From a virus, in IMG/VR virus record IMGVR_UViG_3300025137_000023, positions 19,291-83,290 of that record: a stretch of DNA of 64,000 bases. One strand, given 5' to 3'. A program made the translations under genes and the position numbers. Below are positions 1 to 64,000 of the stretch, in pieces. A model generated the notes under the pieces. It worked only from the letters and a program-made list of their open reading frames with translations. It had not been told where the DNA came from and made no database searches. The stretch's first letter is position 1. Every line of letters begins with the position of its first letter.

Positions 1-996
1 TACGTTACTAGGTGTCTCTTGTTCTTCTGGACTTGCTACTTCTAACATTGGATAGTATTTTCTAACATAACTATCACGTTCTTCTTGTTCTGCAGGTTCG
101 ATGTGACCACGTGTGTTGTGTGCAGTCATAATCATTTCCATACGTTTAATTTCTTGTTCAGTACCAAACTTTGCTACAAGTTCCATTGCATTTTCAGTAT
201 GCATATTCTCATCTTCGTTAGCAAGGAAATCTGCTTTAGTAAAGTCATATTCAACTTGACCACCTGGTGTCATATCATATGATTCGTTTTCAATACTCTT
301 TGTTTGAAAAGCAGATAGTTCTTCTATACTATCAAATGGTCCGCCAACCATTTTACCGTTTCTAAATGCGTAGAACTTACCGTTCTTATGTACTGCCGAA
401 ATACCATACTTGTTCATTTGCGGAACCGCTTCATGCATTTCATCATCACTCATTAAGTTGCCATCTGGCATAACGTGATATCCGTCAGGTATAGGTTTAC
501 ACATACCTGATGATTTGCAAAAGTATTGACCATCTTTACATTGGTCTTTTGATTCAGCAACAATTGGCTGTACTGGTGTTAGTGTAGAAACACCTGCTAA
601 TTTCATAATTTGTTCTATATCTGCATCAGCATTTTCTACTGATGTAGGCTTAGGTAATTTATTATCAATTCCTAGCATCTTCGCAATTTTTTGAAAGCCT
701 TCCCAACTAGTAACCATTGACTCTGCACTTTTTTTATCTTTAGGTTCTCTTCTTGCTACCCAACTATTAATTCGTCCAGCAATCGTAGGATCAATTTCAA
801 CTGTGTAACCATCATCGAATCTAACAGGGTGTGCACCTGATTTTCTCATTTCAATATTTTGTAATACTCTATATGGGTCTGCTTGTTTAATAGGTGTATT
901 CTTTTTACCTAACCCAAATAATTCTACTAGTTCTTCTTCTGAATAATATCTACGAGATTCTAGTTCTACGTTACTGTTTACTTCGTTAACTTTCAT
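1..996 (-). CDS. Large protein of unknown function, 3' end cut by window edge
   Basis: An open minus-strand frame starts at the ATG at 994-996 (MKVNEVNSNVELESRRYYSE) and runs off the left edge, so at least 332 residues are visible. It is hydrophilic and rich in acidic residues, without membrane segments. A central part has four cysteines (CKDGQYFCKSSGMCKPIPDG) that could form a small metal or disulfide knot. The start overlaps the end of the upstream gene by 11 bases, so the two are translationally coupled. I do not recognise the family. The company of virion-type genes suggests a structural or head-associated role, which is inference. Confidence 0.75.
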   Translation of the reverse strand, partial: MKVNEVNSNVELESRRYYSEEELVELFGLGKKNTPIKQADPYRVLQNIEMRKSGAHPVRFDDGYTVEIDPTIAGRINSWVARREPKDKKSAESMVTSWEGFQKIAKMLGIDNKLPKPTSVENADADIEQIMKLAGVSTLTPVQPIVAESKDQCKDGQYFCKSSGMCKPIPDGYHVMPDGNLMSDDEMHEAVPQMNKYGISAVHKNGKFYAFRNGKMVGGPFDSIEELSAFQTKSIENESYDMTPGGQVEYDFTKADFLANEDENMHTENAMELVAKFGTEQEIKRMEMIMTAHNTRGHIEPAEQEERDSYVRKYYPMLEVASPEEQETPSNV

Positions 997-1945
997 TGCG
1001 TATTTCTCCGTCTTCATTACTTTCATTCTTTGCAACGAAGTCTTTAATCATTTTATATATGTCTTCACCTGCCTTAACGTATGCTTTAGCAAACTCATCT
1101 TCGCTATAACCCATTAAGGAAGCAAGTCCTGGCTCGCCGTCACCTTTGTACATATCTATTAAATCTTTTTCCATAGAAGATGATAGAGACGTCATGCCTT
1201 CTTCAACTTCATCACCATATGTTACACATGGGTCTTGTCCACAACCGCAGTTTTTCTTTTCTACTACTGCTTCTGCTTCTGCTGGCTCTTCGTTTAAAGC
1301 CGCTTCTAATTCTGCTTTTAATTTACTATCAGTTACAATGTGTGCCATTGAACGATAGTGACCATCTTCTAATGCCTCATAGGCATTTGATAATGATTCT
1401 TGTATACTACTGCAACACCCAGTATCACCACCAATAGCATCAATCTTTTTATGCATTAAGCCATCGGGTCTAAATACTTTCTCTAATGAGTTAATCATTG
1501 CTTGAGCTTTTTGAAACATATTCTCAACATAGTTCTCATCTGGTGTGCCTTCTTTAACTTCTTCTTCTTTAAAAGTATGACCTTCGTCTTCAGCCGTTTG
1601 TGCGAATGCTTCTAATACTTCATCAGTAGTTCCAAAGTCATCATTGTCAATAGTAAATGCTTTATCATTTCTATCGTATTGACCTTGTGCAACTATTTTA
1701 TTATCAATTAATACATCTAAATCATATGTGTCTGTGTGTGACTCTGTCATACGCATTTCAATATTGCCTTTAGATGCAATAAGGTTGTCATTTTCTTCTG
1801 ATACACTATTAAACTTATCTAAGATGCCACGCATATCATCTGCAGACTCAGTAACAACTTCTTTATTGTTGTTCTCTGCGTTCTGATAATTCTCTTCTGA
1901 CATTTGGTTAAGTTTGTTAACTAGTGTTGCAAAATCGTCTGACAT
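986..1945 (-). CDS. Acidic hypothetical protein, 319 aa
   Basis: Complete frame with a good ribosome site (AAAGGAGAG, 4 bases before ATG). The protein is very acidic, with helical N-terminal repeats of Asn, Glu and Ser (residues 1-50). A globular middle follows, then a cysteine group near residues 177 and 232-239 (GCC, CGCGQDPC). There is no signal peptide or membrane segment. It overlaps the downstream gene and is separated by one base from the upstream one. The function is unknown; similar acidic proteins occur among marine T4-like phage structural genes. Confidence 0.8.
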   Translation of the reverse strand: MSDDFATLVNKLNQMSEENYQNAENNNKEVVTESADDMRGILDKFNSVSEENDNLIASKGNIEMRMTESHTDTYDLDVLIDNKIVAQGQYDRNDKAFTIDNDDFGTTDEVLEAFAQTAEDEGHTFKEEEVKEGTPDENYVENMFQKAQAMINSLEKVFRPDGLMHKKIDAIGGDTGCCSSIQESLSNAYEALEDGHYRSMAHIVTDSKLKAELEAALNEEPAEAEAVVEKKNCGCGQDPCVTYGDEVEEGMTSLSSSMEKDLIDMYKGDGEPGLASLMGYSEDEFAKAYVKAGEDIYKMIKDFVAKNESNEDGEIRNES

Positions 1946-1946
1946 A

Positions 1947-2312
1947 TTACTCTCCTTTAATTGATTCCTGTGGTTCTATTACTGGCATTTCTTCGCTTGG
2001 TAATTCCGTTGGCACCTCTGCAGGTCGCTCTACTTTTTGAATATCAATTTCTGGCTTCAGCATATCATATTCTAAATGATGTTTAACTGAGCTCATGTAA
2101 TCTGCTGATTTTGTAATTTTGGCTTGTACCCAACCTTCTAAGCCTTCTTGTTCAGAAACGTTGGCTAACATTTTATGCAATTCGATTGCATACTTGGCAA
2201 TTTTATAACAATCACTACGAGCCATTTGCACTTCGTGGTCTTGTTCCATTACAGCCGCTTCTGAGGACAAATTTTCTTTTAAAGGTTTTTTAATAAATTG
2301 TCTTTTTCTCAT
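1947..2312 (-). CDS. Marine T4-like phage conserved protein with AWVQxKITKxADY-type motif
   Basis: The 121-residue protein carries the stretch GWVQAKITKSADYMSSV (about residues 60-76), preceded by a helix with KIAKYAIELHKML. This domain recurs as a short stand-alone protein or as a tail on larger virion proteins in marine T4-like phages; its function is not known to me. The C-terminus is Pro/Glu rich. The ribosome site is TTGGAG, 6 bases before ATG, and a late-type promoter lies about 30 bases upstream. Confidence 0.75.
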   Translation of the reverse strand: MRKRQFIKKPLKENLSSEAAVMEQDHEVQMARSDCYKIAKYAIELHKMLANVSEQEGLEGWVQAKITKSADYMSSVKHHLEYDMLKPEIDIQKVERPAEVPTELPSEEMPVIEPQESIKGE

Positions 2313-2342
2313 AATAACTCCAATTATATCTTTGCTTATGTT

Positions 2343-2350
2343 GTATTTAT
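2343..2350 (-). promoter_or_regulatory. T4-late-type promoter element
   Basis: Reads ATAAATAC on the minus strand, 31 bases before the ATG of the gene starting at 2312. It matches the T4 late -10 element TATAAATA in 7 of 8 positions. Confidence 0.65.
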
Positions 2351-2420
2351 TCTTTTACAACAAATAAACTATCTCATAACTGCCCACGAATACACTTAAT
2401 AGTAGAATAATATACTACTG

Positions 2421-2645
2421 TTAAGCGAAGATTGATTTAACTTTCTTCGTATACGGGGGAAATTTAGTCTTTTTCTTCTTGGGTGTTGTATAACCATATG
2501 GATCTACTGCTTTTCGAGCCTTTTTAGGGTCTCCAAACAATGGAAATGCCACAGCCGCTCCAGCCACTGCACTACTATCTGTAGCACCAGGCGTTGCGTC
2601 TTCTTTGACATTATTGTCCGTTGATGTAACTTCCCAAATTTTCAT
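2421..2645 (-). CDS. Small basic protein with Lys/Pro-rich tail, possible internal virion protein
   Basis: 74 residues. The N-terminus MKIWEVTSTDNNVKE is followed by an Ala/Gly-rich stretch (residues 18-35) and a strongly basic tail with runs of Lys and Pro. The short MK-hydrophobic leader resembles leaders of packaged proteins in T4-like phages, but this is only suggestive. The late element CTAAATAC ends four bases before the ATG, so the late mRNA would be nearly leaderless. Confidence 0.7.
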   Translation of the reverse strand: MKIWEVTSTDNNVKEDATPGATDSSAVAGAAVAFPLFGDPKKARKAVDPYGYTTPKKKKTKFPPYTKKVKSIFA

Positions 2646-2649
2646 ACTA

Positions 2650-2657
2650 GTATTTAG
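2650..2657 (-). promoter_or_regulatory. T4-late-type promoter abutting a start codon
   Basis: CTAAATAC on the minus strand, followed by TAGT and then ATG (2645). ATACTAGTAT at 2644-2653 is a 10-base palindrome that joins the promoter and the start codon. Confidence 0.6.
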
Positions 2658-2661
2658 TTAA

Positions 2662-3447
2662 TTAATGATGTTCGGTCATACTCAATACCTTCAACACGTT
2701 TTCCCATGTTTTGGGTACGTTCATTACTAAATGTATAATGTTATCGTCCCAAGCCGCGGTTCTGTGTGTTTTTCTTGTATCGCAGTAATATAATCTCATT
2801 GGCTCAATGTCTACAGGTCTATAATCATGTACCCATTGAAATCCTTGGTGTCCGCAATTTTCACTTAAAAATCCGACAATTCTAAAACAATCTCTACTGA
2901 GGTATGGCGAATCTCTGTGTGGTGGGAACCAACCTCCTTTATTCAGTTTAACTAACATACATCTTCCTAATGATTCGAAAGCATTAAAGATAGGGTGTAA
3001 TGCAGTTAAATTATGATATGCTTCTGTTGGGTAATGTAAGTCTGCTTCTAGTATACGTTCGCCTGGCTTCTCACCTAGACGTTTTCTTACTTCTGGCATA
3101 CTTAAACTGTCACCTACTGCGTCTCCTTCGGCTCCTACTAACAATAATCCTTCACGGTCATTAGTAACACCTTCACGTCTTAAGTAAGGTACCCATTTAT
3201 CTTTGTACTGTTTTAATTCTTTATCAAATAAATCTTTATCTATTTTAGTATCTAATGGAGCAAAGTCTCCAATGGCGTTTAACTGTAACTCACAACGAAT
3301 ATCTTCTTCAGTTGGTTCTGGCATTTTATATCCAGTAACACCATCATTAATGAAATAATGCTTATAATAATTAGGTGCATTCTTTCTAGGTGGTATCCAG
3401 TCAATTTTTTTACCGTCTTTGGTAAACTCGTCGTCTCTATGTGCCAT
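2662..3447 (-). CDS. 2OG-Fe(II) oxygenase, aspartyl/asparaginyl beta-hydroxylase-like
   Basis: The 261-residue protein has PPHRDSP (H177, D179), a distal H228 in KTHRTAAWDD, and a final strand IIHLVMNVP. This is the HxD...H iron site plus jelly-roll end typical of beta-hydroxylase-type 2OG oxygenases. Such enzymes use Fe(II), O2 and 2-oxoglutarate to hydroxylate a side chain or small molecule; the substrate here is unknown. A sigma70-type promoter lies 26-54 bases upstream. It is one of six candidate 2OG enzymes in this window. Confidence 0.75.
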   Translation of the reverse strand: MAHRDDEFTKDGKKIDWIPPRKNAPNYYKHYFINDGVTGYKMPEPTEEDIRCELQLNAIGDFAPLDTKIDKDLFDKELKQYKDKWVPYLRREGVTNDREGLLLVGAEGDAVGDSLSMPEVRKRLGEKPGERILEADLHYPTEAYHNLTALHPIFNAFESLGRCMLVKLNKGGWFPPHRDSPYLSRDCFRIVGFLSENCGHQGFQWVHDYRPVDIEPMRLYYCDTRKTHRTAAWDDNIIHLVMNVPKTWENVLKVLSMTEHH

Positions 3448-3472
3448 GTTTGATTGTTTTCCTTATGCTTGT

Positions 3473-3501
3473 ACTATACATAACTTTGATGTGAATGTCA
3501 A
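3473..3501 (-). promoter_or_regulatory. Sigma70-type promoter
   Basis: TTGACA (3496-3501), 17-base spacer, TATAGT (3473-3478) on the minus strand, upstream of the oxygenase gene starting at 3447. Confidence 0.75.
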
Positions 3502-3504
3502 GAA

Positions 3505-3702
3505 CTATTTAGAACCCATGTAACCAGCAATGATGCCAATTAATCCTGTGAGTGCCATTTTCATTAATGTAATAACACTTTCGTCTACAGGTCTATTCTC
3601 TTGTAGTGCAACATAATAGTCTCCTATGATTATTACACCTAGTAATGTGAGTACTCCACCTACTAATAGTACTATAACTAAATCTTTTAAATTTTTTATC
3701 AT
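3505..3702 (-). CDS. Small two-helix membrane protein
   Basis: 65 residues with two hydrophobic helices (about 8-28 and 45-62) separated by a short polar loop. No recognised family. It could be holin-like by topology, but it is not next to the endolysin, so I leave it unnamed. One base separates its end from the upstream gene. Confidence 0.65.
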   Translation of the reverse strand: MIKNLKDLVIVLLVGGVLTLLGVIIIGDYYVALQENRPVDESVITLMKMALTGLIGIIAGYMGSK

Positions 3703-3703
3703 A

Positions 3704-4006
3704 TTATTTCTTTACTGTATTGGAAACGTTCTTAGCCTTACCTTTACGGTTTTTACTAGGATCATCTCTGCGTTTCTTATTAACAGCCGCCGCGATTGCT
3801 TTTTTGCCGCCTTTGGCTCTTAAACTTGCCGCACGTGATTTAGATAAACACTTAGGCTTACCTTCGCCTTTGCTTCTGTCTCCGCATTTACCAATACGTT
3901 CTCCTTTGGTATTATAACGATCCCAACCGCCTCCACCTGCTCCGCCTTTTTTTCCTTTGCCGAACCATGCTCGTAGGTCTTCTGATATAATCTCTGAGTA
4001 TCGCAT
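3704..4006 (-). CDS. Basic Gly/Lys-rich protein with capsid-targeting-like leader
   Basis: 100 residues. The leader MRYSEIISED is followed by a Gly-rich stretch (GKGKKGGAGGGGWDRYNTKG), a CGDRSKG...CLSKSRA segment and a Lys/Arg-rich tail. The leader resembles T4 internal-protein targeting peptides of the MKTYQEFIAE kind, and IISE matches the I/L-x-E cleavage rule of T4 prohead protease. The high positive charge fits a packaged DNA-binding protein. The family is common in marine phages but not functionally characterised as far as I know; the internal-protein role is inference. Confidence 0.75.
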   Translation of the reverse strand: MRYSEIISEDLRAWFGKGKKGGAGGGGWDRYNTKGERIGKCGDRSKGEGKPKCLSKSRAASLRAKGGKKAIAAAVNKKRRDDPSKNRKGKAKNVSNTVKK

Positions 4007-4489
4007 TTATTTTTTACTCTTGCCCCAATTAGCCGCACCAACTTTTCTACATTTTGTCAATGCACCACTGGCATATGCACTAGGCCATACCTTGTAACGT
4101 GATTTTACTTTATGATAACAAGCATCTTTTTCGCCTGCCTTTTCATCAAACTGTTCTTCAGTTAATGCTTTTTGTTGTGTAAGTTCTATTAATTTCATTT
4201 GTTTATCTTCGGCTACCTTAAAGTTATATGCAAAATTAACTTGCTTTGCTAATTGGTTGCCTCTATCTCTTTCACTTTTCTTAGAGCTTTTTTTTAAGTG
4301 ATTTGCTTTAGCTCTAAGGTTTTTTAAATCTGTCTTACTTATCTTGTCTCCAGCACCTTTACCTAAGTATTGTGCCGCTTTGCGTTTTAAACTTCCTGGA
4401 CGACTCCCAGGTTTGGCTTTGCCAGTGAAGTCTTCAAGTAAACTATCTAGTTCCTCAATAACCCATTGGACTCTATCTTGATAATCCAT
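4007..4489 (-). CDS. Protein with KVKSRYKVWPSAYASGAL domain of marine phages
   Basis: 160 residues. The N-terminal half is basic and helical. A second part starts near an internal MKLIELTQQKALTE, again leader-like, and leads into ACYHKVKSRYKVWPSAYASG and CRKVGAANWGKSKK at the C-terminus. This last motif is highly conserved across marine myoviruses; its role is unknown and it is often seen on small virion-associated proteins. The ribosome site AAGGAGA sits in the loop of a 5-bp hairpin (4491-4504). Its stop is followed directly by the next gene. Confidence 0.75.
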   Translation of the reverse strand: MDYQDRVQWVIEELDSLLEDFTGKAKPGSRPGSLKRKAAQYLGKGAGDKISKTDLKNLRAKANHLKKSSKKSERDRGNQLAKQVNFAYNFKVAEDKQMKLIELTQQKALTEEQFDEKAGEKDACYHKVKSRYKVWPSAYASGALTKCRKVGAANWGKSKK

Positions 4490-4508
4490 AACAAGTCTCC
4501 TTGTCTTA

Positions 4509-5918
4509 TTATTTATTCCCTATACCTAAGTTACTTAATGTATTAGGGTCACTGTTCTTTGCCGCTGACTTATGCATCAACGGAGGGTTACCATTTTTAT
4601 CAATGATAAGACCCAATTTTTTTGCCTGTCGTTGTGTTTCTCCTGGCTTAACGTCTACTGTCGTATTTTGTTTAGTAATAATGCCATTTTCTATTATCGC
4701 TCTATCTCCATATATTTCAGCATATGTCTTCATTAAGTTACGCCAATCTAAATTTTTAATAGTACGTCCTAGTTGTTGTGCATAGTATCCTGAAGTATGT
4801 TTTAAAGGTTCAGGAAATCTTTCTGCTTTCTTTCTTACCATTAAATCGTGTAGTAAGTCAGCCGCTCTCTTATATAAACTCGGGTGTGTTTTAAGGTTTG
4901 CAAATCTTTTAATATCATCTACAAAATCTTCATTAATTTCAGAGTCTAATTTAGATATAGTTCTATCTATAGTTTTGTTATTATGCTTAATAGCAATACC
5001 ACCTGCTTGTTCCCATTTACGAATATTATCACCATAGTCGTCAATTAAACCGTTTGGAGTTCCGTCTGGTTGTTTAGCATACTTAGATTTGTTTGGATCA
5101 ATAATAATCTTTTGTGGTGGGAATGATCCTAAATGTTTTTTAATCCATTCACGTTTCTGTGGTTCTGAGTTTTTGTCTCCTGGTAATGGAGCACTTAATA
5201 TATTATACTTGCCTTTGTATGCTTTAATGGCACTTAATAATTGTAATGCGTTGCTTGTCATTGGAATATTAATCCAAAAGTCTTTTTGTTGTTTAACTTT
5301 TTCTAATGCTTGTGGAACGTCTTTGATATTACGCCAGTTGTCTACACCTATTAACTTTGCCCAACTTCCAAAAAAGTCTGCAAGTACGCCGTCCATGTCT
5401 ACAAACAATTCTGAATTAGGTGCTAGTTCTTCAAATATATCTGTTCCAGCATAATCACCGTACATCTCTTGCCACTGTCTAGTATTATCTTCTTCTGCTT
5501 CAGTCCAACTAAATTCTTCTACTGCAAATTCAGGGTTGCTAGTTTTAAAATCTTTCTTACGCATCACAGTTTTTGCAACTAAATCTAATTCGTTATTAGC
5601 ATTGTCCCATTGTAAAACAAAAGGTATGTTAACATCAGTTCTCATATCTTTCATTACTGCTTCTGCATCTGGGCCTAATTGTGCAATTTTCTTACCGTAG
5701 TACTTGTACTCTTGTTTAAATATTCTTATAAGTTCAGCAACTGAAATTTGTTTATCGTTTCGTGAATCGTTTACTCTATCTAAGAAGTGTCTAGTAAACT
5801 CTACATCAACACCTACTTTAGCAAACAATCTATCAGCATAGTCTTCAAGTTTATTCAAGTCACCTTGTGTAACTGGTACACTATCTTTTGAATACTCTCT
5901 TAACCATTTATACGACAT
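4509..5918 (-). CDS. Fusion: toxin-like N-domain, HAD 5'-nucleotidase-like domain, virion-type tail
   Basis: About 469 residues from the ATG at 5918, which overlaps the upstream stop as TAATG with GGAAGAAG as ribosome site; an in-frame ATG at 5933 is the alternative. The N-domain (to about residue 130) contains VEFTRHFLDRVND...DINIPFVLQW-type sequence seen on many marine phage virion proteins. The middle domain begins ELFVDMDGVLADFFGSW, the DxDGVxAD motif of HAD 5'(3')-nucleotidases, with SAPLPGD and LIDDYGDNI as later motifs. The tail has ITKQNTTVDVKPGE, a motif shared with the 6169-7497 protein. It probably dephosphorylates nucleotides or a small phosphate ester and may be packaged. Confidence 0.75.
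   Translation of the reverse strand: MSYKWLREYSKDSVPVTQGDLNKLEDYADRLFAKVGVDVEFTRHFLDRVNDSRNDKQISVAELIRIFKQEYKYYGKKIAQLGPDAEAVMKDMRTDVNIPFVLQWDNANNELDLVAKTVMRKKDFKTSNPEFAVEEFSWTEAEEDNTRQWQEMYGDYAGTDIFEELAPNSELFVDMDGVLADFFGSWAKLIGVDNWRNIKDVPQALEKVKQQKDFWINIPMTSNALQLLSAIKAYKGKYNILSAPLPGDKNSEPQKREWIKKHLGSFPPQKIIIDPNKSKYAKQPDGTPNGLIDDYGDNIRKWEQAGGIAIKHNNKTIDRTISKLDSEINEDFVDDIKRFANLKTHPSLYKRAADLLHDLMVRKKAERFPEPLKHTSGYYAQQLGRTIKNLDWRNLMKTYAEIYGDRAIIENGIITKQNTTVDVKPGETQRQAKKLGLIIDKNGNPPLMHKSAAKNSDPNTLSNLGIGNK
4510..4517 (-). promoter_or_regulatory. T4-late-type promoter inside upstream stop region
   Basis: AATAAATA on the minus strand, overlapping the TAA of the upstream gene, 20 bases before the ATG at 4489. 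Confidence 0.6.
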
Positions 5919-6214
5919 TATTTCTTCTTCCATTTACTTTCTTTGTTAGCATCAAACATATCTTCAACAGTTGTTTTACAATTCTCGTGCCAGTATCTGC
6001 CACTTTCTCTTAACTGTTCATTGTCTGTTCTTAGCATCTCCAATTTTTTCATTATCATCTTGTGTTGCCACTGTGATAGTTTTTGTTTGTCTTGTACCTT
6101 TTGTATTCTTTCTAGTATGTCATCTACTGTAGGACAAGTAAAGTCCGGATACTTAGGCGACTTCTTTTTTAACTTTGTCCAGTACTGTCTTTGGTCAACC
6201 TTTTTCTTTGCCAT
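5918..6214 (-). CDS. Small basic coiled-coil protein, unknown
   Basis: 98 residues, Lys rich, mainly helical (about 25-75 predicted coil). The end KWKKK overlaps the next start. The 5' end overlaps the upstream gene by 46 bases in another frame. No known family. Confidence 0.65.
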   Translation of the reverse strand: MAKKKVDQRQYWTKLKKKSPKYPDFTCPTVDDILERIQKVQDKQKLSQWQHKMIMKKLEMLRTDNEQLRESGRYWHENCKTTVEDMFDANKESKWKKK

Positions 6215-7497
6215 GATTCCCTCAAATCTTTCTCAAAATTATCAAAAACATTTTTAGGGATACCTCGGCTGGCTTTTCCACCTGCACGTCTAGTATTTTC
6301 AATTTGAGTAAAAGCAGTGTCTAGTGATTTAACCATTAACTGCAATATTCCACTATCTAGTCTATTTTTAATATTTTTAAAATTAGTTGGTTCATTTTTA
6401 CCTGCCTCACTAGCCAAGTCTTTTAACTTGTTGTGTACGTCCATCATTAGTGTTTTAATTGTATAACGACCGACACCTTGAACAAGTACTTCACTGTTCA
6501 TAATGTCTTCCTTATCTAATGCATACAGGCTTTCAACAATCTTTGTGTTGTTATGTATTTGAACTACTGCTTTCAACTGTTCTAGTTTACTATTGATCTT
6601 CATGGAGTCTTGAACTGTTAACTGTTTTTCCTCTTTTAATTTTTTTACTTCCGCTTTTATTGATTCCATTCTACTAATAAATGGCTTTTTCTTTTTACTA
6701 CTTAATCCAAGTTTTTTAACGTTTGCATATTCACTGCCAACAGGACTATCTTTAGTTGCGTTTTGTTTTGTAACAATACCAACACCTGCTTCTGGCATTT
6801 TTTCAAGTTCTTTTCTTCTTACAAACTTGCTTGGTTTAGTTTGAATTTTTAAATTTGGTAACTTTTTATCTTTTTTCCATTGTCCTGTTTCTTTATGACC
6901 TGGATTCTTAACAACAAACTCTGTAATTTTTGATGTCATTAATTTGTGTACTTCTGCATCATACTTGCCAAATAAATCTGTTACCATTTTTTTCTGTGTT
7001 TCATTATCTGCTTTTGCAAAATTACTTCTAAATTCTGTTGCACTTTTCATTGGCTTACCTAATACTTTAAAACTTAAAGTAGGCACTGCAATAATGTATC
7101 CGTGCTTGTCTAGTGACTGCATATCCTTACCTGCTTTTTGAAAGTAACTTGGGCTACCATCTTTTTTAGGTTTGAATGTAAAACGTGGATCTTCAGCCAT
7201 ATCCTTTTCACTTACTGCAAACATTAATATAGTATCTGCAGGATCATACTTTGATACAAGCTCTTGTGCTTGGTATGGATTCTTAGTTTGGATAATAGCA
7301 TTTGCAGGAATGCCTGCAACTATCATCATCTTCTTTTTTTCTTCAAATGTAAAAGGACTTTTGGGAGGAGTAACTTTATCGCTTGTTGCTATGAATACTT
7401 TATCCGCACCAAACTTATTAACTAGTGAATTATATACACTAGCATGACCCTTATGGAAAGGATGGAATCTTCCTGGATAAATTACTAAATGATTCAT
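6169..7497 (-). CDS. NMNAT/cytidylyltransferase-like nucleotidyltransferase with long C-terminal extension
   Basis: 442 residues. The N-terminus MNHLVIYPGRFHPFHKGHAS carries the GRFHPFHxGH nucleotide-binding signature of the nucleotidyltransferase superfamily (NMNAT, PanC, CTP-transferases). TSDKVTPPKSPFTFEEKK follows, and the domain ends near residue 190. The extension contains GIVTKQNATKDSPVG, close to the tail motif of the gene at 4509-5918, and a helical C-terminus. The likely reaction is transfer of an NMP from NTP; NAD salvage is possible, but I see no other NAD gene here. A late promoter and AGGAGAA ribosome site precede it. Confidence 0.8.
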   Translation of the reverse strand: MNHLVIYPGRFHPFHKGHASVYNSLVNKFGADKVFIATSDKVTPPKSPFTFEEKKKMMIVAGIPANAIIQTKNPYQAQELVSKYDPADTILMFAVSEKDMAEDPRFTFKPKKDGSPSYFQKAGKDMQSLDKHGYIIAVPTLSFKVLGKPMKSATEFRSNFAKADNETQKKMVTDLFGKYDAEVHKLMTSKITEFVVKNPGHKETGQWKKDKKLPNLKIQTKPSKFVRRKELEKMPEAGVGIVTKQNATKDSPVGSEYANVKKLGLSSKKKKPFISRMESIKAEVKKLKEEKQLTVQDSMKINSKLEQLKAVVQIHNNTKIVESLYALDKEDIMNSEVLVQGVGRYTIKTLMMDVHNKLKDLASEAGKNEPTNFKNIKNRLDSGILQLMVKSLDTAFTQIENTRRAGGKASRGIPKNVFDNFEKDLRESWQRKRLTKDSTGQS

Positions 7498-7514
7498 TGT
7501 TTCTCCTATATAGT

Positions 7515-7522
7515 GTATTTAT
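7515..7522 (-). promoter_or_regulatory. T4-late-type promoter
   Basis: ATAAATAC (minus), 18 bases before the ATG at 7497, with AGGAGAA between. Confidence 0.7.
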
Positions 7523-7529
7523 TATTTAA

Positions 7530-8222
7530 TTAAGAGAACGTGTGATAACCTGCATGGCCCAATTTAACGTCATTATGTGCCCATACTTTACCGCCCATAT
7601 CACGCCAACGTTTACAAAATGTAAAGTCTTCGCTTAAATAGTTGCCATCGGGTAATAACCAAGTATCAAATAGTGCATACATAAATGGCTCAAACTTGCT
7701 ATCTAAATTTAAAGTATTCTTATACTTTAAATCTACATAACGTTCAAACATCTTTTCTATAACGTGTCTTTTTATTAATAAAAAGCCAGTACCAATATCG
7801 TGTACTTCTTGTGTGCCTGATTCTTGTTGTACTTCATCTGGTAAAGGATTAATTACATATTGTATTGGGTAGTTCTTTTTAGGATATAATCCACCTATAA
7901 CATCTTTATCAGCGGCTACTAATTTATAAACGTCTAATGTTTCAAATCCAATATCCGCATCTATAAACATTAAGTGAGTTGCTTGTGTGTTTGCCATTCC
8001 TTTTGCAACAAGATTATTTCTTGCTCTTGTAACTAAACTTTCGTTTGCAATAGTTTCTAATGAAAACCTTAAATTGTTTCCATTCATATTAATAACGTGT
8101 CTAGTAAAACTAACAAAGAAATTTTCAAATACGGCGCCACCGTAACATGGAACCATAAAAGAAATATGGCTGTTTTTAATTAATGAAACTTCTGCTTCAT
8201 TAAAGGCATTTTGTTGAGACAA
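7530..8222 (-). CDS. GT2-like glycosyltransferase
   Basis: 230 residues from a TTG at 8220-8222 preceded by AAGGGG; there is no in-frame ATG before residue 23. Features are an N-terminal MVPCYGG strand, SLVTRARNNLVAKGM, the metal-binding FIDADIGF (DxD type), IGGLYPKKNYP and GTGFLLIKR. This pattern fits nucleotide-sugar glycosyltransferases of phage origin. It probably modifies a virion glycan, DNA base or host surface; the acceptor is unknown. Confidence 0.7.
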   Translation of the reverse strand: MSQQNAFNEAEVSLIKNSHISFMVPCYGGAVFENFFVSFTRHVINMNGNNLRFSLETIANESLVTRARNNLVAKGMANTQATHLMFIDADIGFETLDVYKLVAADKDVIGGLYPKKNYPIQYVINPLPDEVQQESGTQEVHDIGTGFLLIKRHVIEKMFERYVDLKYKNTLNLDSKFEPFMYALFDTWLLPDGNYLSEDFTFCKRWRDMGGKVWAHNDVKLGHAGYHTFS

Positions 8223-8231
8223 AGGAACCCC

Positions 8232-8594
8232 TTAATAGTTGAATTGTACTTTTGTAAGTGTGCCGGCTGTGAAACTAGTTACTTTAGTTCTTATCCAAGT
8301 AAAGTTTCCTGTAAAATTATGTGTAACATTTGTGCTTGTTGCCGAACTACCATCACCAATTGTAACGCCAGGTATGTCTACCCAGTCTGTACTTGCTGGA
8401 TCTTGTTCCAATGTTCCTTGAAACGTAAGTATACCAATAAAACCATTGGGGAATACTGCGACTGTGTGTAAACCATCTGTGTATCCATAGTATCCATCTC
8501 CAGCAGATTTAACGCCAAAGAATGAAGTATCAGTGCCGTTATAATTGTCAGTTGGTGTACCGTGTGTAGTGGTTGCTATAAGTGTTTGTGTCAT
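8232..8594 (-). CDS. Virion protein, beta-rich, unknown
   Basis: 120 residues, Thr/Gly/Ser-rich beta pattern with few charges, typical of tail or capsid decoration proteins. A perfect late promoter TATAAATA and AGGAA ribosome site precede it. No specific family. Confidence 0.65.
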   Translation of the reverse strand: MTQTLIATTTHGTPTDNYNGTDTSFFGVKSAGDGYYGYTDGLHTVAVFPNGFIGILTFQGTLEQDPASTDWVDIPGVTIGDGSSATSTNVTHNFTGNFTWIRTKVTSFTAGTLTKVQFNY

Positions 8595-8612
8595 ATTATA
8601 TTCCTATACTGT

Positions 8613-8620
8613 TATTTATA
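8613..8620 (-). promoter_or_regulatory. Perfect T4 late promoter element
   Basis: TATAAATA on the minus strand, 18 bases before the ATG at 8594; identical to the T4 late consensus. Confidence 0.75.
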
Positions 8621-9305
8621 CAATTCTGTATGTGTATATTTGATTAATCACATTGCCAGCCATTAAGTTAAGCATAGTAATACTTTCTTCATTTAAAGCA
8701 TAAATGTATTCAGGCAAAGGCTTTTCCCTTGATCTGTTAACATACATTCTTCTAGTTTCCCAAGTCCAAGGAAACCTAATTTCTCCTGCTTCTTGGTAGT
8801 TTAATAGTGCTTCTACAACATCTTCAGGAACCCAAGTATACTTTGTTATACATTTTAGGTTGTATATACCATATGGCAGTTTGTCTGTAATGATAACGTT
8901 AGGTTCGTCTGTTAAACTTTCACTAAACTCAATTGCATTAAGTCCTGTATCTTCTGCTTTCTTTATGTAATCAACTTCATTAGTATAAAAGTCAATCATA
9001 GGAGATTCAACTCTTATTTTACCAAACATATCGAACTGTTGTCTATAAGCAAATATCTTTAATAATGCTTCTACTTCTCTAGCATCTAAAGACCAGATAC
9101 TTTTAAAACCATATCCTGTTTGTGTAAATCCTGTTGGAGTATTTTGAAAGTCTTTTTCACGTTCACGCATTTCATTTAGTGCGTCAAGTATTGCCGTTTC
9201 ACTATCGTATTGATAACAAGTTCGCAATAAAGACACGCCTCTTCTTAAAATGAATCGTACGCGATATTTAAATCTATTATAAAATAGTCTTTCGTTAGTA
9301 CCCAT
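8616..9305 (-). CDS. Hypothetical protein, 229 aa
   Basis: The likely start is the ATG at 9305 (MGTNERLFYNRFKYRVRF); a TTG at 9320 is in frame. No known domain. It has a basic N-terminus, helical middle and mixed beta C-terminus, with no membrane segment. A degenerate late element (GATAAGTAC) lies directly before the ATG. Neighbouring genes suggest a virion or baseplate role, but nothing in the sequence proves it. Confidence 0.65.
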   Translation of the reverse strand: MGTNERLFYNRFKYRVRFILRRGVSLLRTCYQYDSETAILDALNEMREREKDFQNTPTGFTQTGYGFKSIWSLDAREVEALLKIFAYRQQFDMFGKIRVESPMIDFYTNEVDYIKKAEDTGLNAIEFSESLTDEPNVIITDKLPYGIYNLKCITKYTWVPEDVVEALLNYQEAGEIRFPWTWETRRMYVNRSREKPLPEYIYALNEESITMLNLMAGNVINQIYTYRIV

Positions 9306-9339
9306 ACTAGTACTTATCAACTATTTTTTTATGGAAAAA

Positions 9340-11670
9340 TTATGCTTCTTTTGGTTTGAATTGATCTAAGACAATTAGTCCGTCTTGATCCACGCCAGGT
9401 GCCTGTGCAATCTTATCAATTATAATATTATCTGTTTTATATTCAAATTCAAATTTGTCTTTAACATACTTTAGTATAATTTTTGTTCCTGCTATAGGCT
9501 TGTCTATAATAATTGATTTAGCCAACGGAATTTTAATGTCGTTTTCAATTACACGTCTTAAAGGTCTTGCACCCATTAACGGATCGTAACCACGTTTAGA
9601 AAGTTCTTCTACTGCACTCTCTGAAACTGTTAGATGTAAACCTTTTTCAATCATTAATTCATTTATGTCATCAATAAACTTAATAACAATCTTTCTCATA
9701 ATACCACTGTCTAACTTGTTAAACTTAATAGTACCATCTAATCTATTTCTAAATTCAGGAGCAAAAAACTTTTTAACTTCTTCTGTACTAGCATTGTCAT
9801 TTTCTGTAGCACCAAATCCAATACCCATTTTCTCTGACTCTTTAGCACCTAAGTTACTTGTCATTAATACAATACAGTTTCTAGCATCTGCTTTTTTACC
9901 ATTTGTACTTGTTACAAATCCTTCATCCATTAAACTTAACAATACATTTGTTACGTCTGGGTGTGCTTTTTCAATCTCATCAAATAAAATAATTGCATTA
10001 GGATCTTTTTCAACTTGACTCACAAGTAATCCACCACCTAAGTTTCCATCTTCATAACCAACATATCCTGGAGGTGCACCAATAAGTCTTGCGACTGTGT
10101 GTTTCTCTTGATACTCTCCCATATCAAACCTTAGTAGTTTCATATGTAAATGTTCACTTAACAGTTTAGCCATTTCTGTTTTACCAGTACCAGTAGGTCC
10201 TACCATTAAGTAACTACCGATTGGCTTGTTATGTGCTTTAAGTCCTGCTCTTGTTATTGTAATTCTGTCCATAACTGTATCAACTGCTTTATCTTGCCCA
10301 AACAAGTTCGCTTTAATATCTGTATGAATCTTATCTAAATTTTCTTCTACTTTAACACCACTACTAGCACTACCTAATTGATCAACAGGAATCTTAACTG
10401 CTTTACTTAATTCTTCTAGTATGTTTGGCTTGTTAATTGTAAAATTACTTCTGTTTAATAGTCTTTGTTTAGCACAAGCACTATCAATTAAGTCAATTGC
10501 TTTATCAGGCAATCTCTTGTCTGTCTGATATCTTACACTTAAATCGACACTTGCCTCAATGGCTTCTTGTGTAATTTTAGCAGTATGATATGTTTCAAAC
10601 TCTTTTTTAAGTCCTTTTAATATATCTTTCGCAACTGCTGGAGTTGGCTCATCGATAGTAAGTCTATAGAACCTTCTCATTAATGCTCTATCTTTTTCAA
10701 AACTTGTATTGTATTCTTCCCACGTTGTACTTGCAATAACTCTTAATCCTTTTGTAATGTAAGGTTTAATCATCTGTGCAAAGTCAGGGCCACTACCACT
10801 AGTAGATCCTGCACCTCTCATTGTGTGTGCTTCGTCTATAAAAACAATACTACCTTTTTTAGATTGTAAACTATCAAAGACATCTTTAATTTTTTCTTCA
10901 AACTCGCCTCTGTACTTACTACCTGCAACTAGTCCACCTATATCTAAACTATAGATTGTTGCTTCTTTTAAGTACTCAGGTACTTCACCGTTTATAATTT
11001 TATTTGCTAGTCCTTCTGCAATAGCAGTTTTACCAACACCAGGATCACCAACTAACAACACGTTAGACTTGTTACGTTTACCTAGTATTTGACATAACTC
11101 TGCAAGTTCTTTACTTCTACCAATAACAGGATCAACTTTACCAGAGGTTGCTTGTACGTTTAAATTTGTACAGTACTCACTTAATGTACGTTCAACTTCT
11201 TGTGGACTAAACGTTGCTTCTGGGTTTTCGTGTACATATGTTTCGTTAAAGAATTCTGTTAACTGTTGTTTTCCTATTCCAAATTTCTTAAACAAATATA
11301 AAGAATAACTTTTTTCTTCTGCACAAATACTTAAAAATACATCAATAGTTTGCATATGTTCTCTACCACCAAATAGTACTTGTGTGTATGCTCTATTAAA
11401 TACTCTTTCTAAACCTTGTGTTCTTAAAAGTTTTACTTCACCTTCTGCATCAACTTTTTTACCAAACTTGTTGTCTGTAAGGTACTTGTTAAAAGCATCA
11501 TTCAGACCTTCAAAGTCTGCACCATACTCTTCAAGCATAATTTTAAAATTCTTATAGTTGATTAATGCTAGTGATAGATGCTCAGTTGTAACGTATGAAT
11601 GTCCATACTTAACTGCAAACTCACTTGCTTTTTCTACAATTAGTTCTATCTCTGGATTAGGTCTTAACAT
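9340..11670 (-). CDS. clpA: ClpA-type AAA+ unfoldase with ClpP-docking-like loop
   Basis: 776 residues, against about 758 for E. coli ClpA. The N-domain (1-145) resembles Clp_N repeats. D1 has GDPGVGKTA and VFIDEAHT; D2 has GPTGTGKTEMAK, ILFDEIEKAHPD and FRNRLD. GIGF at residues 616-619 aligns with the SIGL loop of ClpA that docks ClpP, so it probably works with host ClpP to degrade proteins. No ClpB-type middle coiled coil is present. The start overlaps the end of def by 14 bases, in an operon dnaJ-def-clpA. No clpP or clpS is visible nearby. Confidence 0.92.
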   Translation of the reverse strand: MLRPNPEIELIVEKASEFAVKYGHSYVTTEHLSLALINYKNFKIMLEEYGADFEGLNDAFNKYLTDNKFGKKVDAEGEVKLLRTQGLERVFNRAYTQVLFGGREHMQTIDVFLSICAEEKSYSLYLFKKFGIGKQQLTEFFNETYVHENPEATFSPQEVERTLSEYCTNLNVQATSGKVDPVIGRSKELAELCQILGKRNKSNVLLVGDPGVGKTAIAEGLANKIINGEVPEYLKEATIYSLDIGGLVAGSKYRGEFEEKIKDVFDSLQSKKGSIVFIDEAHTMRGAGSTSGSGPDFAQMIKPYITKGLRVIASTTWEEYNTSFEKDRALMRRFYRLTIDEPTPAVAKDILKGLKKEFETYHTAKITQEAIEASVDLSVRYQTDKRLPDKAIDLIDSACAKQRLLNRSNFTINKPNILEELSKAVKIPVDQLGSASSGVKVEENLDKIHTDIKANLFGQDKAVDTVMDRITITRAGLKAHNKPIGSYLMVGPTGTGKTEMAKLLSEHLHMKLLRFDMGEYQEKHTVARLIGAPPGYVGYEDGNLGGGLLVSQVEKDPNAIILFDEIEKAHPDVTNVLLSLMDEGFVTSTNGKKADARNCIVLMTSNLGAKESEKMGIGFGATENDNASTEEVKKFFAPEFRNRLDGTIKFNKLDSGIMRKIVIKFIDDINELMIEKGLHLTVSESAVEELSKRGYDPLMGARPLRRVIENDIKIPLAKSIIIDKPIAGTKIILKYVKDKFEFEYKTDNIIIDKIAQAPGVDQDGLIVLDQFKPKEA

Positions 11671-12130
11671 AAATTAACTCTTTCGGTATGTTAGTGTTAT
11701 CAGTTCTTTGATGAAACGTTATTCCGTTTAAATGATCGTATTCATGTAAACAGACTCTTGCTTGTAAACCATTCAACATTTTTTTACTTTTATTTCCTTT
11801 ATGATCTTGCCATTCGAATTTAATTTCTTCAGGTCTACTTACAATAATATTTTCACCTTCAAAACTTAAACACCCTTCGTCAAAATCTACCATTTTATCA
11901 CTCCATTCCAAAAGTTTTGGATTGAAGAAACTATTATATTTTCCTTCTACGAAAGTAACAAATAAACTAGTATCAATACCACATTGATTCGCGGCTAGAC
12001 CAATACCATGGCTTTCTCTCATAAAGCCAAACATTATAACAGATAAACGTTCGTTTTCTATTTTCTGTTCCATAGTATCAAAAACCACAGGTTGTGTAGT
12101 GATGTTTAATAGATCATTAGTTAGTTTCAT
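11657..12130 (-). CDS. def: Peptide deformylase
   Basis: 157 residues with all three family motifs: GIGLAANQCG (42-51), EGCLS (85-89) and HEYDH (129-133). The cysteine and two histidines bind the catalytic metal, and the glutamate is the base. It removes the N-formyl group from nascent proteins. It overlaps dnaJ by four bases (ATGA) and clpA by 14. Phage deformylases are known from marine phages; here it sits between a chaperone and an unfoldase. Confidence 0.93.
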   Translation of the reverse strand: MKLTNDLLNITTQPVVFDTMEQKIENERLSVIMFGFMRESHGIGLAANQCGIDTSLFVTFVEGKYNSFFNPKLLEWSDKMVDFDEGCLSFEGENIIVSRPEEIKFEWQDHKGNKSKKMLNGLQARVCLHEYDHLNGITFHQRTDNTNIPKELIYVKT

Positions 12131-12942
12131 AATTTCCCATTCATTATACTTAATATAACTTGTTTTTGCGAATCTGTCAAGTCTTTTGGTACATTTACCC
12201 GTAATATAACATAATGGTGACCATTCTGTATACCTTGATTGGCTAGTTTTATGCGGGTTTCTGGCTGACTCCCTGGTTTTATTGAATATTTGACCTTTCG
12301 ACCATTAACAGTTTCTAATTCTTTCTCGGTTCCTATTATTGCTTCCCAAACAGTAATTTCTTGCATACTAAAGATATCATTTCCGCTACGTTCAAATCTA
12401 GGATGCTCAGTTTGGTTTACTACAATAAACAAATCTCCTTTTTCTACAGGACCAGGATTGCCTTTTCCTTTGTATCTAACTCTTTGCCCGTTTGGCATTC
12501 CAGGTGGTACAGTAATATTTAATACTTCATTTTTACCAGCAATAGTAACACTTATTGTTTTACTAACTCCACTAGCAATTTCTTCTAAAGACATTGGCAT
12601 TTGTAACTGAATGTCTGATCCTTTTTGTCTGGCTCTGTGCATACCACCAGGTCTTCCAAACATACTAGCAAATAAATCTGCTACACCTTCGGGGACTTCT
12701 CCGTCAAATGAAAATGCATTACTGCCTGGGCCTCCGAATTGAAATTGACTTTGTGGATTATCGTATTGTTTACGTTTTTGTGGATCTTTGAGTGTACTAT
12801 ATGCTTCGTTAATTTCTTTAAACTTTTCTTCGTCTCCACCTTTGTCAGGATGATGCTTCAACCCTAACTTTTTAAATGCAGTTTTTATTTCTGCTTCAGT
12901 GGCGTTTTTATTAACACCTAATATACTATAGTAATCTTTCAT
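12127..12942 (-). CDS. dnaJ: DnaJ/Hsp40 cochaperone, type II (no zinc domain)
   Basis: 271 residues. The J-domain (1-65) carries HHPDKGG, followed by a Gly/Phe-rich linker (FGGPGSNAFSF) and C-terminal substrate-binding beta domains (from about 105). The CxxCxGxG zinc repeats are absent, so it is CbpA/type II-like and shorter than typical DnaJ (about 300-380). It should stimulate host DnaK. A well-spaced sigma70 promoter lies directly upstream, so the dnaJ-def-clpA operon is probably early. Confidence 0.9.
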   Translation of the reverse strand: MKDYYSILGVNKNATEAEIKTAFKKLGLKHHPDKGGDEEKFKEINEAYSTLKDPQKRKQYDNPQSQFQFGGPGSNAFSFDGEVPEGVADLFASMFGRPGGMHRARQKGSDIQLQMPMSLEEIASGVSKTISVTIAGKNEVLNITVPPGMPNGQRVRYKGKGNPGPVEKGDLFIVVNQTEHPRFERSGNDIFSMQEITVWEAIIGTEKELETVNGRKVKYSIKPGSQPETRIKLANQGIQNGHHYVILRVNVPKDLTDSQKQVILSIMNGKL

Positions 12943-12948
12943 GACTAT

Positions 12949-12977
12949 ATTATACTACATCTTGTGTTAAGATGCAA
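12949..12977 (-). promoter_or_regulatory. Sigma70-type promoter of dnaJ operon
   Basis: TTGCAT (12972-12977), 17-base spacer, TATAAT (12949-12954), minus strand. Confidence 0.7.
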
Positions 12978-12985
12978 GTGTTTAT

Positions 12986-13282
12986 TTAACTTTTGTTTTT
13001 GGAAGTTCCAGTGTATAAACCAAACCAAGCCGCGCCTGCACCAACTACGATACTTACTAAACCTGATTGTTCCATTGATGGACTTGGCAATGCCATATAC
13101 CATAATACAACTTTGTATAATAATACAATGTATACTGTTAAGAATAATCTTGGGAATATTCTCCAACTGTCTACTGCTTTTGCTAAATGAATTAACCATT
13201 GAAACGGGTTCTTGCTACTATCTACTTGGTTTGTGTCAACCTCAAGCTCGATGTTGATTTTCTTCTTTTGTACTTCTGACAT
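12986..13282 (-). CDS. Small two-helix membrane protein, holin-like topology
   Basis: 98 residues. A charged N-terminus (1-28) is followed by hydrophobic helices at about 43-66 and 72-92 and a basic end (TSKNKS). The topology fits a small holin or other inner-membrane protein. Its translation start lies in a promoter-containing inverted repeat (13280-13333), consistent with strictly late expression, as expected for a lysis function. The holin call is inference. Confidence 0.65.
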   Translation of the reverse strand: MSEVQKKKINIELEVDTNQVDSSKNPFQWLIHLAKAVDSWRIFPRLFLTVYIVLLYKVVLWYMALPSPSMEQSGLVSIVVGAGAAWFGLYTGTSKNKS

Positions 13283-13333
13283 AGATACGATCTCCTAGTG
13301 TATTCTTAACTACACTGATATTTATCGTATCTA
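13280..13333 (-). promoter_or_regulatory. Late promoter embedded in start-codon-sequestering hairpin
   Basis: On the minus strand TAGATACGAT (13324-13333 arm) pairs perfectly with ATCGTATCTA (13282-13291), whose last A is the A of the ATG. Inside lie the late element ATAAATAT (13318-13325), a smaller stem AGTGTA/TACACT and the ribosome site AGGAGA. RNA started at the late promoter would lack most of the 5' arm; read-through RNA would keep it and hide the start. Confidence 0.7.
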
Positions 13334-14041
13334 GGTGTTTTTAGGGGGTCTTTCACTATACCAGCCAACTAAACTAAATCTAGGTTCTGGTGCTACAAAA
13401 CTAACAGGACTAACGAAATGCTTGTTAAACGACGGCTTTGACACGTCTAAGAGCACTAATCTGTTGCCTATTGGGAGTATAGTTGTATGTACTTTACCCT
13501 GTTCATCTTGTAAACATAACTGCCCGCCGTACTCTGCTTTCCACTCTTTTGTAAGGTAAAACAAATAAGCAACTTTTCTAGTAGGATCATAATGTGATGT
13601 AATCCAGTTATCGTACTTATAAAAACTAAATGTAGGGTAAGCGGTATATAGGTTATCAAACCCGGTAATGCTTTCTACCCATTCCTTAAACACTTTGCCC
13701 AAGTTAATTTCTTGTGCAAACTCTTCTGTATGTTTATTTGTGTATTTGCTATCTCTTCTAACTTTTGCAATTCTATGAAAAAATGAAAAATCATCATTGA
13801 ACATAGAGTGCTGAACTTTTTGTTTTAATAGTTCACCTAAAGCAGGTTTAGTATATGGTACTTCCTCATACCAATCACCAACTCCGCCTCTGAAATCATA
13901 ATTTAATGTAGGGACAGTTTCGTATAATTGATTAATATATTCTTGTGTTAATATATTATCAAGTGTTAGATAGCCCTTGTCAGCGAAATGATCCTTGTAC
14001 GCCTGTTGTACATCTGGATCGAAAACTCCCAGATTGAACAT
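13331..14041 (-). CDS. 2OG-Fe(II) oxygenase, prolyl-4-hydroxylase-like
   Basis: 236 residues with HYD (H150, D152), distal H208 (FNKHFVSPV) and R221 in RFSLVGWY, plus YGGQLCLQ before the distal strand. This is the standard HxD...H...R site of prolyl-hydroxylase-type oxygenases. The substrate is unknown. Translation is coupled to the upstream gene (TAAATG). Confidence 0.8.
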   Translation of the reverse strand: MFNLGVFDPDVQQAYKDHFADKGYLTLDNILTQEYINQLYETVPTLNYDFRGGVGDWYEEVPYTKPALGELLKQKVQHSMFNDDFSFFHRIAKVRRDSKYTNKHTEEFAQEINLGKVFKEWVESITGFDNLYTAYPTFSFYKYDNWITSHYDPTRKVAYLFYLTKEWKAEYGGQLCLQDEQGKVHTTILPIGNRLVLLDVSKPSFNKHFVSPVSFVAPEPRFSLVGWYSERPPKNT

Positions 14042-14299
14042 TTACTTTTTCTTTTCTAACTTTTCTAATCTTGCTTCTATTTTATCTAATCTAGATGGCT
14101 GTTGTTGAAACCAAGTCCAACCCCAACGATTTACTAAAAAATCTATAGTAGCATCAAACTTACTGTATAACCAAAGTCCAATTCTTGTACTTTTAAAATA
14201 AGTTGAAAATGCTAATCCAAATAATGAACCAACTAAAGCAGTCCATATCCATAAACGATTGCTCGCCATCTCAGATATCATGTTTGAAATATATTCCAT
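14042..14299 (-). CDS. Small membrane-anchored protein with coiled-coil tail
   Basis: 85 residues. A hydrophobic helix lies at about 15-35, a second weak one follows, and the C-terminus is charged and coiled-coil-like (SRLDKIEARLEKLEKKK). Unknown function. A late promoter and AAAGG ribosome site precede it. Confidence 0.65.
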   Translation of the reverse strand: MEYISNMISEMASNRLWIWTALVGSLFGLAFSTYFKSTRIGLWLYSKFDATIDFLVNRWGWTWFQQQPSRLDKIEARLEKLEKKK

Positions 14300-14318
14300 A
14301 TTAATCCTTTATTAGTAT

Positions 14319-14326
14319 TATTTATT
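14319..14326 (-). promoter_or_regulatory. T4-late-type promoter
   Basis: AATAAATA on the minus strand, 20 bases before the ATG at 14299, overlapping the stop of the upstream gene. Confidence 0.6.
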
Positions 14327-14552
14327 AAAACGGACAGGACAATAATGCTTTAGGCTGTATACGAATAGTATGATCGCCTATTACTTCAACATCATTAGAT
14401 TGCTTGTCTGATTGTTCTACGCCGTCTTTGTTTACTTCAACTTTTTTCTCTTGTACTGTAACATCGGCGCTTGGATCTATTTTACAGTTTTTGTATTGTA
14501 GACTGCATCCACTCATAAGAACTACGAGTGTAGACAATAACACAAGTCTCAT
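14325..14552 (-). CDS. Small lipoprotein
   Basis: 75 residues with a type II signal peptide: MRLVLLSTLVVLMSGC, lipobox MSGC with the lipidated Cys at residue 16. The mature part is short and polar and contains a second cysteine. It overlaps the upstream gene by one base. It may belong to the lysis region but is not a clear spanin. Confidence 0.7.
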   Translation of the reverse strand: MRLVLLSTLVVLMSGCSLQYKNCKIDPSADVTVQEKKVEVNKDGVEQSDKQSNDVEVIGDHTIRIQPKALLSCPF

Positions 14553-14737
14553 TACTTTCTTACTGAATCTATAAAGTTGTAAACTCTGCCAAATTGTTTA
14601 TCAATACTAATTAAATCTTGTTGAATCATATTGACTAAAATTTGAAGTTCCATTAACGTAATTAACGTCCAAGAAGCCAACCCTAATAGGATCGTACCTA
14701 ATAAGCCTATCAGCATTGTATTAGTTTTTCTTGTCAT
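14552..14737 (-). CDS. Small single-pass membrane protein
   Basis: 61 residues. One hydrophobic helix (about 8-30, LIGLLGTILLGLASWTLI) is followed by a helical polar tail. It overlaps both neighbours by one base. Unknown; its place after the spanins could make it a holin or antiholin. Confidence 0.6.
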   Translation of the reverse strand: MTRKTNTMLIGLLGTILLGLASWTLITLMELQILVNMIQQDLISIDKQFGRVYNFIDSVRK

Positions 14738-15123
14738 TATTTGTCTTTTGGAGAATCTTTAGGTTCGTAGTATTCTTTATACTCGTTGATTATATTATCT
14801 TGTTGAATTAAATATGCTCTAATTTGAGCAAAGTTAATAGATAATGCTTCATAGCCTTCATCAGTTAAACCAAATATAACTGCATCAGTATTTTGTTCTT
14901 TTAATTTAGCAAATACTTCTTCAGCATTTTCACTGTTAATGATAATCCATTTGATATCAGATAAGTTTGCCGGAACCGGTTTCTCTAAATTAAGAGGTAG
15001 TCTCGGTTCTTCTTTAGTAAAAATTTCTAACTGTTTGACTGCCGTGCTACAACTAGTAAGGAACGTAACTAGGATTAGCAAGACTAGGACATTCAGGATT
15101 GATTTCTGACTTCTTAGTAGCAT
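14737..15123 (-). CDS. Outer-membrane lipoprotein, probable o-spanin (Rz1-like)
   Basis: 128 residues. The signal peptide ends at lipobox LTSC (Cys about residue 25), and the mature protein has a Pro-rich stretch near its start (EEPRLPLNLEKPVPANL). It overlaps the end of the i-spanin candidate by 71 bases in another frame, the classic Rz/Rz1 arrangement. It is longer than most Rz1 proteins, so the assignment rests mostly on context. Confidence 0.7.
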   Translation of the reverse strand: MLLRSQKSILNVLVLLILVTFLTSCSTAVKQLEIFTKEEPRLPLNLEKPVPANLSDIKWIIINSENAEEVFAKLKEQNTDAVIFGLTDEGYEALSINFAQIRAYLIQQDNIINEYKEYYEPKDSPKDK

Positions 15124-15538
15124 TTTTCTCTTTCTCGGTTAAAGGACTGCCCATTGCAATATCAAAACATCTTTTTGCGTTTGCACTTCCTTTATTGATT
15201 ATTTTCTCTATTACTTTTGATTTCTTAATGGCAAGGTCACCCAAATCTCTCTGGTCTCCTTTGCCATTAACTTTATTAAATTTGTTGTCTAATACTTTTA
15301 TTTCTTTGTTTAGTGTATCGACTAAAACATTAAGTCTTTTATTAGTTTCGTTAATTGCCACAAAGTCTGCTTTCATTTGAGCAAGTGCCTGTTTTTGATC
15401 TTCAACACCTTGTTCTAATAACATATTGTTGGCTTCACTTGTTGCCAAATCGGCTTTAAGATTCTTAACGTAAATAAACCCGCCACCTGCTCCTGCAAGT
15501 ACGAGTAACAATAATCCTATTTTTAGTCCACTAAACAT
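15053..15538 (-). CDS. Inner-membrane coiled-coil protein, probable i-spanin (Rz-like)
   Basis: 161 residues. One N-terminal membrane helix (about 6-24, GLLLLVLAGAGGGFIYV) is followed by a long coiled coil (25-85) and a Cys-containing periplasmic end. It lies six bases after the endolysin gene and overlaps the lipoprotein gene. Together these three form a Gram-negative lysis cassette, which implies a diderm host. Confidence 0.75.
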   Translation of the reverse strand: MFSGLKIGLLLLVLAGAGGGFIYVKNLKADLATSEANNMLLEQGVEDQKQALAQMKADFVAINETNKRLNVLVDTLNKEIKVLDNKFNKVNGKGDQRDLGDLAIKKSKVIEKIINKGSANAKRCFDIAMGSPLTEKEKNATKKSEINPECPSLANPSYVPY

Positions 15539-15544
15539 AAAGTA

Positions 15545-16057
15545 TTAACCTACTAATTTTTTTGCTAGTTCTGTGGTTTCATTAACACGTCTTGTCCAGC
15601 CTCTGCCAAATGTAGCAAAGTGACTTAATTTTTCATAATAGGCTTGTCTGTTACTTTGATAAGTTTCAATAGTATCTACAAGTCCATTATCGTCCACATA
15701 TTCTTTTAATTTTGCTAAAGTGTTAGGACCAATTCCGCCGTCTGCTACTGTACCAATCATTGTTTGTAAGTATTTTGCGGCTCTACCGGGACCTGCGTTT
15801 ACACCAAAGTCGAATACACATAAGTCTAATCCACCTGGTAGTTCATCGCCTTTCATTTTATCCCAATATCCTTTTTTGTAAATTGGTGCGACGTCTTCGA
15901 CTAACAAGTCTTTCATATCTTTTGTGCCGCCGTGTTCTAAGTACACTTTTTTTGTAACTCCTAGGTTAGTTTCCCCACCTGGATCGTTAGGGTGATTTAC
16001 ATAACCACCTTCGTGATGTAGAATTGCTTCTAAACATTTATCATAATTTGATTGCAT
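15545..16057 (-). CDS. Endolysin, glycoside hydrolase family 108
   Basis: 170 residues. HHEGGYVNHPNDPGGETNLG (about 13-32) with catalytic Glu in EGGY is the GH108 signature. A PG_binding_3-like second half follows (VNAGPGRAAKYLQ, GPNTLAKLKEY). It should cleave the glycan strands of peptidoglycan. There is no signal peptide, so a holin is needed for export. The ribosome site is AAAGGC. It is the first gene of the lysis cassette. Confidence 0.88.
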   Translation of the reverse strand: MQSNYDKCLEAILHHEGGYVNHPNDPGGETNLGVTKKVYLEHGGTKDMKDLLVEDVAPIYKKGYWDKMKGDELPGGLDLCVFDFGVNAGPGRAAKYLQTMIGTVADGGIGPNTLAKLKEYVDDNGLVDTIETYQSNRQAYYEKLSHFATFGRGWTRRVNETTELAKKLVG

Positions 16058-16070
16058 TGTCTTTGCCTTT

Positions 16071-16652
16071 TTAAGTTTTTATATTGGCAAGAGACTGTAT
16101 GAATGATGTGTCTTTATCTTTAGGCGCTTTTCGATATCTTTTATTAGGATCTAAGCCAGCCTGCATCATCATATCATCAAGCTCTTGTTCCTGCATTAGT
16201 CTATTTCTGTATGCTTTAGGACTAGTTGGAATAACTTTTAAATTTTCTTCTGTTACAGGTAAAGGGTATTCGTTCTTATAATATGCAAATTGCCAATCCT
16301 GCTCTTTAGTAAGATGATTTAAGTCGCCTAATAATTCAACAATTTTATTCGGTGAATTAGTTCTACGATTAAATTCAACAAATACTGTAACTTTGCCTCT
16401 ATCATCTGTTGCTGGACTTTGATTGGCATCTAGTACCCATTCATATCCAGATTCAATAAATTCAACTAGATCTTTTGCCGCTTCTTTGTGCATGGCTTTA
16501 AAACCTAAAACAACAACTTGATCATCTTCGCCCATTTTACTTTTGAATCTATCAATAGTTACTGTGGGATCGATTAGATCAAATAAGTCTCCATTACGAA
16601 GACCTTCAAATAATTTATTCTTGGGATTCTGTGTTGTCATTTTCTGTACCAT
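16071..16652 (-). CDS. Hypothetical protein, 193 aa
   Basis: Starts at the ATG at 16652, or at 16640 (MTTQNPKNK), overlapping the upstream gene by about 38 bases. Mixed alpha/beta, with no membrane segment or recognised motif. The C-terminal part is basic (PNKRYRKAPKDKDTS). Its pairing with the next gene suggests the two act together. Confidence 0.65.
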   Translation of the reverse strand: MVQKMTTQNPKNKLFEGLRNGDLFDLIDPTVTIDRFKSKMGEDDQVVVLGFKAMHKEAAKDLVEFIESGYEWVLDANQSPATDDRGKVTVFVEFNRRTNSPNKIVELLGDLNHLTKEQDWQFAYYKNEYPLPVTEENLKVIPTSPKAYRNRLMQEQELDDMMMQAGLDPNKRYRKAPKDKDTSFIQSLANIKT

Positions 16653-17130
16653 CTAAATCTAGGTCTTGTTGATAAGCACTGTTAATATCATCTAAGTCTA
16701 CTTTTTCACCTTCAATTTCCATTGTGCCACGATATATATCTGACATAATAGTTTTAGGCATTCTGATTTCAACTAACCAAATAGGATCTGTTTTTAATTT
16801 AGGATATCTTCCACCTGGAGCATAATCGTCTGGTGCTTTAACAGTTACAGGACTTTCTAATACATCTTTTTTATAGTTAACTTTGATGTTATAGTCAAGT
16901 AATCTTTTTGCACCTATAGGCTCTGGCATCATTTTATGAGGCCACATAAAACTACACGTTACCCAATGTTTATCAACTTTAGGTCCCGCTACTAGTTCGC
17001 CTTTAATCCAGTTTTCGTAAACATATAAATGAACACTGTCTAAAACACGTTCAAAGTCTACTAGTGTAGCCATAAAACTTTCGGCTTGGTATAGTTTATT
17101 AACGTTTTCCGCTATATCTTTTGAATTCAT
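16615..17130 (-). CDS. Hypothetical protein, 171 aa
   Basis: No recognised domain. The middle is aromatic and hydrophobic, the C-terminal tail acidic (DLDLDGTENDNTESQE). First gene of the leftward late unit from 17161, head to head with phoH. A virion role is possible by context only. Confidence 0.65.
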   Translation of the reverse strand: MNSKDIAENVNKLYQAESFMATLVDFERVLDSVHLYVYENWIKGELVAGPKVDKHWVTCSFMWPHKMMPEPIGAKRLLDYNIKVNYKKDVLESPVTVKAPDDYAPGGRYPKLKTDPIWLVEIRMPKTIMSDIYRGTMEIEGEKVDLDDINSAYQQDLDLDGTENDNTESQE

Positions 17131-17160
17131 GATTTACTTACCGTCTTTTCGTTACTCAAA

Positions 17161-17168
17161 GTATTTAT
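17161..17168 (-). promoter_or_regulatory. T4-late-type promoter
   Basis: ATAAATAC on the minus strand, 31 bases before the ATG at 17130, in the 148-base gap between this unit and phoH. Confidence 0.65.
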
Positions 17169-17266
17169 CCTTTTTAAAGGTTCTAACTTATTATCGCTTA
17201 TTTCTCGTCTAGAAGAGTTAAATATTTTTAAGTATATGACAACTCATATACCCCAACATTAAACGC

Positions 17267-17272
17267 AGGAGG
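17267..17272 (+). promoter_or_regulatory. Ribosome site fixing a TTG start for phoH
   Basis: Perfect AGGAGG, six bases before TTG at 17279. The first in-frame ATG is 33 bases later and lacks such a site. Confidence 0.75.
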
Positions 17273-17278
17273 TTCAAA

Positions 17279-18007
17279 TTGGGCAAACGTAGACACAGAA
17301 AAGAAGAATATATGTATATCTCACAAGATAATCACTATAATAACACTGCACGACATAAAAAACAAGTCAATATAATTCCTAGAAGTAGAACGCAGGAATC
17401 CTATGTAGATGCATTACTCACGTCAAATAAGAGTATTGTATTTGCTTCAGGACCAGCAGGAACGGGTAAAACCCTTATTGCTATGCTTTCGGCTATTAAA
17501 CATTTTAAACAAGGAGAAGTTGATAAAATTATTATGACCAGACCAGCAGTTGGTGTAGATGATGAGAAACATGGATTCTTACCAGGTGATCTCAACCAAA
17601 AAATGGAACCATGGACTCGTCCATTGTTCGATGTTTTACACGAATATTACTCTCCTAAAGAAACAGCCAAAATGCTAGACGAACAAATCATCGAAATATC
17701 ACCCCTAGCATTTATGAGAGGTCGCACATTTAAAAATGCATATATCGTCGCAGACGAAATGCAAAATGCAACGCCAAATCAGATGAAGATGCTATTGACC
17801 AGAATCGGCGAAGGAAGTAAAATTGTTGTAACCGGAGATGTTAAACAGACTGATCGAAGTAATAAAGACAACGGCTTATTAGATTTCATGAAACTTGTAC
17901 AAACAAAAGATTCAAAATATATTGAATGTGTACAATTTTCACATAATGATATTGAACGTCATCCAGCAGTAACGGAGGTATTAGCAATTTATGGTGATAA
18001 TGATTAA
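17279..18007 (+). CDS. phoH: PhoH-like ATPase
   Basis: 242 residues. GPAGTGKTLIA is the Walker A motif, VADEMQNA the Walker B, and TGDVKQTD a sensor-type motif. PhoH belongs to the phosphate regulon in bacteria and is very common in marine phages; it is thought to act as an RNA-linked NTPase, but its exact phage role is unsettled. It uses a TTG start with a perfect ribosome site. It converges on a PiT-type phosphate permease gene. Confidence 0.92.
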   Translation: MGKRRHRKEEYMYISQDNHYNNTARHKKQVNIIPRSRTQESYVDALLTSNKSIVFASGPAGTGKTLIAMLSAIKHFKQGEVDKIIMTRPAVGVDDEKHGFLPGDLNQKMEPWTRPLFDVLHEYYSPKETAKMLDEQIIEISPLAFMRGRTFKNAYIVADEMQNATPNQMKMLLTRIGEGSKIVVTGDVKQTDRSNKDNGLLDFMKLVQTKDSKYIECVQFSHNDIERHPAVTEVLAIYGDND

Positions 18008-18021
18008 GTAAATTTTATAAT

Positions 18022-18084
18022 GTAGTGTTCCGGACACTACTGCTATGAATACTGTATCGGTGATTATGGGTGAGCCGAAACCCA
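18022..18084. terminator. Two hairpins between convergent phoH and permease genes
   Basis: GTAGTGT/ACACTAC with loop TCCGG (18022-18040), and TGGGT/ACCCA (18067-18084). They lie in the 87-base gap between convergent stops. There is no clear U tract, so termination is likely but unproven. Confidence 0.5.
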
Positions 18085-18094
18085 CCCACTATCT

Positions 18095-19057
18095 TTAAAA
18101 TCCGTTTGGTATTAATACATAGTGAATTGTAATAACAATACCTACTGATGCTAACAATCCTGTTATCATCTTAAGAAAGTCTTTGCCAACTAAAGGAAAT
18201 ACTACTTTTAGTTTTCCATTGCCTAGCATAGTTGCCATTGCAAGTTCACGTCCACATAATAGTCCAACAAATACCCATGTTGTTGACATTGGGATATCAT
18301 TGAGTTCTTTAAAGAACCAAAGCACTAACCAATAAAACAAATCAATTAACGTTGCACTTCTTACATATCTTGTATTGTGCTTTTCTAATACAATTTGTTG
18401 TATTTTTCCTCCACGTTCTCTAAACATAAAGAACAAGCCTATAACAAACACAAGGCTTATCATAACCATTAATTCAAAGTTTACTTGTCTTGGCAGGAAT
18501 ACGGCAATGTTTGCCATGTCATGACTTAACCAAGTCCACCATAAAAAACCAGTAGTTACCCATTGACCAACTCGCCAATATACTTTGTGTTTTTCTTTTA
18601 CAGGGTCGTGCTTTTCATCTATAAATTTAGTTATAACAATCCATATGGCATAAGCCGCCACTGCCGCGACTGCATAACCCATAATAGATTTCATTAACAT
18701 TTTTTCTAATACAAATGTACTAGCAAATGCCGACAATACTAAAAATGATGTACTAACAGGAATACCTACCCTTGTTAGTATTAAAAGTAAAGCAGGTGCC
18801 ATTGCATGATACCATTTTACTTCTTGCCACGGTATCCTATTAAGACGTCCGTATGATATATCTCCTCCATTCACTGTCCAGCCATACCATAAGGCCCAAA
18901 GCAAAACCGCCGATGCGGCGATCCATAAAGTTTTCCAATTAAATTTTTCGTTGTTTGATGCAATCCATGTACCGAGAGTTTGTACTGAATCGTTTGCGAT
19001 AACTGAATAAGCGGCTAGTAAAAAACCTACACCCATCCAAAGTGTTAATGCGTCCAT
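18095..19057 (-). CDS. PiT-family inorganic phosphate permease
   Basis: 320 residues from the ATG at 19057 (GGAGAT ribosome site); a TTG at 19078 is in frame. About eight to nine membrane helices. It shows the duplicated PiT signatures: IANDSVQTLGTW near the N-terminus with SHDMANIAVF as counterpart, and GIPVSTSFLVL with DIPMSTTWVFVG. The family moves phosphate with H+ or Na+ across the inner membrane. It is shorter than cellular PiT proteins (about 400-500). A sigma70-type promoter precedes it. It should raise phosphate uptake during infection. Confidence 0.82.
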   Translation of the reverse strand: MDALTLWMGVGFLLAAYSVIANDSVQTLGTWIASNNEKFNWKTLWIAASAVLLWALWYGWTVNGGDISYGRLNRIPWQEVKWYHAMAPALLLILTRVGIPVSTSFLVLSAFASTFVLEKMLMKSIMGYAVAAVAAYAIWIVITKFIDEKHDPVKEKHKVYWRVGQWVTTGFLWWTWLSHDMANIAVFLPRQVNFELMVMISLVFVIGLFFMFRERGGKIQQIVLEKHNTRYVRSATLIDLFYWLVLWFFKELNDIPMSTTWVFVGLLCGRELAMATMLGNGKLKVVFPLVGKDFLKMITGLLASVGIVITIHYVLIPNGF

Positions 19058-19114
19058 TTTATATCTCCATTCGACCAAGCTCGACGTTGCTTGAATTGAT
19101 TTATATATTATTTC

Positions 19115-19144
19115 ATTGTAACACTATTTACTTGGTAATGTCAA
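19115..19144 (-). promoter_or_regulatory. Sigma70-type promoter of phosphate permease
   Basis: TTGACA (19139-19144), 18-base spacer, TACAAT (19115-19120), minus strand. Confidence 0.65.
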
Positions 19145-19180
19145 AAGAAAGATTACAGTTTTGTTAAATGATTTGCAACC

Positions 19181-19762
19181 TTAGACTGTTACAATATTAT
19201 AGATGTGTTCCCAATCCTTTGCTATTGGGTAAGGATACTCGCCATTCATGTTGTGTCCATGTTCTACAAGTATAGGTTTAAGTCCTGCTTTTGATCCTGC
19301 TTCGCAGTTTACAGGTTTGTCTTCAATCCACCAAAGTTTGGATCCTTTGTATTGTGCAAGTGTTTCATCTTTATCGTCTCCAGTACCTAAACAAATTAGT
19401 TTAGTAAAGACTCCTTCTCCGAACAACTTGTCTAAATTTTTCTGTCTTAGCCTTTTTGCATATTTGTTGTTACTTAATGATGTAATGCAATGAAACTCCC
19501 AACCTTCGTCAGCAAGTTTTGTAACATATTGAACTGCGTCACGTAGAGCAGGTAAGTATCCGATTGTAGCACTTTCATTAAACTGTCTAATTAGTGTTTT
19601 AACTTGTGCTTTCGGAATACCATAACGTTCAGCCATATCGTATTTGAACTGGTATCCTTTTGTAGTTTTAAATCCATGTTCTTCCATCCAACAGTTAAAG
19701 GCGAACTCCCAATTAAGTAGTACACCATCTGCATCTGTTAATATAATTTTTTTCAATTTCAT
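19181..19762 (-). CDS. HAD-superfamily phosphatase
   Basis: 193 residues. The N-terminal ILTDADGVLLNWEFAF holds the DxDGV nucleophile motif; CITSLSN is motif II, and WWIEDKPVNCEAG contains the terminal acidic motif. It resembles phage 5'-nucleotidase/HAD phosphatases; the substrate is unknown. A sigma70-type promoter lies 32-60 bases upstream. Confidence 0.8.
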   Translation of the reverse strand: MKLKKIILTDADGVLLNWEFAFNCWMEEHGFKTTKGYQFKYDMAERYGIPKAQVKTLIRQFNESATIGYLPALRDAVQYVTKLADEGWEFHCITSLSNNKYAKRLRQKNLDKLFGEGVFTKLICLGTGDDKDETLAQYKGSKLWWIEDKPVNCEAGSKAGLKPILVEHGHNMNGEYPYPIAKDWEHIYNIVTV

Positions 19763-19793
19763 CTTCTTCTTTTATTGTTTAACTTACAATACT

Positions 19794-19821
19794 AATATAG
19801 CACATTATGTCGTTTTGTCAA
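19794..19821 (-). promoter_or_regulatory. Sigma70-type promoter
   Basis: TTGACA (19816-19821), 16 bases, TATATT (19794-19799), minus strand; it overlaps the end of the next upstream gene. Confidence 0.7.
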
Positions 19822-19975
19822 CCTTTTTTGCTTTAGATTTACCTTTCCAGCGATTTAATTTTTGCACGTCATCGGTTCTAGCACCCGGTTCACACACTGT
19901 AATTTTATTGCCTTTTGCTAACCATTCTTGTACTAGTTTATCGTGCTTAATTTGTTCTTCTTGAGTTATAGCCAT
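19805..19975 (-). CDS. Small basic hypothetical protein
   Basis: 56 residues from the ATG at 19975 (AGAAAGG ribosome site). A longer frame from 20020 would run through a strong hairpin and is unlikely. The charged protein ends KGKSKAKKVDKTT. Unknown. Confidence 0.65.
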   Translation of the reverse strand: MAITQEEQIKHDKLVQEWLAKGNKITVCEPGARTDDVQKLNRWKGKSKAKKVDKTT

Positions 19976-19996
19976 GTTAAGCCTTTCTGTAAGGTT

Positions 19997-20029
19997 GAAC
20001 CCCCAGCGACGGTACAACACTGGGGGTTC
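19997..20029. other. Strong 10-bp hairpin in intergenic RNA
   Basis: GAACCCCCAG (19997-20006) pairs perfectly with CTGGGGGTTC (20020-20029) around a 13-base loop. No U tract follows on either strand. The loop sequence CGGTAC (20010-20015) can also pair with GTACCG further right (20051-20056), so alternative folds are possible. Confidence 0.65.
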
Positions 20030-20066
20030 GTGTAAGTTAAGAAGGAGATCGTACCGTTAACTTGGT

Positions 20067-20789
20067 TCACGTTATCTTAACGTAATTAAGTTGTGATTCT
20101 TTAACACCATCGTACCACCTACTGAAATCAGTACGTTTTACTTTAGCATAAATTTTTACTTCTTTATTAACTTTATCAAGCCAATTATGTTGACTCCAAA
20201 AAGTAATTAGTTGATTATTGTTAGTAATACCAACATAGATATAACTAGTATAGTTACGACTATAAATTCCTGAAATAAGTTTAGCAGTAGTATTAATCTT
20301 AGTACCAACTGAACCAATCCAATCTCCTGTACAGGTTGCTAGTATCATATCTTCTAAACTCTCACGTTTTATAGTTCTTAAATATGTTTGTGGAATACTT
20401 GCAATTAATCCAAAATCGTAAGTAGTAATATCATCTTTTTCAAATGTTGCATATAAGTTAGATTCAAAACCATTTAGGTCTCCTGCTATGGCTCTCATAG
20501 CCAATCCTTCTAACCATTCAGAACATTCTTTTGAATTTTGTTTGTCTTTTTTTGAAGGGGTAATTTCTGTCTTGTTTAAGAGATCGATTGTTTCTGGTGT
20601 CATACCATAATGTACATCACTTAAATTAAATCGAATAATTTCTTTATTAGAAACTGTTTTAGGAACAGCCTTATTATCGATCATCTCGATTTCAGTATCC
20701 TTAACGTATTTCTTGTTGAAGGATTGTGAAGCAAATGCCATTGCTAATACGTCTGTGAATTTGAAAGTTTCTTTACCAAATTTTGACAT
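20067..20789 (-). CDS. Hypothetical early protein, 240 aa
   Basis: No recognised domain and no membrane segment. The C-terminal half is beta rich with many aromatics. A sigma70-type promoter lies directly upstream, so it is probably early. Cause for its sizeable fold is unknown. Confidence 0.7.
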   Translation of the reverse strand: MSKFGKETFKFTDVLAMAFASQSFNKKYVKDTEIEMIDNKAVPKTVSNKEIIRFNLSDVHYGMTPETIDLLNKTEITPSKKDKQNSKECSEWLEGLAMRAIAGDLNGFESNLYATFEKDDITTYDFGLIASIPQTYLRTIKRESLEDMILATCTGDWIGSVGTKINTTAKLISGIYSRNYTSYIYVGITNNNQLITFWSQHNWLDKVNKEVKIYAKVKRTDFSRWYDGVKESQLNYVKIT

Positions 20790-20819
20790 CTACTTCTCCT
20801 TTTAATTAACTATAATTAC

Positions 20820-20847
20820 AATATAACACAAAATGCCGTATTGTCAA
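20820..20847 (-). promoter_or_regulatory. Sigma70-type promoter
   Basis: TTGACA (20842-20847), 16 bases, TATATT (20820-20825) with extended -10 TG, minus strand. Confidence 0.7.
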
Positions 20848-20853
20848 CCTTTT

Positions 20854-20979
20854 TTATAGTCTTTTTGCGATTTTTTCTTTAGTAAATTCTGCCGCACCTG
20901 TAACATCTTTTCCAATGCCAGCAACAGTTGAACAAGCACCTAGAGATAGTGCTATTATAATAATCATAATGTATTTCAT
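20854..20979 (-). CDS. Entericidin-like small lipoprotein
   Basis: 41 residues, MKYIMIIIIALSLGACSTVA followed by GIGKDVTGAAEFTKEKIAKRL. The signal peptide ends at lipobox LGAC. The mature start CSTxxGIGKDV matches the entericidin A/B pattern (CNTxxGxGxDI), and the rest is a short amphipathic helix. Entericidins are small membrane lipoproteins linked to bacteriolysis. The start overlaps the upstream stop (ATGA). Confidence 0.75.
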   Translation of the reverse strand: MKYIMIIIIALSLGACSTVAGIGKDVTGAAEFTKEKIAKRL

Positions 20980-21131
20980 TGATCTTCTTCCTTTTTTATG
21001 TAAAAATGTGGATACGCCTTTGGACGTTGTTCTTTGACCTGTTCTAAATACTCATTTGCATCCGACTCAGAGTCAAACTTTGCAACGACAACTTCGTCGT
21101 GTACTCTCGGAATGTATATGACTTGAAACAT
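20976..21131 (-). CDS. Small hypothetical protein, 51 aa
   Basis: Starts MFQVIYIPRVHDEVVVAKFD and ends with an acidic KKEEDQ. Its stop overlaps the entericidin-like start, and its own start follows the upstream stop directly, so the three genes are coupled. Unknown function. Confidence 0.65.
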   Translation of the reverse strand: MFQVIYIPRVHDEVVVAKFDSESDANEYLEQVKEQRPKAYPHFYIKKEEDQ

Positions 21132-21458
21132 CTACTCACCCACCCAAGCCTTTTCAAGTTTTTCGGCGTGCTTTTGTTTAAGCATATCTAGTTTCTTTTT
21201 ATTTTTAGGTGCATGAATTTCTTTATTTGCATAATCGATTAATTGCATCTCTTCTGGCTTTAAGTCTTTGGCTCTGATGCTCCAAAGTTCTCCAAACCTA
21301 CTTAAACGATATCCTAAGTCAGATAGTTTATTTGCTCTGATATCATCTTTTTCGATAAATGCTAGATCCATCATATCCTTACCTAATTGCATAACTTCCA
21401 TCTCATTGGAAGTAATGTCGTAAATGCTCATGGTTTTACCCGTCATTTGATTAGTCAT
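21132..21458 (-). CDS. Hypothetical helical protein, 108 aa
   Basis: Charged, mainly helical, with no known motif. The Lys-rich C-terminus (APKNKKKLDMLKQKHAEKLE) may form a coil. Lies between the SprT-like gene and two small genes in one early-type unit. Confidence 0.65.
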   Translation of the reverse strand: MTNQMTGKTMSIYDITSNEMEVMQLGKDMMDLAFIEKDDIRANKLSDLGYRLSRFGELWSIRAKDLKPEEMQLIDYANKEIHAPKNKKKLDMLKQKHAEKLEKAWVGE

Positions 21459-21481
21459 TGTAGCCCTCTTCTATGTTTTGA

Positions 21482-21988
21482 TTATTTAAGTTTAAGTGTC
21501 GTGTCTTTGTGGTCTTGATTACAAGTCCACTTTTGTTTAGATAACTTGTTCGCTTGAGCCCAGCGGATAAACAAACCAAGTTCTCTGCCATGTGCTTCAA
21601 CTTCCCAAGGGTAGTCGTAGTAATTTTCGTCATTTTCTTCAAACATCTTACCGCACCAACGTATTTTGTCAGCCCGGGCCATGTCAACCATTTCGCCTTT
21701 AGCAAACTGTTTAACGTGAACCATTTCGTGTGCAATAGTTTCAAGTAACCTACGAAGTCGTAATTTACTATCTGCTCGGACAGTAAACTCACGTGGTCTC
21801 CAGTTGTTGTCTTCCCAACATGAATCACCATACACTTGCTCCTTTTTCATTAAATTGGCTACAAGTTGTATTTCGACGTCTAAGTTCTTTTGGAGTCGCT
21901 TTGACATCAGAGTGTCTGCCGCAAATCTGGCTAGACTCTCTACATAATTTCGCTGGGTTTTGCACCCACCTGTCACTGAAATTTTCAT
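21482..21988 (-). CDS. SprT-like zinc metalloprotease
   Basis: 168 residues. TIAHEMVHVKQF (H87, E88, H91) is the HExxH zinc site, and a later EVEAHGREL could give the third ligand. SprT/Spartan-type proteins cut DNA-bound or other proteins; here the target is unknown. A consensus-like sigma70 promoter lies upstream, so it is probably early. Confidence 0.8.
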   Translation of the reverse strand: MKISVTGGCKTQRNYVESLARFAADTLMSKRLQKNLDVEIQLVANLMKKEQVYGDSCWEDNNWRPREFTVRADSKLRLRRLLETIAHEMVHVKQFAKGEMVDMARADKIRWCGKMFEENDENYYDYPWEVEAHGRELGLFIRWAQANKLSKQKWTCNQDHKDTTLKLK

Positions 21989-22022
21989 ATCTGTTCTCTA
22001 TACTATTTAACATCATACACAC

Positions 22023-22050
22023 ATTATAACATAAGCAGATTATCTGTCAA
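22023..22050 (-). promoter_or_regulatory. Consensus sigma70 promoter
   Basis: TTGACA (22045-22050), 16 bases, TATAAT (22023-22028), minus strand; both hexamers are perfect. Confidence 0.8.
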
Positions 22051-22119
22051 CCTATAAAAAACCCTTTATTTTCAACGATTGCGATATTTTGTAATAAAAA
22101 TTATTTAAAAAAGATATCA

Positions 22120-22596
22120 TTAAACTACCATATTATCCTTTTTTCTACCCAGATAATCCTGTTCCATAATAGTTTTGATATTATGGCACGTTTTACATAA
22201 TGCACTTATATTCTCCTGTGTATCGTCTCCGCCCATGGATTTAAGCACTTGATGATCTCCATCCATAACAGATCTCATTGCTCTTAATCTAACAAAAGGA
22301 TCCTCTATTTGATCAAATCTTGGATCTTCTTGTACATTATATCCACAGCCAGGAAAACTTTCAGTACCTACACACACCCAGCCTCTATAGAATGTATGTG
22401 GTCTATCAGGTTTACCAAGTCCTCCATATGGAACACTTTTTAACTGATGATCTCTGCATAAACAATCTCCACCAGGACCTTGATGTACACTTAATAGTTT
22501 ATTACAATCCACTAGTTTACACGTTAAGCCTAATTGTGCTTGTTTCATTCTTACACTAGAACTTTTAAGTTTGTCTTTGTTAGGATCTCTAATCAT
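22120..22596 (-). CDS. HNH endonuclease-like protein
   Basis: 158 residues. DGDHQVLKSMGGDDTQENIS followed by ALCKTCHNIK matches the HNH pattern, with two CxxC-type zinc pairs (CKTC, and CKLVDC/CLC earlier). It may nick DNA; a homing or a repair role is equally possible. It overlaps the upstream ParB-like gene by eight bases. Confidence 0.75.
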   Translation of the reverse strand: MIRDPNKDKLKSSSVRMKQAQLGLTCKLVDCNKLLSVHQGPGGDCLCRDHQLKSVPYGGLGKPDRPHTFYRGWVCVGTESFPGCGYNVQEDPRFDQIEDPFVRLRAMRSVMDGDHQVLKSMGGDDTQENISALCKTCHNIKTIMEQDYLGRKKDNMVV

Positions 22597-23737
22597 TCCA
22601 AAGATCCATTTTATCTACTGCCCAAAGATGTTTATACTTTGGTGTTTTAAGTTTTGTACTCTTTTTCATTTGTGCAATTAAGAATGGTACACCAAATCTG
22701 GGCTCTGTAGTAAAGTTACTTTTTTGCTTTTCTGCCCAGGCTTCAGGGTTAGATTTTTTAAACCAATTTTCATATGCAATTTTTACTTTGCTCCAGAATG
22801 GTCCTTTTTCTGACCAATTACTATTAAGATAATCTTTTACAAATGAAACAAATTCTAATAGATACTTGTCATCAACTTTTATATTATCTTTTAAACAGTG
22901 GTCAAAATAATCATAAAGTACTCTAGCCTCTTTTGCCTGTACAGGTCTATTAGCATTCATGTATTGCCAATACCTACCAAACATTTTTGTAACTTCAACA
23001 TCTTTACGTTTCTCTGGAGTTTTTGACATAATTGTATCAGACAACAAAGTAAATGCACCTACTTGAGTATGATCACCAAACTTTTCAGCAGTTGCAAACA
23101 AACCACATTTTTCAAAAATGTTGTTTATCTCTGCACTCTTAATCCAATTTGGATCATCACTGTTATCTACATTTACACCAAAAACGTGTCCAGTATACAA
23201 GTCAATTGGTTGTACTTGTAGTTTACCTTCTTGCGAATTTAGTTTAATATAGTTTTCACGAATTTCTAATCTTTTGCTAACAGGATATATGTTACAAGGA
23301 ACTTCTACTTCTACTTGTCTTTGTCCAAATACTCTTGTTAATATAATATACCAAACAATCGATGTGTGCTGACCTTCCCAACATACATAATTGCCATCTT
23401 GCTTATAAACTTGCAAAGGCATACACATTGTTTCTCTAAAGTTACCAAGTATATCTGTTACCCAAGTCAAGTCTAGTGGACGTTGCATTGTTGTATCAAT
23501 TAATATCTCATCGAACTTTACTGGAATTCCTTGTACAAGGCCCTTCATATCACTAAACTTTTTTAAGTTAGGATGACGCCTTTTGAATTCATCTACTATT
23601 TGTTCTATTATGGGAAGGAAATATTGTGATTTATTTAAGGCTTCTTCTAGCCTTGTTTCTAAATCTACATAATTGCTCTCTATTTTGCTATACTTTGAAT
23701 TTACTTCATCTGCATAACGAGTAAAGGGTTGACTCAT
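22589..23737 (-). CDS. ParB/DGQHR-like protein
   Basis: 382 residues. The N-terminal part has a ParB-fold pattern: an IPVKFDEILID strand, then VCWEGQHTSIVWY, which resembles the DGQHR/ParB active loop but with Trp-Glu instead of the usual Asp. The remaining 250 residues are helical and unknown. The tandem with an HNH gene suggests a DNA transaction pair. A sigma70-type promoter is upstream. Confidence 0.6.
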   Translation of the reverse strand: MSQPFTRYADEVNSKYSKIESNYVDLETRLEEALNKSQYFLPIIEQIVDEFKRRHPNLKKFSDMKGLVQGIPVKFDEILIDTTMQRPLDLTWVTDILGNFRETMCMPLQVYKQDGNYVCWEGQHTSIVWYIILTRVFGQRQVEVEVPCNIYPVSKRLEIRENYIKLNSQEGKLQVQPIDLYTGHVFGVNVDNSDDPNWIKSAEINNIFEKCGLFATAEKFGDHTQVGAFTLLSDTIMSKTPEKRKDVEVTKMFGRYWQYMNANRPVQAKEARVLYDYFDHCLKDNIKVDDKYLLEFVSFVKDYLNSNWSEKGPFWSKVKIAYENWFKKSNPEAWAEKQKSNFTTEPRFGVPFLIAQMKKSTKLKTPKYKHLWAVDKMDLWND

Positions 23738-23796
23738 TTTTTGCTCCTATTCTTTATCGGCTTTTTAGCCTTAGGTTTTTATTAACTTATATACAT

Positions 23797-23824
23797 ATAA
23801 TAACATATCTAGTCAGTCTGTCAA
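23797..23824 (-). promoter_or_regulatory. Sigma70-type promoter
   Basis: TTGACA (23819-23824), 16 bases, TATTAT (23797-23802), extended -10 TG, minus strand. Confidence 0.7.
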
Positions 23825-23846
23825 CCGGTTTTTTTGCACTTTTTTA

Positions 23847-23854
23847 AATAAATA
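23847..23854 (+). promoter_or_regulatory. T4-late-type promoter, plus strand
   Basis: AATAAATA, 33 bases before the ATG at 23887. It sits back to back with the early promoter of the ParB-like gene. ATTTAT just before the ribosome site AAGGAG is complementary to the element. Confidence 0.65.
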
Positions 23855-23886
23855 TGTATGAAGGGCATAATTTATAAGGAGATATC

Positions 23887-24306
23887 ATGGATATCAAAAA
23901 AGTTATGACCTGGCTTCCTATCGCCCTTGCCCTGATAGGTTCTCTATATACTGGTATAAATGTGGTATCTAAACTTAACAATACCATAGAACAACATACT
24001 ATTAGCATCAATAGTTTGACTGCTACAGTAAAAGGTTTAGACGACAAATACACTATAGAGATTAAAAATTTAACACAAAAATACACTGAAGCAAGAGAAG
24101 AACTTGTTGCTGAAATGACTCGTGTATGGACAGAGATTGCACAAGTAAGAGCTAAATCAGATTCTTTACAACAAGGGTCATATAAAACAGCCAGCCAAGC
24201 AGAATTAAGAGCATTAGAAGATAGTTACTACAAACTATACGATTCTTTACAACAACTCACATACGATATAAAAGATTTAAAACGTGAATTGACGGGTGGG
24301 TATTAA
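23887..24306 (+). CDS. Membrane-anchored coiled-coil protein
   Basis: 139 residues. The N-terminal helix (about 8-28, LPIALALIGSLYTGINVV) is followed by a long coiled coil to the end. It has i-spanin-like topology but lies far from the endolysin and may serve in envelope contact. Strong ribosome site AAGGAGATATC. Overlaps or abuts the next gene. Confidence 0.7.
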   Translation: MDIKKVMTWLPIALALIGSLYTGINVVSKLNNTIEQHTISINSLTATVKGLDDKYTIEIKNLTQKYTEAREELVAEMTRVWTEIAQVRAKSDSLQQGSYKTASQAELRALEDSYYKLYDSLQQLTYDIKDLKRELTGGY

Positions 24307-24307
24307 T

Positions 24308-24814
24308 ATGGAGAGTATAAGGATGGACTTACGTTTTACATTTTTGTTATTAACATTATTAGCCTTATTGGCATTATTTGTTAAACCAGCTCATGCAAGA
24401 AACGACTACTTACAATACGACCAGCATTGTCAAGGTATTACACTAGAACCATATATGGAATACAGTCAAAGTACTAACAGAGGTACTGGATCAAGTAATA
24501 GTGGATATAATGATGATAGAGGTAGTATTGGTGTACGTTTAAGTATTCCTTTACAATCTACTTGCTCAAAACGTTATAGAGGAATTGTAACAGAAAATGC
24601 CGCCATTAGACAGCAACTTGAATTGTTAAAAATGTGTGGTAGATACAAAGGACTTGAATTAGGACCTGACTTTAAAGAACTTAAAGATAAGTGTTCTCAA
24701 GTTTGGAAATCTGAAGAATTACAGAAAAAGCAAGACGCAGAAGAGTTAGAATTTAAAAAGCAACAAGAAGAATTAAACAAGTCATTTGAAAATCTTAAAA
24801 AAGATACAAAATAA
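24308..24814 (+). CDS. Exported protein with beta start and coiled-coil tail
   Basis: About 168 residues from the ATG at 24308; GTG at 24296 and ATG at 24323 (behind GGAGAG) are alternatives. Signal peptide LLLTLLALLALFVKPAHA with a likely cut after AHA. The mature protein has three cysteines and a very charged C-terminal coil (from about 125). With the preceding membrane coil protein it may form an inner-outer membrane pair. It ends before a bidirectional terminator. Confidence 0.65.
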   Translation: MESIRMDLRFTFLLLTLLALLALFVKPAHARNDYLQYDQHCQGITLEPYMEYSQSTNRGTGSSNSGYNDDRGSIGVRLSIPLQSTCSKRYRGIVTENAAIRQQLELLKMCGRYKGLELGPDFKELKDKCSQVWKSEELQKKQDAEELEFKKQQEELNKSFENLKKDTK

Positions 24815-24821
24815 TAAGTCA

Positions 24822-24866
24822 TAAAAAAGCCCGGGTATCGTTTTATCGTCCCGGGCTTATTTTTAA
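24822..24866. terminator. Bidirectional rho-independent terminator
   Basis: GCCCGGG (24829-24835) pairs with CCCGGGC (24850-24856), flanked by A6 on one side and a T-rich run on the other, between convergent genes. Confidence 0.88.
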
Positions 24867-25472
24867 TTAAAAGTTAATAATCATACCAAGTGCTAATTCC
24901 TTGTCTTCAAGGTCAAAGCCATTTGAACGATCTTCAACAATAGATGCACTTAATGTCATCTTGTCGCTTACCTTAAATAAAGATCCGTATTCTAGATAAG
25001 AATCATTTCTATCAAAATCAGTAAAGCCACCACTCTTAGACTGCCAGTCAAAACCGACCTCTACAAAAGGTGTTAGTGCATTCATTTCTTTTTGAACACC
25101 TATATACGGAGAAGCAGTTAATGTTTCATCAGTTAAACTATCTCCCCATTTATAAGCCATTCCGGCACCAACATATGTTTCTGCAAATGGATCGGTATCA
25201 ATACCGCCACCTAATGGAAACATTAATTGCTTTGTTGCTTTTAATTGGTAATCTTGTACACTACCATTTTGAAAGAACTTAAATTCACCATTAAATGCAC
25301 CTAAGTTTTTGGCGATGCCATACTCGTTTGCACCAGTTTCTGGTGTTTTAATTGATACTGCATAATCGTCAGTAACTGCTACTAACTCTATCGTACCGTT
25401 ATTATAGTTTTCTGCAAACGCCGATGTTGCCATCAGTGTTAACAATGCTACTACACTCATTAATTTTTTCAT
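24867..25472 (-). CDS. Phage-encoded outer-membrane beta-barrel protein
   Basis: 201 residues. Signal peptide MKKLMSVVALLTLMATSAFA with cleavage after AFA. The mature part shows alternating hydrophobic strands and ends in Phe (LGMIINF), the BAM targeting signature. It resembles small 8- to 10-strand porin-like or OmpA-type barrels. A plausible role is changing the infected cell surface, for example superinfection exclusion; this is inference. The leader RNA has alternative hairpins (25498-25529). Confidence 0.8.
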   Translation of the reverse strand: MKKLMSVVALLTLMATSAFAENYNNGTIELVAVTDDYAVSIKTPETGANEYGIAKNLGAFNGEFKFFQNGSVQDYQLKATKQLMFPLGGGIDTDPFAETYVGAGMAYKWGDSLTDETLTASPYIGVQKEMNALTPFVEVGFDWQSKSGGFTDFDRNDSYLEYGSLFKVSDKMTLSASIVEDRSNGFDLEDKELALGMIINF

Positions 25473-25497
25473 ATATATTTTTCCTTATTATGAATAT

Positions 25498-25529
25498 ACA
25501 ATTACGTCCTGTAATTGTGTTAATCACAA
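25498..25529 (-). other. Mutually exclusive leader hairpins before outer-membrane gene
   Basis: ACAATTAC (25498-25505) pairs with GTAATTGT (25511-25518). TTGTG (25515-25519) can instead pair with CACAA (25525-25529). The two stems share bases and cannot form together. The 111-base gap holds no clear sigma70 or late element. Confidence 0.5.
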
Positions 25530-25583
25530 CAATAGACACCTATCGGTGCCTAAAGTTGTAAGTCTTACGGGTTGTGTCTTAGA

Positions 25584-26501
25584 TTAAATCTGAGATAGTT
25601 CAACCAATGTTGCTGAAAGATTGATCTCTGGATCGCTAACTAGAGAATGATTAACTAAACCATTTCTAATTGTTAGGATCGCTTTGTCTTGTCCTTCTTC
25701 TGTTTCGCTCCAAAGTTCCAAGTTATCATACATCCAACGAAACAAGTCTTCCATTTCGTCTGCCCTTACTTGGCTAGTTAATAGTTTTCTTGCTTCACGA
25801 ATTTTACCTTCTTTAAACAAGTCCACCATTGCTAGTTTATAATCAGCAGTAGTATTTTCACTTTCTTTTGGACTTTGTAGCTCACCATCGACATTATTCA
25901 TCTGGCATAAGTTTAAACTCTTACGCAAGTCTGGATATGTCGCTTTAACGTAACTGTCTAATACATCTAATTCAAACTTTACATTCTCGTCAATAAGAAC
26001 TTTGGCAACTCTTGCCGTAAATTCTGTTGTATCAATTTTTTCAATATGAAAGCCTTGACAACGACTATGTAATGCTGGAATTACTCTATTTGGATAGTTA
26101 CACGTTAATACAAATCTAGCAGTACTGGCATATGTTTCCATAACACCACGTAATGCCGCCTGACCATTTGGACTAATATAGTCCGCTTCGTCTAAAAGCA
26201 CAATCTTAAATTCTCCAAAAGGCATTGTTTGTACAAAGCCAGTTATCTTATCTCTAATTGTGTCTACGGAATTTTCTCTACTAGCATTTATTTCTAGTAC
26301 ATCATACTCATCAATGCCTAGTTCGTTAATTAGAATCTTTGCTAGTGTAGTCTTACCGACGCCTGGTGCCCCACTGAAAAGCAGATGAGGAATGGCGCCG
26401 GATAAGACCCAAGATTCTACTTGTTTCTTTTGTGCTTCATCTCGAAACACATAATCCCCTACAGAAGAGGGTCTATACTTTTCAGTCCATAATTCTTTCA
26501 T
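25584..26501 (-). CDS. 44: Sliding-clamp loader ATPase subunit (T4 gp44-like)
   Basis: 305 residues. It opens WTEKYRPSSVGDYVF, as RFC/gp44 proteins do. GAPGVGKTT is Walker A, VLLDEADY Walker B, TCNYPNRVIPA sensor 1, and HSRC the SRC arginine-finger motif. It loads the phage sliding clamp at primer ends. Strong sigma70-type promoter upstream, so early. Confidence 0.93.
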   Translation of the reverse strand: MKELWTEKYRPSSVGDYVFRDEAQKKQVESWVLSGAIPHLLFSGAPGVGKTTLAKILINELGIDEYDVLEINASRENSVDTIRDKITGFVQTMPFGEFKIVLLDEADYISPNGQAALRGVMETYASTARFVLTCNYPNRVIPALHSRCQGFHIEKIDTTEFTARVAKVLIDENVKFELDVLDSYVKATYPDLRKSLNLCQMNNVDGELQSPKESENTTADYKLAMVDLFKEGKIREARKLLTSQVRADEMEDLFRWMYDNLELWSETEEGQDKAILTIRNGLVNHSLVSDPEINLSATLVELSQI

Positions 26502-26530
26502 TGAGCACCTTTATTAAGTAGTTAAACTAT

Positions 26531-26559
26531 ATTATATATAATTTACCGCCCAATGTCAA
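26531..26559 (-). promoter_or_regulatory. Consensus sigma70 promoter of clamp loader
   Basis: TTGACA (26554-26559), 17 bases, TATAAT (26531-26536); perfect hexamers and spacing on the minus strand. Confidence 0.85.
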
Positions 26560-26577
26560 GAACTTTTGGACTTAAAA

Positions 26578-26835
26578 TTATATTTCTACTTTTTCGATTT
26601 TAGTAACTGTAAATGCTTTAGTAGTCAAGTTTGGAAAAAAAGCGTCGAATTGAGCTTGATCTTCAAATATGATTGTTCTACGTATTCCAACCGGTGGATC
26701 TAGTATTTCAAATTGAATACCAGTACAACCTGGATTGTTAGCACCGCATGGTCCGTGTTCAGCCTTGAAAGCCTCTACGTCTGCGTATGATTTACCTGCG
26801 TCGTCTTTTAAATCAGATATATGTCTAATTGCCAT
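26578..26835 (-). CDS. Small hypothetical protein, 85 aa
   Basis: Starts MAIRHISDLKDDAGKSYADV, with CGANNPGC in the middle and a beta-rich end. No known family. Preceded by an 80-base late leader with AAGGAGAAAC ribosome site. Confidence 0.65.
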   Translation of the reverse strand: MAIRHISDLKDDAGKSYADVEAFKAEHGPCGANNPGCTGIQFEILDPPVGIRRTIIFEDQAQFDAFFPNLTTKAFTVTKIEKVEI

Positions 26836-26872
26836 TGTGTTTCTCCTTAACGTCTATCCTTCTAGCATTTCT

Positions 26873-26882
26873 GCCTCGAGGC
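26873..26882. other. 10-base palindrome GCCTCGAGGC in late leader
   Basis: Perfect palindrome in the 5' leader of the 26835 gene, beside TGTAC/GTACA (26904-26916). Possible protein site or RNA hairpin of unknown function. Confidence 0.4.
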
Positions 26883-26920
26883 GTGTAGTTAGATTAAAAT
26901 AATGTACTTATTGTACAGTA

Positions 26921-26928
26921 TTATTTAT
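26921..26928 (-). promoter_or_regulatory. T4-late-type promoter
   Basis: ATAAATAA on the minus strand overlapping the stop of the cochaperonin gene, 86 bases before the ATG at 26835. Confidence 0.6.
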
Positions 26929-27287
26929 CGAGAATGATCACTTTGGTCTTCATCAGATACCAGCATTAATGCGTCTGGATCTACTTTACGAATTTTAAAC
27001 TCGTTTCCGTCTTTATCTTTTACATTGACACCACGTGTCCATCTTCCATGGTCAACATAAACCCATTGACCTGGTTTTACGTCGTTTTGCTCAGGACCAA
27101 CTGCGTATACTTCAGCCCACCTGGCTCTTACACCATCACTGGTGCCATCGTCACTTCGTAGAATAATACCACCAGTAGTGATTCTTTCTTCAAAGTTCAT
27201 ATCTTTAACTAGAACGTTTTCGTGTAAGGCCCTTACGGTCCCTATTTCATACGTTCCTTCGTATGAGGGTTTATGATTTACTTGCAT
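26925..27287 (-). CDS. GroES/gp31-like cochaperonin
   Basis: 120 residues. VRALHENVLVKDMNFEERIT, then GGIILRSD, matches the GroES N-strand and mobile-loop region; VYAVGPEQNDVKPGQWVYV matches the GxGxxxxxxVkxGDxV part. It ends LMLVSDED. T4 gp31 replaces GroES for folding the capsid protein; this is the likely role. It overlaps the next gene by one base. Confidence 0.85.
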   Translation of the reverse strand: MQVNHKPSYEGTYEIGTVRALHENVLVKDMNFEERITTGGIILRSDDGTSDGVRARWAEVYAVGPEQNDVKPGQWVYVDHGRWTRGVNVKDKDGNEFKIRKVDPDALMLVSDEDQSDHSR

Positions 27288-27823
27288 TATATTCTCTTTA
27301 TACCTGTTTTAGATCTTGCTTTTTGTTTAGGTGTTTGTTCTTTAGGAACACTCACGGATTTTTGTGGTGCTAATGCATCTGCAATACCTTTAGTAGTTTT
27401 CTTTTCCAGGTCTTCTGGTCTAACAAAATTACCTTCAGCATCTTCAACCCATTCATCTTCACTTACAGGTTCGTCTAATGGACCTGATGGATCTTCGTCA
27501 ACAATTTTATCTGCTTCTACTGTAGGAGCAGGTACTTGTTGTACTGGTTCGTCGGCTTGTACTTGATTATTTACAACACCTTCACCTTCGATGTTTGGAT
27601 CTCTAGGCATAGCATCATCTTTAGGAACAATAGAGTTAGAAGTTGCATAATGCTCTTTCATAACATCTTCTCGAGTCCTAACAATTTTACCACCAGCGCC
27701 TAACTGATCTCCACGGGCATTTACACTCATATTTCCGACAGCAATTACTGTTTCGTTTTGTAGAGTTAATGTACCCATATCGACTTGCTTACCGTTAGCA
27801 GTTCTGTATGTCTTATTTGCCAT
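27287..27823 (-). CDS. Marine T4-like phage conserved protein
   Basis: 178 residues. The N-terminus MANKTYRTANGKQVDMGTLT with AVGNMSVNARGDQLG is a family widely shared among marine T4-like phages, of unknown function. The middle is acidic and Pro rich; the end is basic (KQKARSKTGIKRI). Possible capsid-linked protein, given its place beside the cochaperonin; a late promoter precedes it. Confidence 0.75.
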   Translation of the reverse strand: MANKTYRTANGKQVDMGTLTLQNETVIAVGNMSVNARGDQLGAGGKIVRTREDVMKEHYATSNSIVPKDDAMPRDPNIEGEGVVNNQVQADEPVQQVPAPTVEADKIVDEDPSGPLDEPVSEDEWVEDAEGNFVRPEDLEKKTTKGIADALAPQKSVSVPKEQTPKQKARSKTGIKRI

Positions 27824-27849
27824 ATTATTTCTCCAATTATATACTACTA

Positions 27850-27857
27850 TTATTTAT
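27850..27857 (-). promoter_or_regulatory. T4-late-type promoter
   Basis: ATAAATAA on the minus strand, 27 bases before the ATG at 27823. Confidence 0.6.
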
Positions 27858-28378
27858 CTAAGGAACTCGCCCACATCTAAATCATAGTACATACTGTTAA
27901 CTTTGTGTACTCCTAATTTATATAAAACAAAACTTGAGACACTAGAACCTCTTCCAAGTCCCATTACCACATTGTTTTTCTTCATAGTTTCTACAAAATA
28001 CTTTAAAAACTTCAATAGTTCTATTAATTTACGTTCTTGGTACATGAGTAATTCAGCACCAACTCGTTGTAATTCTTCGTCATTATCACATTGTTCTAGT
28101 AGCCATTTACATATATCAAAATCTGCATATTCTTTAGGCATATTCCAATGGCTTTGATTTTCAATGTCAAAATCTTCTACAGAAATGCTTGGCTTTTCAA
28201 TTGACTGTAATCTAGGACCTTCACTATATAACTTATTCGCACTGCTATTATACGCCTCTGGATCTAATACATTAAACTTACTAATATCTAAATTAGGGTT
28301 TTCATATAATGCTTTAAAAAGATCAAGTTCGTTATGATATACAATACCGTATTCGTCTGTGTGCATATTACTTTCCAT
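27854..28378 (-). CDS. DnaE-like (Pol III alpha) fragment protein
   Basis: 174 residues. The C-terminal GLGRGSSVSSFVLYKLGVHK followed by NSMYYDLDVGEFL matches the GxGRGSSaGSlVaYxLGIT...Y.L.FERFL segment of bacterial DNA polymerase III alpha. The catalytic aspartates of the palm are not present, so it cannot polymerise by itself. It may be a stand-alone derived subunit or regulator. A sigma70-type promoter is upstream. Confidence 0.65.
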   Translation of the reverse strand: MESNMHTDEYGIVYHNELDLFKALYENPNLDISKFNVLDPEAYNSSANKLYSEGPRLQSIEKPSISVEDFDIENQSHWNMPKEYADFDICKWLLEQCDNDEELQRVGAELLMYQERKLIELLKFLKYFVETMKKNNVVMGLGRGSSVSSFVLYKLGVHKVNSMYYDLDVGEFLR

Positions 28379-28388
28379 ATAATACTAT

Positions 28389-28418
28389 ATTATACAGTAT
28401 ATGGTGACTATTTGTCAA
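28389..28418 (-). promoter_or_regulatory. Sigma70-type promoter
   Basis: TTGACA (28413-28418), 18 bases, TATAAT (28389-28394), minus strand. Confidence 0.7.
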
Positions 28419-28647
28419 GTATATTATTATTCTTCTTTTCTTGCTTTTCTATCTGCATTTGACTAGATTTTGCCCATCTCTTTTCTTGTTCCATATTGGC
28501 TTCTCCTAGCATAACAGTAATTTGTTGTATTGCGCCAGTATTTCCAGTCTTATAAAAGAAGTTGTGTCTTTTGTGTAAGTCGCTAATTCTATCAGTTAAT
28601 TTATCATCACTGAGTTTAGTTATATCTTCTTGTCTAGGATCAAACAT
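28408..28647 (-). CDS. Small helical protein of marine T4-like phages
   Basis: 79 residues, MFDPRQEDITKLSDDKLTDR with helical, charged continuation. The pattern recurs in marine T4-like phages without known function. It overlaps rpiB by eight bases. Confidence 0.65.
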   Translation of the reverse strand: MFDPRQEDITKLSDDKLTDRISDLHKRHNFFYKTGNTGAIQQITVMLGEANMEQEKRWAKSSQMQIEKQEKKNNNILDK

Positions 28648-29101
28648 TTCTTAATTTTCCTAATCTTTTAGTATGTCTTCCACCTTCAAATTTAGTAGTA
28701 AAAAATGCACGGACAATTTCCCATACATCTTTTTGTTTTACAAAATCTGCTCCTAAACATAATACATTAATATCGTTATGCTTACGAGCCATGTGTGCAT
28801 CTTTAACAGTTCTACAATTTGCCGCTCTAATATGTGGATATCTATTTGCGGCAATAGTTACACCAAACCCTGACCCACAGACTAAGATACCATGTGTTTG
28901 GAATTCTAAATTACTTGCTAATTCTTTTACAATATCTGGATAGTCAACAGACTTATCATTGTACGCACCTACATCTATTAGTACACCAATACCAAATTTT
29001 GTAGGCTCTTCGTCTGTATTGGGTGCAACGTAATTATAAATCCAGTCTTTAAGTTTTAGACCTCTATGGTCACTTCCTATCGATAAACTAATGTCTTGCA
29101 T
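28640..29101 (-). CDS. rpiB: Ribose-5-phosphate isomerase B
   Basis: 153 residues. SIGSDHRGLKLK, SVDYPDI, CGSGFGVTIAANR and ARKHNDINVLCLGAD are the RpiB signatures. It interconverts ribulose-5-phosphate and ribose-5-phosphate. With Prs in the same region it could feed ribose into PRPP. A late-type element ends four bases before the ATG. Confidence 0.88.
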   Translation of the reverse strand: MQDISLSIGSDHRGLKLKDWIYNYVAPNTDEEPTKFGIGVLIDVGAYNDKSVDYPDIVKELASNLEFQTHGILVCGSGFGVTIAANRYPHIRAANCRTVKDAHMARKHNDINVLCLGADFVKQKDVWEIVRAFFTTKFEGGRHTKRLGKLRNV

Positions 29102-29105
29102 AATA

Positions 29106-29113
29106 GTATTTAC
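29106..29113 (-). promoter_or_regulatory. T4-late-type promoter abutting rpiB start
   Basis: GTAAATAC, then TATT and ATG (29101), minus strand. Confidence 0.55.
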
Positions 29114-29118
29114 TCATT

Positions 29119-30357
29119 TTAAAAGTAGTTCTGTATTTCTCCTTCTCGAACAGTATCTAATGTTAAACAATGTAGACCCCCGTCCCAGAAGTTTCTATGC
29201 CTAAAACGGCAGTATATTGGTTCTATTCCATGTTGTTTTAACTTATTGTGTACTTGTTTTTGGTAGTTCATTGATAAAATAGTACTTTCATTTACACTCA
29301 ACATATTAACTTCAAATTGTGTTTCTTCTGCATATCCTACCCACTGATCTAACCACGATTCAATAAATTTAGTATACTCTGGATTATCTTTAGCATCAGG
29401 TGTCCACCATTTTCCTTGTGTAAGATGTTTCTCTTCTTGCCAACTACCATATTCTGACTGCATAGTTTTTGCTTTACCTGTACCAATTTGTAAAACTTCC
29501 CAACCTGGTAATGTTTCTTTAAAATCATCTTTGTCTAAATACGAAGCGGCAATAACAAGACCTGGCTTTGGTAAATTAAACGTTGCATCACTATGACCAC
29601 CATTAGCAGTATTAGTACGTCTAAACTCTGGGTACAATTCTATCATAGCATCATCTAAATTTTCAACATCTTTTGTGTCAATAATTAAAGTGTTGCCTAC
29701 TCTAGTAACAGTTGGTGCCCAGAACCCCCAAGTATAACTCATTGCTCTAATATAGTCAGGGTCACTAGAAAACGTACCTTCTGGAATACTTGGATCAAAC
29801 CATTCTGCTTTATATTTTGTATCGTATTCAACGTAGGACTTTCTAGGTATAAACGGTCCTCTAAATTTTCTTTTCTTTGGATCAATAGTTAATCTTAAAT
29901 CTAAACAATCTGGATTAATAAAGTTTTGTCCACTTGTTGTCATAAACTTATGGAATTCTGGATACTGTTGAGTTAACAATATCTTTTTACCCATTGTTAT
30001 AAGATAATCTCTAGGCATTAAAGCAGGTTTAGGTATTCCTCTAAAACCTTCTTTTTGATCTTCGTAATATTCCATAATACTTGAATACCCAACTCCGTGA
30101 GTACTAGTATCTGATAACGTTGCCGCCTGTGTTAAGTTAGGGTGCAATCTAACAACATCTACACCTAAATCTTCTAGTGTCTTTTGTATGTTGTCTAAGT
30201 CTTCGTGTGTCTCGTATAAAAGTTTTTGTAACAAGTCTCTTAACTTGTGATCTTTTAAGTCTTCAAAAAATTCTGGTTTAAAAACATTTCCTAAAACAAC
30301 TTGCTTTAATGGATCCCAACCATTCCATGCGTTTGCTTTATTAATTCTATAATCCAT
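29119..30357 (-). CDS. Amidinotransferase (glycine/inosamine amidinotransferase family)
   Basis: 412 residues. The N-terminus WNGWDPLKQVVLGN is typical. GGHSDATFNLP, and RHRNFWDGGLHCLTLDTVRE with catalytic Cys near the C-terminus, identify the family. It moves an amidino group from arginine to an amine, or hydrolyses a guanidino compound. Coupled by TAATG to a zinc-finger gene upstream. Function in infection is unknown. Confidence 0.85.
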   Translation of the reverse strand: MDYRINKANAWNGWDPLKQVVLGNVFKPEFFEDLKDHKLRDLLQKLLYETHEDLDNIQKTLEDLGVDVVRLHPNLTQAATLSDTSTHGVGYSSIMEYYEDQKEGFRGIPKPALMPRDYLITMGKKILLTQQYPEFHKFMTTSGQNFINPDCLDLRLTIDPKKRKFRGPFIPRKSYVEYDTKYKAEWFDPSIPEGTFSSDPDYIRAMSYTWGFWAPTVTRVGNTLIIDTKDVENLDDAMIELYPEFRRTNTANGGHSDATFNLPKPGLVIAASYLDKDDFKETLPGWEVLQIGTGKAKTMQSEYGSWQEEKHLTQGKWWTPDAKDNPEYTKFIESWLDQWVGYAEETQFEVNMLSVNESTILSMNYQKQVHNKLKQHGIEPIYCRFRHRNFWDGGLHCLTLDTVREGEIQNYF

Positions 30358-30518
30358 TAGTCTTCTTTTAATCTAAATTTAATATTGCAATATCCACATA
30401 TTGCTTCTCCACCATCTGGTATATTATAATATACTTTAGGATGATCATCATCTTCTCCAGTACATGACACCTGCTTACTGCTTACATATATTATTGTTTC
30501 TTCTATTTTGTCTTCCAC
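30357..30518 (-). CDS. CHCC-type zinc-finger protein
   Basis: 53 residues from GTG at 30518. VSCTGEDDDHPKVYYNIPDG followed by AICGYCNIKF matches the zf-CHCC (NDUFS6-like) pattern: SCxG, HPxVxxxI, CGYCxxxF. It binds one zinc. The start overlaps the upstream stop (TAGTG) and its stop overlaps the amidinotransferase start. Confidence 0.8.
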   Translation of the reverse strand: MEDKIEETIIYVSSKQVSCTGEDDDHPKVYYNIPDGGEAICGYCNIKFRLKED

Positions 30519-30952
30519 TACAGTGGGCCTAGCCTTTCAAATCCTTGTATATTCTCTTTATATTTGTGTGCTGGTCCTAAATACATATATTTGTAACCTT
30601 TTGCTTTATATATTGCACATTCATGACGTAAACTTTTTATTCCTAAATGTAATTTAGGATTTTTGTAGTCCCAAGCAAATTGATATGCTTCAACATTTTT
30701 ATCATCATAATTTTGTATAATACTAAATGCAACTAATTCGTCTTTGTCATAATATCCCATAATATCATTCTGCTCAAATTCGGCAGGAAATATTGGCATG
30801 AAACTTTTAAACTTTTTATACCTGCAATAGTCTTCATAGATACTTAACAATCTTTCGATTGGAGGATCTTGCAGTATCTTTGCATTTTTAATTTGTTTGT
30901 AGTTAGTCTTTTGTAAATTTATTCGACAGTGGATAAGTTCAAATTCTTCCAT
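30518..30952 (-). CDS. GNAT-fold protein, arginyltransferase (ATE)-like
   Basis: 144 residues. The C-terminal half, GIKSLRHECAIYKAKGYKYM then YLGPAHKYKENIQGFE, resembles the C-domain of arginyl-tRNA-protein transferases and related GNAT acyltransferases. The N-terminal cysteine cluster of ATE is missing. Acyl donor and target are unknown. A late promoter overlaps complementarity to the start region. Confidence 0.55.
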   Translation of the reverse strand: MEEFELIHCRINLQKTNYKQIKNAKILQDPPIERLLSIYEDYCRYKKFKSFMPIFPAEFEQNDIMGYYDKDELVAFSIIQNYDDKNVEAYQFAWDYKNPKLHLGIKSLRHECAIYKAKGYKYMYLGPAHKYKENIQGFERLGPL

Positions 30953-30954
30953 TC

Positions 30955-30985
30955 AAATACTCCTAATTAGTAGAGTAGTATTTAT
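30955..30985 (-). promoter_or_regulatory. Late promoter complementary to its own start region
   Basis: Late element ATAAATAC (30978-30985). AAATACT (30977-30983) can pair with AGTATTT (30955-30961), which lies between the ribosome site AGGAG and the ATG at 30952. Confidence 0.55.
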
Positions 30986-31461
30986 TTGAATCTCCATGTC
31001 ACTACATCATCATAGTGATCCTTATCCCATTCTTTGTAATAACCTTTTTTCTTTAAAATTTTACTTGCTTGATTAAGTTTAGAAAGCCTTTGCACTAATA
31101 TTAGAATACACTTTCCAAAGTTTAAACTGACGGTTTTCCATTCCTCTGCGTCATCTGGGTGATCTTCTAATGCTACTATATCTTTATCCATAGCATTATT
31201 ATTAAAAGCATCAACCAGTTCTACTAATTGCACTGGTGTAAATTCTTTTGTATCTGCATATAAGCAAACAACTTCAAATTTATCATTCCAATTATCAACC
31301 AAATGTACTAGTGTTGACAGTGTATTACTTTTATCTACTTCTCTGTATTCAATTTTATTAGATACTAAGGCTTGTTTGGCAAATGGACATGGAATTTGGT
31401 CTATAGTGGTATTATGCACCGACACAAATTCTTCTATCCATTTTTTAATTTCATCAATCAA
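30982..31461 (-). CDS. Hypothetical protein, 159 aa
   Basis: CPFAKQAL near residue 25 recalls DUF1415-type sequences (CPFAxx), but the remainder is not clearly related. Helical, with no membrane segment. Its start overlaps the MazG-like stop by four bases. Part of the amidinotransferase gene group. Confidence 0.6.
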   Translation of the reverse strand: MIDEIKKWIEEFVSVHNTTIDQIPCPFAKQALVSNKIEYREVDKSNTLSTLVHLVDNWNDKFEVVCLYADTKEFTPVQLVELVDAFNNNAMDKDIVALEDHPDDAEEWKTVSLNFGKCILILVQRLSKLNQASKILKKKGYYKEWDKDHYDDVVTWRFK

Positions 31462-31868
31462 AGATCGCCTTCTTTACGATTCTCTGAATAATGTACATCA
31501 AATTCTCCGCCTGGATAACGTGACTTTAATTTATGCACGTTTTCTTCTATAACTGCATTAGGATCCAAATCCAAAGCACGGCAAGAATTAATCCAATACC
31601 ACATAATATCGCCCAACTCTCGTTTGGCATGAAATATAGTTTCATCGTCCAATGGTTTACCTTGGAAGATACATTTTTTAACAATTTCAGCAAATTCACC
31701 TCCTTCACTTGCTATACCTATTGAACCGGTTAACAATAATGCCATATTAACACCACTGTCTTTTTCAAGTTTTTCTAACTGTGCAGTTAGTCCACCAGTT
31801 TCGTTACTTTGTAGAGAAGTTACCTTCTCTACGAATTCTTTATACTTGTTTAAATCAACTTGGTTCAT
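31458..31868 (-). CDS. MazG-like nucleotide pyrophosphohydrolase
   Basis: 136 residues. SEGGEFAEIVKKCIF and KRELGDIMWYW give the ExxE...ExxD metal site of MazG-type enzymes. It should hydrolyse NTPs or (p)ppGpp-like nucleotides. Lies four bases into the gene before and just after prs. Confidence 0.82.
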   Translation of the reverse strand: MNQVDLNKYKEFVEKVTSLQSNETGGLTAQLEKLEKDSGVNMALLLTGSIGIASEGGEFAEIVKKCIFQGKPLDDETIFHAKRELGDIMWYWINSCRALDLDPNAVIEENVHKLKSRYPGGEFDVHYSENRKEGDL

Positions 31869-31869
31869 A

Positions 31870-31956
31870 TTAAGATACCTGTATTGCTACATAGATTAAA
31901 ACTCCAAGTATGCTGAAATTAATAATCATATTGATATAGTTTGGGTTTGGTGTCAT
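31870..31956 (-). CDS. Membrane micropeptide, 28 aa
   Basis: MTPNPNYINMIINFSILGVL followed by IYVAIQVS. One hydrophobic helix. It lies between prs and mazG in one unit; ATG at 31956, one base from the prs stop. Short, so the call is tentative. Confidence 0.5.
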   Translation of the reverse strand: MTPNPNYINMIINFSILGVLIYVAIQVS

Positions 31957-31957
31957 A

Positions 31958-32914
31958 TTATTTTACTCCATTATTAAATAAACTGCTTACAGATTCTTCG
32001 TTTGTAATTCTACGAATTGCTTCGCCAAATAATTGTCCTGTTGAAAGTTGAAATGTCTTTTTGCAATCATCTGGACAACGCCATTTAATCGAATCTGTAA
32101 TTACTAACTCTTCTAAAACACTTCCTTCAACTTTTTTACAAGCGTCATTTGTAAGAACACCATGTGTAATATATGCTCTAACAGATAATGCTCCTTGATC
32201 CATAATTGTTTTGGCGGCATTTACAAGTGTGCCTCCACTATCAATAATGTCATCAACTATAATTGCGTGTTTATCTTTAACGTCACCTATAAGTCCCATT
32301 ACTTCACTTACACCTGCTTTAGGTCTACGTTTATCTACAATAGCAATATCGCCATTGAACATATCTGCAAACTTACGAGCTCGTGCAGTACCTCCTGCAT
32401 CAGGACTAACAAATACTGTTTCTGATTGTGTTGTATCTGATAAGTTTAATTTTCGTTTAATATCTTTTGCAAATACAATTCGACTTGTTAAGTCATCAAC
32501 TGGTATATCAAAAAATCCTTGTATTTGTCCTGCGTGTAGATCCATAGTTAAAACTCTATCGGCTCCAGCAGTAGTAATTAAATTTGCAACCAACTTTGCA
32601 GTAATAGGTGTACGACTTGCACTCTTCCTATCTTGCCTAGCATAACCAAAGTATGGCATAACTGCCGTAATACGTTTTGCACTACTACGTTTGGCGGCAT
32701 CAATCATAACCATTAATTCCATAAGGCTATCATTAACTGGTGTACTTGTTGATTGTATAATAAAGACGTCTTCGCCCCTGACATTTTCTAAAAACTCTAC
32801 ACTGCTTTCGCCATCTGCAAAGGTTGAAATATTAGAAGGGACTATGTTTGTGAAACAATGTTCAGAAACATCATTAGCAAGTTGGGGATTGCTATTTCCT
32901 GCGATAATCTTCAT
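31958..32914 (-). CDS. prs: Ribose-phosphate pyrophosphokinase (PRPP synthetase)
   Basis: 318 residues, normal length (about 315). DLHAGQIQGFFDIPVDDL is the metal/PRPP signature, VSPDAGG and VDDIIDSGGT the PRPP loop. It makes PRPP from ribose-5-phosphate and ATP for nucleotide and NAD synthesis. Sigma70-type promoter upstream. Confidence 0.93.
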   Translation of the reverse strand: MKIIAGNSNPQLANDVSEHCFTNIVPSNISTFADGESSVEFLENVRGEDVFIIQSTSTPVNDSLMELMVMIDAAKRSSAKRITAVMPYFGYARQDRKSASRTPITAKLVANLITTAGADRVLTMDLHAGQIQGFFDIPVDDLTSRIVFAKDIKRKLNLSDTTQSETVFVSPDAGGTARARKFADMFNGDIAIVDKRRPKAGVSEVMGLIGDVKDKHAIIVDDIIDSGGTLVNAAKTIMDQGALSVRAYITHGVLTNDACKKVEGSVLEELVITDSIKWRCPDDCKKTFQLSTGQLFGEAIRRITNEESVSSLFNNGVK

Positions 32915-32942
32915 AGAAACTCCGTGAATTAATTATAAGTTA

Positions 32943-32972
32943 TTATAATATATTCAAGTGTCTAAAGTCAAG
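32943..32972 (-). promoter_or_regulatory. Sigma70-type promoter of prs
   Basis: TTGACT (32967-32972), 18 bases, TATAAT (32943-32948), minus strand. Confidence 0.7.
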
Positions 32973-32988
32973 TAAAAAGTAAGATTTA

Positions 32989-33732
32989 TTACCAAGTAAG
33001 TGTTGTTCTTGTCCAGATTGCAGTACTGCCATCATAGTTTGCTACACAAACATATAGATATTCTGTTGAGCCATCTTTACCACGGCATACCATGCCTTTT
33101 GTGTCGCCTGCGGCACCAGTATTTGTAGTAATTACACGTTCTGGAATACCTTTTGCAACCTGTGGTCCTGATAAAACTGTTACAGTTATTGTAGTACCGT
33201 TGTCGTCTGTAGAGAATCTAAACAGATGTTTACCTGTAGAAGCAAAAGTAATCACGTTACTTGCAATTCCTTGGATACTTGAAGTACCTAATGAAACTGC
33301 TGAAGGTAATGTTAAAGTGTGTGTAACATTTGTAACATCAATTTCAACGTGTAGTTCTGCATACTTGCCTGTTGCGGGCCAGTTGCTAAAACCTAATGTA
33401 ACGGAACCACTAGTTGATAGTGTAGAAAGTTCGCCACTTTGGAAGTTTAATGTTACAGTACCTGTTACAGTTCCTGCTGAATTTTTAGTTTTAACTACTC
33501 TGTTTAATTCAACGTTATATATAGTATTTCCACCTAAATCGTTATCAAGTGATCCACCTGTTAACGCAGATTTGAAAATACCTTTAGTTTGTAGGTCTTC
33601 AATTTCAGTTTTCGCATAACCTAGGTTAGTCTTTACGTTAGTAAAGTTATCTCTAAATCCTTGTGAACTGTTATCCTGTCCTGCAACTGGAAACGTACCG
33701 TCTATATTTGTTGTATTAATTGAACTAGCCAT
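32989..33732 (-). CDS. Fibre/neck-type virion protein with conserved N-terminal peptide
   Basis: 247 residues. The N-terminus INTTNIDGTFPVAGQDNSSQ, then GFRDNFTNVKTNL, is a marine T4-like fibre N-motif. The body is beta rich and the end YDGSTAIWTRTTLTW resembles the end of the 37914-38606 protein. It is probably a tail-fibre or whisker component. Leader with an ATTAC/GTAAT hairpin and GGAGT ribosome site. Confidence 0.7.
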   Translation of the reverse strand: MASSINTTNIDGTFPVAGQDNSSQGFRDNFTNVKTNLGYAKTEIEDLQTKGIFKSALTGGSLDNDLGGNTIYNVELNRVVKTKNSAGTVTGTVTLNFQSGELSTLSTSGSVTLGFSNWPATGKYAELHVEIDVTNVTHTLTLPSAVSLGTSSIQGIASNVITFASTGKHLFRFSTDDNGTTITVTVLSGPQVAKGIPERVITTNTGAAGDTKGMVCRGKDGSTEYLYVCVANYDGSTAIWTRTTLTW

Positions 33733-33765
33733 ATTTCTTAAACTCCGTATTACTTTTGTAATATA

Positions 33766-33777
33766 TATTTATTTATC
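33766..33777 (-). promoter_or_regulatory. T4-late-type promoter
   Basis: ATAAATAAATAT on the minus strand, 34 bases before the ATG at 33732; two overlapping matches. Confidence 0.6.
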
Positions 33778-33782
33778 ATTTA

Positions 33783-36149
33783 TTATGGTAAGTTTATTAT
33801 CGTGTCCCTAGGGAATTTGACATAAACATTGCCATCTGTTATTTCTTTACGTTTTGTATCGATATTTGGGAAAAATCTTGTATTTTTGCCATCTAGGCTA
33901 GTTTTAGTTGAATCGAATGTTGTTTCATCTCCTACTAACCATGCCTTTGGACTACTTGTTTTGTCATAATTATTACTGAAATATGCATCTAGTACATACC
34001 TGTCCACAGTAAAATTAATTTTATTTAAGTTAATGGCAGTATTAATATTTAAATAATAAAGTATACGTTCTCCACTACCTGGTTTTAAATATGCTACTAC
34101 GCAGGCTGGTGTGTATCCTAATACTGTTCCATCATCTTGTACACTAGTCATCCATCTTGGTAAAGTTCTACTATCTTGGATTCCTAGTTTGTCCTCAACA
34201 CGTTTTTTCATACGTTGTAAACTTGCTGGGTATAATCTTTTATTATTGTTTGCACTTGCTCTTAAATTAGCATTGTCTATATGACCGGCTCCTTCTGCCG
34301 TAATAGGATTATTAATTGAAGAGTATGTAACTTCTAAATTTGCAGTTGTACCAACTGGTGGATCAAACACATCAGTTATTTCAGCATAAACAACATCATA
34401 TATATGATTGTTGTCGTTGTCTGTTGCTTTTGCATATTTAAAATTACCAAATCTTAAATTTATAGTATGATGATTTCTATATACTGATTCAAAGTATTTT
34501 GAAAGTGTGTTTGCTGGTAGTCCTGGTAAGAAAAGCATTCTTGCTTTTTCTTGTCTACCAAAGTAAATATCGGTTGGTCTATATAATGCTTCATCTGGAA
34601 TATCTTGTCTATTGAAAACAACATTATCCCAAACTTTTCTATCTGCTGAAGTTGGTAATAAGTCAATATATAAATCTTCGTAAGGTGCACTATACTCGTT
34701 GTTAACTATAATATTAAATGCTCTGTCATTAAACAAAGTACCAGTGTTATCTCTGGCTCTAATAGTAAACTTGTATGTTCCGTCAACTGTAGTTGTTGCT
34801 GAACTTGATACTACATCTAATTTTGTTGTTCCTGAATCTAATTGGAATGTTTTAAAACTAGCTCTGCCTTCAATTTCTCCTCTAGAGTTTAAAGCCAAAC
34901 CTTGTGGTAACTTACTATTAGGTCTCATTTCGTAAATTAAATTTGTACCGTTTTTAGCAGTTGCCGAAACACCTAATGTACTAACTGATCCTGCTTGTAA
35001 TACACCTAAATCTGAAAGTGTATTCCATGTAATATCTAAATCTTTATTAGATTGTATTGTTAAGTTAAATTCGTGCGAATCAAAAAAGTTACTTGGATCA
35101 CTTGTTCTTGCCGCTCTAACAATAAAAGTATAATCCTTAACTACTTGATTTAAGAAAGGAAGTTTTCCATGTATCCAGCCTGTAGTAGGATCAATAGTTA
35201 ATCCACTTGGTAATACACCTGCTCTTGCATCAAATAATTCTGCATCATAACCTGCATTATCATAACTAGCATTACCTGTATATATACTGTAAGTAATACC
35301 AGCACCACTATAATCAATAGCATCTACTTTAAAACTAAACATATTATCATGTAAAAATGTTCCAATGTTTGCTTTGCTATGTCTAATAATCGGACCATAT
35401 TCACTGCTTGTATCTGCTTGAATTAATAAATCGTTTTTATCAGCACTAATTGTATCACTATCTGCTTTTAAATCAAATGCACCATATACATATATACTAA
35501 ATTCTTTAACAATAAATGCTTTTCCGTCAGTTGCTCTTGCAACAAAACGATACATTTTACTATAACTACCTACACCTGTACCAAAGTCAAAAAGTACAGT
35601 ATCATATGCTGAAGTATCAAAACTTCCTGCCGCACTAGAACCTTCAACTAGTTTTGGTTGTATAAATCCTCTTACATAACCATCAGATGTTAGTGTTGCT
35701 CCTGTTGGTAATTCGCCACTTAAAAATTCATATGATAATGTATCATCACTATCAGGATCATTTACTAATAATTGTTTATCTAGATATTGGAAGTCGATAT
35801 AACTTCCTAAAAATTGTGTTGTTTCCCATACAGGAATATCTTGCCCTGTTACTGTTAATTGAAATGTTCTATCATTAACAATACCTGTAGAATCTGTTGC
35901 TCTTACTGTGAATTTACTTGTTACGTCTTGGCTTACTTCCATAGGAACGCCTTGCACCACTTTTCTAGGGTGTCCAAAAAGTGTTCCATTAGTTGCTAGT
36001 TCAATACCATCAGGCAGTTTACCAGATACTGTTGAATATGCAATCGACCCACTTGCTGGATCTCTGGCATCAAGAGCAAAATGATAAAATTGACCTTCTT
36101 GTATTACGCCTAGGTTAGTTGCAGTAGTGTACCAAACAGGTGCCGCCAT
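33783..36149 (-). CDS. Large Ig-like/cadherin-repeat adhesin of the virion
   Basis: 788 residues. Several repeats of the form VWYTTATNLGVIQEGQFYHF ... LPDGIELATNGTLFG ... FTVRATDSTG match putative-Ig (He_PIG) and cadherin-like domains, in four to five copies over residues 1-500. The rest is unique. It is likely a distal tail-fibre or receptor-contact protein. Late promoter 23 bases upstream. Confidence 0.8.
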   Translation of the reverse strand: MAAPVWYTTATNLGVIQEGQFYHFALDARDPASGSIAYSTVSGKLPDGIELATNGTLFGHPRKVVQGVPMEVSQDVTSKFTVRATDSTGIVNDRTFQLTVTGQDIPVWETTQFLGSYIDFQYLDKQLLVNDPDSDDTLSYEFLSGELPTGATLTSDGYVRGFIQPKLVEGSSAAGSFDTSAYDTVLFDFGTGVGSYSKMYRFVARATDGKAFIVKEFSIYVYGAFDLKADSDTISADKNDLLIQADTSSEYGPIIRHSKANIGTFLHDNMFSFKVDAIDYSGAGITYSIYTGNASYDNAGYDAELFDARAGVLPSGLTIDPTTGWIHGKLPFLNQVVKDYTFIVRAARTSDPSNFFDSHEFNLTIQSNKDLDITWNTLSDLGVLQAGSVSTLGVSATAKNGTNLIYEMRPNSKLPQGLALNSRGEIEGRASFKTFQLDSGTTKLDVVSSSATTTVDGTYKFTIRARDNTGTLFNDRAFNIIVNNEYSAPYEDLYIDLLPTSADRKVWDNVVFNRQDIPDEALYRPTDIYFGRQEKARMLFLPGLPANTLSKYFESVYRNHHTINLRFGNFKYAKATDNDNNHIYDVVYAEITDVFDPPVGTTANLEVTYSSINNPITAEGAGHIDNANLRASANNNKRLYPASLQRMKKRVEDKLGIQDSRTLPRWMTSVQDDGTVLGYTPACVVAYLKPGSGERILYYLNINTAINLNKINFTVDRYVLDAYFSNNYDKTSSPKAWLVGDETTFDSTKTSLDGKNTRFFPNIDTKRKEITDGNVYVKFPRDTIINLP

Positions 36150-36171
36150 GATTTATCCTTAAATTACACTA

Positions 36172-36179
36172 GTATTTAG
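36172..36179 (-). promoter_or_regulatory. T4-late-type promoter
   Basis: CTAAATAC on the minus strand, 23 bases before the ATG at 36149; AAGGAT ribosome site between. Confidence 0.65.
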
Positions 36180-36183
36180 CAGA

Positions 36184-37899
36184 TTACAGTGCCGCTATTC
36201 TCGACTGGAAGTCAGCAAAGTCTGAACTCGCCGCCACAGTTGATTTTAATGTCGCTAAAGTAATCGTCTCAACGTTTGTAAGTCCACTTCCATCTCCAAC
36301 AAAATTAGTTACTGATAGTGTTTCAGTACTAGCATTATATGTGTATGCACTTCCATCTGTTTTAACTGTTAAGGCGCCTATTTGTCCTGTTCCAAACATT
36401 GGAAAACAAGTTGTGTCTGAACTTTCATCACCTACATTAACGCCGTCAGCATAGTCACCTGCATTGGCTAACTTTATCCAGTTACCACCATGTGCAAAAT
36501 AACCTGCTCCAGTGCCATGTACGTGAGCAAACATACCGTGATATGTAGTTGCATTTGGTAAATCCGCTTCTGCAGAATACATATTTGAATATAAAATTTT
36601 ACCTGTAGTAGTAATATTAAATGCTTGAGCATCTAAGTTACCACCAAGTTGTGGTGTTGTATCTGATACAACACTTGCAATACCGCCATCGGTTATTCCA
36701 TAACCTGCTATTGTAGTTGGCTTACCTGTTAAACTTGCGAATGATTGTGCCGGAACACTTGTTAAGTAAGTTCCTAAATCACTAATTTGTGATTCTGTAA
36801 TACTTAATGACGCTTGGTGTTGTGTTACTGCACTTGCTGGAACATTTGCATCTGGAATGTTTGCCCATGTTACTGCCGCAGTTAAATCGTTTACTTCTGA
36901 ACCACCGCCAACTGTGCCTGGTTCCCATTCTAAATTACTATTGTTCCAAACTAGTGCTTGTCCATTAGTTGGAGGTGTTGTTGAAGTATCAACATCACTT
37001 AAATTATTAATGCCTGTTGGAATGTCAGATATAAATGCTACTGTACCACTTGCATTTTTAAATGAGATTGTATTATCCTGTGTAGGATTTACTACAGTTA
37101 CAATAGTTTCGTGTGCATCAGCAGTACTTCCTTCAAATGTAATTTGGTTGTTAACTAAAACATCATTTGTTTCTAAAGTAGTTGTTGTACCTTGTACAAC
37201 TAAATCGCCCGTTACAGTTAAGTTTTGAACGTTACTAGGGCCAGTTGCAGTTAAGTTAACAGTCGTTATGTTAGTATTGTTTACGTCACTAGCAATAGTA
37301 CTGTTTACTGTTCCAGTAAATGTACCTGTAATAGTTCCACTAGCGTCAATGTTTGTTGTGTTTAATGTTCCCCAACGATTACTTACTGCACCTAAATTTT
37401 GTGTAGTACTAACTGGAAGAAAATCCGTTGCCGCTTTGGCATTGTAAGTAACTGTATCTGTATTAGCATTACCTAGTACAGTATTACCTGATATACTTAC
37501 AGTTGCTAGTGTTGTTGAGCCTGAAACTTTTGCATCACCTGTTACATCAAGTGCTACTGTAGGAGCATTATTTTTAATACCAACAAACCCGCTACTTCCT
37601 TTAACATATAAAACATCACTTGCTAAATCTGTGTTAACAGTAAAATTAAAATTACCGTTATCTGGATTTATGATGGTATCACCGGCTACTTTAAAAGCGC
37701 CTGTATCTGCAGGATCTATGATAACATCAGTTGTACCAACAATACTGTTGGCAGTAATATTTAAATTACTGTTAACTGCGCCATATGTCCATATGTCGTC
37801 AAAGTTTAAGTTTATTTTTTCAAATGCCGAACGAAGTAAGTCGCCTGTACCGTCGTCTGCGTTTGTTCCTATATTAATTACTCTTTTAGTTCCAGCCAT
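36184..37899 (-). CDS. Tail-fibre-like protein
   Basis: 571 residues. N-motif INIGTNADDGTGDLLRSAFE, shared with the next gene. Then LTVTGDLVVQGTTTTLETND-type repeats and a long Thr/Ser/Ala-rich beta body. This is the pattern of trimeric fibre proteins of marine T4-like phages. No separate promoter is seen; it is probably read together with the upstream gene. Confidence 0.8.
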   Translation of the reverse strand: MAGTKRVINIGTNADDGTGDLLRSAFEKINLNFDDIWTYGAVNSNLNITANSIVGTTDVIIDPADTGAFKVAGDTIINPDNGNFNFTVNTDLASDVLYVKGSSGFVGIKNNAPTVALDVTGDAKVSGSTTLATVSISGNTVLGNANTDTVTYNAKAATDFLPVSTTQNLGAVSNRWGTLNTTNIDASGTITGTFTGTVNSTIASDVNNTNITTVNLTATGPSNVQNLTVTGDLVVQGTTTTLETNDVLVNNQITFEGSTADAHETIVTVVNPTQDNTISFKNASGTVAFISDIPTGINNLSDVDTSTTPPTNGQALVWNNSNLEWEPGTVGGGSEVNDLTAAVTWANIPDANVPASAVTQHQASLSITESQISDLGTYLTSVPAQSFASLTGKPTTIAGYGITDGGIASVVSDTTPQLGGNLDAQAFNITTTGKILYSNMYSAEADLPNATTYHGMFAHVHGTGAGYFAHGGNWIKLANAGDYADGVNVGDESSDTTCFPMFGTGQIGALTVKTDGSAYTYNASTETLSVTNFVGDGSGLTNVETITLATLKSTVAASSDFADFQSRIAAL

Positions 37900-37913
37900 A
37901 ACCTATTCTCCTA

Positions 37914-38606
37914 TTACCAAGTTGATACTAATACACGTTTCCAAATGTCAGCACTGCCGTCATGTGTTCCTGTGCAATAGTATATGTAACTTGAATCAAA
38001 GGCTACATCTCCATTAATATCACCTGCGGCTCCTTTAGCCGTTGCTGGTGTATATGTTGTAGAAACATTTATTCTGTCGCCTGATGCCGTTAATTTTGTT
38101 CCAAAGATCCCACGCCATACGTTTGCCGCTGATCCTAAATCTTTTGTGTTTGTTGCATTACTTAAAATGTGACCTGAAACGTTAACTTCGCCACCACCTG
38201 GTACTAAATTAATGTCGTTTGCTGTCGCTGTCAATGTAGTTGTAGTACCGTTAATTACTAGGTCGCCCATAGTAACTGTTGTACCGTCATCAACTACAGA
38301 ACTTACTACTACATTACCACTTGCATCAAACTTTAAGATTGAATTGTCAGTGTGTGTAGTAAACTGTAAATTTTTGGAAGTGTCAACAATGATTGCACCT
38401 GTACCGTTCGGACTTAATGTAATATTTCCGTTAGTATCATCTGATCCAATAGTATTACCTGAAATGCTGATATTACTTAAACTTGATCCACCTAATTCTG
38501 TATAGACTTCAGTGAAGTTTTCGTTAATCTTATTAAAGGCAGTTCTTAAAGGATCACCTGCGCCATCATTTGCACTGCTTCCAATGTTAATTGCTTGTTT
38601 CGCCAT
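37914..38606 (-). CDS. Shorter paralogous tail-fibre-like protein
   Basis: 230 residues. N-motif INIGSSANDGAGDPLRTAFN, GDLVINGTTTTLTATANDIN, and a C-terminal THDGSADIWKRVLVSTW like the 32989-33732 protein. Probably arose by duplication. Late promoter 39 bases upstream. Confidence 0.78.
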   Translation of the reverse strand: MAKQAINIGSSANDGAGDPLRTAFNKINENFTEVYTELGGSSLSNISISGNTIGSDDTNGNITLSPNGTGAIIVDTSKNLQFTTHTDNSILKFDASGNVVVSSVVDDGTTVTMGDLVINGTTTTLTATANDINLVPGGGEVNVSGHILSNATNTKDLGSAANVWRGIFGTKLTASGDRINVSTTYTPATAKGAAGDINGDVAFDSSYIYYCTGTHDGSADIWKRVLVSTW

Positions 38607-38640
38607 TGTTATAACTCCTGCAGATTATATAATTTTGTCT

Positions 38641-38697
38641 ACAAGTATTTATCCATCTTATTCAATAGCCGAATGCTAATAACGAATAAATACTTGT
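38641..38697. promoter_or_regulatory. Mirror-image divergent late promoters
   Basis: ACAAGTATTTAT (38641-38652) and its exact reverse complement ATAAATACTTGT (38686-38697) face outward, one for the fibre gene at 38606 and one for the plus-strand gene at 38698. The plus ATG follows within five bases of the element. Confidence 0.7.
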
Positions 38698-38976
38698 ATG
38701 TATTTAGGTTATACATTTATTAAACAGTGGCATCAACGACAGCAGAAATCAGTCAAACGTAATCTTCAAGTTTACGCCTTAATGTGTGATAATTGTTTCA
38801 ACCTTTTCTTAAGAAGTTCAAAAAACATTAGCAAAAGTCGATTAAACAGATGGGTTAATCATTACTGCGGATCCTGTGGAGACGTTTATAAACTTGCACA
38901 AAAAGATAGTGCATTACGAAAGAGGACATTAAAATATGACGCGAGTTCAACAATGCCTATTAATCGTTTGCGTTAG
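38698..38976 (+). CDS. Zinc-ribbon protein, 92 aa
   Basis: CDNCFNLF and YCGSCGDVY give two CxxC pairs spaced by about 27 residues, a zinc ribbon. The protein is basic, so nucleic-acid binding is plausible. The last 41 bases overlap the protease gene. Near-leaderless late transcript. Confidence 0.7.
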   Translation: MYLGYTFIKQWHQRQQKSVKRNLQVYALMCDNCFNLFLRSSKNISKSRLNRWVNHYCGSCGDVYKLAQKDSALRKRTLKYDASSTMPINRLR

Positions 38977-40027
38977 TTTCTTTACATTTTGTGGCTGGAC
39001 TTCAGTTGCAAATAGTAGTTTACCAAACATTGAAAATAATTTACATTCAACTGTTTTAGTTGCTACTAAAAATGTAACACCGAGACTGGACGAAACTACA
39101 CATAATATGGCTCCGGTTCCAGCACCGGATATTACGAATCCTGGAATGGGAACAGGTATTATTATGACTGATAAAGGTCATATTATTACTAACTACCATG
39201 TTGTTGAAAAGGGCAATACAATTTCTGTATGGATGTATGAAGATGAAACTATGACAGAATATGATGCAACTATCGTGGGCTTCGATAAACTGTCTGATAT
39301 AGCAGTTATTAAAATTGATTTACCAAAAGATTACAATTTTAAAAAAGTAGAATGGGGAAGATCACCTGATTATGGTGATGATATCTATGTAATAGGGCAT
39401 CCACAAGGAATGATATGGAGTGTGAGTAAAGGAGTTGTTAGTCATCCTAAAAGATTTGTAACATCACCTTGGCAAACACTTATTCAATCTGATGCTTTAA
39501 TAATGCCTGGTAATAGTGGCGGTCCACTCTTTGACCACCATGGTGATTTAGTAGGTATAAACACTCTTATGATTTTGAGTCGTGATCCAACTGCCAAGAC
39601 CCAAGCATGGGCAATGAGTATTCATTTAGATGATGTGAGATGGGTTTACGACAGAATAATTGAGTACGGTAGAGTACGAAGACCTGCTTTAAACATCGAA
39701 GTTGATTTCGACGTTGAGAATAAGTTGGTAAAAATAAAGGCTGGACCGGACACCGCATTAGGAAAGTTAGGAATGAAAGAATCTTATCTTTTAGAAATTG
39801 ACGGAATAGAGGTCAAAGAATATGGCGACATCTTTAATTACTTAAGAAGTAAATTAGATGGGGATACTGCTATTATTAAGGTTAAAGAGTTAGAATCAGG
39901 AGAGGTTAAGTCGCTAACATTCAAATTAGCGGATTGGGAGGCTTTACAGTCTAATAAGGAAAAAGATAAAGTGTTGGAGAAAGAAGAGGAACTAGAAATA
40001 CCACATGGTATTCCTTCGCCTAAGTAG
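38936..40027 (+). CDS. HtrA/DegP-like exported serine protease with PDZ domain
   Basis: 363 residues. The N-terminal hydrophobic helix (8-26) acts as signal peptide or anchor. The S1C catalytic triad is H88 (TNYHVV), D121 (SDIAV) and S194 (GNSGGP). A PDZ-like domain covers about 260-340 and the tail is charged. It should work in the periplasm as a quality-control or processing protease. Ribosome site AGAGGA. Confidence 0.85.
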   Translation: MTRVQQCLLIVCVSFFTFCGWTSVANSSLPNIENNLHSTVLVATKNVTPRLDETTHNMAPVPAPDITNPGMGTGIIMTDKGHIITNYHVVEKGNTISVWMYEDETMTEYDATIVGFDKLSDIAVIKIDLPKDYNFKKVEWGRSPDYGDDIYVIGHPQGMIWSVSKGVVSHPKRFVTSPWQTLIQSDALIMPGNSGGPLFDHHGDLVGINTLMILSRDPTAKTQAWAMSIHLDDVRWVYDRIIEYGRVRRPALNIEVDFDVENKLVKIKAGPDTALGKLGMKESYLLEIDGIEVKEYGDIFNYLRSKLDGDTAIIKVKELESGEVKSLTFKLADWEALQSNKEKDKVLEKEEELEIPHGIPSPK

Positions 40028-40030
40028 AAT

Positions 40031-40366
40031 TTAAAATCCTACAGATTCTCCACAACCACAAGAACTAGTGGCTTGGGGGTTTTCGATTACAATTTGAGAG
40101 CCTCCAAAGTCTTCTTTGAAGTCTATTACACAACCCATAAGATAAAATAAACTTACACCATCAATAATTAAATTTTTAACTTCATTTAATTTTATTAAGT
40201 GATCTTTAGGATTGATTTCTTCTGTTTTGATTGTAGACCAGTCGTATTTGAATCCTGCACAACCTCCACCTTTAACTCCAAAGTGTACATTCGTGGCATC
40301 ATTCTTATCAGCCATTGTAATTAAATAATCTTTAGCGGAATCTGTGATAGTCGGTAACATATTCAT
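40031..40366 (-). CDS. A-type Fe-S carrier (IscA/HesB/ErpA family)
   Basis: 111 residues. GGGCAGFKYDW and the C-terminal SSCGCGES give the three cluster-binding cysteines. It carries Fe or Fe-S clusters to target enzymes. It overlaps the SufT-like gene by 35 bases, so the two make one Fe-S unit. Confidence 0.9.
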   Translation of the reverse strand: MNMLPTITDSAKDYLITMADKNDATNVHFGVKGGGCAGFKYDWSTIKTEEINPKDHLIKLNEVKNLIIDGVSLFYLMGCVIDFKEDFGGSQIVIENPQATSSCGCGESVGF

Positions 40367-40760
40367 CTTCTCCTGTGTCTCCGTCTAGGTTAAGTGTCAT
40401 TTGTGCTAGTTCACTCATTTGTGATGGGCTAAACGTAGGTTCAAATGTCATCTCAACTTCTACTTCGTTAATACCAGGTACTTTTAATAATGCTTCTTTT
40501 GTCCATATTGGCATTTCGCCTGCTACTGGACAAAAAGGACTTGTAAGTGTCATAAGTGTAATACATTTACCATCTATAACATCACAATGATATATTAATC
40601 CTAGCTCAAATATATTTATACTGATTTCGGGATCGTATACTTCGCGAAGTTCTTTTTTTATGTCTTCTTGTTTTACGTTTTTATCTTGAATTTCTAGATT
40701 AAAACTTCCGTCTTCAGACGCACTACGGTTAAAATCTTTTACTGCAATAGTACTGCTCAT
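40332..40760 (-). CDS. SufT/MIP18-family (DUF59) Fe-S assembly protein
   Basis: 142 residues. LREVYDPEISINIFELGLIY and LTSPFCPVAGEMP are DUF59/SufT signatures, with the conserved Cys. The N-terminal 35 residues are extra. It probably helps Fe-S maturation together with the overlapping A-type carrier. Confidence 0.85.
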   Translation of the reverse strand: MSSTIAVKDFNRSASEDGSFNLEIQDKNVKQEDIKKELREVYDPEISINIFELGLIYHCDVIDGKCITLMTLTSPFCPVAGEMPIWTKEALLKVPGINEVEVEMTFEPTFSPSQMSELAQMTLNLDGDTGEDEYVTDYHRFR

Positions 40761-40786
40761 ATTTTATAGTTGGCCCTTATAAGGTG

Positions 40787-40820
40787 TTCCGCAGGCACTC
40801 ATAAAGCGGTGCCTGAGGAA
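40787..40820. other. Long imperfect hairpin
   Basis: CAGGCAC (40792-40798) pairs with GTGCCTG (40809-40815), extended by TTCC/GGAA across a mismatch; a palindrome CCTTATAAGG lies at 40776-40785. The 106-base gap shows no coding frame. It may be a terminator without U tract. Confidence 0.5.
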
Positions 40821-40866
40821 TTATTGTTGAAATTAAACTTGCCTTGTATTAGGCGTTGGCGAGATG

Positions 40867-41028
40867 CTAACCTTTTTTATAGATTTGCCATGCTCCGTAA
40901 CCTATGGCTACATAAGCCGCCAATTTAGCAAAAGGTCCAGCAATTAGAACTATTACTCCAATAGCGACTAGAGCCGCTCCAGAGTGAGACGTTCTTTCTT
41001 TTACTCTCTCTTTTATCCAATTTGTCAT
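40867..41028 (-). CDS. Small membrane protein, 53 aa
   Basis: Starts MTNWIKERVKERTSHSGAAL; hydrophobic from residue 18 to 46, then WQIYKKG. Ribosome site GGAGAC. Unknown; the basic start and single or hairpin membrane segment are holin-like. Confidence 0.65.
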   Translation of the reverse strand: MTNWIKERVKERTSHSGAALVAIGVIVLIAGPFAKLAAYVAIGYGAWQIYKKG

Positions 41029-41059
41029 TTATTTGTCTCCTTATTAAATGGTATCACTA

Positions 41060-41293
41060 TTACTTTCTAGTAAAAATGTGATACAACACCCAAATTGCTA
41101 CTAAACCTACTAAACCATTTGCTGAAAAACCAGCAATGATATTTTGTATATTTGCAATAACTCCGATGTTTGGCCAGAACGGTATGTTCTGTCCGTTAAA
41201 AAGTACTTCTAGTACGACTCCTACAGATATTAAACTAATACCTGCTTCTGTTAGAGCGCCTGCCCATCCTTTTACTTTGTTAAGTATGTCCAT
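41060..41293 (-). CDS. Small membrane protein, 77 aa
   Basis: Two hydrophobic segments (about 18-36 and 56-74) around a polar loop with NGQNIPFWPN. Unknown. It is in line with the IF-1 gene and the 53-residue membrane protein. Confidence 0.65.
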   Translation of the reverse strand: MDILNKVKGWAGALTEAGISLISVGVVLEVLFNGQNIPFWPNIGVIANIQNIIAGFSANGLVGLVAIWVLYHIFTRK

Positions 41294-41308
41294 ATTTGAC
41301 TCCTTTTG

Positions 41309-41530
41309 TTATTTGTGTCGATAACTGATTCGTCCTTTATGCATATCATAAGGACTCAGTTCTATGTCAACTCTGTCTCCCAACAATACTTTAATATTGT
41401 TTTTTCGCATTTTCCCGTTAAGGTGTGCGACAATGGAAACGTTATGTCCGTCGACTTTTACTTTGAAGAGAGTGTTTGGCAATAGTTGTTCAACTACACC
41501 CTCCACTTTGATTGTGCTATCTTTTGCCAT
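41309..41530 (-). CDS. infA: Translation initiation factor IF-1
   Basis: 73 residues (E. coli 72). GVVEQLLPNTLFKVKV, HLNGKMRKNNIKVLLGDRV and SPYDMHKGRISYRHK follow the IF-1 OB fold throughout. It binds the ribosomal A site during initiation. The ending KGRISYR is like alphaproteobacterial IF-1. Late promoter, with ATG five bases after it. Confidence 0.92.
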   Translation of the reverse strand: MAKDSTIKVEGVVEQLLPNTLFKVKVDGHNVSIVAHLNGKMRKNNIKVLLGDRVDIELSPYDMHKGRISYRHK

Positions 41531-41535
41531 GTGTA

Positions 41536-41543
41536 GTATTTAT
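41536..41543 (-). promoter_or_regulatory. T4-late-type promoter of infA
   Basis: ATAAATAC, TACAC, ATG on the minus strand; near-leaderless. Confidence 0.65.
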
Positions 41544-41547
41544 CGGT

Positions 41548-41985
41548 TTAACGCCTCATTCTTGCCAATTCCTTGGCATCTTCGTCGCTAAATACGGGCA
41601 CTAGATTGCTTTTGTGCATAGTTGCTATGCCTAACAAACGTCTTTCACCACTATATTGCATAGGTTTTCTTGCCTTGCATGGTGCAAACGTTTTTTCTGA
41701 AATAACACTAGGATAATCTGCAATAGTTTCTCTTTTATAGTCTCCTGCAGACTCGTGCCATGGTGTATTCAAAACTGGTTGTGTTTTTGGTTTATAGTTA
41801 CCTTGTGTGTAATCTGTGTATTCTTTTAAATTCATTACTAAATTAGGACACCCAAGTTTTTTCATATACTTGTTGTGTTCTCGCATTTGTACTTCAAGTT
41901 TTGAAATCTTACTTTCGGTAAGTTTTTTCTTTTTTCTTTTTTTAGTATTTAGAGTTGTAAGTCCTCTATCTAAATGCATTGTCAT
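41548..41985 (-). CDS. Conserved marine T4-like phage protein
   Basis: 145 residues. A basic N-terminus (KKRKKKKLTESKISKLEVQM) and a C-terminal YSGERRLLGIATMHKSNLVP with ELARMRR, shared among marine T4-like phages. Unknown role. A consensus sigma70 promoter lies inside the upstream radical SAM gene. Confidence 0.75.
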   Translation of the reverse strand: MTMHLDRGLTTLNTKKRKKKKLTESKISKLEVQMREHNKYMKKLGCPNLVMNLKEYTDYTQGNYKPKTQPVLNTPWHESAGDYKRETIADYPSVISEKTFAPCKARKPMQYSGERRLLGIATMHKSNLVPVFSDEDAKELARMRR

Positions 41986-42998
41986 TTGGCGTTCCTGTTT
42001 GTTGCTTTAAGTTTATCGATACAAAATTTGTTACATATTACAGATTGTCTATTGTCTATAATATCTGATAGTCTCTTATTATACCATGAATTTGATAAAA
42101 TGTCAAGTAACTTGTGGTTGTATATGTTATTTTCTTGTGGATTAAATCCTGGCAAATCCATAGGTTCTGCACCGGCTTCAGGAGCCCTAGCGGCTGTCCA
42201 ACAACAGGGCCATATAGTTCCCCAAGGATCTACTTGTATTCTCATATCGTCATACCATGCACAAGGAGTATCAAAATTTGCTTTCTCTGGTACAGGGTAA
42301 TTTTTATATGTATTTTTCTTAAATTCTACTAACTTTGATTTAAAGTTTCTAACTTTTTTATGTGTAACTTGATAACTTTTATCTTGTACTGTTAGTGTTT
42401 TGTTTCTATCAAAACTGGGTCTAATATAATGTGTATAAGCACCTAATTCTTTTGCTAGTTCGGTAATTTTATCTAGTTGTTCTAAGTTATGATCAAATGC
42501 AGTTGTAATAACTTCAGCAACTCCGCCGGCATTAGTAAATGCTTTAATATTTTCGCATATCTTTTTAAAACTTGTATTACGTCTATATAAATGATGTGTA
42601 TCCTCTAAACCATCAATAGCAAATTCAATCTTATGTGAATGTGCTTGTTGTAATACACTAGAAAGTTCTATCCACCAATTTTTATCTCGCATACTACCAT
42701 TTGTAGCAATACCAATAGATGTTTTAGGATGATTGTTTACAATACTTTTACAGATGGAAATAAAGTCAGGGTGCATACAAGCATCTCCCCAAACTCCGTT
42801 GAAATGAACTTTTTTAAATAAAAATCCTTTAGTATCCTCGGACATAACTCTGTCCCATATTTTAGGATCTAAATGATTTAGTTTTAAACTTGGGATCGTG
42901 TCCCCGCCGTCTATGTTTCTTACACAACTAACACACTTGGCGTTACAATAACTAGTAGGATCTACTTGTATAAATTGAACACGTTCTGACCATTGCAT
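41982..42998 (-). CDS. Radical SAM/SPASM-type enzyme
   Basis: 338 residues. CNAKCVSC (C18, C22, C25) binds the 4Fe-4S cluster; FNGVWGDACMHPDF and ATNGSM follow the radical SAM barrel. The C-terminal region has PCAWYDDMRIQVDPWGTIWP followed by CCW and CNKFC, a SPASM-like auxiliary cluster site. Such enzymes modify peptides or sugars; the substrate is unknown. Overlaps its neighbours by 1-4 bases. Confidence 0.85.
   Translation of the reverse strand: MQWSERVQFIQVDPTSYCNAKCVSCVRNIDGGDTIPSLKLNHLDPKIWDRVMSEDTKGFLFKKVHFNGVWGDACMHPDFISICKSIVNNHPKTSIGIATNGSMRDKNWWIELSSVLQQAHSHKIEFAIDGLEDTHHLYRRNTSFKKICENIKAFTNAGGVAEVITTAFDHNLEQLDKITELAKELGAYTHYIRPSFDRNKTLTVQDKSYQVTHKKVRNFKSKLVEFKKNTYKNYPVPEKANFDTPCAWYDDMRIQVDPWGTIWPCCWTAARAPEAGAEPMDLPGFNPQENNIYNHKLLDILSNSWYNKRLSDIIDNRQSVICNKFCIDKLKATNRNAK
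42078..42106 (-). promoter_or_regulatory. Perfect sigma70 promoter inside a coding region
   Basis: TTGACA (42101-42106), 17 bases, TATAAT (42078-42083), minus strand, within the 3' part of the radical SAM gene and about 95 bases before the ATG at 41985. Confidence 0.65.
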
Positions 42999-43285
42999 TA
43001 CTCAACTTCGGCCCACTCTTTTTCTTCCTGTTCTTTGTTAGAGTCTTTACCTAATTCTTTTATTTTCTTCACATCACCTGATCCTAGAGCTCTAAAGAAT
43101 TGCCCTATTGCAGTAGTTGTGGGATCGTATTTGTTAGGTATCGAACAACCAACTAGTGCTACAAGTATTAATACTACTACAACACCTTTAAAGAAAGAAA
43201 CCCACATAAAACCATAATTTGTCATTCCGAATGCGTCTTGCATTCTTGCTATGTGTTTTTTATGCCATTCGATAAATTTCTTCAT
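42998..43285 (-). CDS. Membrane or lipoprotein-like protein, 95 aa
   Basis: A basic N-terminus is followed by a hydrophobic stretch (about 28-46) ending LVALVGCSIP, a lipobox-like site set unusually deep (Cys 47). The tail is acidic. It may be a lipoprotein with a long leader or an inner-membrane protein. Confidence 0.6.
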   Translation of the reverse strand: MKKFIEWHKKHIARMQDAFGMTNYGFMWVSFFKGVVVVLILVALVGCSIPNKYDPTTTAIGQFFRALGSGDVKKIKELGKDSNKEQEEKEWAEVE

Positions 43286-43287
43286 AA

Positions 43288-43476
43288 TTACTCAATCGGT
43301 TTTTTAATCGTTTCTGCACCTGATCGAATCTTTGCCGCAAACTCAGGATCATTCTCTAGATCCTTTCTCATACGTTTAGCCATTTTATAAGCCTTTCGAG
43401 CATTTTCTCTTCTTACTGCTCTACTTTCGTTATTTTCGGCTTTCGACTGCATAAAGTCGCCTACTTTATTGAACAT
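43288..43476 (-). CDS. Small basic helical protein
   Basis: 62 residues, rich in Arg/Lys and Glu, fully helical by pattern (RRENARKAYKMAKRMRKDLE). Unknown. Confidence 0.6.
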   Translation of the reverse strand: MFNKVGDFMQSKAENNESRAVRRENARKAYKMAKRMRKDLENDPEFAAKIRSGAETIKKPIE

Positions 43477-43477
43477 A

Positions 43478-43714
43478 TTATCTAACCTTTACTTTGACTT
43501 CTTCTTCTTCAGATTTTACAGGTTCTTGTTGATGTGACTGAATTACTAAATCTAACAATTCTGACGTATCATGCTTTTGAGTGTCTAACTGTTCTATTGC
43601 GTCACCAACATCTTTAGCAACACCAGTTCTAATCATTCTTGCCACAACAAGGATCAGCTCGTTTTTACTGTATCCAGTAGTATTTATAGTATCTTGTGTG
43701 AAAACTCTTCCCAT
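43478..43714 (-). CDS. Small hypothetical protein, 78 aa
   Basis: Helical, with an acidic and Lys-rich end (EEEEVKVKVR). First gene after a strong sigma70-type promoter and next to the tRNA genes. Unknown. Confidence 0.65.
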   Translation of the reverse strand: MGRVFTQDTINTTGYSKNELILVVARMIRTGVAKDVGDAIEQLDTQKHDTSELLDLVIQSHQQEPVKSEEEEVKVKVR

Positions 43715-43749
43715 ATTATGCCTTTCAAGTTAAATTGTTATTATAGTTC

Positions 43750-43777
43750 ATTATAGCACTTTTAAACTTAATGTCAA
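43750..43777 (-). promoter_or_regulatory. Consensus sigma70 promoter
   Basis: TTGACA (43772-43777), 16 bases, TATAAT (43750-43755) with extended -10 TG, minus strand, just after tRNA-Gln. Confidence 0.8.
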
Positions 43778-43787
43778 GCACTTATTT

Positions 43788-43861
43788 TGGCTGGGATACA
43801 AGGATTCGAACCTCGATTGACTGGATCAAAACCAGTTGTCCTACCATTAGACGATATCCCA
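43788..43861 (-). tRNA. tRNA-Gln (TTG)
   Basis: Minus strand: acceptor TGGGATA/TATCCCA, anticodon loop TTTTGAT giving TTG, T-arm GAGGTTCGAATCCTT, discriminator G and encoded CCA. Reads CAA codons. Confidence 0.93.
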
Positions 43862-43882
43862 ACGTTTTTGTTAATTTCTGGG

Positions 43883-43968
43883 TGGTGCGAATGGAGGGAC
43901 TCGAACCCACACACCTTAAAGATAACGGATTTTAAGTCCGTTGCGTCTACCTATTCCGCCACACTCGC
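43883..43968 (-). tRNA. tRNA-Leu (TAA)
   Basis: Acceptor GCGAGTG/CATTCGC, anticodon loop CTTAAAA giving TAA, long class II variable arm, encoded CCA. Reads UUA, expected to be a common Leu codon in AT-rich DNA. Confidence 0.93.
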
Positions 43969-43970
43969 TT

Positions 43971-44171
43971 CTACTCACCCAAATTAGGTTTTTTTCTTAA
44001 ATCGCTAACTCGTTCTTTCATCCAACCAATAGCAGTATGTATGTGTCCAGTATCATGTGGTTCTAAACACGACTTCGCATATGCTATTTCTTCTTTTAAA
44101 ATACGAATTTTTGTTGTAGTATCTAATATATTAGTAGATAGGTCTAGTTCTAATTGTTTTGCTTTTTCCAT
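43971..44171 (-). CDS. Small protein between tRNA genes
   Basis: 66 residues, helical. Contains SCLEPHDTGHIHTAIGWMKE, a conserved-looking motif (EpHDTGHxHT) seen in other marine phage small proteins. Unknown. It shares a transcript with the tRNAs. Confidence 0.7.
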   Translation of the reverse strand: MEKAKQLELDLSTNILDTTTKIRILKEEIAYAKSCLEPHDTGHIHTAIGWMKERVSDLRKKPNLGE

Positions 44172-44183
44172 AATGTTCTCCGT

Positions 44184-44269
44184 TGGCAGAGGTGAAAGGA
44201 TTCGAACCTATTTGACTTTACGCCCTGGTTTTGGAGACCAGTGTGCCACTCCAACTGCACCGCACCCCC
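44184..44269 (-). tRNA. tRNA-Trp (CCA), unusual variable region
   Basis: Acceptor GGGGGTG/CACCTCT (two G-U pairs), D-stem GTGC/GCAC, anticodon stem CTGGT/ACCAG with loop CTCCAAA giving CCA, discriminator G and encoded CCA. The variable region is about 13 bases, against 4-5 in normal tRNA-Trp, and the T-stem has one mismatch. Confidence 0.8.
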
Positions 44270-44291
44270 TCATTTGCAACGTTTATAATTT

Positions 44292-44320
44292 AATGTAGCA
44301 AAGAAAGTGCCGTTTGTCAA
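44292..44320 (-). promoter_or_regulatory. Sigma70-type promoter of tRNA cluster
   Basis: TTGACA (44315-44320), 17 bases, TACATT (44292-44297), minus strand, upstream of tRNA-Trp. Confidence 0.7.
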
Positions 44321-44328
44321 CTGTTTTT

Positions 44329-44967
44329 TTACTCTAATGGTAAAATAAATTCACCCTTGTTGTGTTTATCCACTACATCGTTATATGTTTCTCCGTTTGT
44401 TCGAAAACGTAAAACAACTCTATAATCTTTCATTTCTTCAACACTGTGAATTGCTTTGCCTGTAACTAGTGTTGGATGTTCTGTACTGTAGTAAACTTTG
44501 TAAATTTCTTTTCCTGGGTTTCTGAAGTCGTCACCTTCTAAAAATGTTAATGGTTCTCCTCCATCTTTAGGAATGATAGGTATCATAATACTTAATTCAA
44601 CTTCCTGGTCAATATGTGGTACAAATTCAAAGCCAGGTTCGTATGCTAATATCTGTACATCTGTTATTCCTAACGGAACTTTAAAATTAAACTGTTTAAT
44701 AAACTTTTGTATAATTGGATACTCAATTAACTCTTTACCTTCAAAATTAGGAGCATATATTTGTCTAAATTTATCAGTAAGTGTTTTACGATAAGGATTA
44801 TCCTTGTTATATTTTTTCTTAAATTCATTCCAAGGTAAATGACAACTATCATCGAATTGATTATAGAAATCTATAAGTTCGTTTCTATCCCAAACTACGT
44901 TTTCTAAAACACAATGGTATTCAGCACTTGATGTTCCACTATAAATTCTTAAATTGTCCATTCCCAA
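44329..44967 (-). CDS. 2OG-Fe(II) oxygenase-like protein
   Basis: 212 residues (MGMDNLRIY start). VPHIDQE gives HxD; AIHSVEEMKDYRVVLRF gives the distal His and Arg. The section EHPTLVTGKAIHSV...NGETYNDVV is closely parallel to the 57002-57634 protein, so the two are paralogs. The substrate is unknown. It overlaps the methyltransferase gene by 19 bases. Confidence 0.72.
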   Translation of the reverse strand: MGMDNLRIYSGTSSAEYHCVLENVVWDRNELIDFYNQFDDSCHLPWNEFKKKYNKDNPYRKTLTDKFRQIYAPNFEGKELIEYPIIQKFIKQFNFKVPLGITDVQILAYEPGFEFVPHIDQEVELSIMIPIIPKDGGEPLTFLEGDDFRNPGKEIYKVYYSTEHPTLVTGKAIHSVEEMKDYRVVLRFRTNGETYNDVVDKHNKGEFILPLE

Positions 44968-45488
44968 TAAAGCCTTTCTTGTCCTCTGTTACCAACTGTT
45001 TCTTCTCTGGTTTCCCATATAGTTTTATATATGGTTCTAGGTCCATCTACGAATGTAAATCCGTACTCTTTTGCAAATTGAATTGCTTTCTTTTCATTCC
45101 ATGGATAATATAATTCATGTTTGTGTTCACACATTACTCTAAAAAATATATGTCCATTTGTTTTTGTTATACGTTTTACTTCGTCTAGTTGTTTTCTAAT
45201 TAATTCTTCACTACCAAAATTTATACTTCCTAAAGCAAGGCAAACATCAGCACTATCGTCATTAAATGGTAAGTCTTCAATTAAACCATTAATATCTGCT
45301 TCTTCAGTTGCAACATCTATGCCTACTAAATTGTCTATCCATTTTTTGTATAAATTTGCACCACAACCTAAGTCTATTACTGCTTGTGGCTTTAATGCAT
45401 TTATCTTATCAATCATAGGTGTAGCACAATCGGGCCATCTATGAATGTCTGTACTACCTTGTTGAAAGATATCTTTAAGTTGTTGCAT
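44949..45488 (-). CDS. SAM-dependent methyltransferase
   Basis: 179 residues. QAVIDLGCGANLYKKWID is motif I, VGIDVATEEAD motif II, DSADVCLALGSINFG motif IV, and NGHIFFRVM the following strand. It methylates an unknown target. Sits in an overlapping four- to five-gene cluster with 2OG and PP-loop enzymes. Confidence 0.82.
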   Translation of the reverse strand: MQQLKDIFQQGSTDIHRWPDCATPMIDKINALKPQAVIDLGCGANLYKKWIDNLVGIDVATEEADINGLIEDLPFNDDSADVCLALGSINFGSEELIRKQLDEVKRITKTNGHIFFRVMCEHKHELYYPWNEKKAIQFAKEYGFTFVDGPRTIYKTIWETREETVGNRGQERLYWEWTI

Positions 45489-46263
45489 TAGATAAGAATT
45501 CTTTGGTTTTTTCGGTTACAATACCTGTAATATTTAAAACGGGTCTTGGTTTATGTCCGTAATTACAAGTTCCATGTGGAACATCTCTCCAGGGCCATGT
45601 AATACAATCACCACGTTTCCATTTTATTAATAGATTACCTAATTGAAATATTTGTCCTTGATGCTGGTCATCTAAAAATATCATTGTTCTCATTACTTTA
45701 CGTTGATCCAAGTCTCCTTTATCAGCATTATCATATTCTTGTCTGGATTTTTTAAGTACTCCACCAAAATTATCTAAATGCCAATAAAAACATTGTCCAG
45801 GTTTTTGTACATCAAACTTTACTACACCGGGTTTTTCAAATCCAAATGCATCAACAATATATTGTAAACTATCTTTTAGTTTAGGGTGCAAGGTTCTGTT
45901 TGCGATAGTATATCCACCATCTATATCATACCCCCATTTTTTAAAATCATTTTCTTCCCAGTCGTTTGTTGTGTCTTTTCTTGTTTCTTTACGAAACTTA
46001 AAGTCTGCTGGTGTTGTTTCTTTGCTTAATTCTGCTACTGCTTCGTCCCAGTCCCCACCAAAATTTCCAACAGGTATTACTGGCGGACAATCTCCATCCA
46101 ATTCTGCAATATCATCTCTGGATTCATCGAAATGATATCGACTTGTTGCTTTACAAAAATCATATAAACTATTATAACCATCTTTACTTACAGGTGGCTT
46201 TGTTTTTAGTTTTTCCCACATTAATAATGGGTCTCTACTAAATTCTAAATCATAAAATTGCAT
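45475..46263 (-). CDS. 2OG-Fe(II) oxygenase-like protein
   Basis: 262 residues from the ATG at 46263 (MQFYDLEF; TAATG overlap, TTTGGAG ribosome site). FYWHLDNFG gives HxD; DVPHGTCNYGHKPRPVLNITG gives the distal His and Arg. A double-stranded beta helix fits between them. Substrate unknown, probably shared with the neighbouring enzymes. Confidence 0.68.
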   Translation of the reverse strand: MQFYDLEFSRDPLLMWEKLKTKPPVSKDGYNSLYDFCKATSRYHFDESRDDIAELDGDCPPVIPVGNFGGDWDEAVAELSKETTPADFKFRKETRKDTTNDWEENDFKKWGYDIDGGYTIANRTLHPKLKDSLQYIVDAFGFEKPGVVKFDVQKPGQCFYWHLDNFGGVLKKSRQEYDNADKGDLDQRKVMRTMIFLDDQHQGQIFQLGNLLIKWKRGDCITWPWRDVPHGTCNYGHKPRPVLNITGIVTEKTKEFLSNATT

Positions 46264-46850
46264 TAATATTCTCCAAAGGCCCAATGCCTTTCTTTACACC
46301 ACCAACATTCTTTACAAGGTCTCGGTGGTTGTTTCGCTTCACAACTTATTGTTAAAGGAAATAAAGTTTTAAGTAGGTTATACTCTTTATATAGTTTTGC
46401 AATACCTTTTTTATTTAAGTCTGCTAAAGGTCTATACATGGTTATACCATTTTTAGTAGTTACTTCTTTTTCTAACTGCTGGTTGCGTGAATTATCTGAT
46501 CCCTCACCTATGTATTCGTCAGGGTTTCGAGTAAAGCCGTTTATAAAACAATCTAGTTTATGGTATTCAGCAAACTGTTTTCTTAACTTGTCTCTGTTTG
46601 CTTTGCCTTCGGCTCTATCTTTAAAAGTATATATTGCATATGCTTTAATGTTATTTAGTTTTAATTCATTTAGTATATTATTACAGTTTTCTAAATGATA
46701 CTGTCCATCATCTAATCTTGATCCAACATACAAATAAAATTCACTGTTAGGATGTGTTTTAGAAAGTTGATATAACATAAGTGTACTATCAGCACCACCA
46801 CTAAACAATACACCAATTCTTTTATGTTGTGGAATTATATTTGTTTCCAT
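46263..46850 (-). CDS. PP-loop ATPase, QueC-like
   Basis: 195 residues. VLFSGGADSTLML is the PP-loop; the C-terminal SCEAKQPPRPCKECWWCKER gives the four-Cys zinc site of QueC-type enzymes. It is shorter than QueC (about 230) and no other queuosine or deazaguanine gene is seen, so it may adenylate a different carboxylate. Confidence 0.75.
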   Translation of the reverse strand: METNIIPQHKRIGVLFSGGADSTLMLYQLSKTHPNSEFYLYVGSRLDDGQYHLENCNNILNELKLNNIKAYAIYTFKDRAEGKANRDKLRKQFAEYHKLDCFINGFTRNPDEYIGEGSDNSRNQQLEKEVTTKNGITMYRPLADLNKKGIAKLYKEYNLLKTLFPLTISCEAKQPPRPCKECWWCKERHWAFGEY

Positions 46851-47950
46851 AAACCTGCTCTAGAATCTTTCTCCATAGAATCCAGTGCAGATTGACTAGT
46901 TATTCCGTTAAACTTATTACAACAATGATCTGATCCATATACTAATAAGTTTGGATTATAGTCTACTAACGTTTCTATAAAACGTTTTGCATTCATATGA
47001 CTTTGTTCGCTTGTTTTATTGACATTTGCTGGTTGTCTTTTTAATGCACCATTATACCAAAACACACTTGAATCATATGCTTTATGTTCTGCAAGTATTC
47101 TTTTAAAAGAACTGTTATCTCCTAGGTTACAAACATAATAATTATGGTTACATTTTTGATAAAGTTTCCAATGTTCAATCCAACTCTTTTTTGTCCATTT
47201 TTTATCCATATGTTCTAACACATGATGAGTAGGTCTATGCCCACGTCTAAATTGTTTACCATTAAAGACTGTTAGTAGTGGAAATTTCTCATATAAATGG
47301 TCCATCCAACTTAAATAATCTTCACCATCCCAATTTTCTATTGTGTATTTTCGTACTGCTAAACTGCTTTTGCTTATATCAATATGGTTTACAATAGTGT
47401 TACTATCAAAGCCAGCATCTTGTAAGATATAGTTAATATAGAAGCCGGAACTCACTGTCATTGCCCATTTAACCGGTTTATCCAGCCCGTACACGGGCTC
47501 AGGTATCTCATTATGTACAATGTAAGCCAAGTTTGAGTTCTTTAAAACCATGTCTATTGCACTATCATGAGTAGCACTAAAAGTATTAGAATTTTGTGGG
47601 TTTACTTGGGTAAAGTTATATGGTAGTTTAATTTCTCCAGTATTTTTACCCGATGGACAATAAATTAAAGCAGGTCCTACTGTTGTATATTTGTATTGTC
47701 CTAGTTGTGGCTGAATAGCTCTTTGGAAATATGAATAAGGAAATATAACACCCGGTTTAACTGCAATAGCGAATTCGTAATCTTTAAAGTTGTTCCAATT
47801 CAAGGTTTTGGTTTCATAAAAATGCCAATCAGCATTTTCATCAAATCGGTCTGCCATGCAGTAATCAAAATTAAGTTTTGTGTAATTGGTGGCGACCTTG
47901 TAGAACCATGTGTCCACTGGATTATCGTGAACTATTATAAAAGCCTTCAT
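46835..47950 (-). CDS. Hypothetical protein, 371 aa
   Basis: Begins MKAFIIVHDNPVDTWFYKVA. No known motif; many aromatics and mixed alpha/beta. It may be a transferase that recognises a carbohydrate or peptide; this is based only on its neighbours. It overlaps the PP-loop gene by 16 bases and is the first gene after a late promoter. Confidence 0.7.
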   Translation of the reverse strand: MKAFIIVHDNPVDTWFYKVATNYTKLNFDYCMADRFDENADWHFYETKTLNWNNFKDYEFAIAVKPGVIFPYSYFQRAIQPQLGQYKYTTVGPALIYCPSGKNTGEIKLPYNFTQVNPQNSNTFSATHDSAIDMVLKNSNLAYIVHNEIPEPVYGLDKPVKWAMTVSSGFYINYILQDAGFDSNTIVNHIDISKSSLAVRKYTIENWDGEDYLSWMDHLYEKFPLLTVFNGKQFRRGHRPTHHVLEHMDKKWTKKSWIEHWKLYQKCNHNYYVCNLGDNSSFKRILAEHKAYDSSVFWYNGALKRQPANVNKTSEQSHMNAKRFIETLVDYNPNLLVYGSDHCCNKFNGITSQSALDSMEKDSRAGLWKQI

Positions 47951-47972
47951 TTTTCACCTTATAATTATAGTA

Positions 47973-47980
47973 GTATTTAT
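47973..47980 (-). promoter_or_regulatory. T4-late-type promoter
   Basis: ATAAATAC on the minus strand, 23 bases before the ATG at 47950, heading the 371-aa/PP-loop/2OG/methyltransferase cluster. Confidence 0.65.
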
Positions 47981-47987
47981 CCGTGCC

Positions 47988-48019
47988 AAAAGGTGATGAC
48001 ACATATGAGTATCATCACC
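47988..48019 (-). terminator. Rho-independent terminator after tRNA-Arg
   Basis: GGTGATGA/TCATCACC stem (47992-47999 with 48012-48019) followed on the minus strand by TTTT. Confidence 0.75.
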
Positions 48020-48024
48020 GTTAT

Positions 48025-48102
48025 TGGCCTCTCGAACAGGACTCGAACCTGTGACCTACGGTTTAGAAGACCGTTGCTCTAATCCAACTGAGCTACCGAG
48101 AG
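48025..48102 (-). tRNA. tRNA-Arg (TCT)
   Basis: Acceptor CTCTCGG/TCGAGAG, anticodon loop CTTCTAA giving TCT, T-arm CAGGTTCGAGTCCTG, encoded CCA. Reads AGA, expected to be a common Arg codon in AT-rich genes. Confidence 0.93.
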
Positions 48103-48112
48103 TAAAAATTCT

Positions 48113-48679
48113 CTACAGTTTCTCTAAATCGGATAATGCTTTTTCAGTAAGATTGTTCTTAAACTTTTTGTCTTCCTGTGTTGCTTTATATTCTAAAACA
48201 TCATTAGTACCATTAATTGGATACTCAAGAAGAACATAAGCTCGAACTTTACCGCTTTCTAGCTCTAGTACTTTGTGTTTGATTTTATAACCTGCTACGT
48301 TTACGCCATTAATAACGTTTTGTGTAGCCTGTGTATTAATCTCAGACCCATTAGTTTTAATACTTTTGCTTTTCTGAGAAAGTTCGCCTTGCAGTCTATC
48401 TGCTAACATAACTTTTGCTCTAAGAATAGCAATATCTAATGAGTATTGTGGATCATCTGAAACACCTGTACCAGCCGCATACACGGCATAATCGCTAGTT
48501 GGAGTTTTCAAATACCATTTCGGCATTTCGTCAATAGTATTTTCTAAGGCTTTTTCTTTAGCCTTCATTTTTTCTTTTTGCAGTTTAGCAAGACTTTCAG
48601 GACTCCCTGGCGTCATACTACTACAAGCCGAAAGAAATACTACACCTACTAGTGCAATTATAGTTGTTACTTTGTTCAT
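48113..48679 (-). CDS. LPP20-like lipoprotein
   Basis: 188 residues from the ATG at 48679 (AAGAGG ribosome site). MNKVTTIIALVGVVFLSAC is the signal peptide with lipobox LSAC. The mature part PKWYLKTPTSDYAVYAAGTG with ILRAKVMLADRLQGELS fits the LPP20/FlgP-like lipoprotein family. It should sit in the outer membrane of the infected cell; the role is unknown. Confidence 0.75.
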   Translation of the reverse strand: MNKVTTIIALVGVVFLSACSSMTPGSPESLAKLQKEKMKAKEKALENTIDEMPKWYLKTPTSDYAVYAAGTGVSDDPQYSLDIAILRAKVMLADRLQGELSQKSKSIKTNGSEINTQATQNVINGVNVAGYKIKHKVLELESGKVRAYVLLEYPINGTNDVLEYKATQEDKKFKNNLTEKALSDLEKL

Positions 48680-48689
48680 TTTTTCCTCT

Positions 48690-49226
48690 TTACCAGTTTT
48701 CGATTCCGACCCATTGGCCCGGACCGATTTCACAAGCGGGTTTACTTATTGTATACAACTTGCCTGCTTGTTCGACAGTTTGTACAAAGTACTTACAGGT
48801 AAAACCTTTGTAAGTAAATTCTGGTTCGTAACCTGTTTTTTGTGTGTAATCACTATTGTCATCACATACCATATATTGGTTACTAATAATTCTTTCTGCA
48901 CCTGCAATTCTAATTACTTCAATTTGTGCATTTTTTAAGGCTTGGTTACAAACATAAGTTGTATCCGAGTGTCCAGTTGCTTTACCGTATGCAGGATACC
49001 ATTGACCACCTATCATTGCATTAAACATAACACTACATTGTTTTGTACCGTCTTGATTCTTTAATACACTTCTGTTTACACTATCATATCGAGTAATTTG
49101 TGTAACACTTGATGTTTCTGTAGTCGAAACTACTTTACATCTATCATTAGCATAACTAGTACCCGATAGGCACATTAGTAAAACAATGATCCCGAATCTG
49201 ACTTTGTTTAAGATCGATGACTGCAT
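48690..49226 (-). CDS. Periplasmic exported protein
   Basis: 178 residues. Signal peptide ends near LSGTSYA|ND. Mature part has six cysteines, likely disulfides. The segment ALKNAQIEVIRIAGAERIIS resembles envelope proteins that partner LPP20-type lipoproteins, weakly. Overlaps the next lipoprotein gene by 71 bases. Confidence 0.65.
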   Translation of the reverse strand: MQSSILNKVRFGIIVLLMCLSGTSYANDRCKVVSTTETSSVTQITRYDSVNRSVLKNQDGTKQCSVMFNAMIGGQWYPAYGKATGHSDTTYVCNQALKNAQIEVIRIAGAERIISNQYMVCDDNSDYTQKTGYEPEFTYKGFTCKYFVQTVEQAGKLYTISKPACEIGPGQWVGIENW

Positions 49227-49521
49227 TTCTTAATCCACTCCTTGTTGTATATGCCCATTTACGTTTTCCTGTAAATTCAGCATAAATTTGACCAGCTCTA
49301 GTATTAGTATACACGGCTGAGGTAAGTTTGTCAACCTTGTCACTTCGTTGTTCTTCTAGCCAAGAATATTGGGCTTTTGCTATATTACAGTCAATCACTA
49401 AATGATTGATTTTCTCAAAATTCATATCTGCCGTAGAAGTACGGTGAATACTTTGTGGTTGAGTAGTCGCCGAACAGGCTCCTAAACTAATTGCCAAACA
49501 TACTAGTAACAGGTATTTCAT
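49156..49521 (-). CDS. Lipoprotein, 121 aa
   Basis: MKYLLLVCLAISLGAC with lipobox LGAC; helical mature part with two further cysteines. Third exported product of this cluster. Unknown. Confidence 0.7.
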   Translation of the reverse strand: MKYLLLVCLAISLGACSATTQPQSIHRTSTADMNFEKINHLVIDCNIAKAQYSWLEEQRSDKVDKLTSAVYTNTRAGQIYAEFTGKRKWAYTTRSGLRNAVIDLKQSQIRDHCFTNVPIGY

Positions 49522-49702
49522 GTTTCTTTCCAGTTTTATTATCGACTAATTTAAACTCTAAATTATGCCAGTTATACTTTTGGTTGTTTATAATATCGTA
49601 TTCAACTTGAACTGTAAATTTTGAAGAATCAACATCACGTTGAACTGTTGATTGTAACTGCTTGGCGGCAAATACTGCCTTTGCGTCTATAATATTATCC
49701 AT
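49487..49702 (-). CDS. Small cytosolic protein, 71 aa
   Basis: Mixed alpha/beta with no signal or motif. It overlaps the lipoprotein by 35 bases and the upstream gene by one. Confidence 0.6.
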   Translation of the reverse strand: MDNIIDAKAVFAAKQLQSTVQRDVDSSKFTVQVEYDIINNQKYNWHNLEFKLVDNKTGKKHEIPVTSMFGN

Positions 49703-49959
49703 TATGCTTCGTCCATCTTCTGATTCGCTAAATCTATTAATAAATCTGTATGTTTCATTTGTGTTGAGTAATTGTCGTAATCACTTACTAGTTGTTTTAT
49801 CATATCCATGGTAGGTTGTGGTATTTTTTCTATACCCAATGCTTTGTTCATATGAACAATACCACTTAATATACCCATTGCCCGGTGGGCACACATGGCT
49901 CTTTGCTCGGATAATTTCTTAACTTGCACGAAGTAATTATCTCTAGGACTATTTGGCAC
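49702..49959 (-). CDS. Small helical protein, 85 aa
   Basis: Charged, helical, with MCAHRAMGILSGIVHMNKAL in the middle. No family. Overlaps both neighbours. Confidence 0.6.
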   Translation of the reverse strand: MPNSPRDNYFVQVKKLSEQRAMCAHRAMGILSGIVHMNKALGIEKIPQPTMDMIKQLVSDYDNYSTQMKHTDLLIDLANQKMDEA

Positions 49960-50137
49960 TATACGACTCCATAAATTCTAGTTCCATTTGTTTTTCAAAT
50001 TGAATAACTTGGTCCTGTTTCTTTGTAACCATATTTTCAATTATGCCAATACCTTGTTGCTTTTCATCACTTGCTCCCTCTTTAATAAGAACTAGTGCTG
50101 AATTAAGATCTTCAATGTCTGTTAAAACATCAATCAT
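49949..50137 (-). CDS. Small acidic helical protein, 62 aa
   Basis: Starts at the ATG at 50137 behind AAAGG; a TTG at 50152 is less likely. MIDVLTDIEDLNSALVLIKE opening, helical. Unknown. Confidence 0.6.
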   Translation of the reverse strand: MIDVLTDIEDLNSALVLIKEGASDEKQQGIGIIENMVTKKQDQVIQFEKQMELEFMESYSAK

Positions 50138-50252
50138 AATATAACCTTTCAAACTCTTTTAATGACCAAAACTCTTCAATTGACAAGCCTGTCATTGTTA
50201 AACAGTAAATACCAAAACATACTGCGGCGAACATTATAGCTCTATCTTTCAT
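50130..50252 (-). CDS. Membrane micropeptide, 40 aa
   Basis: MKDRAIMFAAVCFGIYCLTM then a charged end. One membrane helix. Overlaps the next start by eight bases; part of an early chain of small genes. Confidence 0.55.
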   Translation of the reverse strand: MKDRAIMFAAVCFGIYCLTMTGLSIEEFWSLKEFERLYYD

Positions 50253-50263
50253 ACTAAATCCTC

Positions 50264-50569
50264 TCAAAAAATCTGTTCTGGGTCTTTTCCAGTAACAGTA
50301 AACATTTTAACTATAGTTCCATCTACTTGGTCTTTAGTTAAAAATCCTTTAACTGTATCACCTTGTTCAGTAATACCATCTATCTCTGTCATTTCGTTAT
50401 GTTTAAATGCACAAATTTCATACATACCATCTTTACCACCATACGAACCAATATGTTTAACAATACTCAATTCGTAATCACCAAACTTTAACCTAACTTG
50501 AAATGGATTTGGATCTCCAAAAAACATTTTAGGTGTTGCAGTATTTTTATATTGATCTAACCTACTCAT
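50264..50569 (-). CDS. Hypothetical protein, 101 aa
   Basis: Beta-rich and aromatic, with no motif. MSRLDQYKNTATPKMFFGDP start. Overlaps the next upstream gene by four bases (ATGA). Confidence 0.65.
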   Translation of the reverse strand: MSRLDQYKNTATPKMFFGDPNPFQVRLKFGDYELSIVKHIGSYGGKDGMYEICAFKHNEMTEIDGITEQGDTVKGFLTKDQVDGTIVKMFTVTGKDPEQIF

Positions 50570-50772
50570 TTTATAAATCCATCCTCTACTGTATACGTTG
50601 AATTAAGTTTATGGATAATTGTCTTACCTACTTGCTGAACCCATTCATTGTCAAAGTTCAATTCCATCCAGTCCTTAACCTTAAATGCCTTATCAACTAA
50701 CTGTTCATGTGTCATAGAACAAACTCTATTTTTTAGATATGTTGTATCTATGAAACTAACTACTTTATTCAT
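50566..50772 (-). CDS. Small hypothetical protein, 68 aa
   Basis: Helical, with MTHEQLVDKAFKVKDWMELN. No family. In the small-gene chain read from the promoter at 51899-51926. Confidence 0.6.
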   Translation of the reverse strand: MNKVVSFIDTTYLKNRVCSMTHEQLVDKAFKVKDWMELNFDNEWVQQVGKTIIHKLNSTYTVEDGFIK

Positions 50773-50781
50773 ATTTTACTC

Positions 50782-50922
50782 CTACTTAAACTTTTCAAAT
50801 GCTTGAGTAACAAAGTTAAGGATACCGTCAACATTAAAATCACTGCTGAACTGTTCCCAACCATTACCAATCATTGGATACACTGCTAAAAAGATTGCTA
50901 CTAAAATTGCCAACCTAATCAT
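50782..50922 (-). CDS. Small membrane protein, 46 aa
   Basis: Start at the ATG at 50922 (AGAGGT ribosome site), MIRLAILVAIFLAVYPMIGN, one membrane helix, then an amphipathic tail. A longer frame to 51015 is out of context. Confidence 0.6.
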   Translation of the reverse strand: MIRLAILVAIFLAVYPMIGNGWEQFSSDFNVDGILNFVTQAFEKFK

Positions 50923-50930
50923 AATTACCT

Positions 50931-51224
50931 CTAGACTTTCCCTACAATCATTGAATTGTAGATTTTTGTAACTGTTCGACCGAAAGGTGTAGCACCTGCA
51001 TTCTGTATTTCGCAAGTCTTTTTATTCATCTTAACAATCGTTCCAGTTTTAACAACACCTTTGTTTTCCCACTGTACAGTGTCGCCTTTCTTAACCATAC
51101 GACCAATTCGTGTGGCAATAAAAGTCTGTTGGTCTCTCCATGCTTGTGCGAGGACGTTTAAATCAGTTTGAGTACGGATTGCCTGTATGGCAGTAAGTGC
51201 CGTATCAAGTTCTTTACTATTCAT
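50931..51224 (-). CDS. Hypothetical protein with SH3/KOW-like part
   Basis: 97 residues. KKGDTVQWENKGVVKTGTIV followed by KMNKKTCEIQ has the small beta-barrel look of KOW/SH3-type folds. May bind nucleic acid; inference. Confidence 0.6.
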   Translation of the reverse strand: MNSKELDTALTAIQAIRTQTDLNVLAQAWRDQQTFIATRIGRMVKKGDTVQWENKGVVKTGTIVKMNKKTCEIQNAGATPFGRTVTKIYNSMIVGKV

Positions 51225-51601
51225 TAGTCTGCTCTCCCTTGTCCATAGGCTCTAATTCCATAACTCTGCAATACGTTTGCAAAGGCTTCAACGGCAACTT
51301 CTTTAACGTCTAAAGATTGTGTATGCCTTTGTGGATGACCTTTTGGCATAATATCATAATACGAAAGTCTATATCCTCTAGGATATCCTTTAGAACCAAT
51401 ACCTTCACGTTTACAAAATGTTATAAAATTACCTCTTGCAGGGTAAATTTGAATACTACCAAAACCACAATACATCGGTTCACCGTGTTCAGCAACATAC
51501 TTGTTAACTTCTTTTACTGCTTTTGCACAGGCTTCATTCCAAATAACTTTAGTGTCTACACACTCACCATTAAACTTTAATAATTCTGCTGATTGTAACA
51601 T
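51224..51601 (-). CDS. Hypothetical protein, 125 aa
   Basis: Contains MYCGFGSIQIYPARGNFITF and GYRLSYYDIMP. No assigned family; the pattern recurs in T4-like phages. Overlaps both neighbours by one base. Confidence 0.65.
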   Translation of the reverse strand: MLQSAELLKFNGECVDTKVIWNEACAKAVKEVNKYVAEHGEPMYCGFGSIQIYPARGNFITFCKREGIGSKGYPRGYRLSYYDIMPKGHPQRHTQSLDVKEVAVEAFANVLQSYGIRAYGQGRAD

Positions 51602-51867
51602 TAATGCACCACCTTTTCTTTAATAAATGCTTCTAAATATTCTGGATTACTAGTTTGTAAAGTAACAACAGGACCAAAGTATTTGTCAAAAACTCTTAAC
51701 AAATTAACATAATCACCTTTTGTCATTTTCTTTTCAATTTTAGTAAAATCCACGCCAATTTGTTTACATAGGTTTTTTGCAACACCAAGTAAATAAAATG
51801 CATTTCCATTTGGGCCATCTAAGTCAATAACTATGTTATCTACTGGACCTTTTGCTTCTATTGTCAT
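51601..51867 (-). CDS. Small conserved marine phage protein, 88 aa
   Basis: GPNGNAFYLLGVAKNLCKQI, then GDYVNLLRVFDKYFGPVVTL, is a pattern shared by T4-like marine phages and some plasmids. Unknown function. First gene after a sigma70-type promoter. Confidence 0.7.
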   Translation of the reverse strand: MTIEAKGPVDNIVIDLDGPNGNAFYLLGVAKNLCKQIGVDFTKIEKKMTKGDYVNLLRVFDKYFGPVVTLQTSNPEYLEAFIKEKVVH

Positions 51868-51898
51868 TTATTGCTCCTTTTTGTTAACTTACTATTAT

Positions 51899-51926
51899 AT
51901 AATAACACAAATCGTCTATCTGTCAA
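51899..51926 (-). promoter_or_regulatory. Sigma70-type promoter, GGTTGACAGAT family
   Basis: TTGACA (51921-51926), 16 bases, TATTAT (51899-51904), extended -10 TG. Confidence 0.78.
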
Positions 51927-51930
51927 CCTT

Positions 51931-52611
51931 TTATTCATCATAAAACTTAATTAATATCTTTTCTACTGCTTTTGCTTTATTTTTAACTAGTTTTGTATAA
52001 TCAGGATTGGTACTCCACTTATGTAATTGGTCAATTTGAGCACCTATATCAATTACTCCAGATTCGATTTGAAGGGTTCTTAGAGTGCGAAATCCTTCGT
52101 ATGCCGGGTGTCTATTAATTGTTTTAATCATATCAAGCACACTATCGCACTTGGTTTTATACTTTTTTACACCAAATTTTGCTTTAAGATTTCCTAAAGG
52201 TTTTAGTTGAGGTACTGAGTCAGTCCATGTTCTAATACCAAATAAATTGTTACCTTCTATAGCAAATCTACTAGTTCCATAACCTGTTTCTAATACAGCC
52301 ATTGCAATAATAATATCTCTATGAACCCTAACGTTGTGATCTAAAGATAAGTTATGGTAGTTAATGCATTTACCTACTGCAATAACAAATTCTGTATTAT
52401 TACTGTATATAATAGTTGGTGCTTGGTACCCAAATGATTTCCATTCACTTATAATTTTTTGTTCTGCAACTTTTTCAATCTTTTGAACTACCCAATTATT
52501 AGGATAAAATGTTCCTGCCGCATAAACCATAAAAGAAAAGAATATAACACCAGAAATGTATATTGTCCATTTCTTAATTTTTCTAAAAATTGCTTTAGTA
52601 TGATTATCCAC
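51931..52611 (-). CDS. Bax/FlgJ-type glucosaminidase, membrane anchored
   Basis: 226 residues. N-terminal membrane helix (about 14-34). AVLETGYGTSRFAIEGNNLF then GIRTW matches GH73-like Bax proteins with catalytic Glu in LETGYG. HRDIIIAM precedes. It should cut peptidoglycan while anchored in the inner membrane. Function may be early wall remodelling or lysis support. Confidence 0.8.
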   Translation of the reverse strand: MDNHTKAIFRKIKKWTIYISGVIFFSFMVYAAGTFYPNNWVVQKIEKVAEQKIISEWKSFGYQAPTIIYSNNTEFVIAVGKCINYHNLSLDHNVRVHRDIIIAMAVLETGYGTSRFAIEGNNLFGIRTWTDSVPQLKPLGNLKAKFGVKKYKTKCDSVLDMIKTINRHPAYEGFRTLRTLQIESGVIDIGAQIDQLHKWSTNPDYTKLVKNKAKAVEKILIKFYDE

Positions 52612-52957
52612 TAACTGCTCCTGATTCTAATGCATAAGTATCAATTACAACATCACCATCTTCTTCTGCATATTCGTTATCTTCATCATATGCAACCTTT
52701 CCTAAGAAAGTTGTATTATCTGAATCCGTATAATTAGCATCTACTACAGTCGTTTCTACTCCGTCAGTTGCTTCTGCAAGATCCGAATTAACATTTGAAT
52801 GATTTATTCCACCACCATCTAGAAACTTTTTATCTGCTTCATCTTGGTCGTTTGCTAGAACGTGTTGTTCTATCATAACTGTATAATAAGTTTTTTTGGA
52901 ATATAAGTTCTTACCTATATCATCTTTATTAAAATAAACGTCTGTGTCTATACTCAT
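52604..52957 (-). CDS. Acidic hypothetical protein, 117 aa
   Basis: Very acidic (Asp/Glu/Asn), soluble, no motif; DNA-mimic-like charge but no direct support for that. It overlaps the wall hydrolase by eight bases. Confidence 0.6.
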   Translation of the reverse strand: MSIDTDVYFNKDDIGKNLYSKKTYYTVMIEQHVLANDQDEADKKFLDGGGINHSNVNSDLAEATDGVETTVVDANYTDSDNTTFLGKVAYDEDNEYAEEDGDVVIDTYALESGAVSG

Positions 52958-52965
52958 ATGTTCTC

Positions 52966-53109
52966 CTATTTGTTTAATGGTTGCATTAAAGGAATCATTA
53001 TATTTGGGTCCGGAAACACTTCGTCTTGAAGTTGTTTGATTGAGACCGACATATAAATTAATAATCCTAAAATTGCTATTTTTATTATTGTATCTATTTG
53101 TTTAGTCAT
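52966..53109 (-). CDS. Small membrane protein, 47 aa
   Basis: MTKQIDTIIKIAILGLLIYM, then a polar, Pro-containing tail. One membrane helix. Ribosome site AAAGGAG. Confidence 0.6.
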   Translation of the reverse strand: MTKQIDTIIKIAILGLLIYMSVSIKQLQDEVFPDPNIMIPLMQPLNK

Positions 53110-53118
53110 CTTTCTCCT

Positions 53119-53373
53119 TTATTGTTTCGGTATTGTTGGTAATGGATTAGCATTTGGGTTACCTTTTGTATTTGTTCCTCTTGCTATATCTTTAATAATT
53201 TGAGCACCTTCTTCATGTGCTGAATCGTCCCAAGTTCCATTTTTTGTTTTTTGATCTATTTGGTAAATTGTTTTACCAACTGTTAAAATATCTTTACCAG
53301 TAACTGCACCTGTTTCTGCAACACCAACTACTGTTACCCAAATTGCTCCTACTATACCTGCAATACTACTCAT
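53119..53373 (-). CDS. Small protein with membrane segment, 84 aa
   Basis: Gly/Val/Ala-rich N-terminal hydrophobic helix (about 4-25), then a polar end. It abuts the upstream gene by one base. Unknown. Confidence 0.6.
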   Translation of the reverse strand: MSSIAGIVGAIWVTVVGVAETGAVTGKDILTVGKTIYQIDQKTKNGTWDDSAHEEGAQIIKDIARGTNTKGNPNANPLPTIPKQ

Positions 53374-53897
53374 TATGCAACCCTCTTAATTAATGGTTCA
53401 AATTCTTTTTGGTAAGAATAAGGTATGTGTAAACTATAACAGATATAACCTGCATCACTCTCATCTTCCATATTTTCTGCCTGCATAATCCAACGTAATG
53501 CAGTTTCTCTATTACCTGCACCTGAACTAATCATGTCAGTAACTCTTTCTTCAAATTCTTTAATTGCCATTTCTTCTTGCTCTTTTTCTCTAGCAAAATG
53601 TTCTTCATTCTCTTTTGACCAATAATCCATTTCTTTCTTAAATTCTGCATCAGACATATTGTCTGTTTTTGCAACAACAGTACGAGCATAACTCTTACTA
53701 GTACAAGAAGAAACCATTTCGTAAAGAGTAGTTTCATCTAAATACCTGTCTAATTGAGCAGGTGTAGTAACACCATATTCTGCCCAATGTTTAGGATCGC
53801 TAACTAGCATACCACCAAACCTGTTACTTGGATCTTCATCAATCCAAATTTGAGTTTTAGCATTCATCTTTTCAATGTGTTTTACTAGTGCATTCAT
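53373..53897 (-). CDS. Hypothetical protein, 174 aa
   Basis: Start chosen at the ATG at 53897 (AAGGAT ribosome site), because the ATG at 53924 lies only six bases past the promoter -10. The middle is a highly charged helix with many Glu and Lys. No motif recognised. Confidence 0.65.
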   Translation of the reverse strand: MNALVKHIEKMNAKTQIWIDEDPSNRFGGMLVSDPKHWAEYGVTTPAQLDRYLDETTLYEMVSSCTSKSYARTVVAKTDNMSDAEFKKEMDYWSKENEEHFAREKEQEEMAIKEFEERVTDMISSGAGNRETALRWIMQAENMEDESDAGYICYSLHIPYSYQKEFEPLIKRVA

Positions 53898-53930
53898 TTT
53901 TAAATCCTTTTTTGTACTGTTCATACTATT

Positions 53931-53958
53931 ATAATAACACTGTTTGCTTATCTGTCAA
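53931..53958 (-). promoter_or_regulatory. Sigma70-type promoter, GGTTGACAGAT family
   Basis: TTGACA (53953-53958), 16 bases, TATTAT (53931-53936), extended -10 TG. Confidence 0.78.
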
Positions 53959-53971
53959 CCTTTTAAACCAT

Positions 53972-54003
53972 AAAAAAAGCCTTGATAAACAAGGCTTTTT
54001 AAT
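53972..54003. terminator. Bidirectional rho-independent terminator
   Basis: AGCCTTG (53978-53984) and CAAGGCT (53990-53996), flanked by A7 and T5, just upstream of the promoter for the next unit. Confidence 0.88.
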
Positions 54004-54014
54004 CTTTTTTTCAC

Positions 54015-54119
54015 TTAATTACAACCTGAGACACATAACATTAGCATATCTTCATTACCTGCCACTTTAGCCATAATATGTACTACTGCCAGTATTGCAT
54101 AAAACTCAATAAATCCCAT
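54015..54119 (-). CDS. Micropeptide, 34 aa
   Basis: MGFIEFYAILAVVHIMAKVA with a short end holding two cysteines. Ribosome site GGAGA eight bases before ATG; it overlaps the SWIM gene by 14 bases. Hydrophobic first half. Confidence 0.5.
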   Translation of the reverse strand: MGFIEFYAILAVVHIMAKVAGNEDMLMLCVSGCN

Positions 54120-54300
54120 TGTACTCATCTCCCTTTAAGACTGTTTCGATTCCTTTAATATGCTTACACTTTACATATGCTGGACAATTACATTCAAATC
54201 CTCTGTCTTGCATAACAACTGTGTACTCGTCGCCCTTGGAACCAATAACGGGCCACTCAACTCCGACTAAATGATGACCTTTTGTTTCTATTTCAGTCAT
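54106..54300 (-). CDS. SWIM-type zinc-finger protein
   Basis: 64 residues from the ATG at 54300 (overlaps the ligase stop). FECNCPAYVKCKHI is CxC...CxH, the SWIM pattern. SWIM proteins bind DNA or proteins in repair and transposition settings. Coupled to the DNA ligase. Confidence 0.72.
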   Translation of the reverse strand: MTEIETKGHHLVGVEWPVIGSKGDEYTVVMQDRGFECNCPAYVKCKHIKGIETVLKGDEYNGIY

Positions 54301-55411
54301 CTCTTTTTCCACTACCATAATCAATAACTACAGGAAACCTAGGAATGCCATCATTTGATAACTCAAAATATCTACAAGTTACCCAGGTAGGTTTTTCTGT
54401 GCTTTCCCATAATGCTTTTAATTGTGTTTGCGAACCTCTTACTCCAGAACTAAATGTTCTACCATCTTTCATTGCAAGATTAAACTTTTTAGCATATCCT
54501 GTCCAGTTACCCTGTCCTTGTTCTATGCTTACTATGTCATATTCTTCAGTAATAAATTCTTTTCTCTTTAACAAAGTTTTAGACCTCTTACACTCGTATT
54601 GTGCATCTTGTCTAATCATTTGACCTTCATATCCAGCCTGTGTATATTCTCCGTACAGTCTATCAATATCTGCAGATGTATCTGCTTTATCAGTTGAAAC
54701 TAAAACAATTTTATTACCTGCAACATTATCTGCTAACCACTTGCTTCTTGTAGTAAACGTCATTGATGTATTGTTTTTATCAAACATATCGTAAATGTGA
54801 TATTCAACTTTTTCTGAACTTTCTGCAATCTCTTCTGGTCTACACTTTACTTTTCTTACAAGAGAAACAATCTTCTGAAAGTCTGCTTTAAGTTCATGAT
54901 TATAAAGTTCACCATCTAGTACTATATCTGGATTTGCTTCGATAATATGTTTTACACTTTCCCAAATATGAGGACAACTATTAATAGGCTTTCCTCCTCT
55001 AGTATGCATACCATTTTTATCAACTACACATCTTATACCATCTAGTTTAGGTTGTGTGTATCCACTATCAACAGGAGTTTTTGTAAAATCATGTGCTAAC
55101 ATAGGTTTAAATAATTCGTAACTATCTACGTCTTTTACATTTTCAAAATACTCTTTATCTGCTTTTTTAGTCCACTCGCTTTGTGCTTCTGCCATAGCCT
55201 GTGTTTTAGAAGTAGTAGCATTTGACCTACCAGTATTTTTAGCAACTGAAATATTCCATTCACCTGTAATCTTTTGACCGTCAACTAAACCAGAGATAGT
55301 TCTAATACCTGCAACGTCCTCAGAATCAAAACCATATTCAATAGTCCAAATTCTCAATTTACCTTTTGTGTCTCTTTTATAAAGACTTGCTAAACTAGTA
55401 ATATTCTGCAT
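54293..55411 (-). CDS. ATP-dependent DNA ligase
   Basis: 372 residues from the ATG at 55411 (AGGGG ribosome site). N-domain WGR-like (WTIEYG...). QPKLDGIR holds the adenylated Lys; LDGELYN, EGQMIRQ and LLKRKEF are motifs III, IV and V. An OB-fold follows. It seals nicks in phage DNA. Overlaps the SWIM gene. Confidence 0.9.
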   Translation of the reverse strand: MQNITSLASLYKRDTKGKLRIWTIEYGFDSEDVAGIRTISGLVDGQKITGEWNISVAKNTGRSNATTSKTQAMAEAQSEWTKKADKEYFENVKDVDSYELFKPMLAHDFTKTPVDSGYTQPKLDGIRCVVDKNGMHTRGGKPINSCPHIWESVKHIIEANPDIVLDGELYNHELKADFQKIVSLVRKVKCRPEEIAESSEKVEYHIYDMFDKNNTSMTFTTRSKWLADNVAGNKIVLVSTDKADTSADIDRLYGEYTQAGYEGQMIRQDAQYECKRSKTLLKRKEFITEEYDIVSIEQGQGNWTGYAKKFNLAMKDGRTFSSGVRGSQTQLKALWESTEKPTWVTCRYFELSNDGIPRFPVVIDYGSGKRDD

Positions 55412-55413
55412 AT

Positions 55414-55746
55414 TTACCATCCCCTCGCTTCTGCTATTTGTTGAATACATATCATAAAATTTTCTTTACTAGGAGTTAATCCGTTTTGCTTACACAATTT
55501 TTTTGCTTGTGGAGTAACAAAGCCTTTAGACTCTAAAATATCTAACGGACTTTCACCTGCGTTGTATCTACTAAAGTATTCATCTGTTGTGAAATTTTTA
55601 ATTAAAAATGCTTTAAAAGAACCAGCAAATTTTTGGTATTTAAATCTAGCAACAAACTCATTGTTACCATAATGTTGTCCAGGCTTAAGATTATACATTA
55701 AGTACATTCCATCATATTCGAAGTTTTCTTTAGTAAATTTGTTCAT
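55414..55746 (-). CDS. Hypothetical protein, 110 aa
   Basis: Starts MNKFTKENFEYDGMYLMYNL. Small mixed fold with helical end (KKLCKQNGLTPSKENFMICI). First gene of the ligase unit after a sigma70-type promoter. Unknown. Confidence 0.65.
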   Translation of the reverse strand: MNKFTKENFEYDGMYLMYNLKPGQHYGNNEFVARFKYQKFAGSFKAFLIKNFTTDEYFSRYNAGESPLDILESKGFVTPQAKKLCKQNGLTPSKENFMICIQQIAEARGW

Positions 55747-55779
55747 TTATTCTCCTTTTTGTTATTAACTTATATTATA

Positions 55780-55807
55780 ATAATAGCACCTTTACACTAT
55801 CTGTCAA
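55780..55807 (-). promoter_or_regulatory. Sigma70-type promoter, GGTTGACAGAT family
   Basis: TTGACA (55802-55807), 16 bases, TATTAT (55780-55785), extended -10 TG. Confidence 0.78.
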
Positions 55808-55838
55808 CCTTTTATATGGCTATTTCTGCCTTATTTTA

Positions 55839-56003
55839 CTAGGTTTTTTTAACAAAAACCCACTTAACTACAGTAAAAGGATCACCAACTTTGAATATTT
55901 GTGCGTCTATTCCTAGTGTACGAGCAAATTTAACTGCTTCTTTTACTGTTGGAAACTGGTGATTAAAGATTGTGCCTGTTTGGCTAGTGAATACATCGAA
56001 CAT
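55839..56003 (-). CDS. Small hypothetical protein, 54 aa
   Basis: MFDVFTSQTGTIFNHQFPTV, then KEAVKFARTLGIDAQIFKVG. Alpha/beta, single domain. Unknown. Own sigma70-type promoter at 56036-56063. Confidence 0.65.
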   Translation of the reverse strand: MFDVFTSQTGTIFNHQFPTVKEAVKFARTLGIDAQIFKVGDPFTVVKWVFVKKT

Positions 56004-56035
56004 TAACTTCTCCTGTTTGCTTAAATTACTATTTT

Positions 56036-56063
56036 ATAATAACACCTTTTGCCAATCTGTCAA
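56036..56063 (-). promoter_or_regulatory. Sigma70-type promoter, GGTTGACAGAT family
   Basis: TTGACA (56058-56063), 16 bases, TATTAT (56036-56041), extended -10 TG. Confidence 0.78.
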
Positions 56064-56085
56064 CCTTTTTTGGTTAAATAATTGT

Positions 56086-56325
56086 ATGAGTTATCGCTTT
56101 AATAATCTAACCCTTGTATACGATTCAGCCAAGGCTAAACTGTACAAAGAAGGTCGTTTACTGTTCATGGGTGATGGTTATGTCGCTATAAAAATGTTTA
56201 TAGACGAATCAAATAATGATATTAGTGTATTGGAGATGTTTAAATCACGTATCGATGCACGTGAATTGATAAAGCAGAGATCTTTATCAGAAAAGAAAAA
56301 ACTATCCGACGAAAGCCTTCTCTAA
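56086..56325 (+). CDS. Small plus-strand protein, 79 aa
   Basis: Starts at MSYRFNNLTLVYDSAKAKLY, ATG 56086. An upstream in-frame extension to 55972 crosses the early promoter and is unlikely. TTAAATAA (56074-56081), a weak late-like element, lies just before it. The end overlaps the reductase gene on the other strand by 24 bases. Unknown. Confidence 0.6.
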   Translation: MSYRFNNLTLVYDSAKAKLYKEGRLLFMGDGYVAIKMFIDESNNDISVLEMFKSRIDARELIKQRSLSEKKKLSDESLL

Positions 56326-57000
56326 TGTAAATGTTCCGGCGGTACGTTTGTTACCTTCTTCGAAACCTTTTTCTTCTAATCTTTTTTTCATTTCCAAGTT
56401 AAACTCCATACTACCACAAATCATAACTTTATCATTTTTTGGTGTTATATCGTCCCACATACCTGCGTCGATATACTTGGTAATTCTGCCTGGATTTTTA
56501 AATTCTTCTCTAGTTACTGTAGGAAGATATTCTATATCACATTCTTCTAAAAAGTTGTTGTAGGATCTTAAATCTTTTGCATAAGGTACTGTCCAGCAAA
56601 GTTTAATATTATCAAAATGGTCATATGTAGTTGGATCTCTTAATAAACTAATAAAAGGTGCAATACCTGTACCAGTTGCCATTAAGTGTAACGTTCCACC
56701 TAACTCTAAATTGTTAAGTGTTAGTGTTCCTGTTGGCTTATCGCTAATATATAAAAACTTACCTGGTTCAATATGTTGTAGTTTACTTGTCAACGGTCCA
56801 TCTGGAACTTTAATACTATAAAATTCTAAATAATCATCATAAGGGCCACTTGTATATGAGTATGCTCTTTTAAGTTTTTCTTCAGGAAAACCTATCATAG
56901 TAAATTCGCCTGCCACAAATCTGTATGTTGGTGGTCTTTCTAATTTAATTCTAAATAACTTATCCGTGTAATGTGTAACTTCTATAACTTCTAGATTCAT
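56302..57000 (-). CDS. Ferredoxin/flavodoxin-NADP+ reductase
   Basis: 232 residues. RAYSYTSGP binds FAD, GTGIAPFISLLRD binds NADPH, and CGSMEFNLEMKKRLEEKGF with the end AGTFTLEKAFVG match bacterial FNR (Fpr) proteins. It moves electrons between NADPH and ferredoxin or flavodoxin, and could feed radical SAM or Fe-S chemistry during infection. Confidence 0.9.
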   Translation of the reverse strand: MNLEVIEVTHYTDKLFRIKLERPPTYRFVAGEFTMIGFPEEKLKRAYSYTSGPYDDYLEFYSIKVPDGPLTSKLQHIEPGKFLYISDKPTGTLTLNNLELGGTLHLMATGTGIAPFISLLRDPTTYDHFDNIKLCWTVPYAKDLRSYNNFLEECDIEYLPTVTREEFKNPGRITKYIDAGMWDDITPKNDKVMICGSMEFNLEMKKRLEEKGFEEGNKRTAGTFTLEKAFVG

Positions 57001-57001
57001 A

Positions 57002-57634
57002 TTATTTTACAAATGTTCCTTGCTTTAATTTTTCTACAACAGAGTCATATGTTTCACCTAAACATTTTAGTCTAAGAATTACACGTTCTGAGGTTATCTC
57101 TGGAACACCGTGTACTGCCATTCCGTTAAACATAGTAGGGTGTTCTAGACTATAATGGTGTAAGTAATCTATATCATTATCGTCCCAACCGTATTTCTTT
57201 TCGTAGTTGATATTTCTTTCTGGTTCAATACCTTCTCTACTAAAGAAACTAATAGGAGTAATGTCTTTTACAGGTAATATTGGAAACATAATAGCACAAT
57301 TCATAAAATGATCAGTATGTGGGTGAAACTTGTAACCAACATCATAATGTAGTATATCAATATGGTCTGGATCAGGACGTTCTTTCCAATTAAACTTATC
57401 TACTAAATCTCTAACAACAGGAAAGTCTAACAAAGACATATCGTTCTTTTTCCTTATTGCTATTGTATTCATTCCTTGCCGACCTTTAAATTCTCTTTTA
57501 GTACCTCTTGCTAGATACTGCATATAATCACCAAAGTTTTCTATAAGGTGTCTATGCTCTTCAAATAAATCTTCTAAGGCTTGTCGGTCATAAGTTACTT
57601 CATCTATTTCTGTGTGAAACTTGCCTTGTATCAT
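57002..57634 (-). CDS. 2OG-Fe(II) oxygenase-like protein
   Basis: 210 residues. FHPHTDHFM gives HxD, AVHGVPEITSERVILRL the distal His and Arg; EHPTMFNGMAVHG and GETYDSVV parallel the 44329-44967 protein. One base separates it from the reductase start, so both are probably read together. Confidence 0.75.
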   Translation of the reverse strand: MIQGKFHTEIDEVTYDRQALEDLFEEHRHLIENFGDYMQYLARGTKREFKGRQGMNTIAIRKKNDMSLLDFPVVRDLVDKFNWKERPDPDHIDILHYDVGYKFHPHTDHFMNCAIMFPILPVKDITPISFFSREGIEPERNINYEKKYGWDDNDIDYLHHYSLEHPTMFNGMAVHGVPEITSERVILRLKCLGETYDSVVEKLKQGTFVK

Positions 57635-57637
57635 TTT

Positions 57638-57997
57638 TTAAATGTATCCTATTAATATAACTATAACAAAGTAATTTGTGTAATGTAATGCTTGGTCAAT
57701 AGTTTGTAATCCCCAAAACATTTTGCCATTTTTAATTACTTTGTACTTGTTTAATATTATGTGTTTTAACCAATCTATTATACAATGTGTAGTGTAATCA
57801 AACATTGATAATAGTAATGCATATTTGATATCTACAAAGAATAGTAATATAATTAGTGTTGCTACTGCGTGGTCAATACAGTGTCTATGCAATCCCCAAC
57901 TAAAAAGATTTGCTTTGTTACTTGGAGGTCGAGTAGATTGGAGAAATAAGTCGCAAACTGTGTGCTTTAGTAATAATAGTATGAATACTGCTGACAT
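57638..57997 (-). CDS. DUF3307-like membrane protein
   Basis: 119 residues with about four membrane helices. LLKHTVCDLFLQ...HRHCIDHAVAT...FDYTTHCIIDWLKH, and a last DQALHY, give the His/Asp pattern of DUF3307 proteins. Function unknown. Preceded by a possible structured RNA leader. Confidence 0.75.
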   Translation of the reverse strand: MSAVFILLLLKHTVCDLFLQSTRPPSNKANLFSWGLHRHCIDHAVATLIILLFFVDIKYALLLSMFDYTTHCIIDWLKHIILNKYKVIKNGKMFWGLQTIDQALHYTNYFVIVILIGYI

Positions 57998-58020
57998 TAA
58001 GTTCGCTTCTTATTAGGTAA

Positions 58021-58140
58021 GTGTTGGAGAGTAGATTCATTTCCGTTACTACGTTAAACTAAACCAATAGTTTTTTTTCAAAATCCGACCAAAAATTTAG
58101 TAATCGAAATTACTAGGGAAAGGTTTCCACCCCTCCAACA
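58021..58140 (-). ncRNA. Candidate structured RNA or 5' leader
   Basis: Minus strand starts TGTTGGAG and ends CTCCAACA, a closing stem around 104 bases. Inside are AGTAAT-TTCG-ATTACT (58099-58114), AACTA/TAGTT and possible AAACC/GGTTT pairing. A late-type element (58146-58153) sits 6 bases before it. It could be a small RNA or the leader of the DUF3307 gene. A 14-codon frame (MLEGWKPFPSNFDY) is the alternative reading. No known RNA class recognised. Confidence 0.5.
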
Positions 58141-58145
58141 TATAG

Positions 58146-58153
58146 TTATTTAT
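58146..58153 (-). promoter_or_regulatory. T4-late-type promoter before structured region
   Basis: ATAAATAA on the minus strand within the last codons of the 58146-58553 gene. Confidence 0.55.
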
Positions 58154-58553
58154 CAGTTCTATGAAATATACCTTGCTCTAAAACAAAAATTTCAAATCCC
58201 CACCCTGCTATATGTTGCCTGCCGCCACCTATTATTTTACCGCCTGCTTCTTTTTCATCGCTTAATGTACTGCTATAATGCCATACGTTATCGTGTTCAA
58301 TCATAGCAAATTGCATACCTTCTACCATATCAGCATTCATTATAGATAAGGTCTTATCACCCTTATTCCAATATAAGCCAAAATACCCACGATCGTCGTC
58401 ATTGCTAGGCTTGGTCCTGTAAAATATGTCAACAGGCACGTCAGGCTCATTGAGCTCAGTAGTGCATACATATCGTACTTGTCCATCTTGTCCAGTTCCA
58501 TAGGACTTCTCCACTTTTTCAGATTCAGTAATAGGTTCGTGCTCTATATTCAT
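58146..58553 (-). CDS. Hypothetical protein, 135 aa
   Basis: Beta-rich, Gly-containing, ending EIFVLEQGIFHRTDK. No family. Coupled by ATGA-type overlap to the small membrane gene upstream. Confidence 0.65.
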   Translation of the reverse strand: MNIEHEPITESEKVEKSYGTGQDGQVRYVCTTELNEPDVPVDIFYRTKPSNDDDRGYFGLYWNKGDKTLSIMNADMVEGMQFAMIEHDNVWHYSSTLSDEKEAGGKIIGGGRQHIAGWGFEIFVLEQGIFHRTDK

Positions 58554-58735
58554 TTCTTATTGATGTTATCAACTGCTTTTTGTATATCAACACCGTTTAT
58601 ATTAATAATTTTTGCTTTTTCTAAAGTATCTAACGTTGCATTAACACCTTCAGCAACTCCAGATTTGTAGTTATAATAAGAGCAGGCTATTGTAAATAAT
58701 ATCAATACTCCTAAATGCCATAGTTGGTATTCCAT
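58550..58735 (-). CDS. Small membrane protein, 61 aa
   Basis: MEYQLWHLGVLILFTIACSY, one N-terminal membrane helix, then a soluble helical part. Unknown; in the UvsE unit. Confidence 0.6.
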   Translation of the reverse strand: MEYQLWHLGVLILFTIACSYYNYKSGVAEGVNATLDTLEKAKIININGVDIQKAVDNINKK

Positions 58736-58748
58736 TATTACTCCTTGT

Positions 58749-59774
58749 TTAGTTAAAACTTTTAAAGAACTTAATACTTGCTAAATTCTTTGCCTTACTC
58801 TCCACCATTATATCGGCGAATTTATTGAATGTGGATGCCCATGTATTTACCGCATTATTCCACATAAAATCACTATGCCCTCTTAACTTACCTTTTTTAA
58901 AACCTTGCTCTAATAGTATTTCTTTGTCTGGTAAAGTGTTAATATCGTGTTCAGGTATGTAATCTTCTCTGCTAACACTATAATGAATTGTAGGTCTTAC
59001 TCCACGCCAACTATCTACTATGCGTTTAAATCTATCGTCGGTGGGGTGTATGTATTCACCTTCTTTAACCCAGTGATGGTGTATGTCAAGTACGAGTGCG
59101 AGATGCTTTTCAAGTTTGACACTTTCGTCGATGCCCCACGAGTTTTCATCATTTTCAATCGTAATAACATTTCTCGCCTCTTGAGATAATCTTGGGAGGA
59201 CATCGATGATACCGGCTGAACCTTGCCTACCGGAGATATGTACGTTGCACTTAAAGTCCTGGAATTGTTTGCCGTAGCCCATCCATCTGATAACGTCAAC
59301 ATGATATTCAAACTCCTCTATACTTCTATTTACCACCTCTGGTCTATCACTTGCTAGTACAGTAAATTGTCCTGGGTGCATACTTAAACGTACATCTGCC
59401 TCTCTGGCAATGTCGCCTACTTTAATTAAATTTTCTTCTAAATACTTTTGTACATCTGCCTTTTGCCAAAAGTAACTCCAAGTTGGTTCTGTGTATGCCG
59501 GTAATAAGTCACTACCTAGTCTAATCATTCGTAACTCAGGCTGTAGTCCTGCTACATAACTAATAATATTTTTATAGGATTCTATGTTATGGACCATAAT
59601 GTCCCATAAACGTTCTTCAGCAACTTCTCGTGTTTGTCTGTTAAGCCACGTAATAGTTGTCGACCTTGTGTTATAAGGACGTTGCAACTCTTCTAATATT
59701 TTTTTGCTTTGAGATTGGTCTTCTACCATATACTTACAGGCAAAACCAATACGATTTATATTTTGACTAAACAT
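58749..59774 (-). CDS. uvsE: UV-damage endonuclease (UvsE/UVDE)
   Basis: 341 residues. RIGFACKYM opens the TIM barrel. MHPGQFTVLAS, NVHISGRQGS, TIENDENSWG and LVLDIHHHW are UvsE metal-site motifs. It nicks DNA 5' to UV lesions. Sigma70-type promoter upstream. Confidence 0.92.
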   Translation of the reverse strand: MFSQNINRIGFACKYMVEDQSQSKKILEELQRPYNTRSTTITWLNRQTREVAEERLWDIMVHNIESYKNIISYVAGLQPELRMIRLGSDLLPAYTEPTWSYFWQKADVQKYLEENLIKVGDIAREADVRLSMHPGQFTVLASDRPEVVNRSIEEFEYHVDVIRWMGYGKQFQDFKCNVHISGRQGSAGIIDVLPRLSQEARNVITIENDENSWGIDESVKLEKHLALVLDIHHHWVKEGEYIHPTDDRFKRIVDSWRGVRPTIHYSVSREDYIPEHDINTLPDKEILLEQGFKKGKLRGHSDFMWNNAVNTWASTFNKFADIMVESKAKNLASIKFFKSFN

Positions 59775-59780
59775 AATACT

Positions 59781-59809
59781 ATGTTAGCACGAAATAATCA
59801 GGAAGTCAA
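59781..59809 (-). promoter_or_regulatory. Sigma70-type promoter of uvsE
   Basis: TTGACT (59804-59809), 17 bases, TAACAT (59781-59786), inside the end of the upstream gene. Confidence 0.6.
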
Positions 59810-60427
59810 TAGTTGATTTTCAAAATTTTCGTATGAATCTTCGTATGCGTTATCGTGCGTAAAGAACGTTTCAGGTGTCCATTCATTTATAAAAATAAAC
59901 TTAACGTCTTTAAAGTGTTGAATTATATGTCCAACTTGTTGTACGTCAAATCCCATATCACGTTGTTTATTTTTTGTTTTGGGATAATTTGATGTGTCTG
60001 CGTATATATTATTTACATAACCAAAAGGATTTCCAAAATTTCTTTCTCCTTTACCAGTAAAGTCATAACCAATTATAGTAACTATGTCGTTTTCCATAGC
60101 CGCCAATAGTATTGCCCAAGATCCACTAGACCAATTCTCAGGTTTATCTTTATCGTGACCTATGTTGTAAGGAATTTTTGGTAATAGTTCTATATAAGGA
60201 TCTTTAAGAATATTAATTAATTCTACTGTTGAAAAAACAAGAGACTTTTTATGATAATTGTATTCTATTGCTTCTTGTAAATGTGCAAGTTTACTACATA
60301 CTAAATTTTGTACTGTGAAATCTCTGTGCAATCCGTTACAACCGTATGTTAAACCCTTGCCAAAAAGTTTTCTTAAATCAAAACTTTTTCTACTTTCACC
60401 GTTGCCAATAGCAAAACCAATTGACAT
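59798..60427 (-). CDS. Hypothetical protein with GNGESRKxFDL motif
   Basis: 209 residues. GFAIGNGESRKSFDLRKLFG with YGCNGLHRDF resembles the nucleotide-binding start of DUF115/sialyl-type glycosyltransferases seen in marine phages. No catalytic proof. Overlaps the fibre gene by one base. Confidence 0.6.
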   Translation of the reverse strand: MSIGFAIGNGESRKSFDLRKLFGKGLTYGCNGLHRDFTVQNLVCSKLAHLQEAIEYNYHKKSLVFSTVELINILKDPYIELLPKIPYNIGHDKDKPENWSSGSWAILLAAMENDIVTIIGYDFTGKGERNFGNPFGYVNNIYADTSNYPKTKNKQRDMGFDVQQVGHIIQHFKDVKFIFINEWTPETFFTHDNAYEDSYENFENQLLTS

Positions 60428-61344
60428 TATTCGGCGACTCCAAATTTAGCCCAAACAGTTTCACCTAAACAAACCCAACCAACCGGTTGTCCAACTTTTG
60501 GATCAGAGTTCCATGCTAGGTCTCCTTTTTCTCCATGAAAGCCAGGTGTTTCTTTTACTGTAGTAAATCTTGTTTTGTCTAAAATTGGATTGGAGATTGT
60601 TGTATCTCCGGTTTGTGTTAATACAATATTATTTTTTGTTCCTGATCCAATTTCTATATCACTCTTGGATCTGATACCTATGGTATGTTGTTTGCTTTTA
60701 CCTATATTAAGGTTTGTTTCTTCGTCCCATAAGGTTAATGTGCTTTGTGGTTCATCTGTATTAATACCAACTCTTTTTGTATTAGATGAGTATAACGTAT
60801 CACCTAATAGTGTTTCTCCTGCTACAACTAAATCTTGTAAGGTTCCTACTGTTTTTAAATTACTGTTTATTACTGTTTTAGATAAACTATCTCCACCCAT
60901 AAACCGTTTTATTTGATCGTGAAGACCAACAATACTATGAGCATTTATTTCTTGTGCATCAATAGTATTTGTTGTAATTTTTTCTGCATTTATACTTGTG
61001 GTTGTAATATTCTCTCCAACGATGTCCGGAGAGTGCAACGATTGTGTAACATACACACCAGCATCATTTGTATTAAGTTCTGGAGTAGAAACTGTTTGTG
61101 CAGTCAGATTACCAAAATCTCCAGTAATCATACCTGCATTAAGTTTAAAAGTTTCCCAATTGATAGCACTATTGTTAATAGAACCATGAGGAAATTCTAA
61201 GTTATTAATTTTATCTTGTACAGATTGTTTAACAAATTCTGCAACAGATTCGTTTAAGTTTATTTTACTTAAACTATCTTTGATTTGTGTTTCTACAGTT
61301 TCACGTATGAAAGACTGTAATGCGTTTTGTAGTTCTTGTGACAT
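60427..61344 (-). CDS. Fibre-like virion protein
   Basis: 305 residues. N-terminal coil (LQSFIRETVETQIKDSLSKI), then beta repeats (TTSINAEKITTNTIDAQEIN), and KRVGINTDEPQSTLTLWDEE, a common fibre body motif. The end GEKGDLAWNSDPKVGQPVGW may be a collar or tip part. Likely a second host-contact fibre. Confidence 0.75.
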   Translation of the reverse strand: MSQELQNALQSFIRETVETQIKDSLSKINLNESVAEFVKQSVQDKINNLEFPHGSINNSAINWETFKLNAGMITGDFGNLTAQTVSTPELNTNDAGVYVTQSLHSPDIVGENITTTSINAEKITTNTIDAQEINAHSIVGLHDQIKRFMGGDSLSKTVINSNLKTVGTLQDLVVAGETLLGDTLYSSNTKRVGINTDEPQSTLTLWDEETNLNIGKSKQHTIGIRSKSDIEIGSGTKNNIVLTQTGDTTISNPILDKTRFTTVKETPGFHGEKGDLAWNSDPKVGQPVGWVCLGETVWAKFGVAE

Positions 61345-61365
61345 TTGTTGCCTCTTTGATTTATA

Positions 61366-62106
61366 TTAAATCTTAGCAACTGCAATATACTCGTAACTTC
61401 TACTGAATAAGTTTTTGTAAAAATGAGATTGAGAGATTTTAAACTCTTTACAACCTAAGTCGTGTACATATTTTGCAAGTTGCTTGAAATATAATGTTCT
61501 TTTATGTTCTGTTACTTGTGATAATAATTCACCATCACTTAACTGATACATTGTTTCTTTGAATTTCTGCTTGTCAGTTCTATCCCAATTTCTATGGCAT
61601 ACGAATACATGACTTGCGTTTCCACTGTTAATTACCATTGGAGGATCAACTAAACGATCCACTGATTTCATATTTTTAAAATCTTTAACAGTTGTGACCA
61701 ATGCTTTACCTGTGTACTCATGTGCTTCAGCAATAATTTCTTTTTGTCTTGCTTCGCTAGAGAACCTTGTAAAGTAACTATCCAATGCTAGTACAATATC
61801 GTATTTCTTTCCTTGTGCTTCTTCTTTAGTAACAACTTCAACTAAATCCTTTAAGTCTTCGTGATTACGGATAAAGTCTGCTTCGTGGTCGTCAATACAT
61901 AATACTGTAAATTTAAATCCTTCGACATCATTACATATGTGCCACAACACTGGGTTAAATCCTAATACTAAAGCAGTTCCAAAATCACCTGCTTGATATT
62001 CCATAACATCTTTAATGATTTGACTTTTTAGTTCTACTAGTTTTAAGAATTTTACTTTGTCTTGCTTATATAGTGTATCAACTGCGTTGTACCAATTCAT
62101 TGTCAT
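61366..62106 (-). CDS. Hypothetical protein with Rossmann/methyltransferase-like pattern
   Basis: 246 residues. GDFGTALVLGFNPVLWHICN and KYDIVLALDSYFTRF resemble the first strand and motif IV of SAM-binding folds, but the Gly-rich loop is imperfect. The pattern recurs in marine phages. Late promoter upstream. Confidence 0.6.
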   Translation of the reverse strand: MTMNWYNAVDTLYKQDKVKFLKLVELKSQIIKDVMEYQAGDFGTALVLGFNPVLWHICNDVEGFKFTVLCIDDHEADFIRNHEDLKDLVEVVTKEEAQGKKYDIVLALDSYFTRFSSEARQKEIIAEAHEYTGKALVTTVKDFKNMKSVDRLVDPPMVINSGNASHVFVCHRNWDRTDKQKFKETMYQLSDGELLSQVTEHKRTLYFKQLAKYVHDLGCKEFKISQSHFYKNLFSRSYEYIAVAKI

Positions 62107-62136
62107 ATTTTAAACCTTTGGTCTTTCTTATACAAT

Positions 62137-62144
62137 GTATTTAG
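62137..62144 (-). promoter_or_regulatory. T4-late-type promoter
   Basis: CTAAATAC on the minus strand, 31 bases before the ATG at 62106. Confidence 0.6.
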
Positions 62145-62176
62145 CCGGATTGCTATACAGTGTTAAGTTCTTGCTA

Positions 62177-62362
62177 TTAATCCTTAGGATACTCGCCTGT
62201 GTCTTTTGCTAATAGCAAACAGTCTGCTTGTATGGTTTGTATAACCATGTCAATAGACTCGCGAGATGCTTTCGGTGTTGCATATTTCATTTCACGCAAC
62301 TTGTCCGATTGAGCTTTAATAGTGTCAATCTTATCACAGAATTCACTTATTTTATGATACAT
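62177..62362 (-). CDS. Small helical protein, 61 aa
   Basis: Helical hairpin pattern, charged, no family. It follows the tRNA-Arg gene by 18 bases and is probably on the same transcript. Confidence 0.6.
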   Translation of the reverse strand: MYHKISEFCDKIDTIKAQSDKLREMKYATPKASRESIDMVIQTIQADCLLLAKDTGEYPKD

Positions 62363-62380
62363 ATTTTCTCCTTTATTAAT

Positions 62381-62457
62381 TGGCGCACCCGACAGGACTC
62401 GAACCTATTACCTCCAGTTCCGCAAACTGGCGCTCTATCCAGATGAGCTACGGGTGC
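62381..62457 (-). tRNA. tRNA-Arg (GCG anticodon)
   Basis: Acceptor GCACCCG/CGGGTGC, anticodon stem CCAGT/ACTGG, loop TTGCGGA giving GCG, T-arm with TTCGAGT, encoded CCA. GCG instead of the usual bacterial ACG is notable. Confidence 0.9.
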
Positions 62458-62468
62458 CTATATACTTA

Positions 62469-62544
62469 TGGTGGAGGATACAGGAATCGAACCTGCGACC
62501 TCCTGAATGCAAATCAGGCGCTCTCCCAACTGAGCTAATCCCCC
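62469..62544 (-). tRNA. tRNA-Ala (TGC)
   Basis: Acceptor GGGGGAT/ATCCTCC, anticodon stem CCTGA/TCAGG, loop TTTGCAT giving TGC, encoded CCA. Twelve bases separate it from tRNA-Arg. Confidence 0.93.
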
Positions 62545-62552
62545 CATTCGTA

Positions 62553-62714
62553 TTACATCAAACTAGTTTGAATAAAGTTTGTAACTTTTTCAACTGCTTC
62601 TGATATATTTTGACCATTTTCTGCTAATTGAGCCTTACCTTGTTCCCAACTGTTCTTTTGGTATTCGATAATGCTTTCCTTTTCAGAAATTAACCAGTTT
62701 TTTATATTTTCCAT
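62553..62714 (-). CDS. Small helical protein, 53 aa
   Basis: MENIKNWLISEKESIIEYQK, then amphipathic helix to the end. Start at the ATG at 62714; own sigma70-type promoter. It leads the tRNA-Ala/tRNA-Arg transcript. Unknown. Confidence 0.6.
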   Translation of the reverse strand: MENIKNWLISEKESIIEYQKNSWEQGKAQLAENGQNISEAVEKVTNFIQTSLM

Positions 62715-62737
62715 AATTATCCTTTGTTAAGTATTAT

Positions 62738-62765
62738 ACTATAGCAAATAATGGGAAAATGTCAA
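62738..62765 (-). promoter_or_regulatory. Sigma70-type promoter of tRNA unit
   Basis: TTGACA (62760-62765), 16 bases, TATAGT (62738-62743), minus strand. Confidence 0.72.
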
Positions 62766-62774
62766 TAGGTAATT

Positions 62775-63737
62775 TTATGCTAATTGCGTCTCAAATTGAA
62801 TCATTTTACGTTGTGTTTCAAATTCAACGTTCCATGGCATTGTCATATGGAATTTTTTATTATCCCAAAGGTTTAATCTACCTGGATCCCCAAATTTAGC
62901 AACTTTTTCTAGTGATAACCCGTAAAATGCTTCTTTATCTAAAGTTGTATTACCAATTAATTCACTTGTTAATTTTGAAAAGTCATCATCAGAGATGTTT
63001 TTACCCGTATAATTTCTAATGTGCTCATCAAATCTGTTAATATCTTCATCTTTTAAGAAAGTTATCCTAACTTTTTTACTTTTAGGGTGGTCAGCCAAAG
63101 TTTCTTCTGTAAAATTCGGCATATAGTAAACACTCCATGGAAACCATTGATCAAATACTGCGGTTCCATAGTCATTATCAGTTTTTAACGTAATCATTCC
63201 TTGAAATGCACAAAAATGGTTGTTAGGTTTTTTAATATGTTTGTTTTCTAACCAATCTTCTGCTTTAGTTGGTACAGGTCTTCCTTTATTTCTATTTTTA
63301 ACGTTATTACCATCACAATGCGTAGGTAAAAATGTGTCTAAGTTATGTAAAGACATTTGTCTAAACTTTAAATTAGTATGACCTAATTTTTTTAAGTTTT
63401 CCATTATAACATTTGGTATAGTTGTTAATGGCTTAAACTTATCTTTCATTTTTTCACATATTTGGTCATAAAATTTATCACCTGGGTTTAAATCTTTTGA
63501 ATGTCCTGTTTCTTTTACAAGGTATCCAATATAAGTTGGCGGAAAATCTGGAACAAAGTCTAGTTCAAAAAGTCTAATGTCTTTTTCAACCATCTCTGAC
63601 ATATGTTTTTCAAATTCATCGTAGACATTGAGTACTTCTAATACTACGTCATTGTCTAAAAAGTTATCTACTTGTTGCGTAGGTACTATTTCTTCTTTAT
63701 ATAATTTTAATTTACTGTTATTTTCAAATTCTGACAT
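62775..63737 (-). CDS. 2OG-Fe(II) oxygenase-like protein, 320 aa
   Basis: LPTHCDGNNVKN gives HxD, and NKKFHMTMPW a possible distal His close to the C-terminus. The spacing is longer than in the other 2OG proteins here because of a helical insert. Weaker candidate than the others. It overlaps the upstream gene by 31 bases. Confidence 0.6.
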   Translation of the reverse strand: MSEFENNSKLKLYKEEIVPTQQVDNFLDNDVVLEVLNVYDEFEKHMSEMVEKDIRLFELDFVPDFPPTYIGYLVKETGHSKDLNPGDKFYDQICEKMKDKFKPLTTIPNVIMENLKKLGHTNLKFRQMSLHNLDTFLPTHCDGNNVKNRNKGRPVPTKAEDWLENKHIKKPNNHFCAFQGMITLKTDNDYGTAVFDQWFPWSVYYMPNFTEETLADHPKSKKVRITFLKDEDINRFDEHIRNYTGKNISDDDFSKLTSELIGNTTLDKEAFYGLSLEKVAKFGDPGRLNLWDNKKFHMTMPWNVEFETQRKMIQFETQLA

Positions 63738-64000
63738 GGTGTGTCCTCATGAGCTTCATCGTCATAGTCTAAGTCTAAGATGAAGGTTACTTTATTTTTT
63801 AGTTTATTAGTAGGATTGTGTATAGTAAGAATCCTTTGATAATAACTATGGTTCTGTTTTGCTACTCTACTAGGATGATTATGTATTGTATAGTTATCGG
63901 ATAGTGTTGCTATCCAGTAAACGAGTATTCCGTACTCGGATAAACCTTTTGTATCAACTTCAAATTCATGTTTTATATACCCATCACTTGTAGTAGGTAT
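63707..64000 (-). CDS. Hypothetical protein, 5' end cut by window edge
   Basis: The last 97 codons are visible, ending at the TAA at 63707. Sequence such as GLSEYGILVYWIATLSDNYT and VTFILDLDYDDEAHEDT; beta rich, no motif recognised. The start lies outside the window. Confidence 0.6.
   Translation of the reverse strand: MPTTSDGYIKHEFEVDTKGLSEYGILVYWIATLSDNYTIHNHPSRVAKQNHSYYQRILTIHNPTNKLKNKVTFILDLDYDDEAHEDTPCQNLKITVN

Follow-up and report, generated by a model that had tools for sequence, protein, structure and literature searches.

A candidate structured RNA behind a late promoter upstream of a phage DUF3307 gene

On the minus strand of the 64,000-nucleotide window analyzed here (positions 19,291 to 83,290 of virus record IMGVR_UViG_3300025137_000023), ∼120 nucleotides upstream of a DUF3307 membrane protein gene are enclosed by a closing helix that is conserved, with compensatory changes, in a related phage. 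The helix lies directly behind a late-promoter motif that is conserved in both phages. The reading that we prefer, albeit with less than even confidence, is a conserved structured leader with which the late DUF3307 mRNA would begin and which would act in cis through a buried 5′ end. Inspection of the window sequence located all sequence features of the candidate RNA locus on the minus strand, as follows.

58146..58553, minus strand: upstream gene for a 135-amino acid protein, with a weak match to phrog_12504; its stop codon lies inside the promoter element
58154–58147, minus strand: late-promoter element GATAAATA, overlapping the TAA of the 135-amino acid gene; assigned from the strand bias of NATAAATA, intergenic enrichment, and conservation at orthologues
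58141, minus strand: predicted transcription start (A), from the T4 late-promoter spacing rule; same A at the same distance in the relative
58022..58141, minus strand: candidate structured RNA of about 119–120 nt; z −2.58 alone, RNAalifold z −4 to −5.8 with the orthologue
58130..58140, minus strand: 5′ strand of closing helix P1 (UGUUGGAGGG...), pairing with 58022–58031 in both phages; contains a Shine-Dalgarno-like GGAGG
58126..58129, minus strand: inner extension of P1, 5′ strand, UGGA (relative: AGUG), with compensatory changes
58115–58098, minus strand: hairpin UAGUAAU-UUCG-AUUACUA (7 bp), stem the same in both phages
58032..58035, minus strand: inner extension of P1, 3′ strand, UCUA (relative: UACU), with compensatory changes
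58022..58031, minus strand: 3′ strand of closing helix P1 (...CUCUCCAACA), paired in both phages
57638..57997, minus strand: DUF3307 membrane protein gene (PF11750, E 6e-8; phrog_2470, E 5e-17)

The ends of the RNA are closed by UGUUGGAG/CUCCAACA on the minus strand. Within this helix, TGTTGGAG (58140–58133) starts exactly six bases past GATAAATA, and CTCCAACA (58029–58022) is its complement. A preliminary description of this DNA had reported a late-type element ending the 58146–58553 gene and, six bases past it, a ∼120-base stretch with paired ends and a TTCG hairpin; both were found at these positions, the element overlapping the stop codon. The DUF3307 gene begins on the same strand 24 nt past the closing stem. 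Inspection of the sequence 3′ of this stem revealed no U-run and hence no terminator, so that transcription is expected to run on into DUF3307.

In the 83-kb record, NATAAATA occurs at 20 sites on the coding-rich minus strand versus 3 on the plus strand, and 13 of the 20 minus-strand sites are intergenic, although intergenic sequence makes up only about 4%. The usual position of the motif is 18–39 nt upstream of a start codon. It recurs at nearly equal distance in the related phage for 14 of 15 motif-bearing orthologous genes; the fifteenth is DUF3307 itself, for which the motif of the relative lies just beyond the searched range and is present on direct inspection. Judged by this strand bias, intergenic placement, and conservation before orthologues, GATAAATA qualifies as a true late-promoter motif of the T4 type in this phage, which bears out the late promoter of the preliminary description. 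As in a T4-type late leader, the motif occupies a conserved place just upstream of the RNA, and by T4 rules the RNA would start at about A58141, with the closing stem beginning at nucleotide 2–3.

Almost without exception, the other late leaders of this phage are short and lack structure, and in most of them GGAG or a comparable sequence stands shortly before the ATG; with 149 nt, the DUF3307 late leader is an outlier among them. We searched for 5′-terminal stems of at least 9 bp that begin no more than ten bases past the predicted start and close 70–190 nt downstream. Among 273 distinct NATAAATA sites in the phage and related contigs, only this locus and its orthologue possess such a stem; shuffled sequence yielded a comparable one at 2 of the 273 sites (about 0.7%).

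A second long late leader is found on the minus strand at 26833–26918, upstream of an 85-amino acid gene adjoining the clamp-loader gene. It comprises 86 nt (75 nt in the relative), starts with the 5′ hairpin GUACAAUAAGUAC, and exhibits a compensatory change from C-G to U-A in GGCAGAAAUGCU/GGUAGAAAUACU; its full-length match to the Rfam freshwater-2 model is sub-threshold, at 19.1 bits (gathering 49.9). Past the clamp-loader gene, tandem hairpins (such as GGCACCGAUAGGUGUC) at 25473–25583 on the minus strand are kept in the relative (RNAalifold z −7.2), and this spacer gave chance matches only against Rfam. The clamp loader itself (25584–26501) is closest, among isolates, to that of PA5oct-type Pseudomonas jumbo phages (58%). 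This similarity suggests a marine jumbo phage with kinship to the PA5oct-type group and T4.

The 121-nt sequence folds at −31.3 kcal/mol, compared with −22.7 kcal/mol for dinucleotide shuffles (z −2.58, with 0 of 200 shuffles as good), and the orthologue likewise folds better than its shuffles (z −2.91). For the whole spacer, the folding advantage is smaller (z −1.15). Rfam 15, including the manA and wcaG models, gave no gathering-level match for the stretch, and tRNAs are the only matches at that level in the window; at E values up to 10, only chance matches were obtained for the window stretch and the relative alike. The earlier statement that no known RNA class fits is therefore upheld for the covariance models of Rfam 15, which match neither the window RNA nor that of the relative.

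The sole relative found, IMGVR_UViG_3300027668_000008 (306,714 bp), carries the RNA at the same place with 78% identity. Contig 3300027704_000009 (136,449 bp) is identical to this 306-kb contig over the 661 bases compared around the RNA, and the independent sequences are thus two only, the window phage and the 306-kb relative. Both share the gene order UvdE, 61-amino acid protein, 135-amino acid protein, RNA, DUF3307, 210-amino acid protein (taken for a 2OG-type oxygenase), and reductase. Reciprocal best hits exist in the relative for 117 of the 149 called ORFs. The 78% identity of the RNA spacer matches the upper limit seen for other spacers shared by the two genomes and does not exceed it, so that pairing and placement carry the case more than conservation does. 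The conserved block begins at the predicted start and stops where the closing stem ends, and the following 24–32-nt spacer before the ATG aligns only with gaps. Further downstream, at about 56900–57850, identity to the 306-kb relative rises to 97–100%, covering the last part of DUF3307 and all of the oxygenase-like gene, compared with mostly 60–85% around it; this tract suggests a recent homologous exchange.

In a structure-blind MAFFT alignment of the two sequences, the closing helix consists of 9 pairs followed, past one unpaired column, by 4 inner pairs. The inner pairs are U-A, G-U, G-C, and A-U in the window and A-U, G-C, U-A, and G-U in the relative; in this single two-sequence comparison, they comprise two double compensatory and two one-sided compatible changes, and none is broken. 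When the partners were slid by 1–3 columns, pairing fell from 100% to 38–59%. Shuffled alignments contained a helix with two double changes at any position in 22% of cases, but one immediately within the closing stem in only 0.28%. RNAalifold energies were 4.1 to 5.8 SD below those of column shuffles under several MAFFT settings, and 0 of 200–300 shuffles reached them. The pair shuffle within the alignment tool returned 133 of 500, a test that has no power with two rows. The preliminary description had pointed to the outer stem as the place to seek covariation, and the extended closing helix displays it for these two sequences; neither a lack of covariation nor conservation of the peptide frame alone, which it had held against an RNA, was encountered.

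The interior of the RNA is less uniform, and its fold differs between the two minimum-energy structures. The stem of the 7-bp hairpin is unchanged between the phages, and its loop differs (UUCG to AUCU), which fits a hairpin but offers no covariation; its pairing probability in the window sequence is only about 0.3. A GGG..UUUCCC hairpin, which excludes the inner four pairs, appears in some consensus folds. UUUCCC, GGUCGGAUUU, and UAACGGA are identical in both sequences.

Outside these two phages, the RNA was not recovered. A covariance model run over 88 related viral and 8 phage records, the kind of search suggested in the preliminary description, retrieved the orthologue but no further member in any of these records. 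A 21-bit match was rejected, as its pairs were broken and it lay on the opposite strand in an apparent structural-gene region. BLASTN of the locus against phages and plasmids returned nothing relevant, and searches of viral and bacterial collections with patterns of the interior DNA turned up, besides the known orthologue, chance or coding matches only. Five further matches to a promoter-plus-stem pattern were likewise rejected, all being coding-like and devoid of the interior motifs. The RNA is absent from the best 80 UvdE relatives and from 16 further relatives of the 135-amino acid protein; in the stretches examined, the 80 UvdE relatives, several with a UvdE 75–77% identical, lack the 135-amino acid protein, DUF3307, and the oxygenase. 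The DUF3307 gene of each of the six isolated phages examined starts within about 25 nt of the preceding gene and has no leader. The DUF3307 family alignment was too diverse for scanning, and literature searches returned nothing on this RNA and a single passing mention of DUF3307. The RNA is probably a real structured candidate of narrow distribution. The phage DUF3307 proteins, at about 30% identity, share the invariant residues Lys-11, His-12, Asp-16, Gln-20, His-39, His-43, His-71, Asp-75, Asp-101, Gln-102, and His-105 (window numbering), which suggests a conserved site in this membrane protein of unknown function.

In the preferred reading as a cis-acting leader, the late promoter would start the RNA at about A58141, and a helix of 13–14 bp from nucleotide 2–3 would enclose a domain of roughly 90 nt with a short hairpin. 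The transcript, having no terminator, would continue into the DUF3307, oxygenase, and reductase genes. Its 5′-terminal duplex would bury the 5′ end and may thereby shield the late mRNA from 5′-end-dependent decay; the same duplex would hide the promoter-proximal GGAGG and keep ribosomes from starting there. The occurrence of the orthologous RNA at the same place, despite a median protein identity of 75%, argues for such a leader. When the window sequence was folded, pairing of the ribosome-site region was the same with or without the RNA, and no cross pairing between the RNA and the ribosome-binding site was found, so that a translational effect on DUF3307 or a switching of its ribosome site is not supported. 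In the relative, the closing stem competes with downstream coding sequence when a longer transcript is folded, and the ribosome-site test is therefore not clean there.

The same absence of pairing to the ribosome site in the window would also suit a trans-acting small RNA, cut from the late transcript after the closing stem to leave ∼119 nt with paired ends and aimed at targets in the host or the phage; a protein might bind its GGA motifs. Conservation ceases at the stem and does not extend into the spacer before the gene, and none of the isolated phages examined has such a leader in front of DUF3307. However, the stem has no terminator, the next gene on the same strand is only 24 nt away, and the RNA is single-copy and precedes DUF3307 in both phages, so we regard this origin as rather unlikely, though still the main rival. 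That the locus represents a novel class of phage noncoding RNA, a discrete late-phase species ∼119 nt long with paired ends and its own late promoter that acts in trans on host or phage targets or binds a protein, we also judge unlikely, and slightly more so. Chance pairing in an AT-rich spacer that has no function at the RNA level, with the two sequences alike through kinship, appears improbable. In its favor, the sequences are only two, about 0.7% of shuffled promoter-downstream sequences form a comparable stem, spacer identity is near the range of other spacers, and the reverse complement also folds conservatively (z −4.5); against it, the inner helix pairs are kept through two-sided changes and the stem sits at the predicted late start in both phages.

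A leader that senses a ligand or protein in the manner of a riboswitch might have the extended closing helix and the GGG/UUUCCC hairpin as its two alternating states. Both sequences can adopt these mutually exclusive consensus folds, and their three interior motifs are unchanged, but an expression platform is missing (the terminator is absent, and the ribosome site is not exchanged in the window), no known aptamer matches, and the distribution is narrow; we hold sensing to be distinctly improbable. Of the sensing leader for DUF3307 put forward in the preliminary description, the structured RNA behind a late promoter stands, whereas the sensing finds no support from a terminator, from ribosome-site pairing, or from leaders in the six isolates. 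Its alternative, a 14-codon peptide MLEGWKPFPSNFDY with an ATG at 58141 on the minus strand as the conserved product, is disfavored and hardly credible. The frame is open in the relative with equal length and the same stop, but its ATG is replaced there by ACG, and 5 of the 6 other changed codons are replacements. Moreover, the predicted transcript would begin with this ATG and lack a ribosome site ahead of it, and conservation runs 75 nt beyond the stop. A 40-amino acid frame at 58040–57918 has a TTG start in the relative and a stop there after eight codons. As for a retron msr-msd, no reverse transcriptase was found among the six neighboring genes tested.

To our knowledge, few structured RNAs have been described in T4-like marine or jumbo phages. 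5′-Terminal stem-loops, for example in the ompA leader, stabilize bacterial mRNAs; our candidate resembles such leaders in that its stem lies within the first few nucleotides, but this stem closes a ∼120-nt domain, and stabilization is putative. The phage-encoded stable RNAs C and D of T4, whose job is unknown, are similar in size to the candidate, which is not part of a tRNA cluster and is preceded by a late promoter of its own. The manA and wcaG RNA motifs are structured candidates of marine T4-like cyanophages and, like the RNA described here, are located in presumed 5′ leaders (PMC2864571), but the candidate has no cmscan match to them and different downstream genes. In T4 gene e (lysozyme), a leader structure is also combined with T4-type late promoters, which lie inside the 5′ strand of the structure, so that the late mRNA escapes it (PMC3014915). 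In our case, GATAAATA ends six bases before the structure, and with the promoter upstream, the late mRNA would carry the whole structure. The value of the locus at present is that of a well-defined candidate in two sequences, and a conserved 120-nt RNA with its own late promoter would provide a concrete, testable case of late-phase RNA control.
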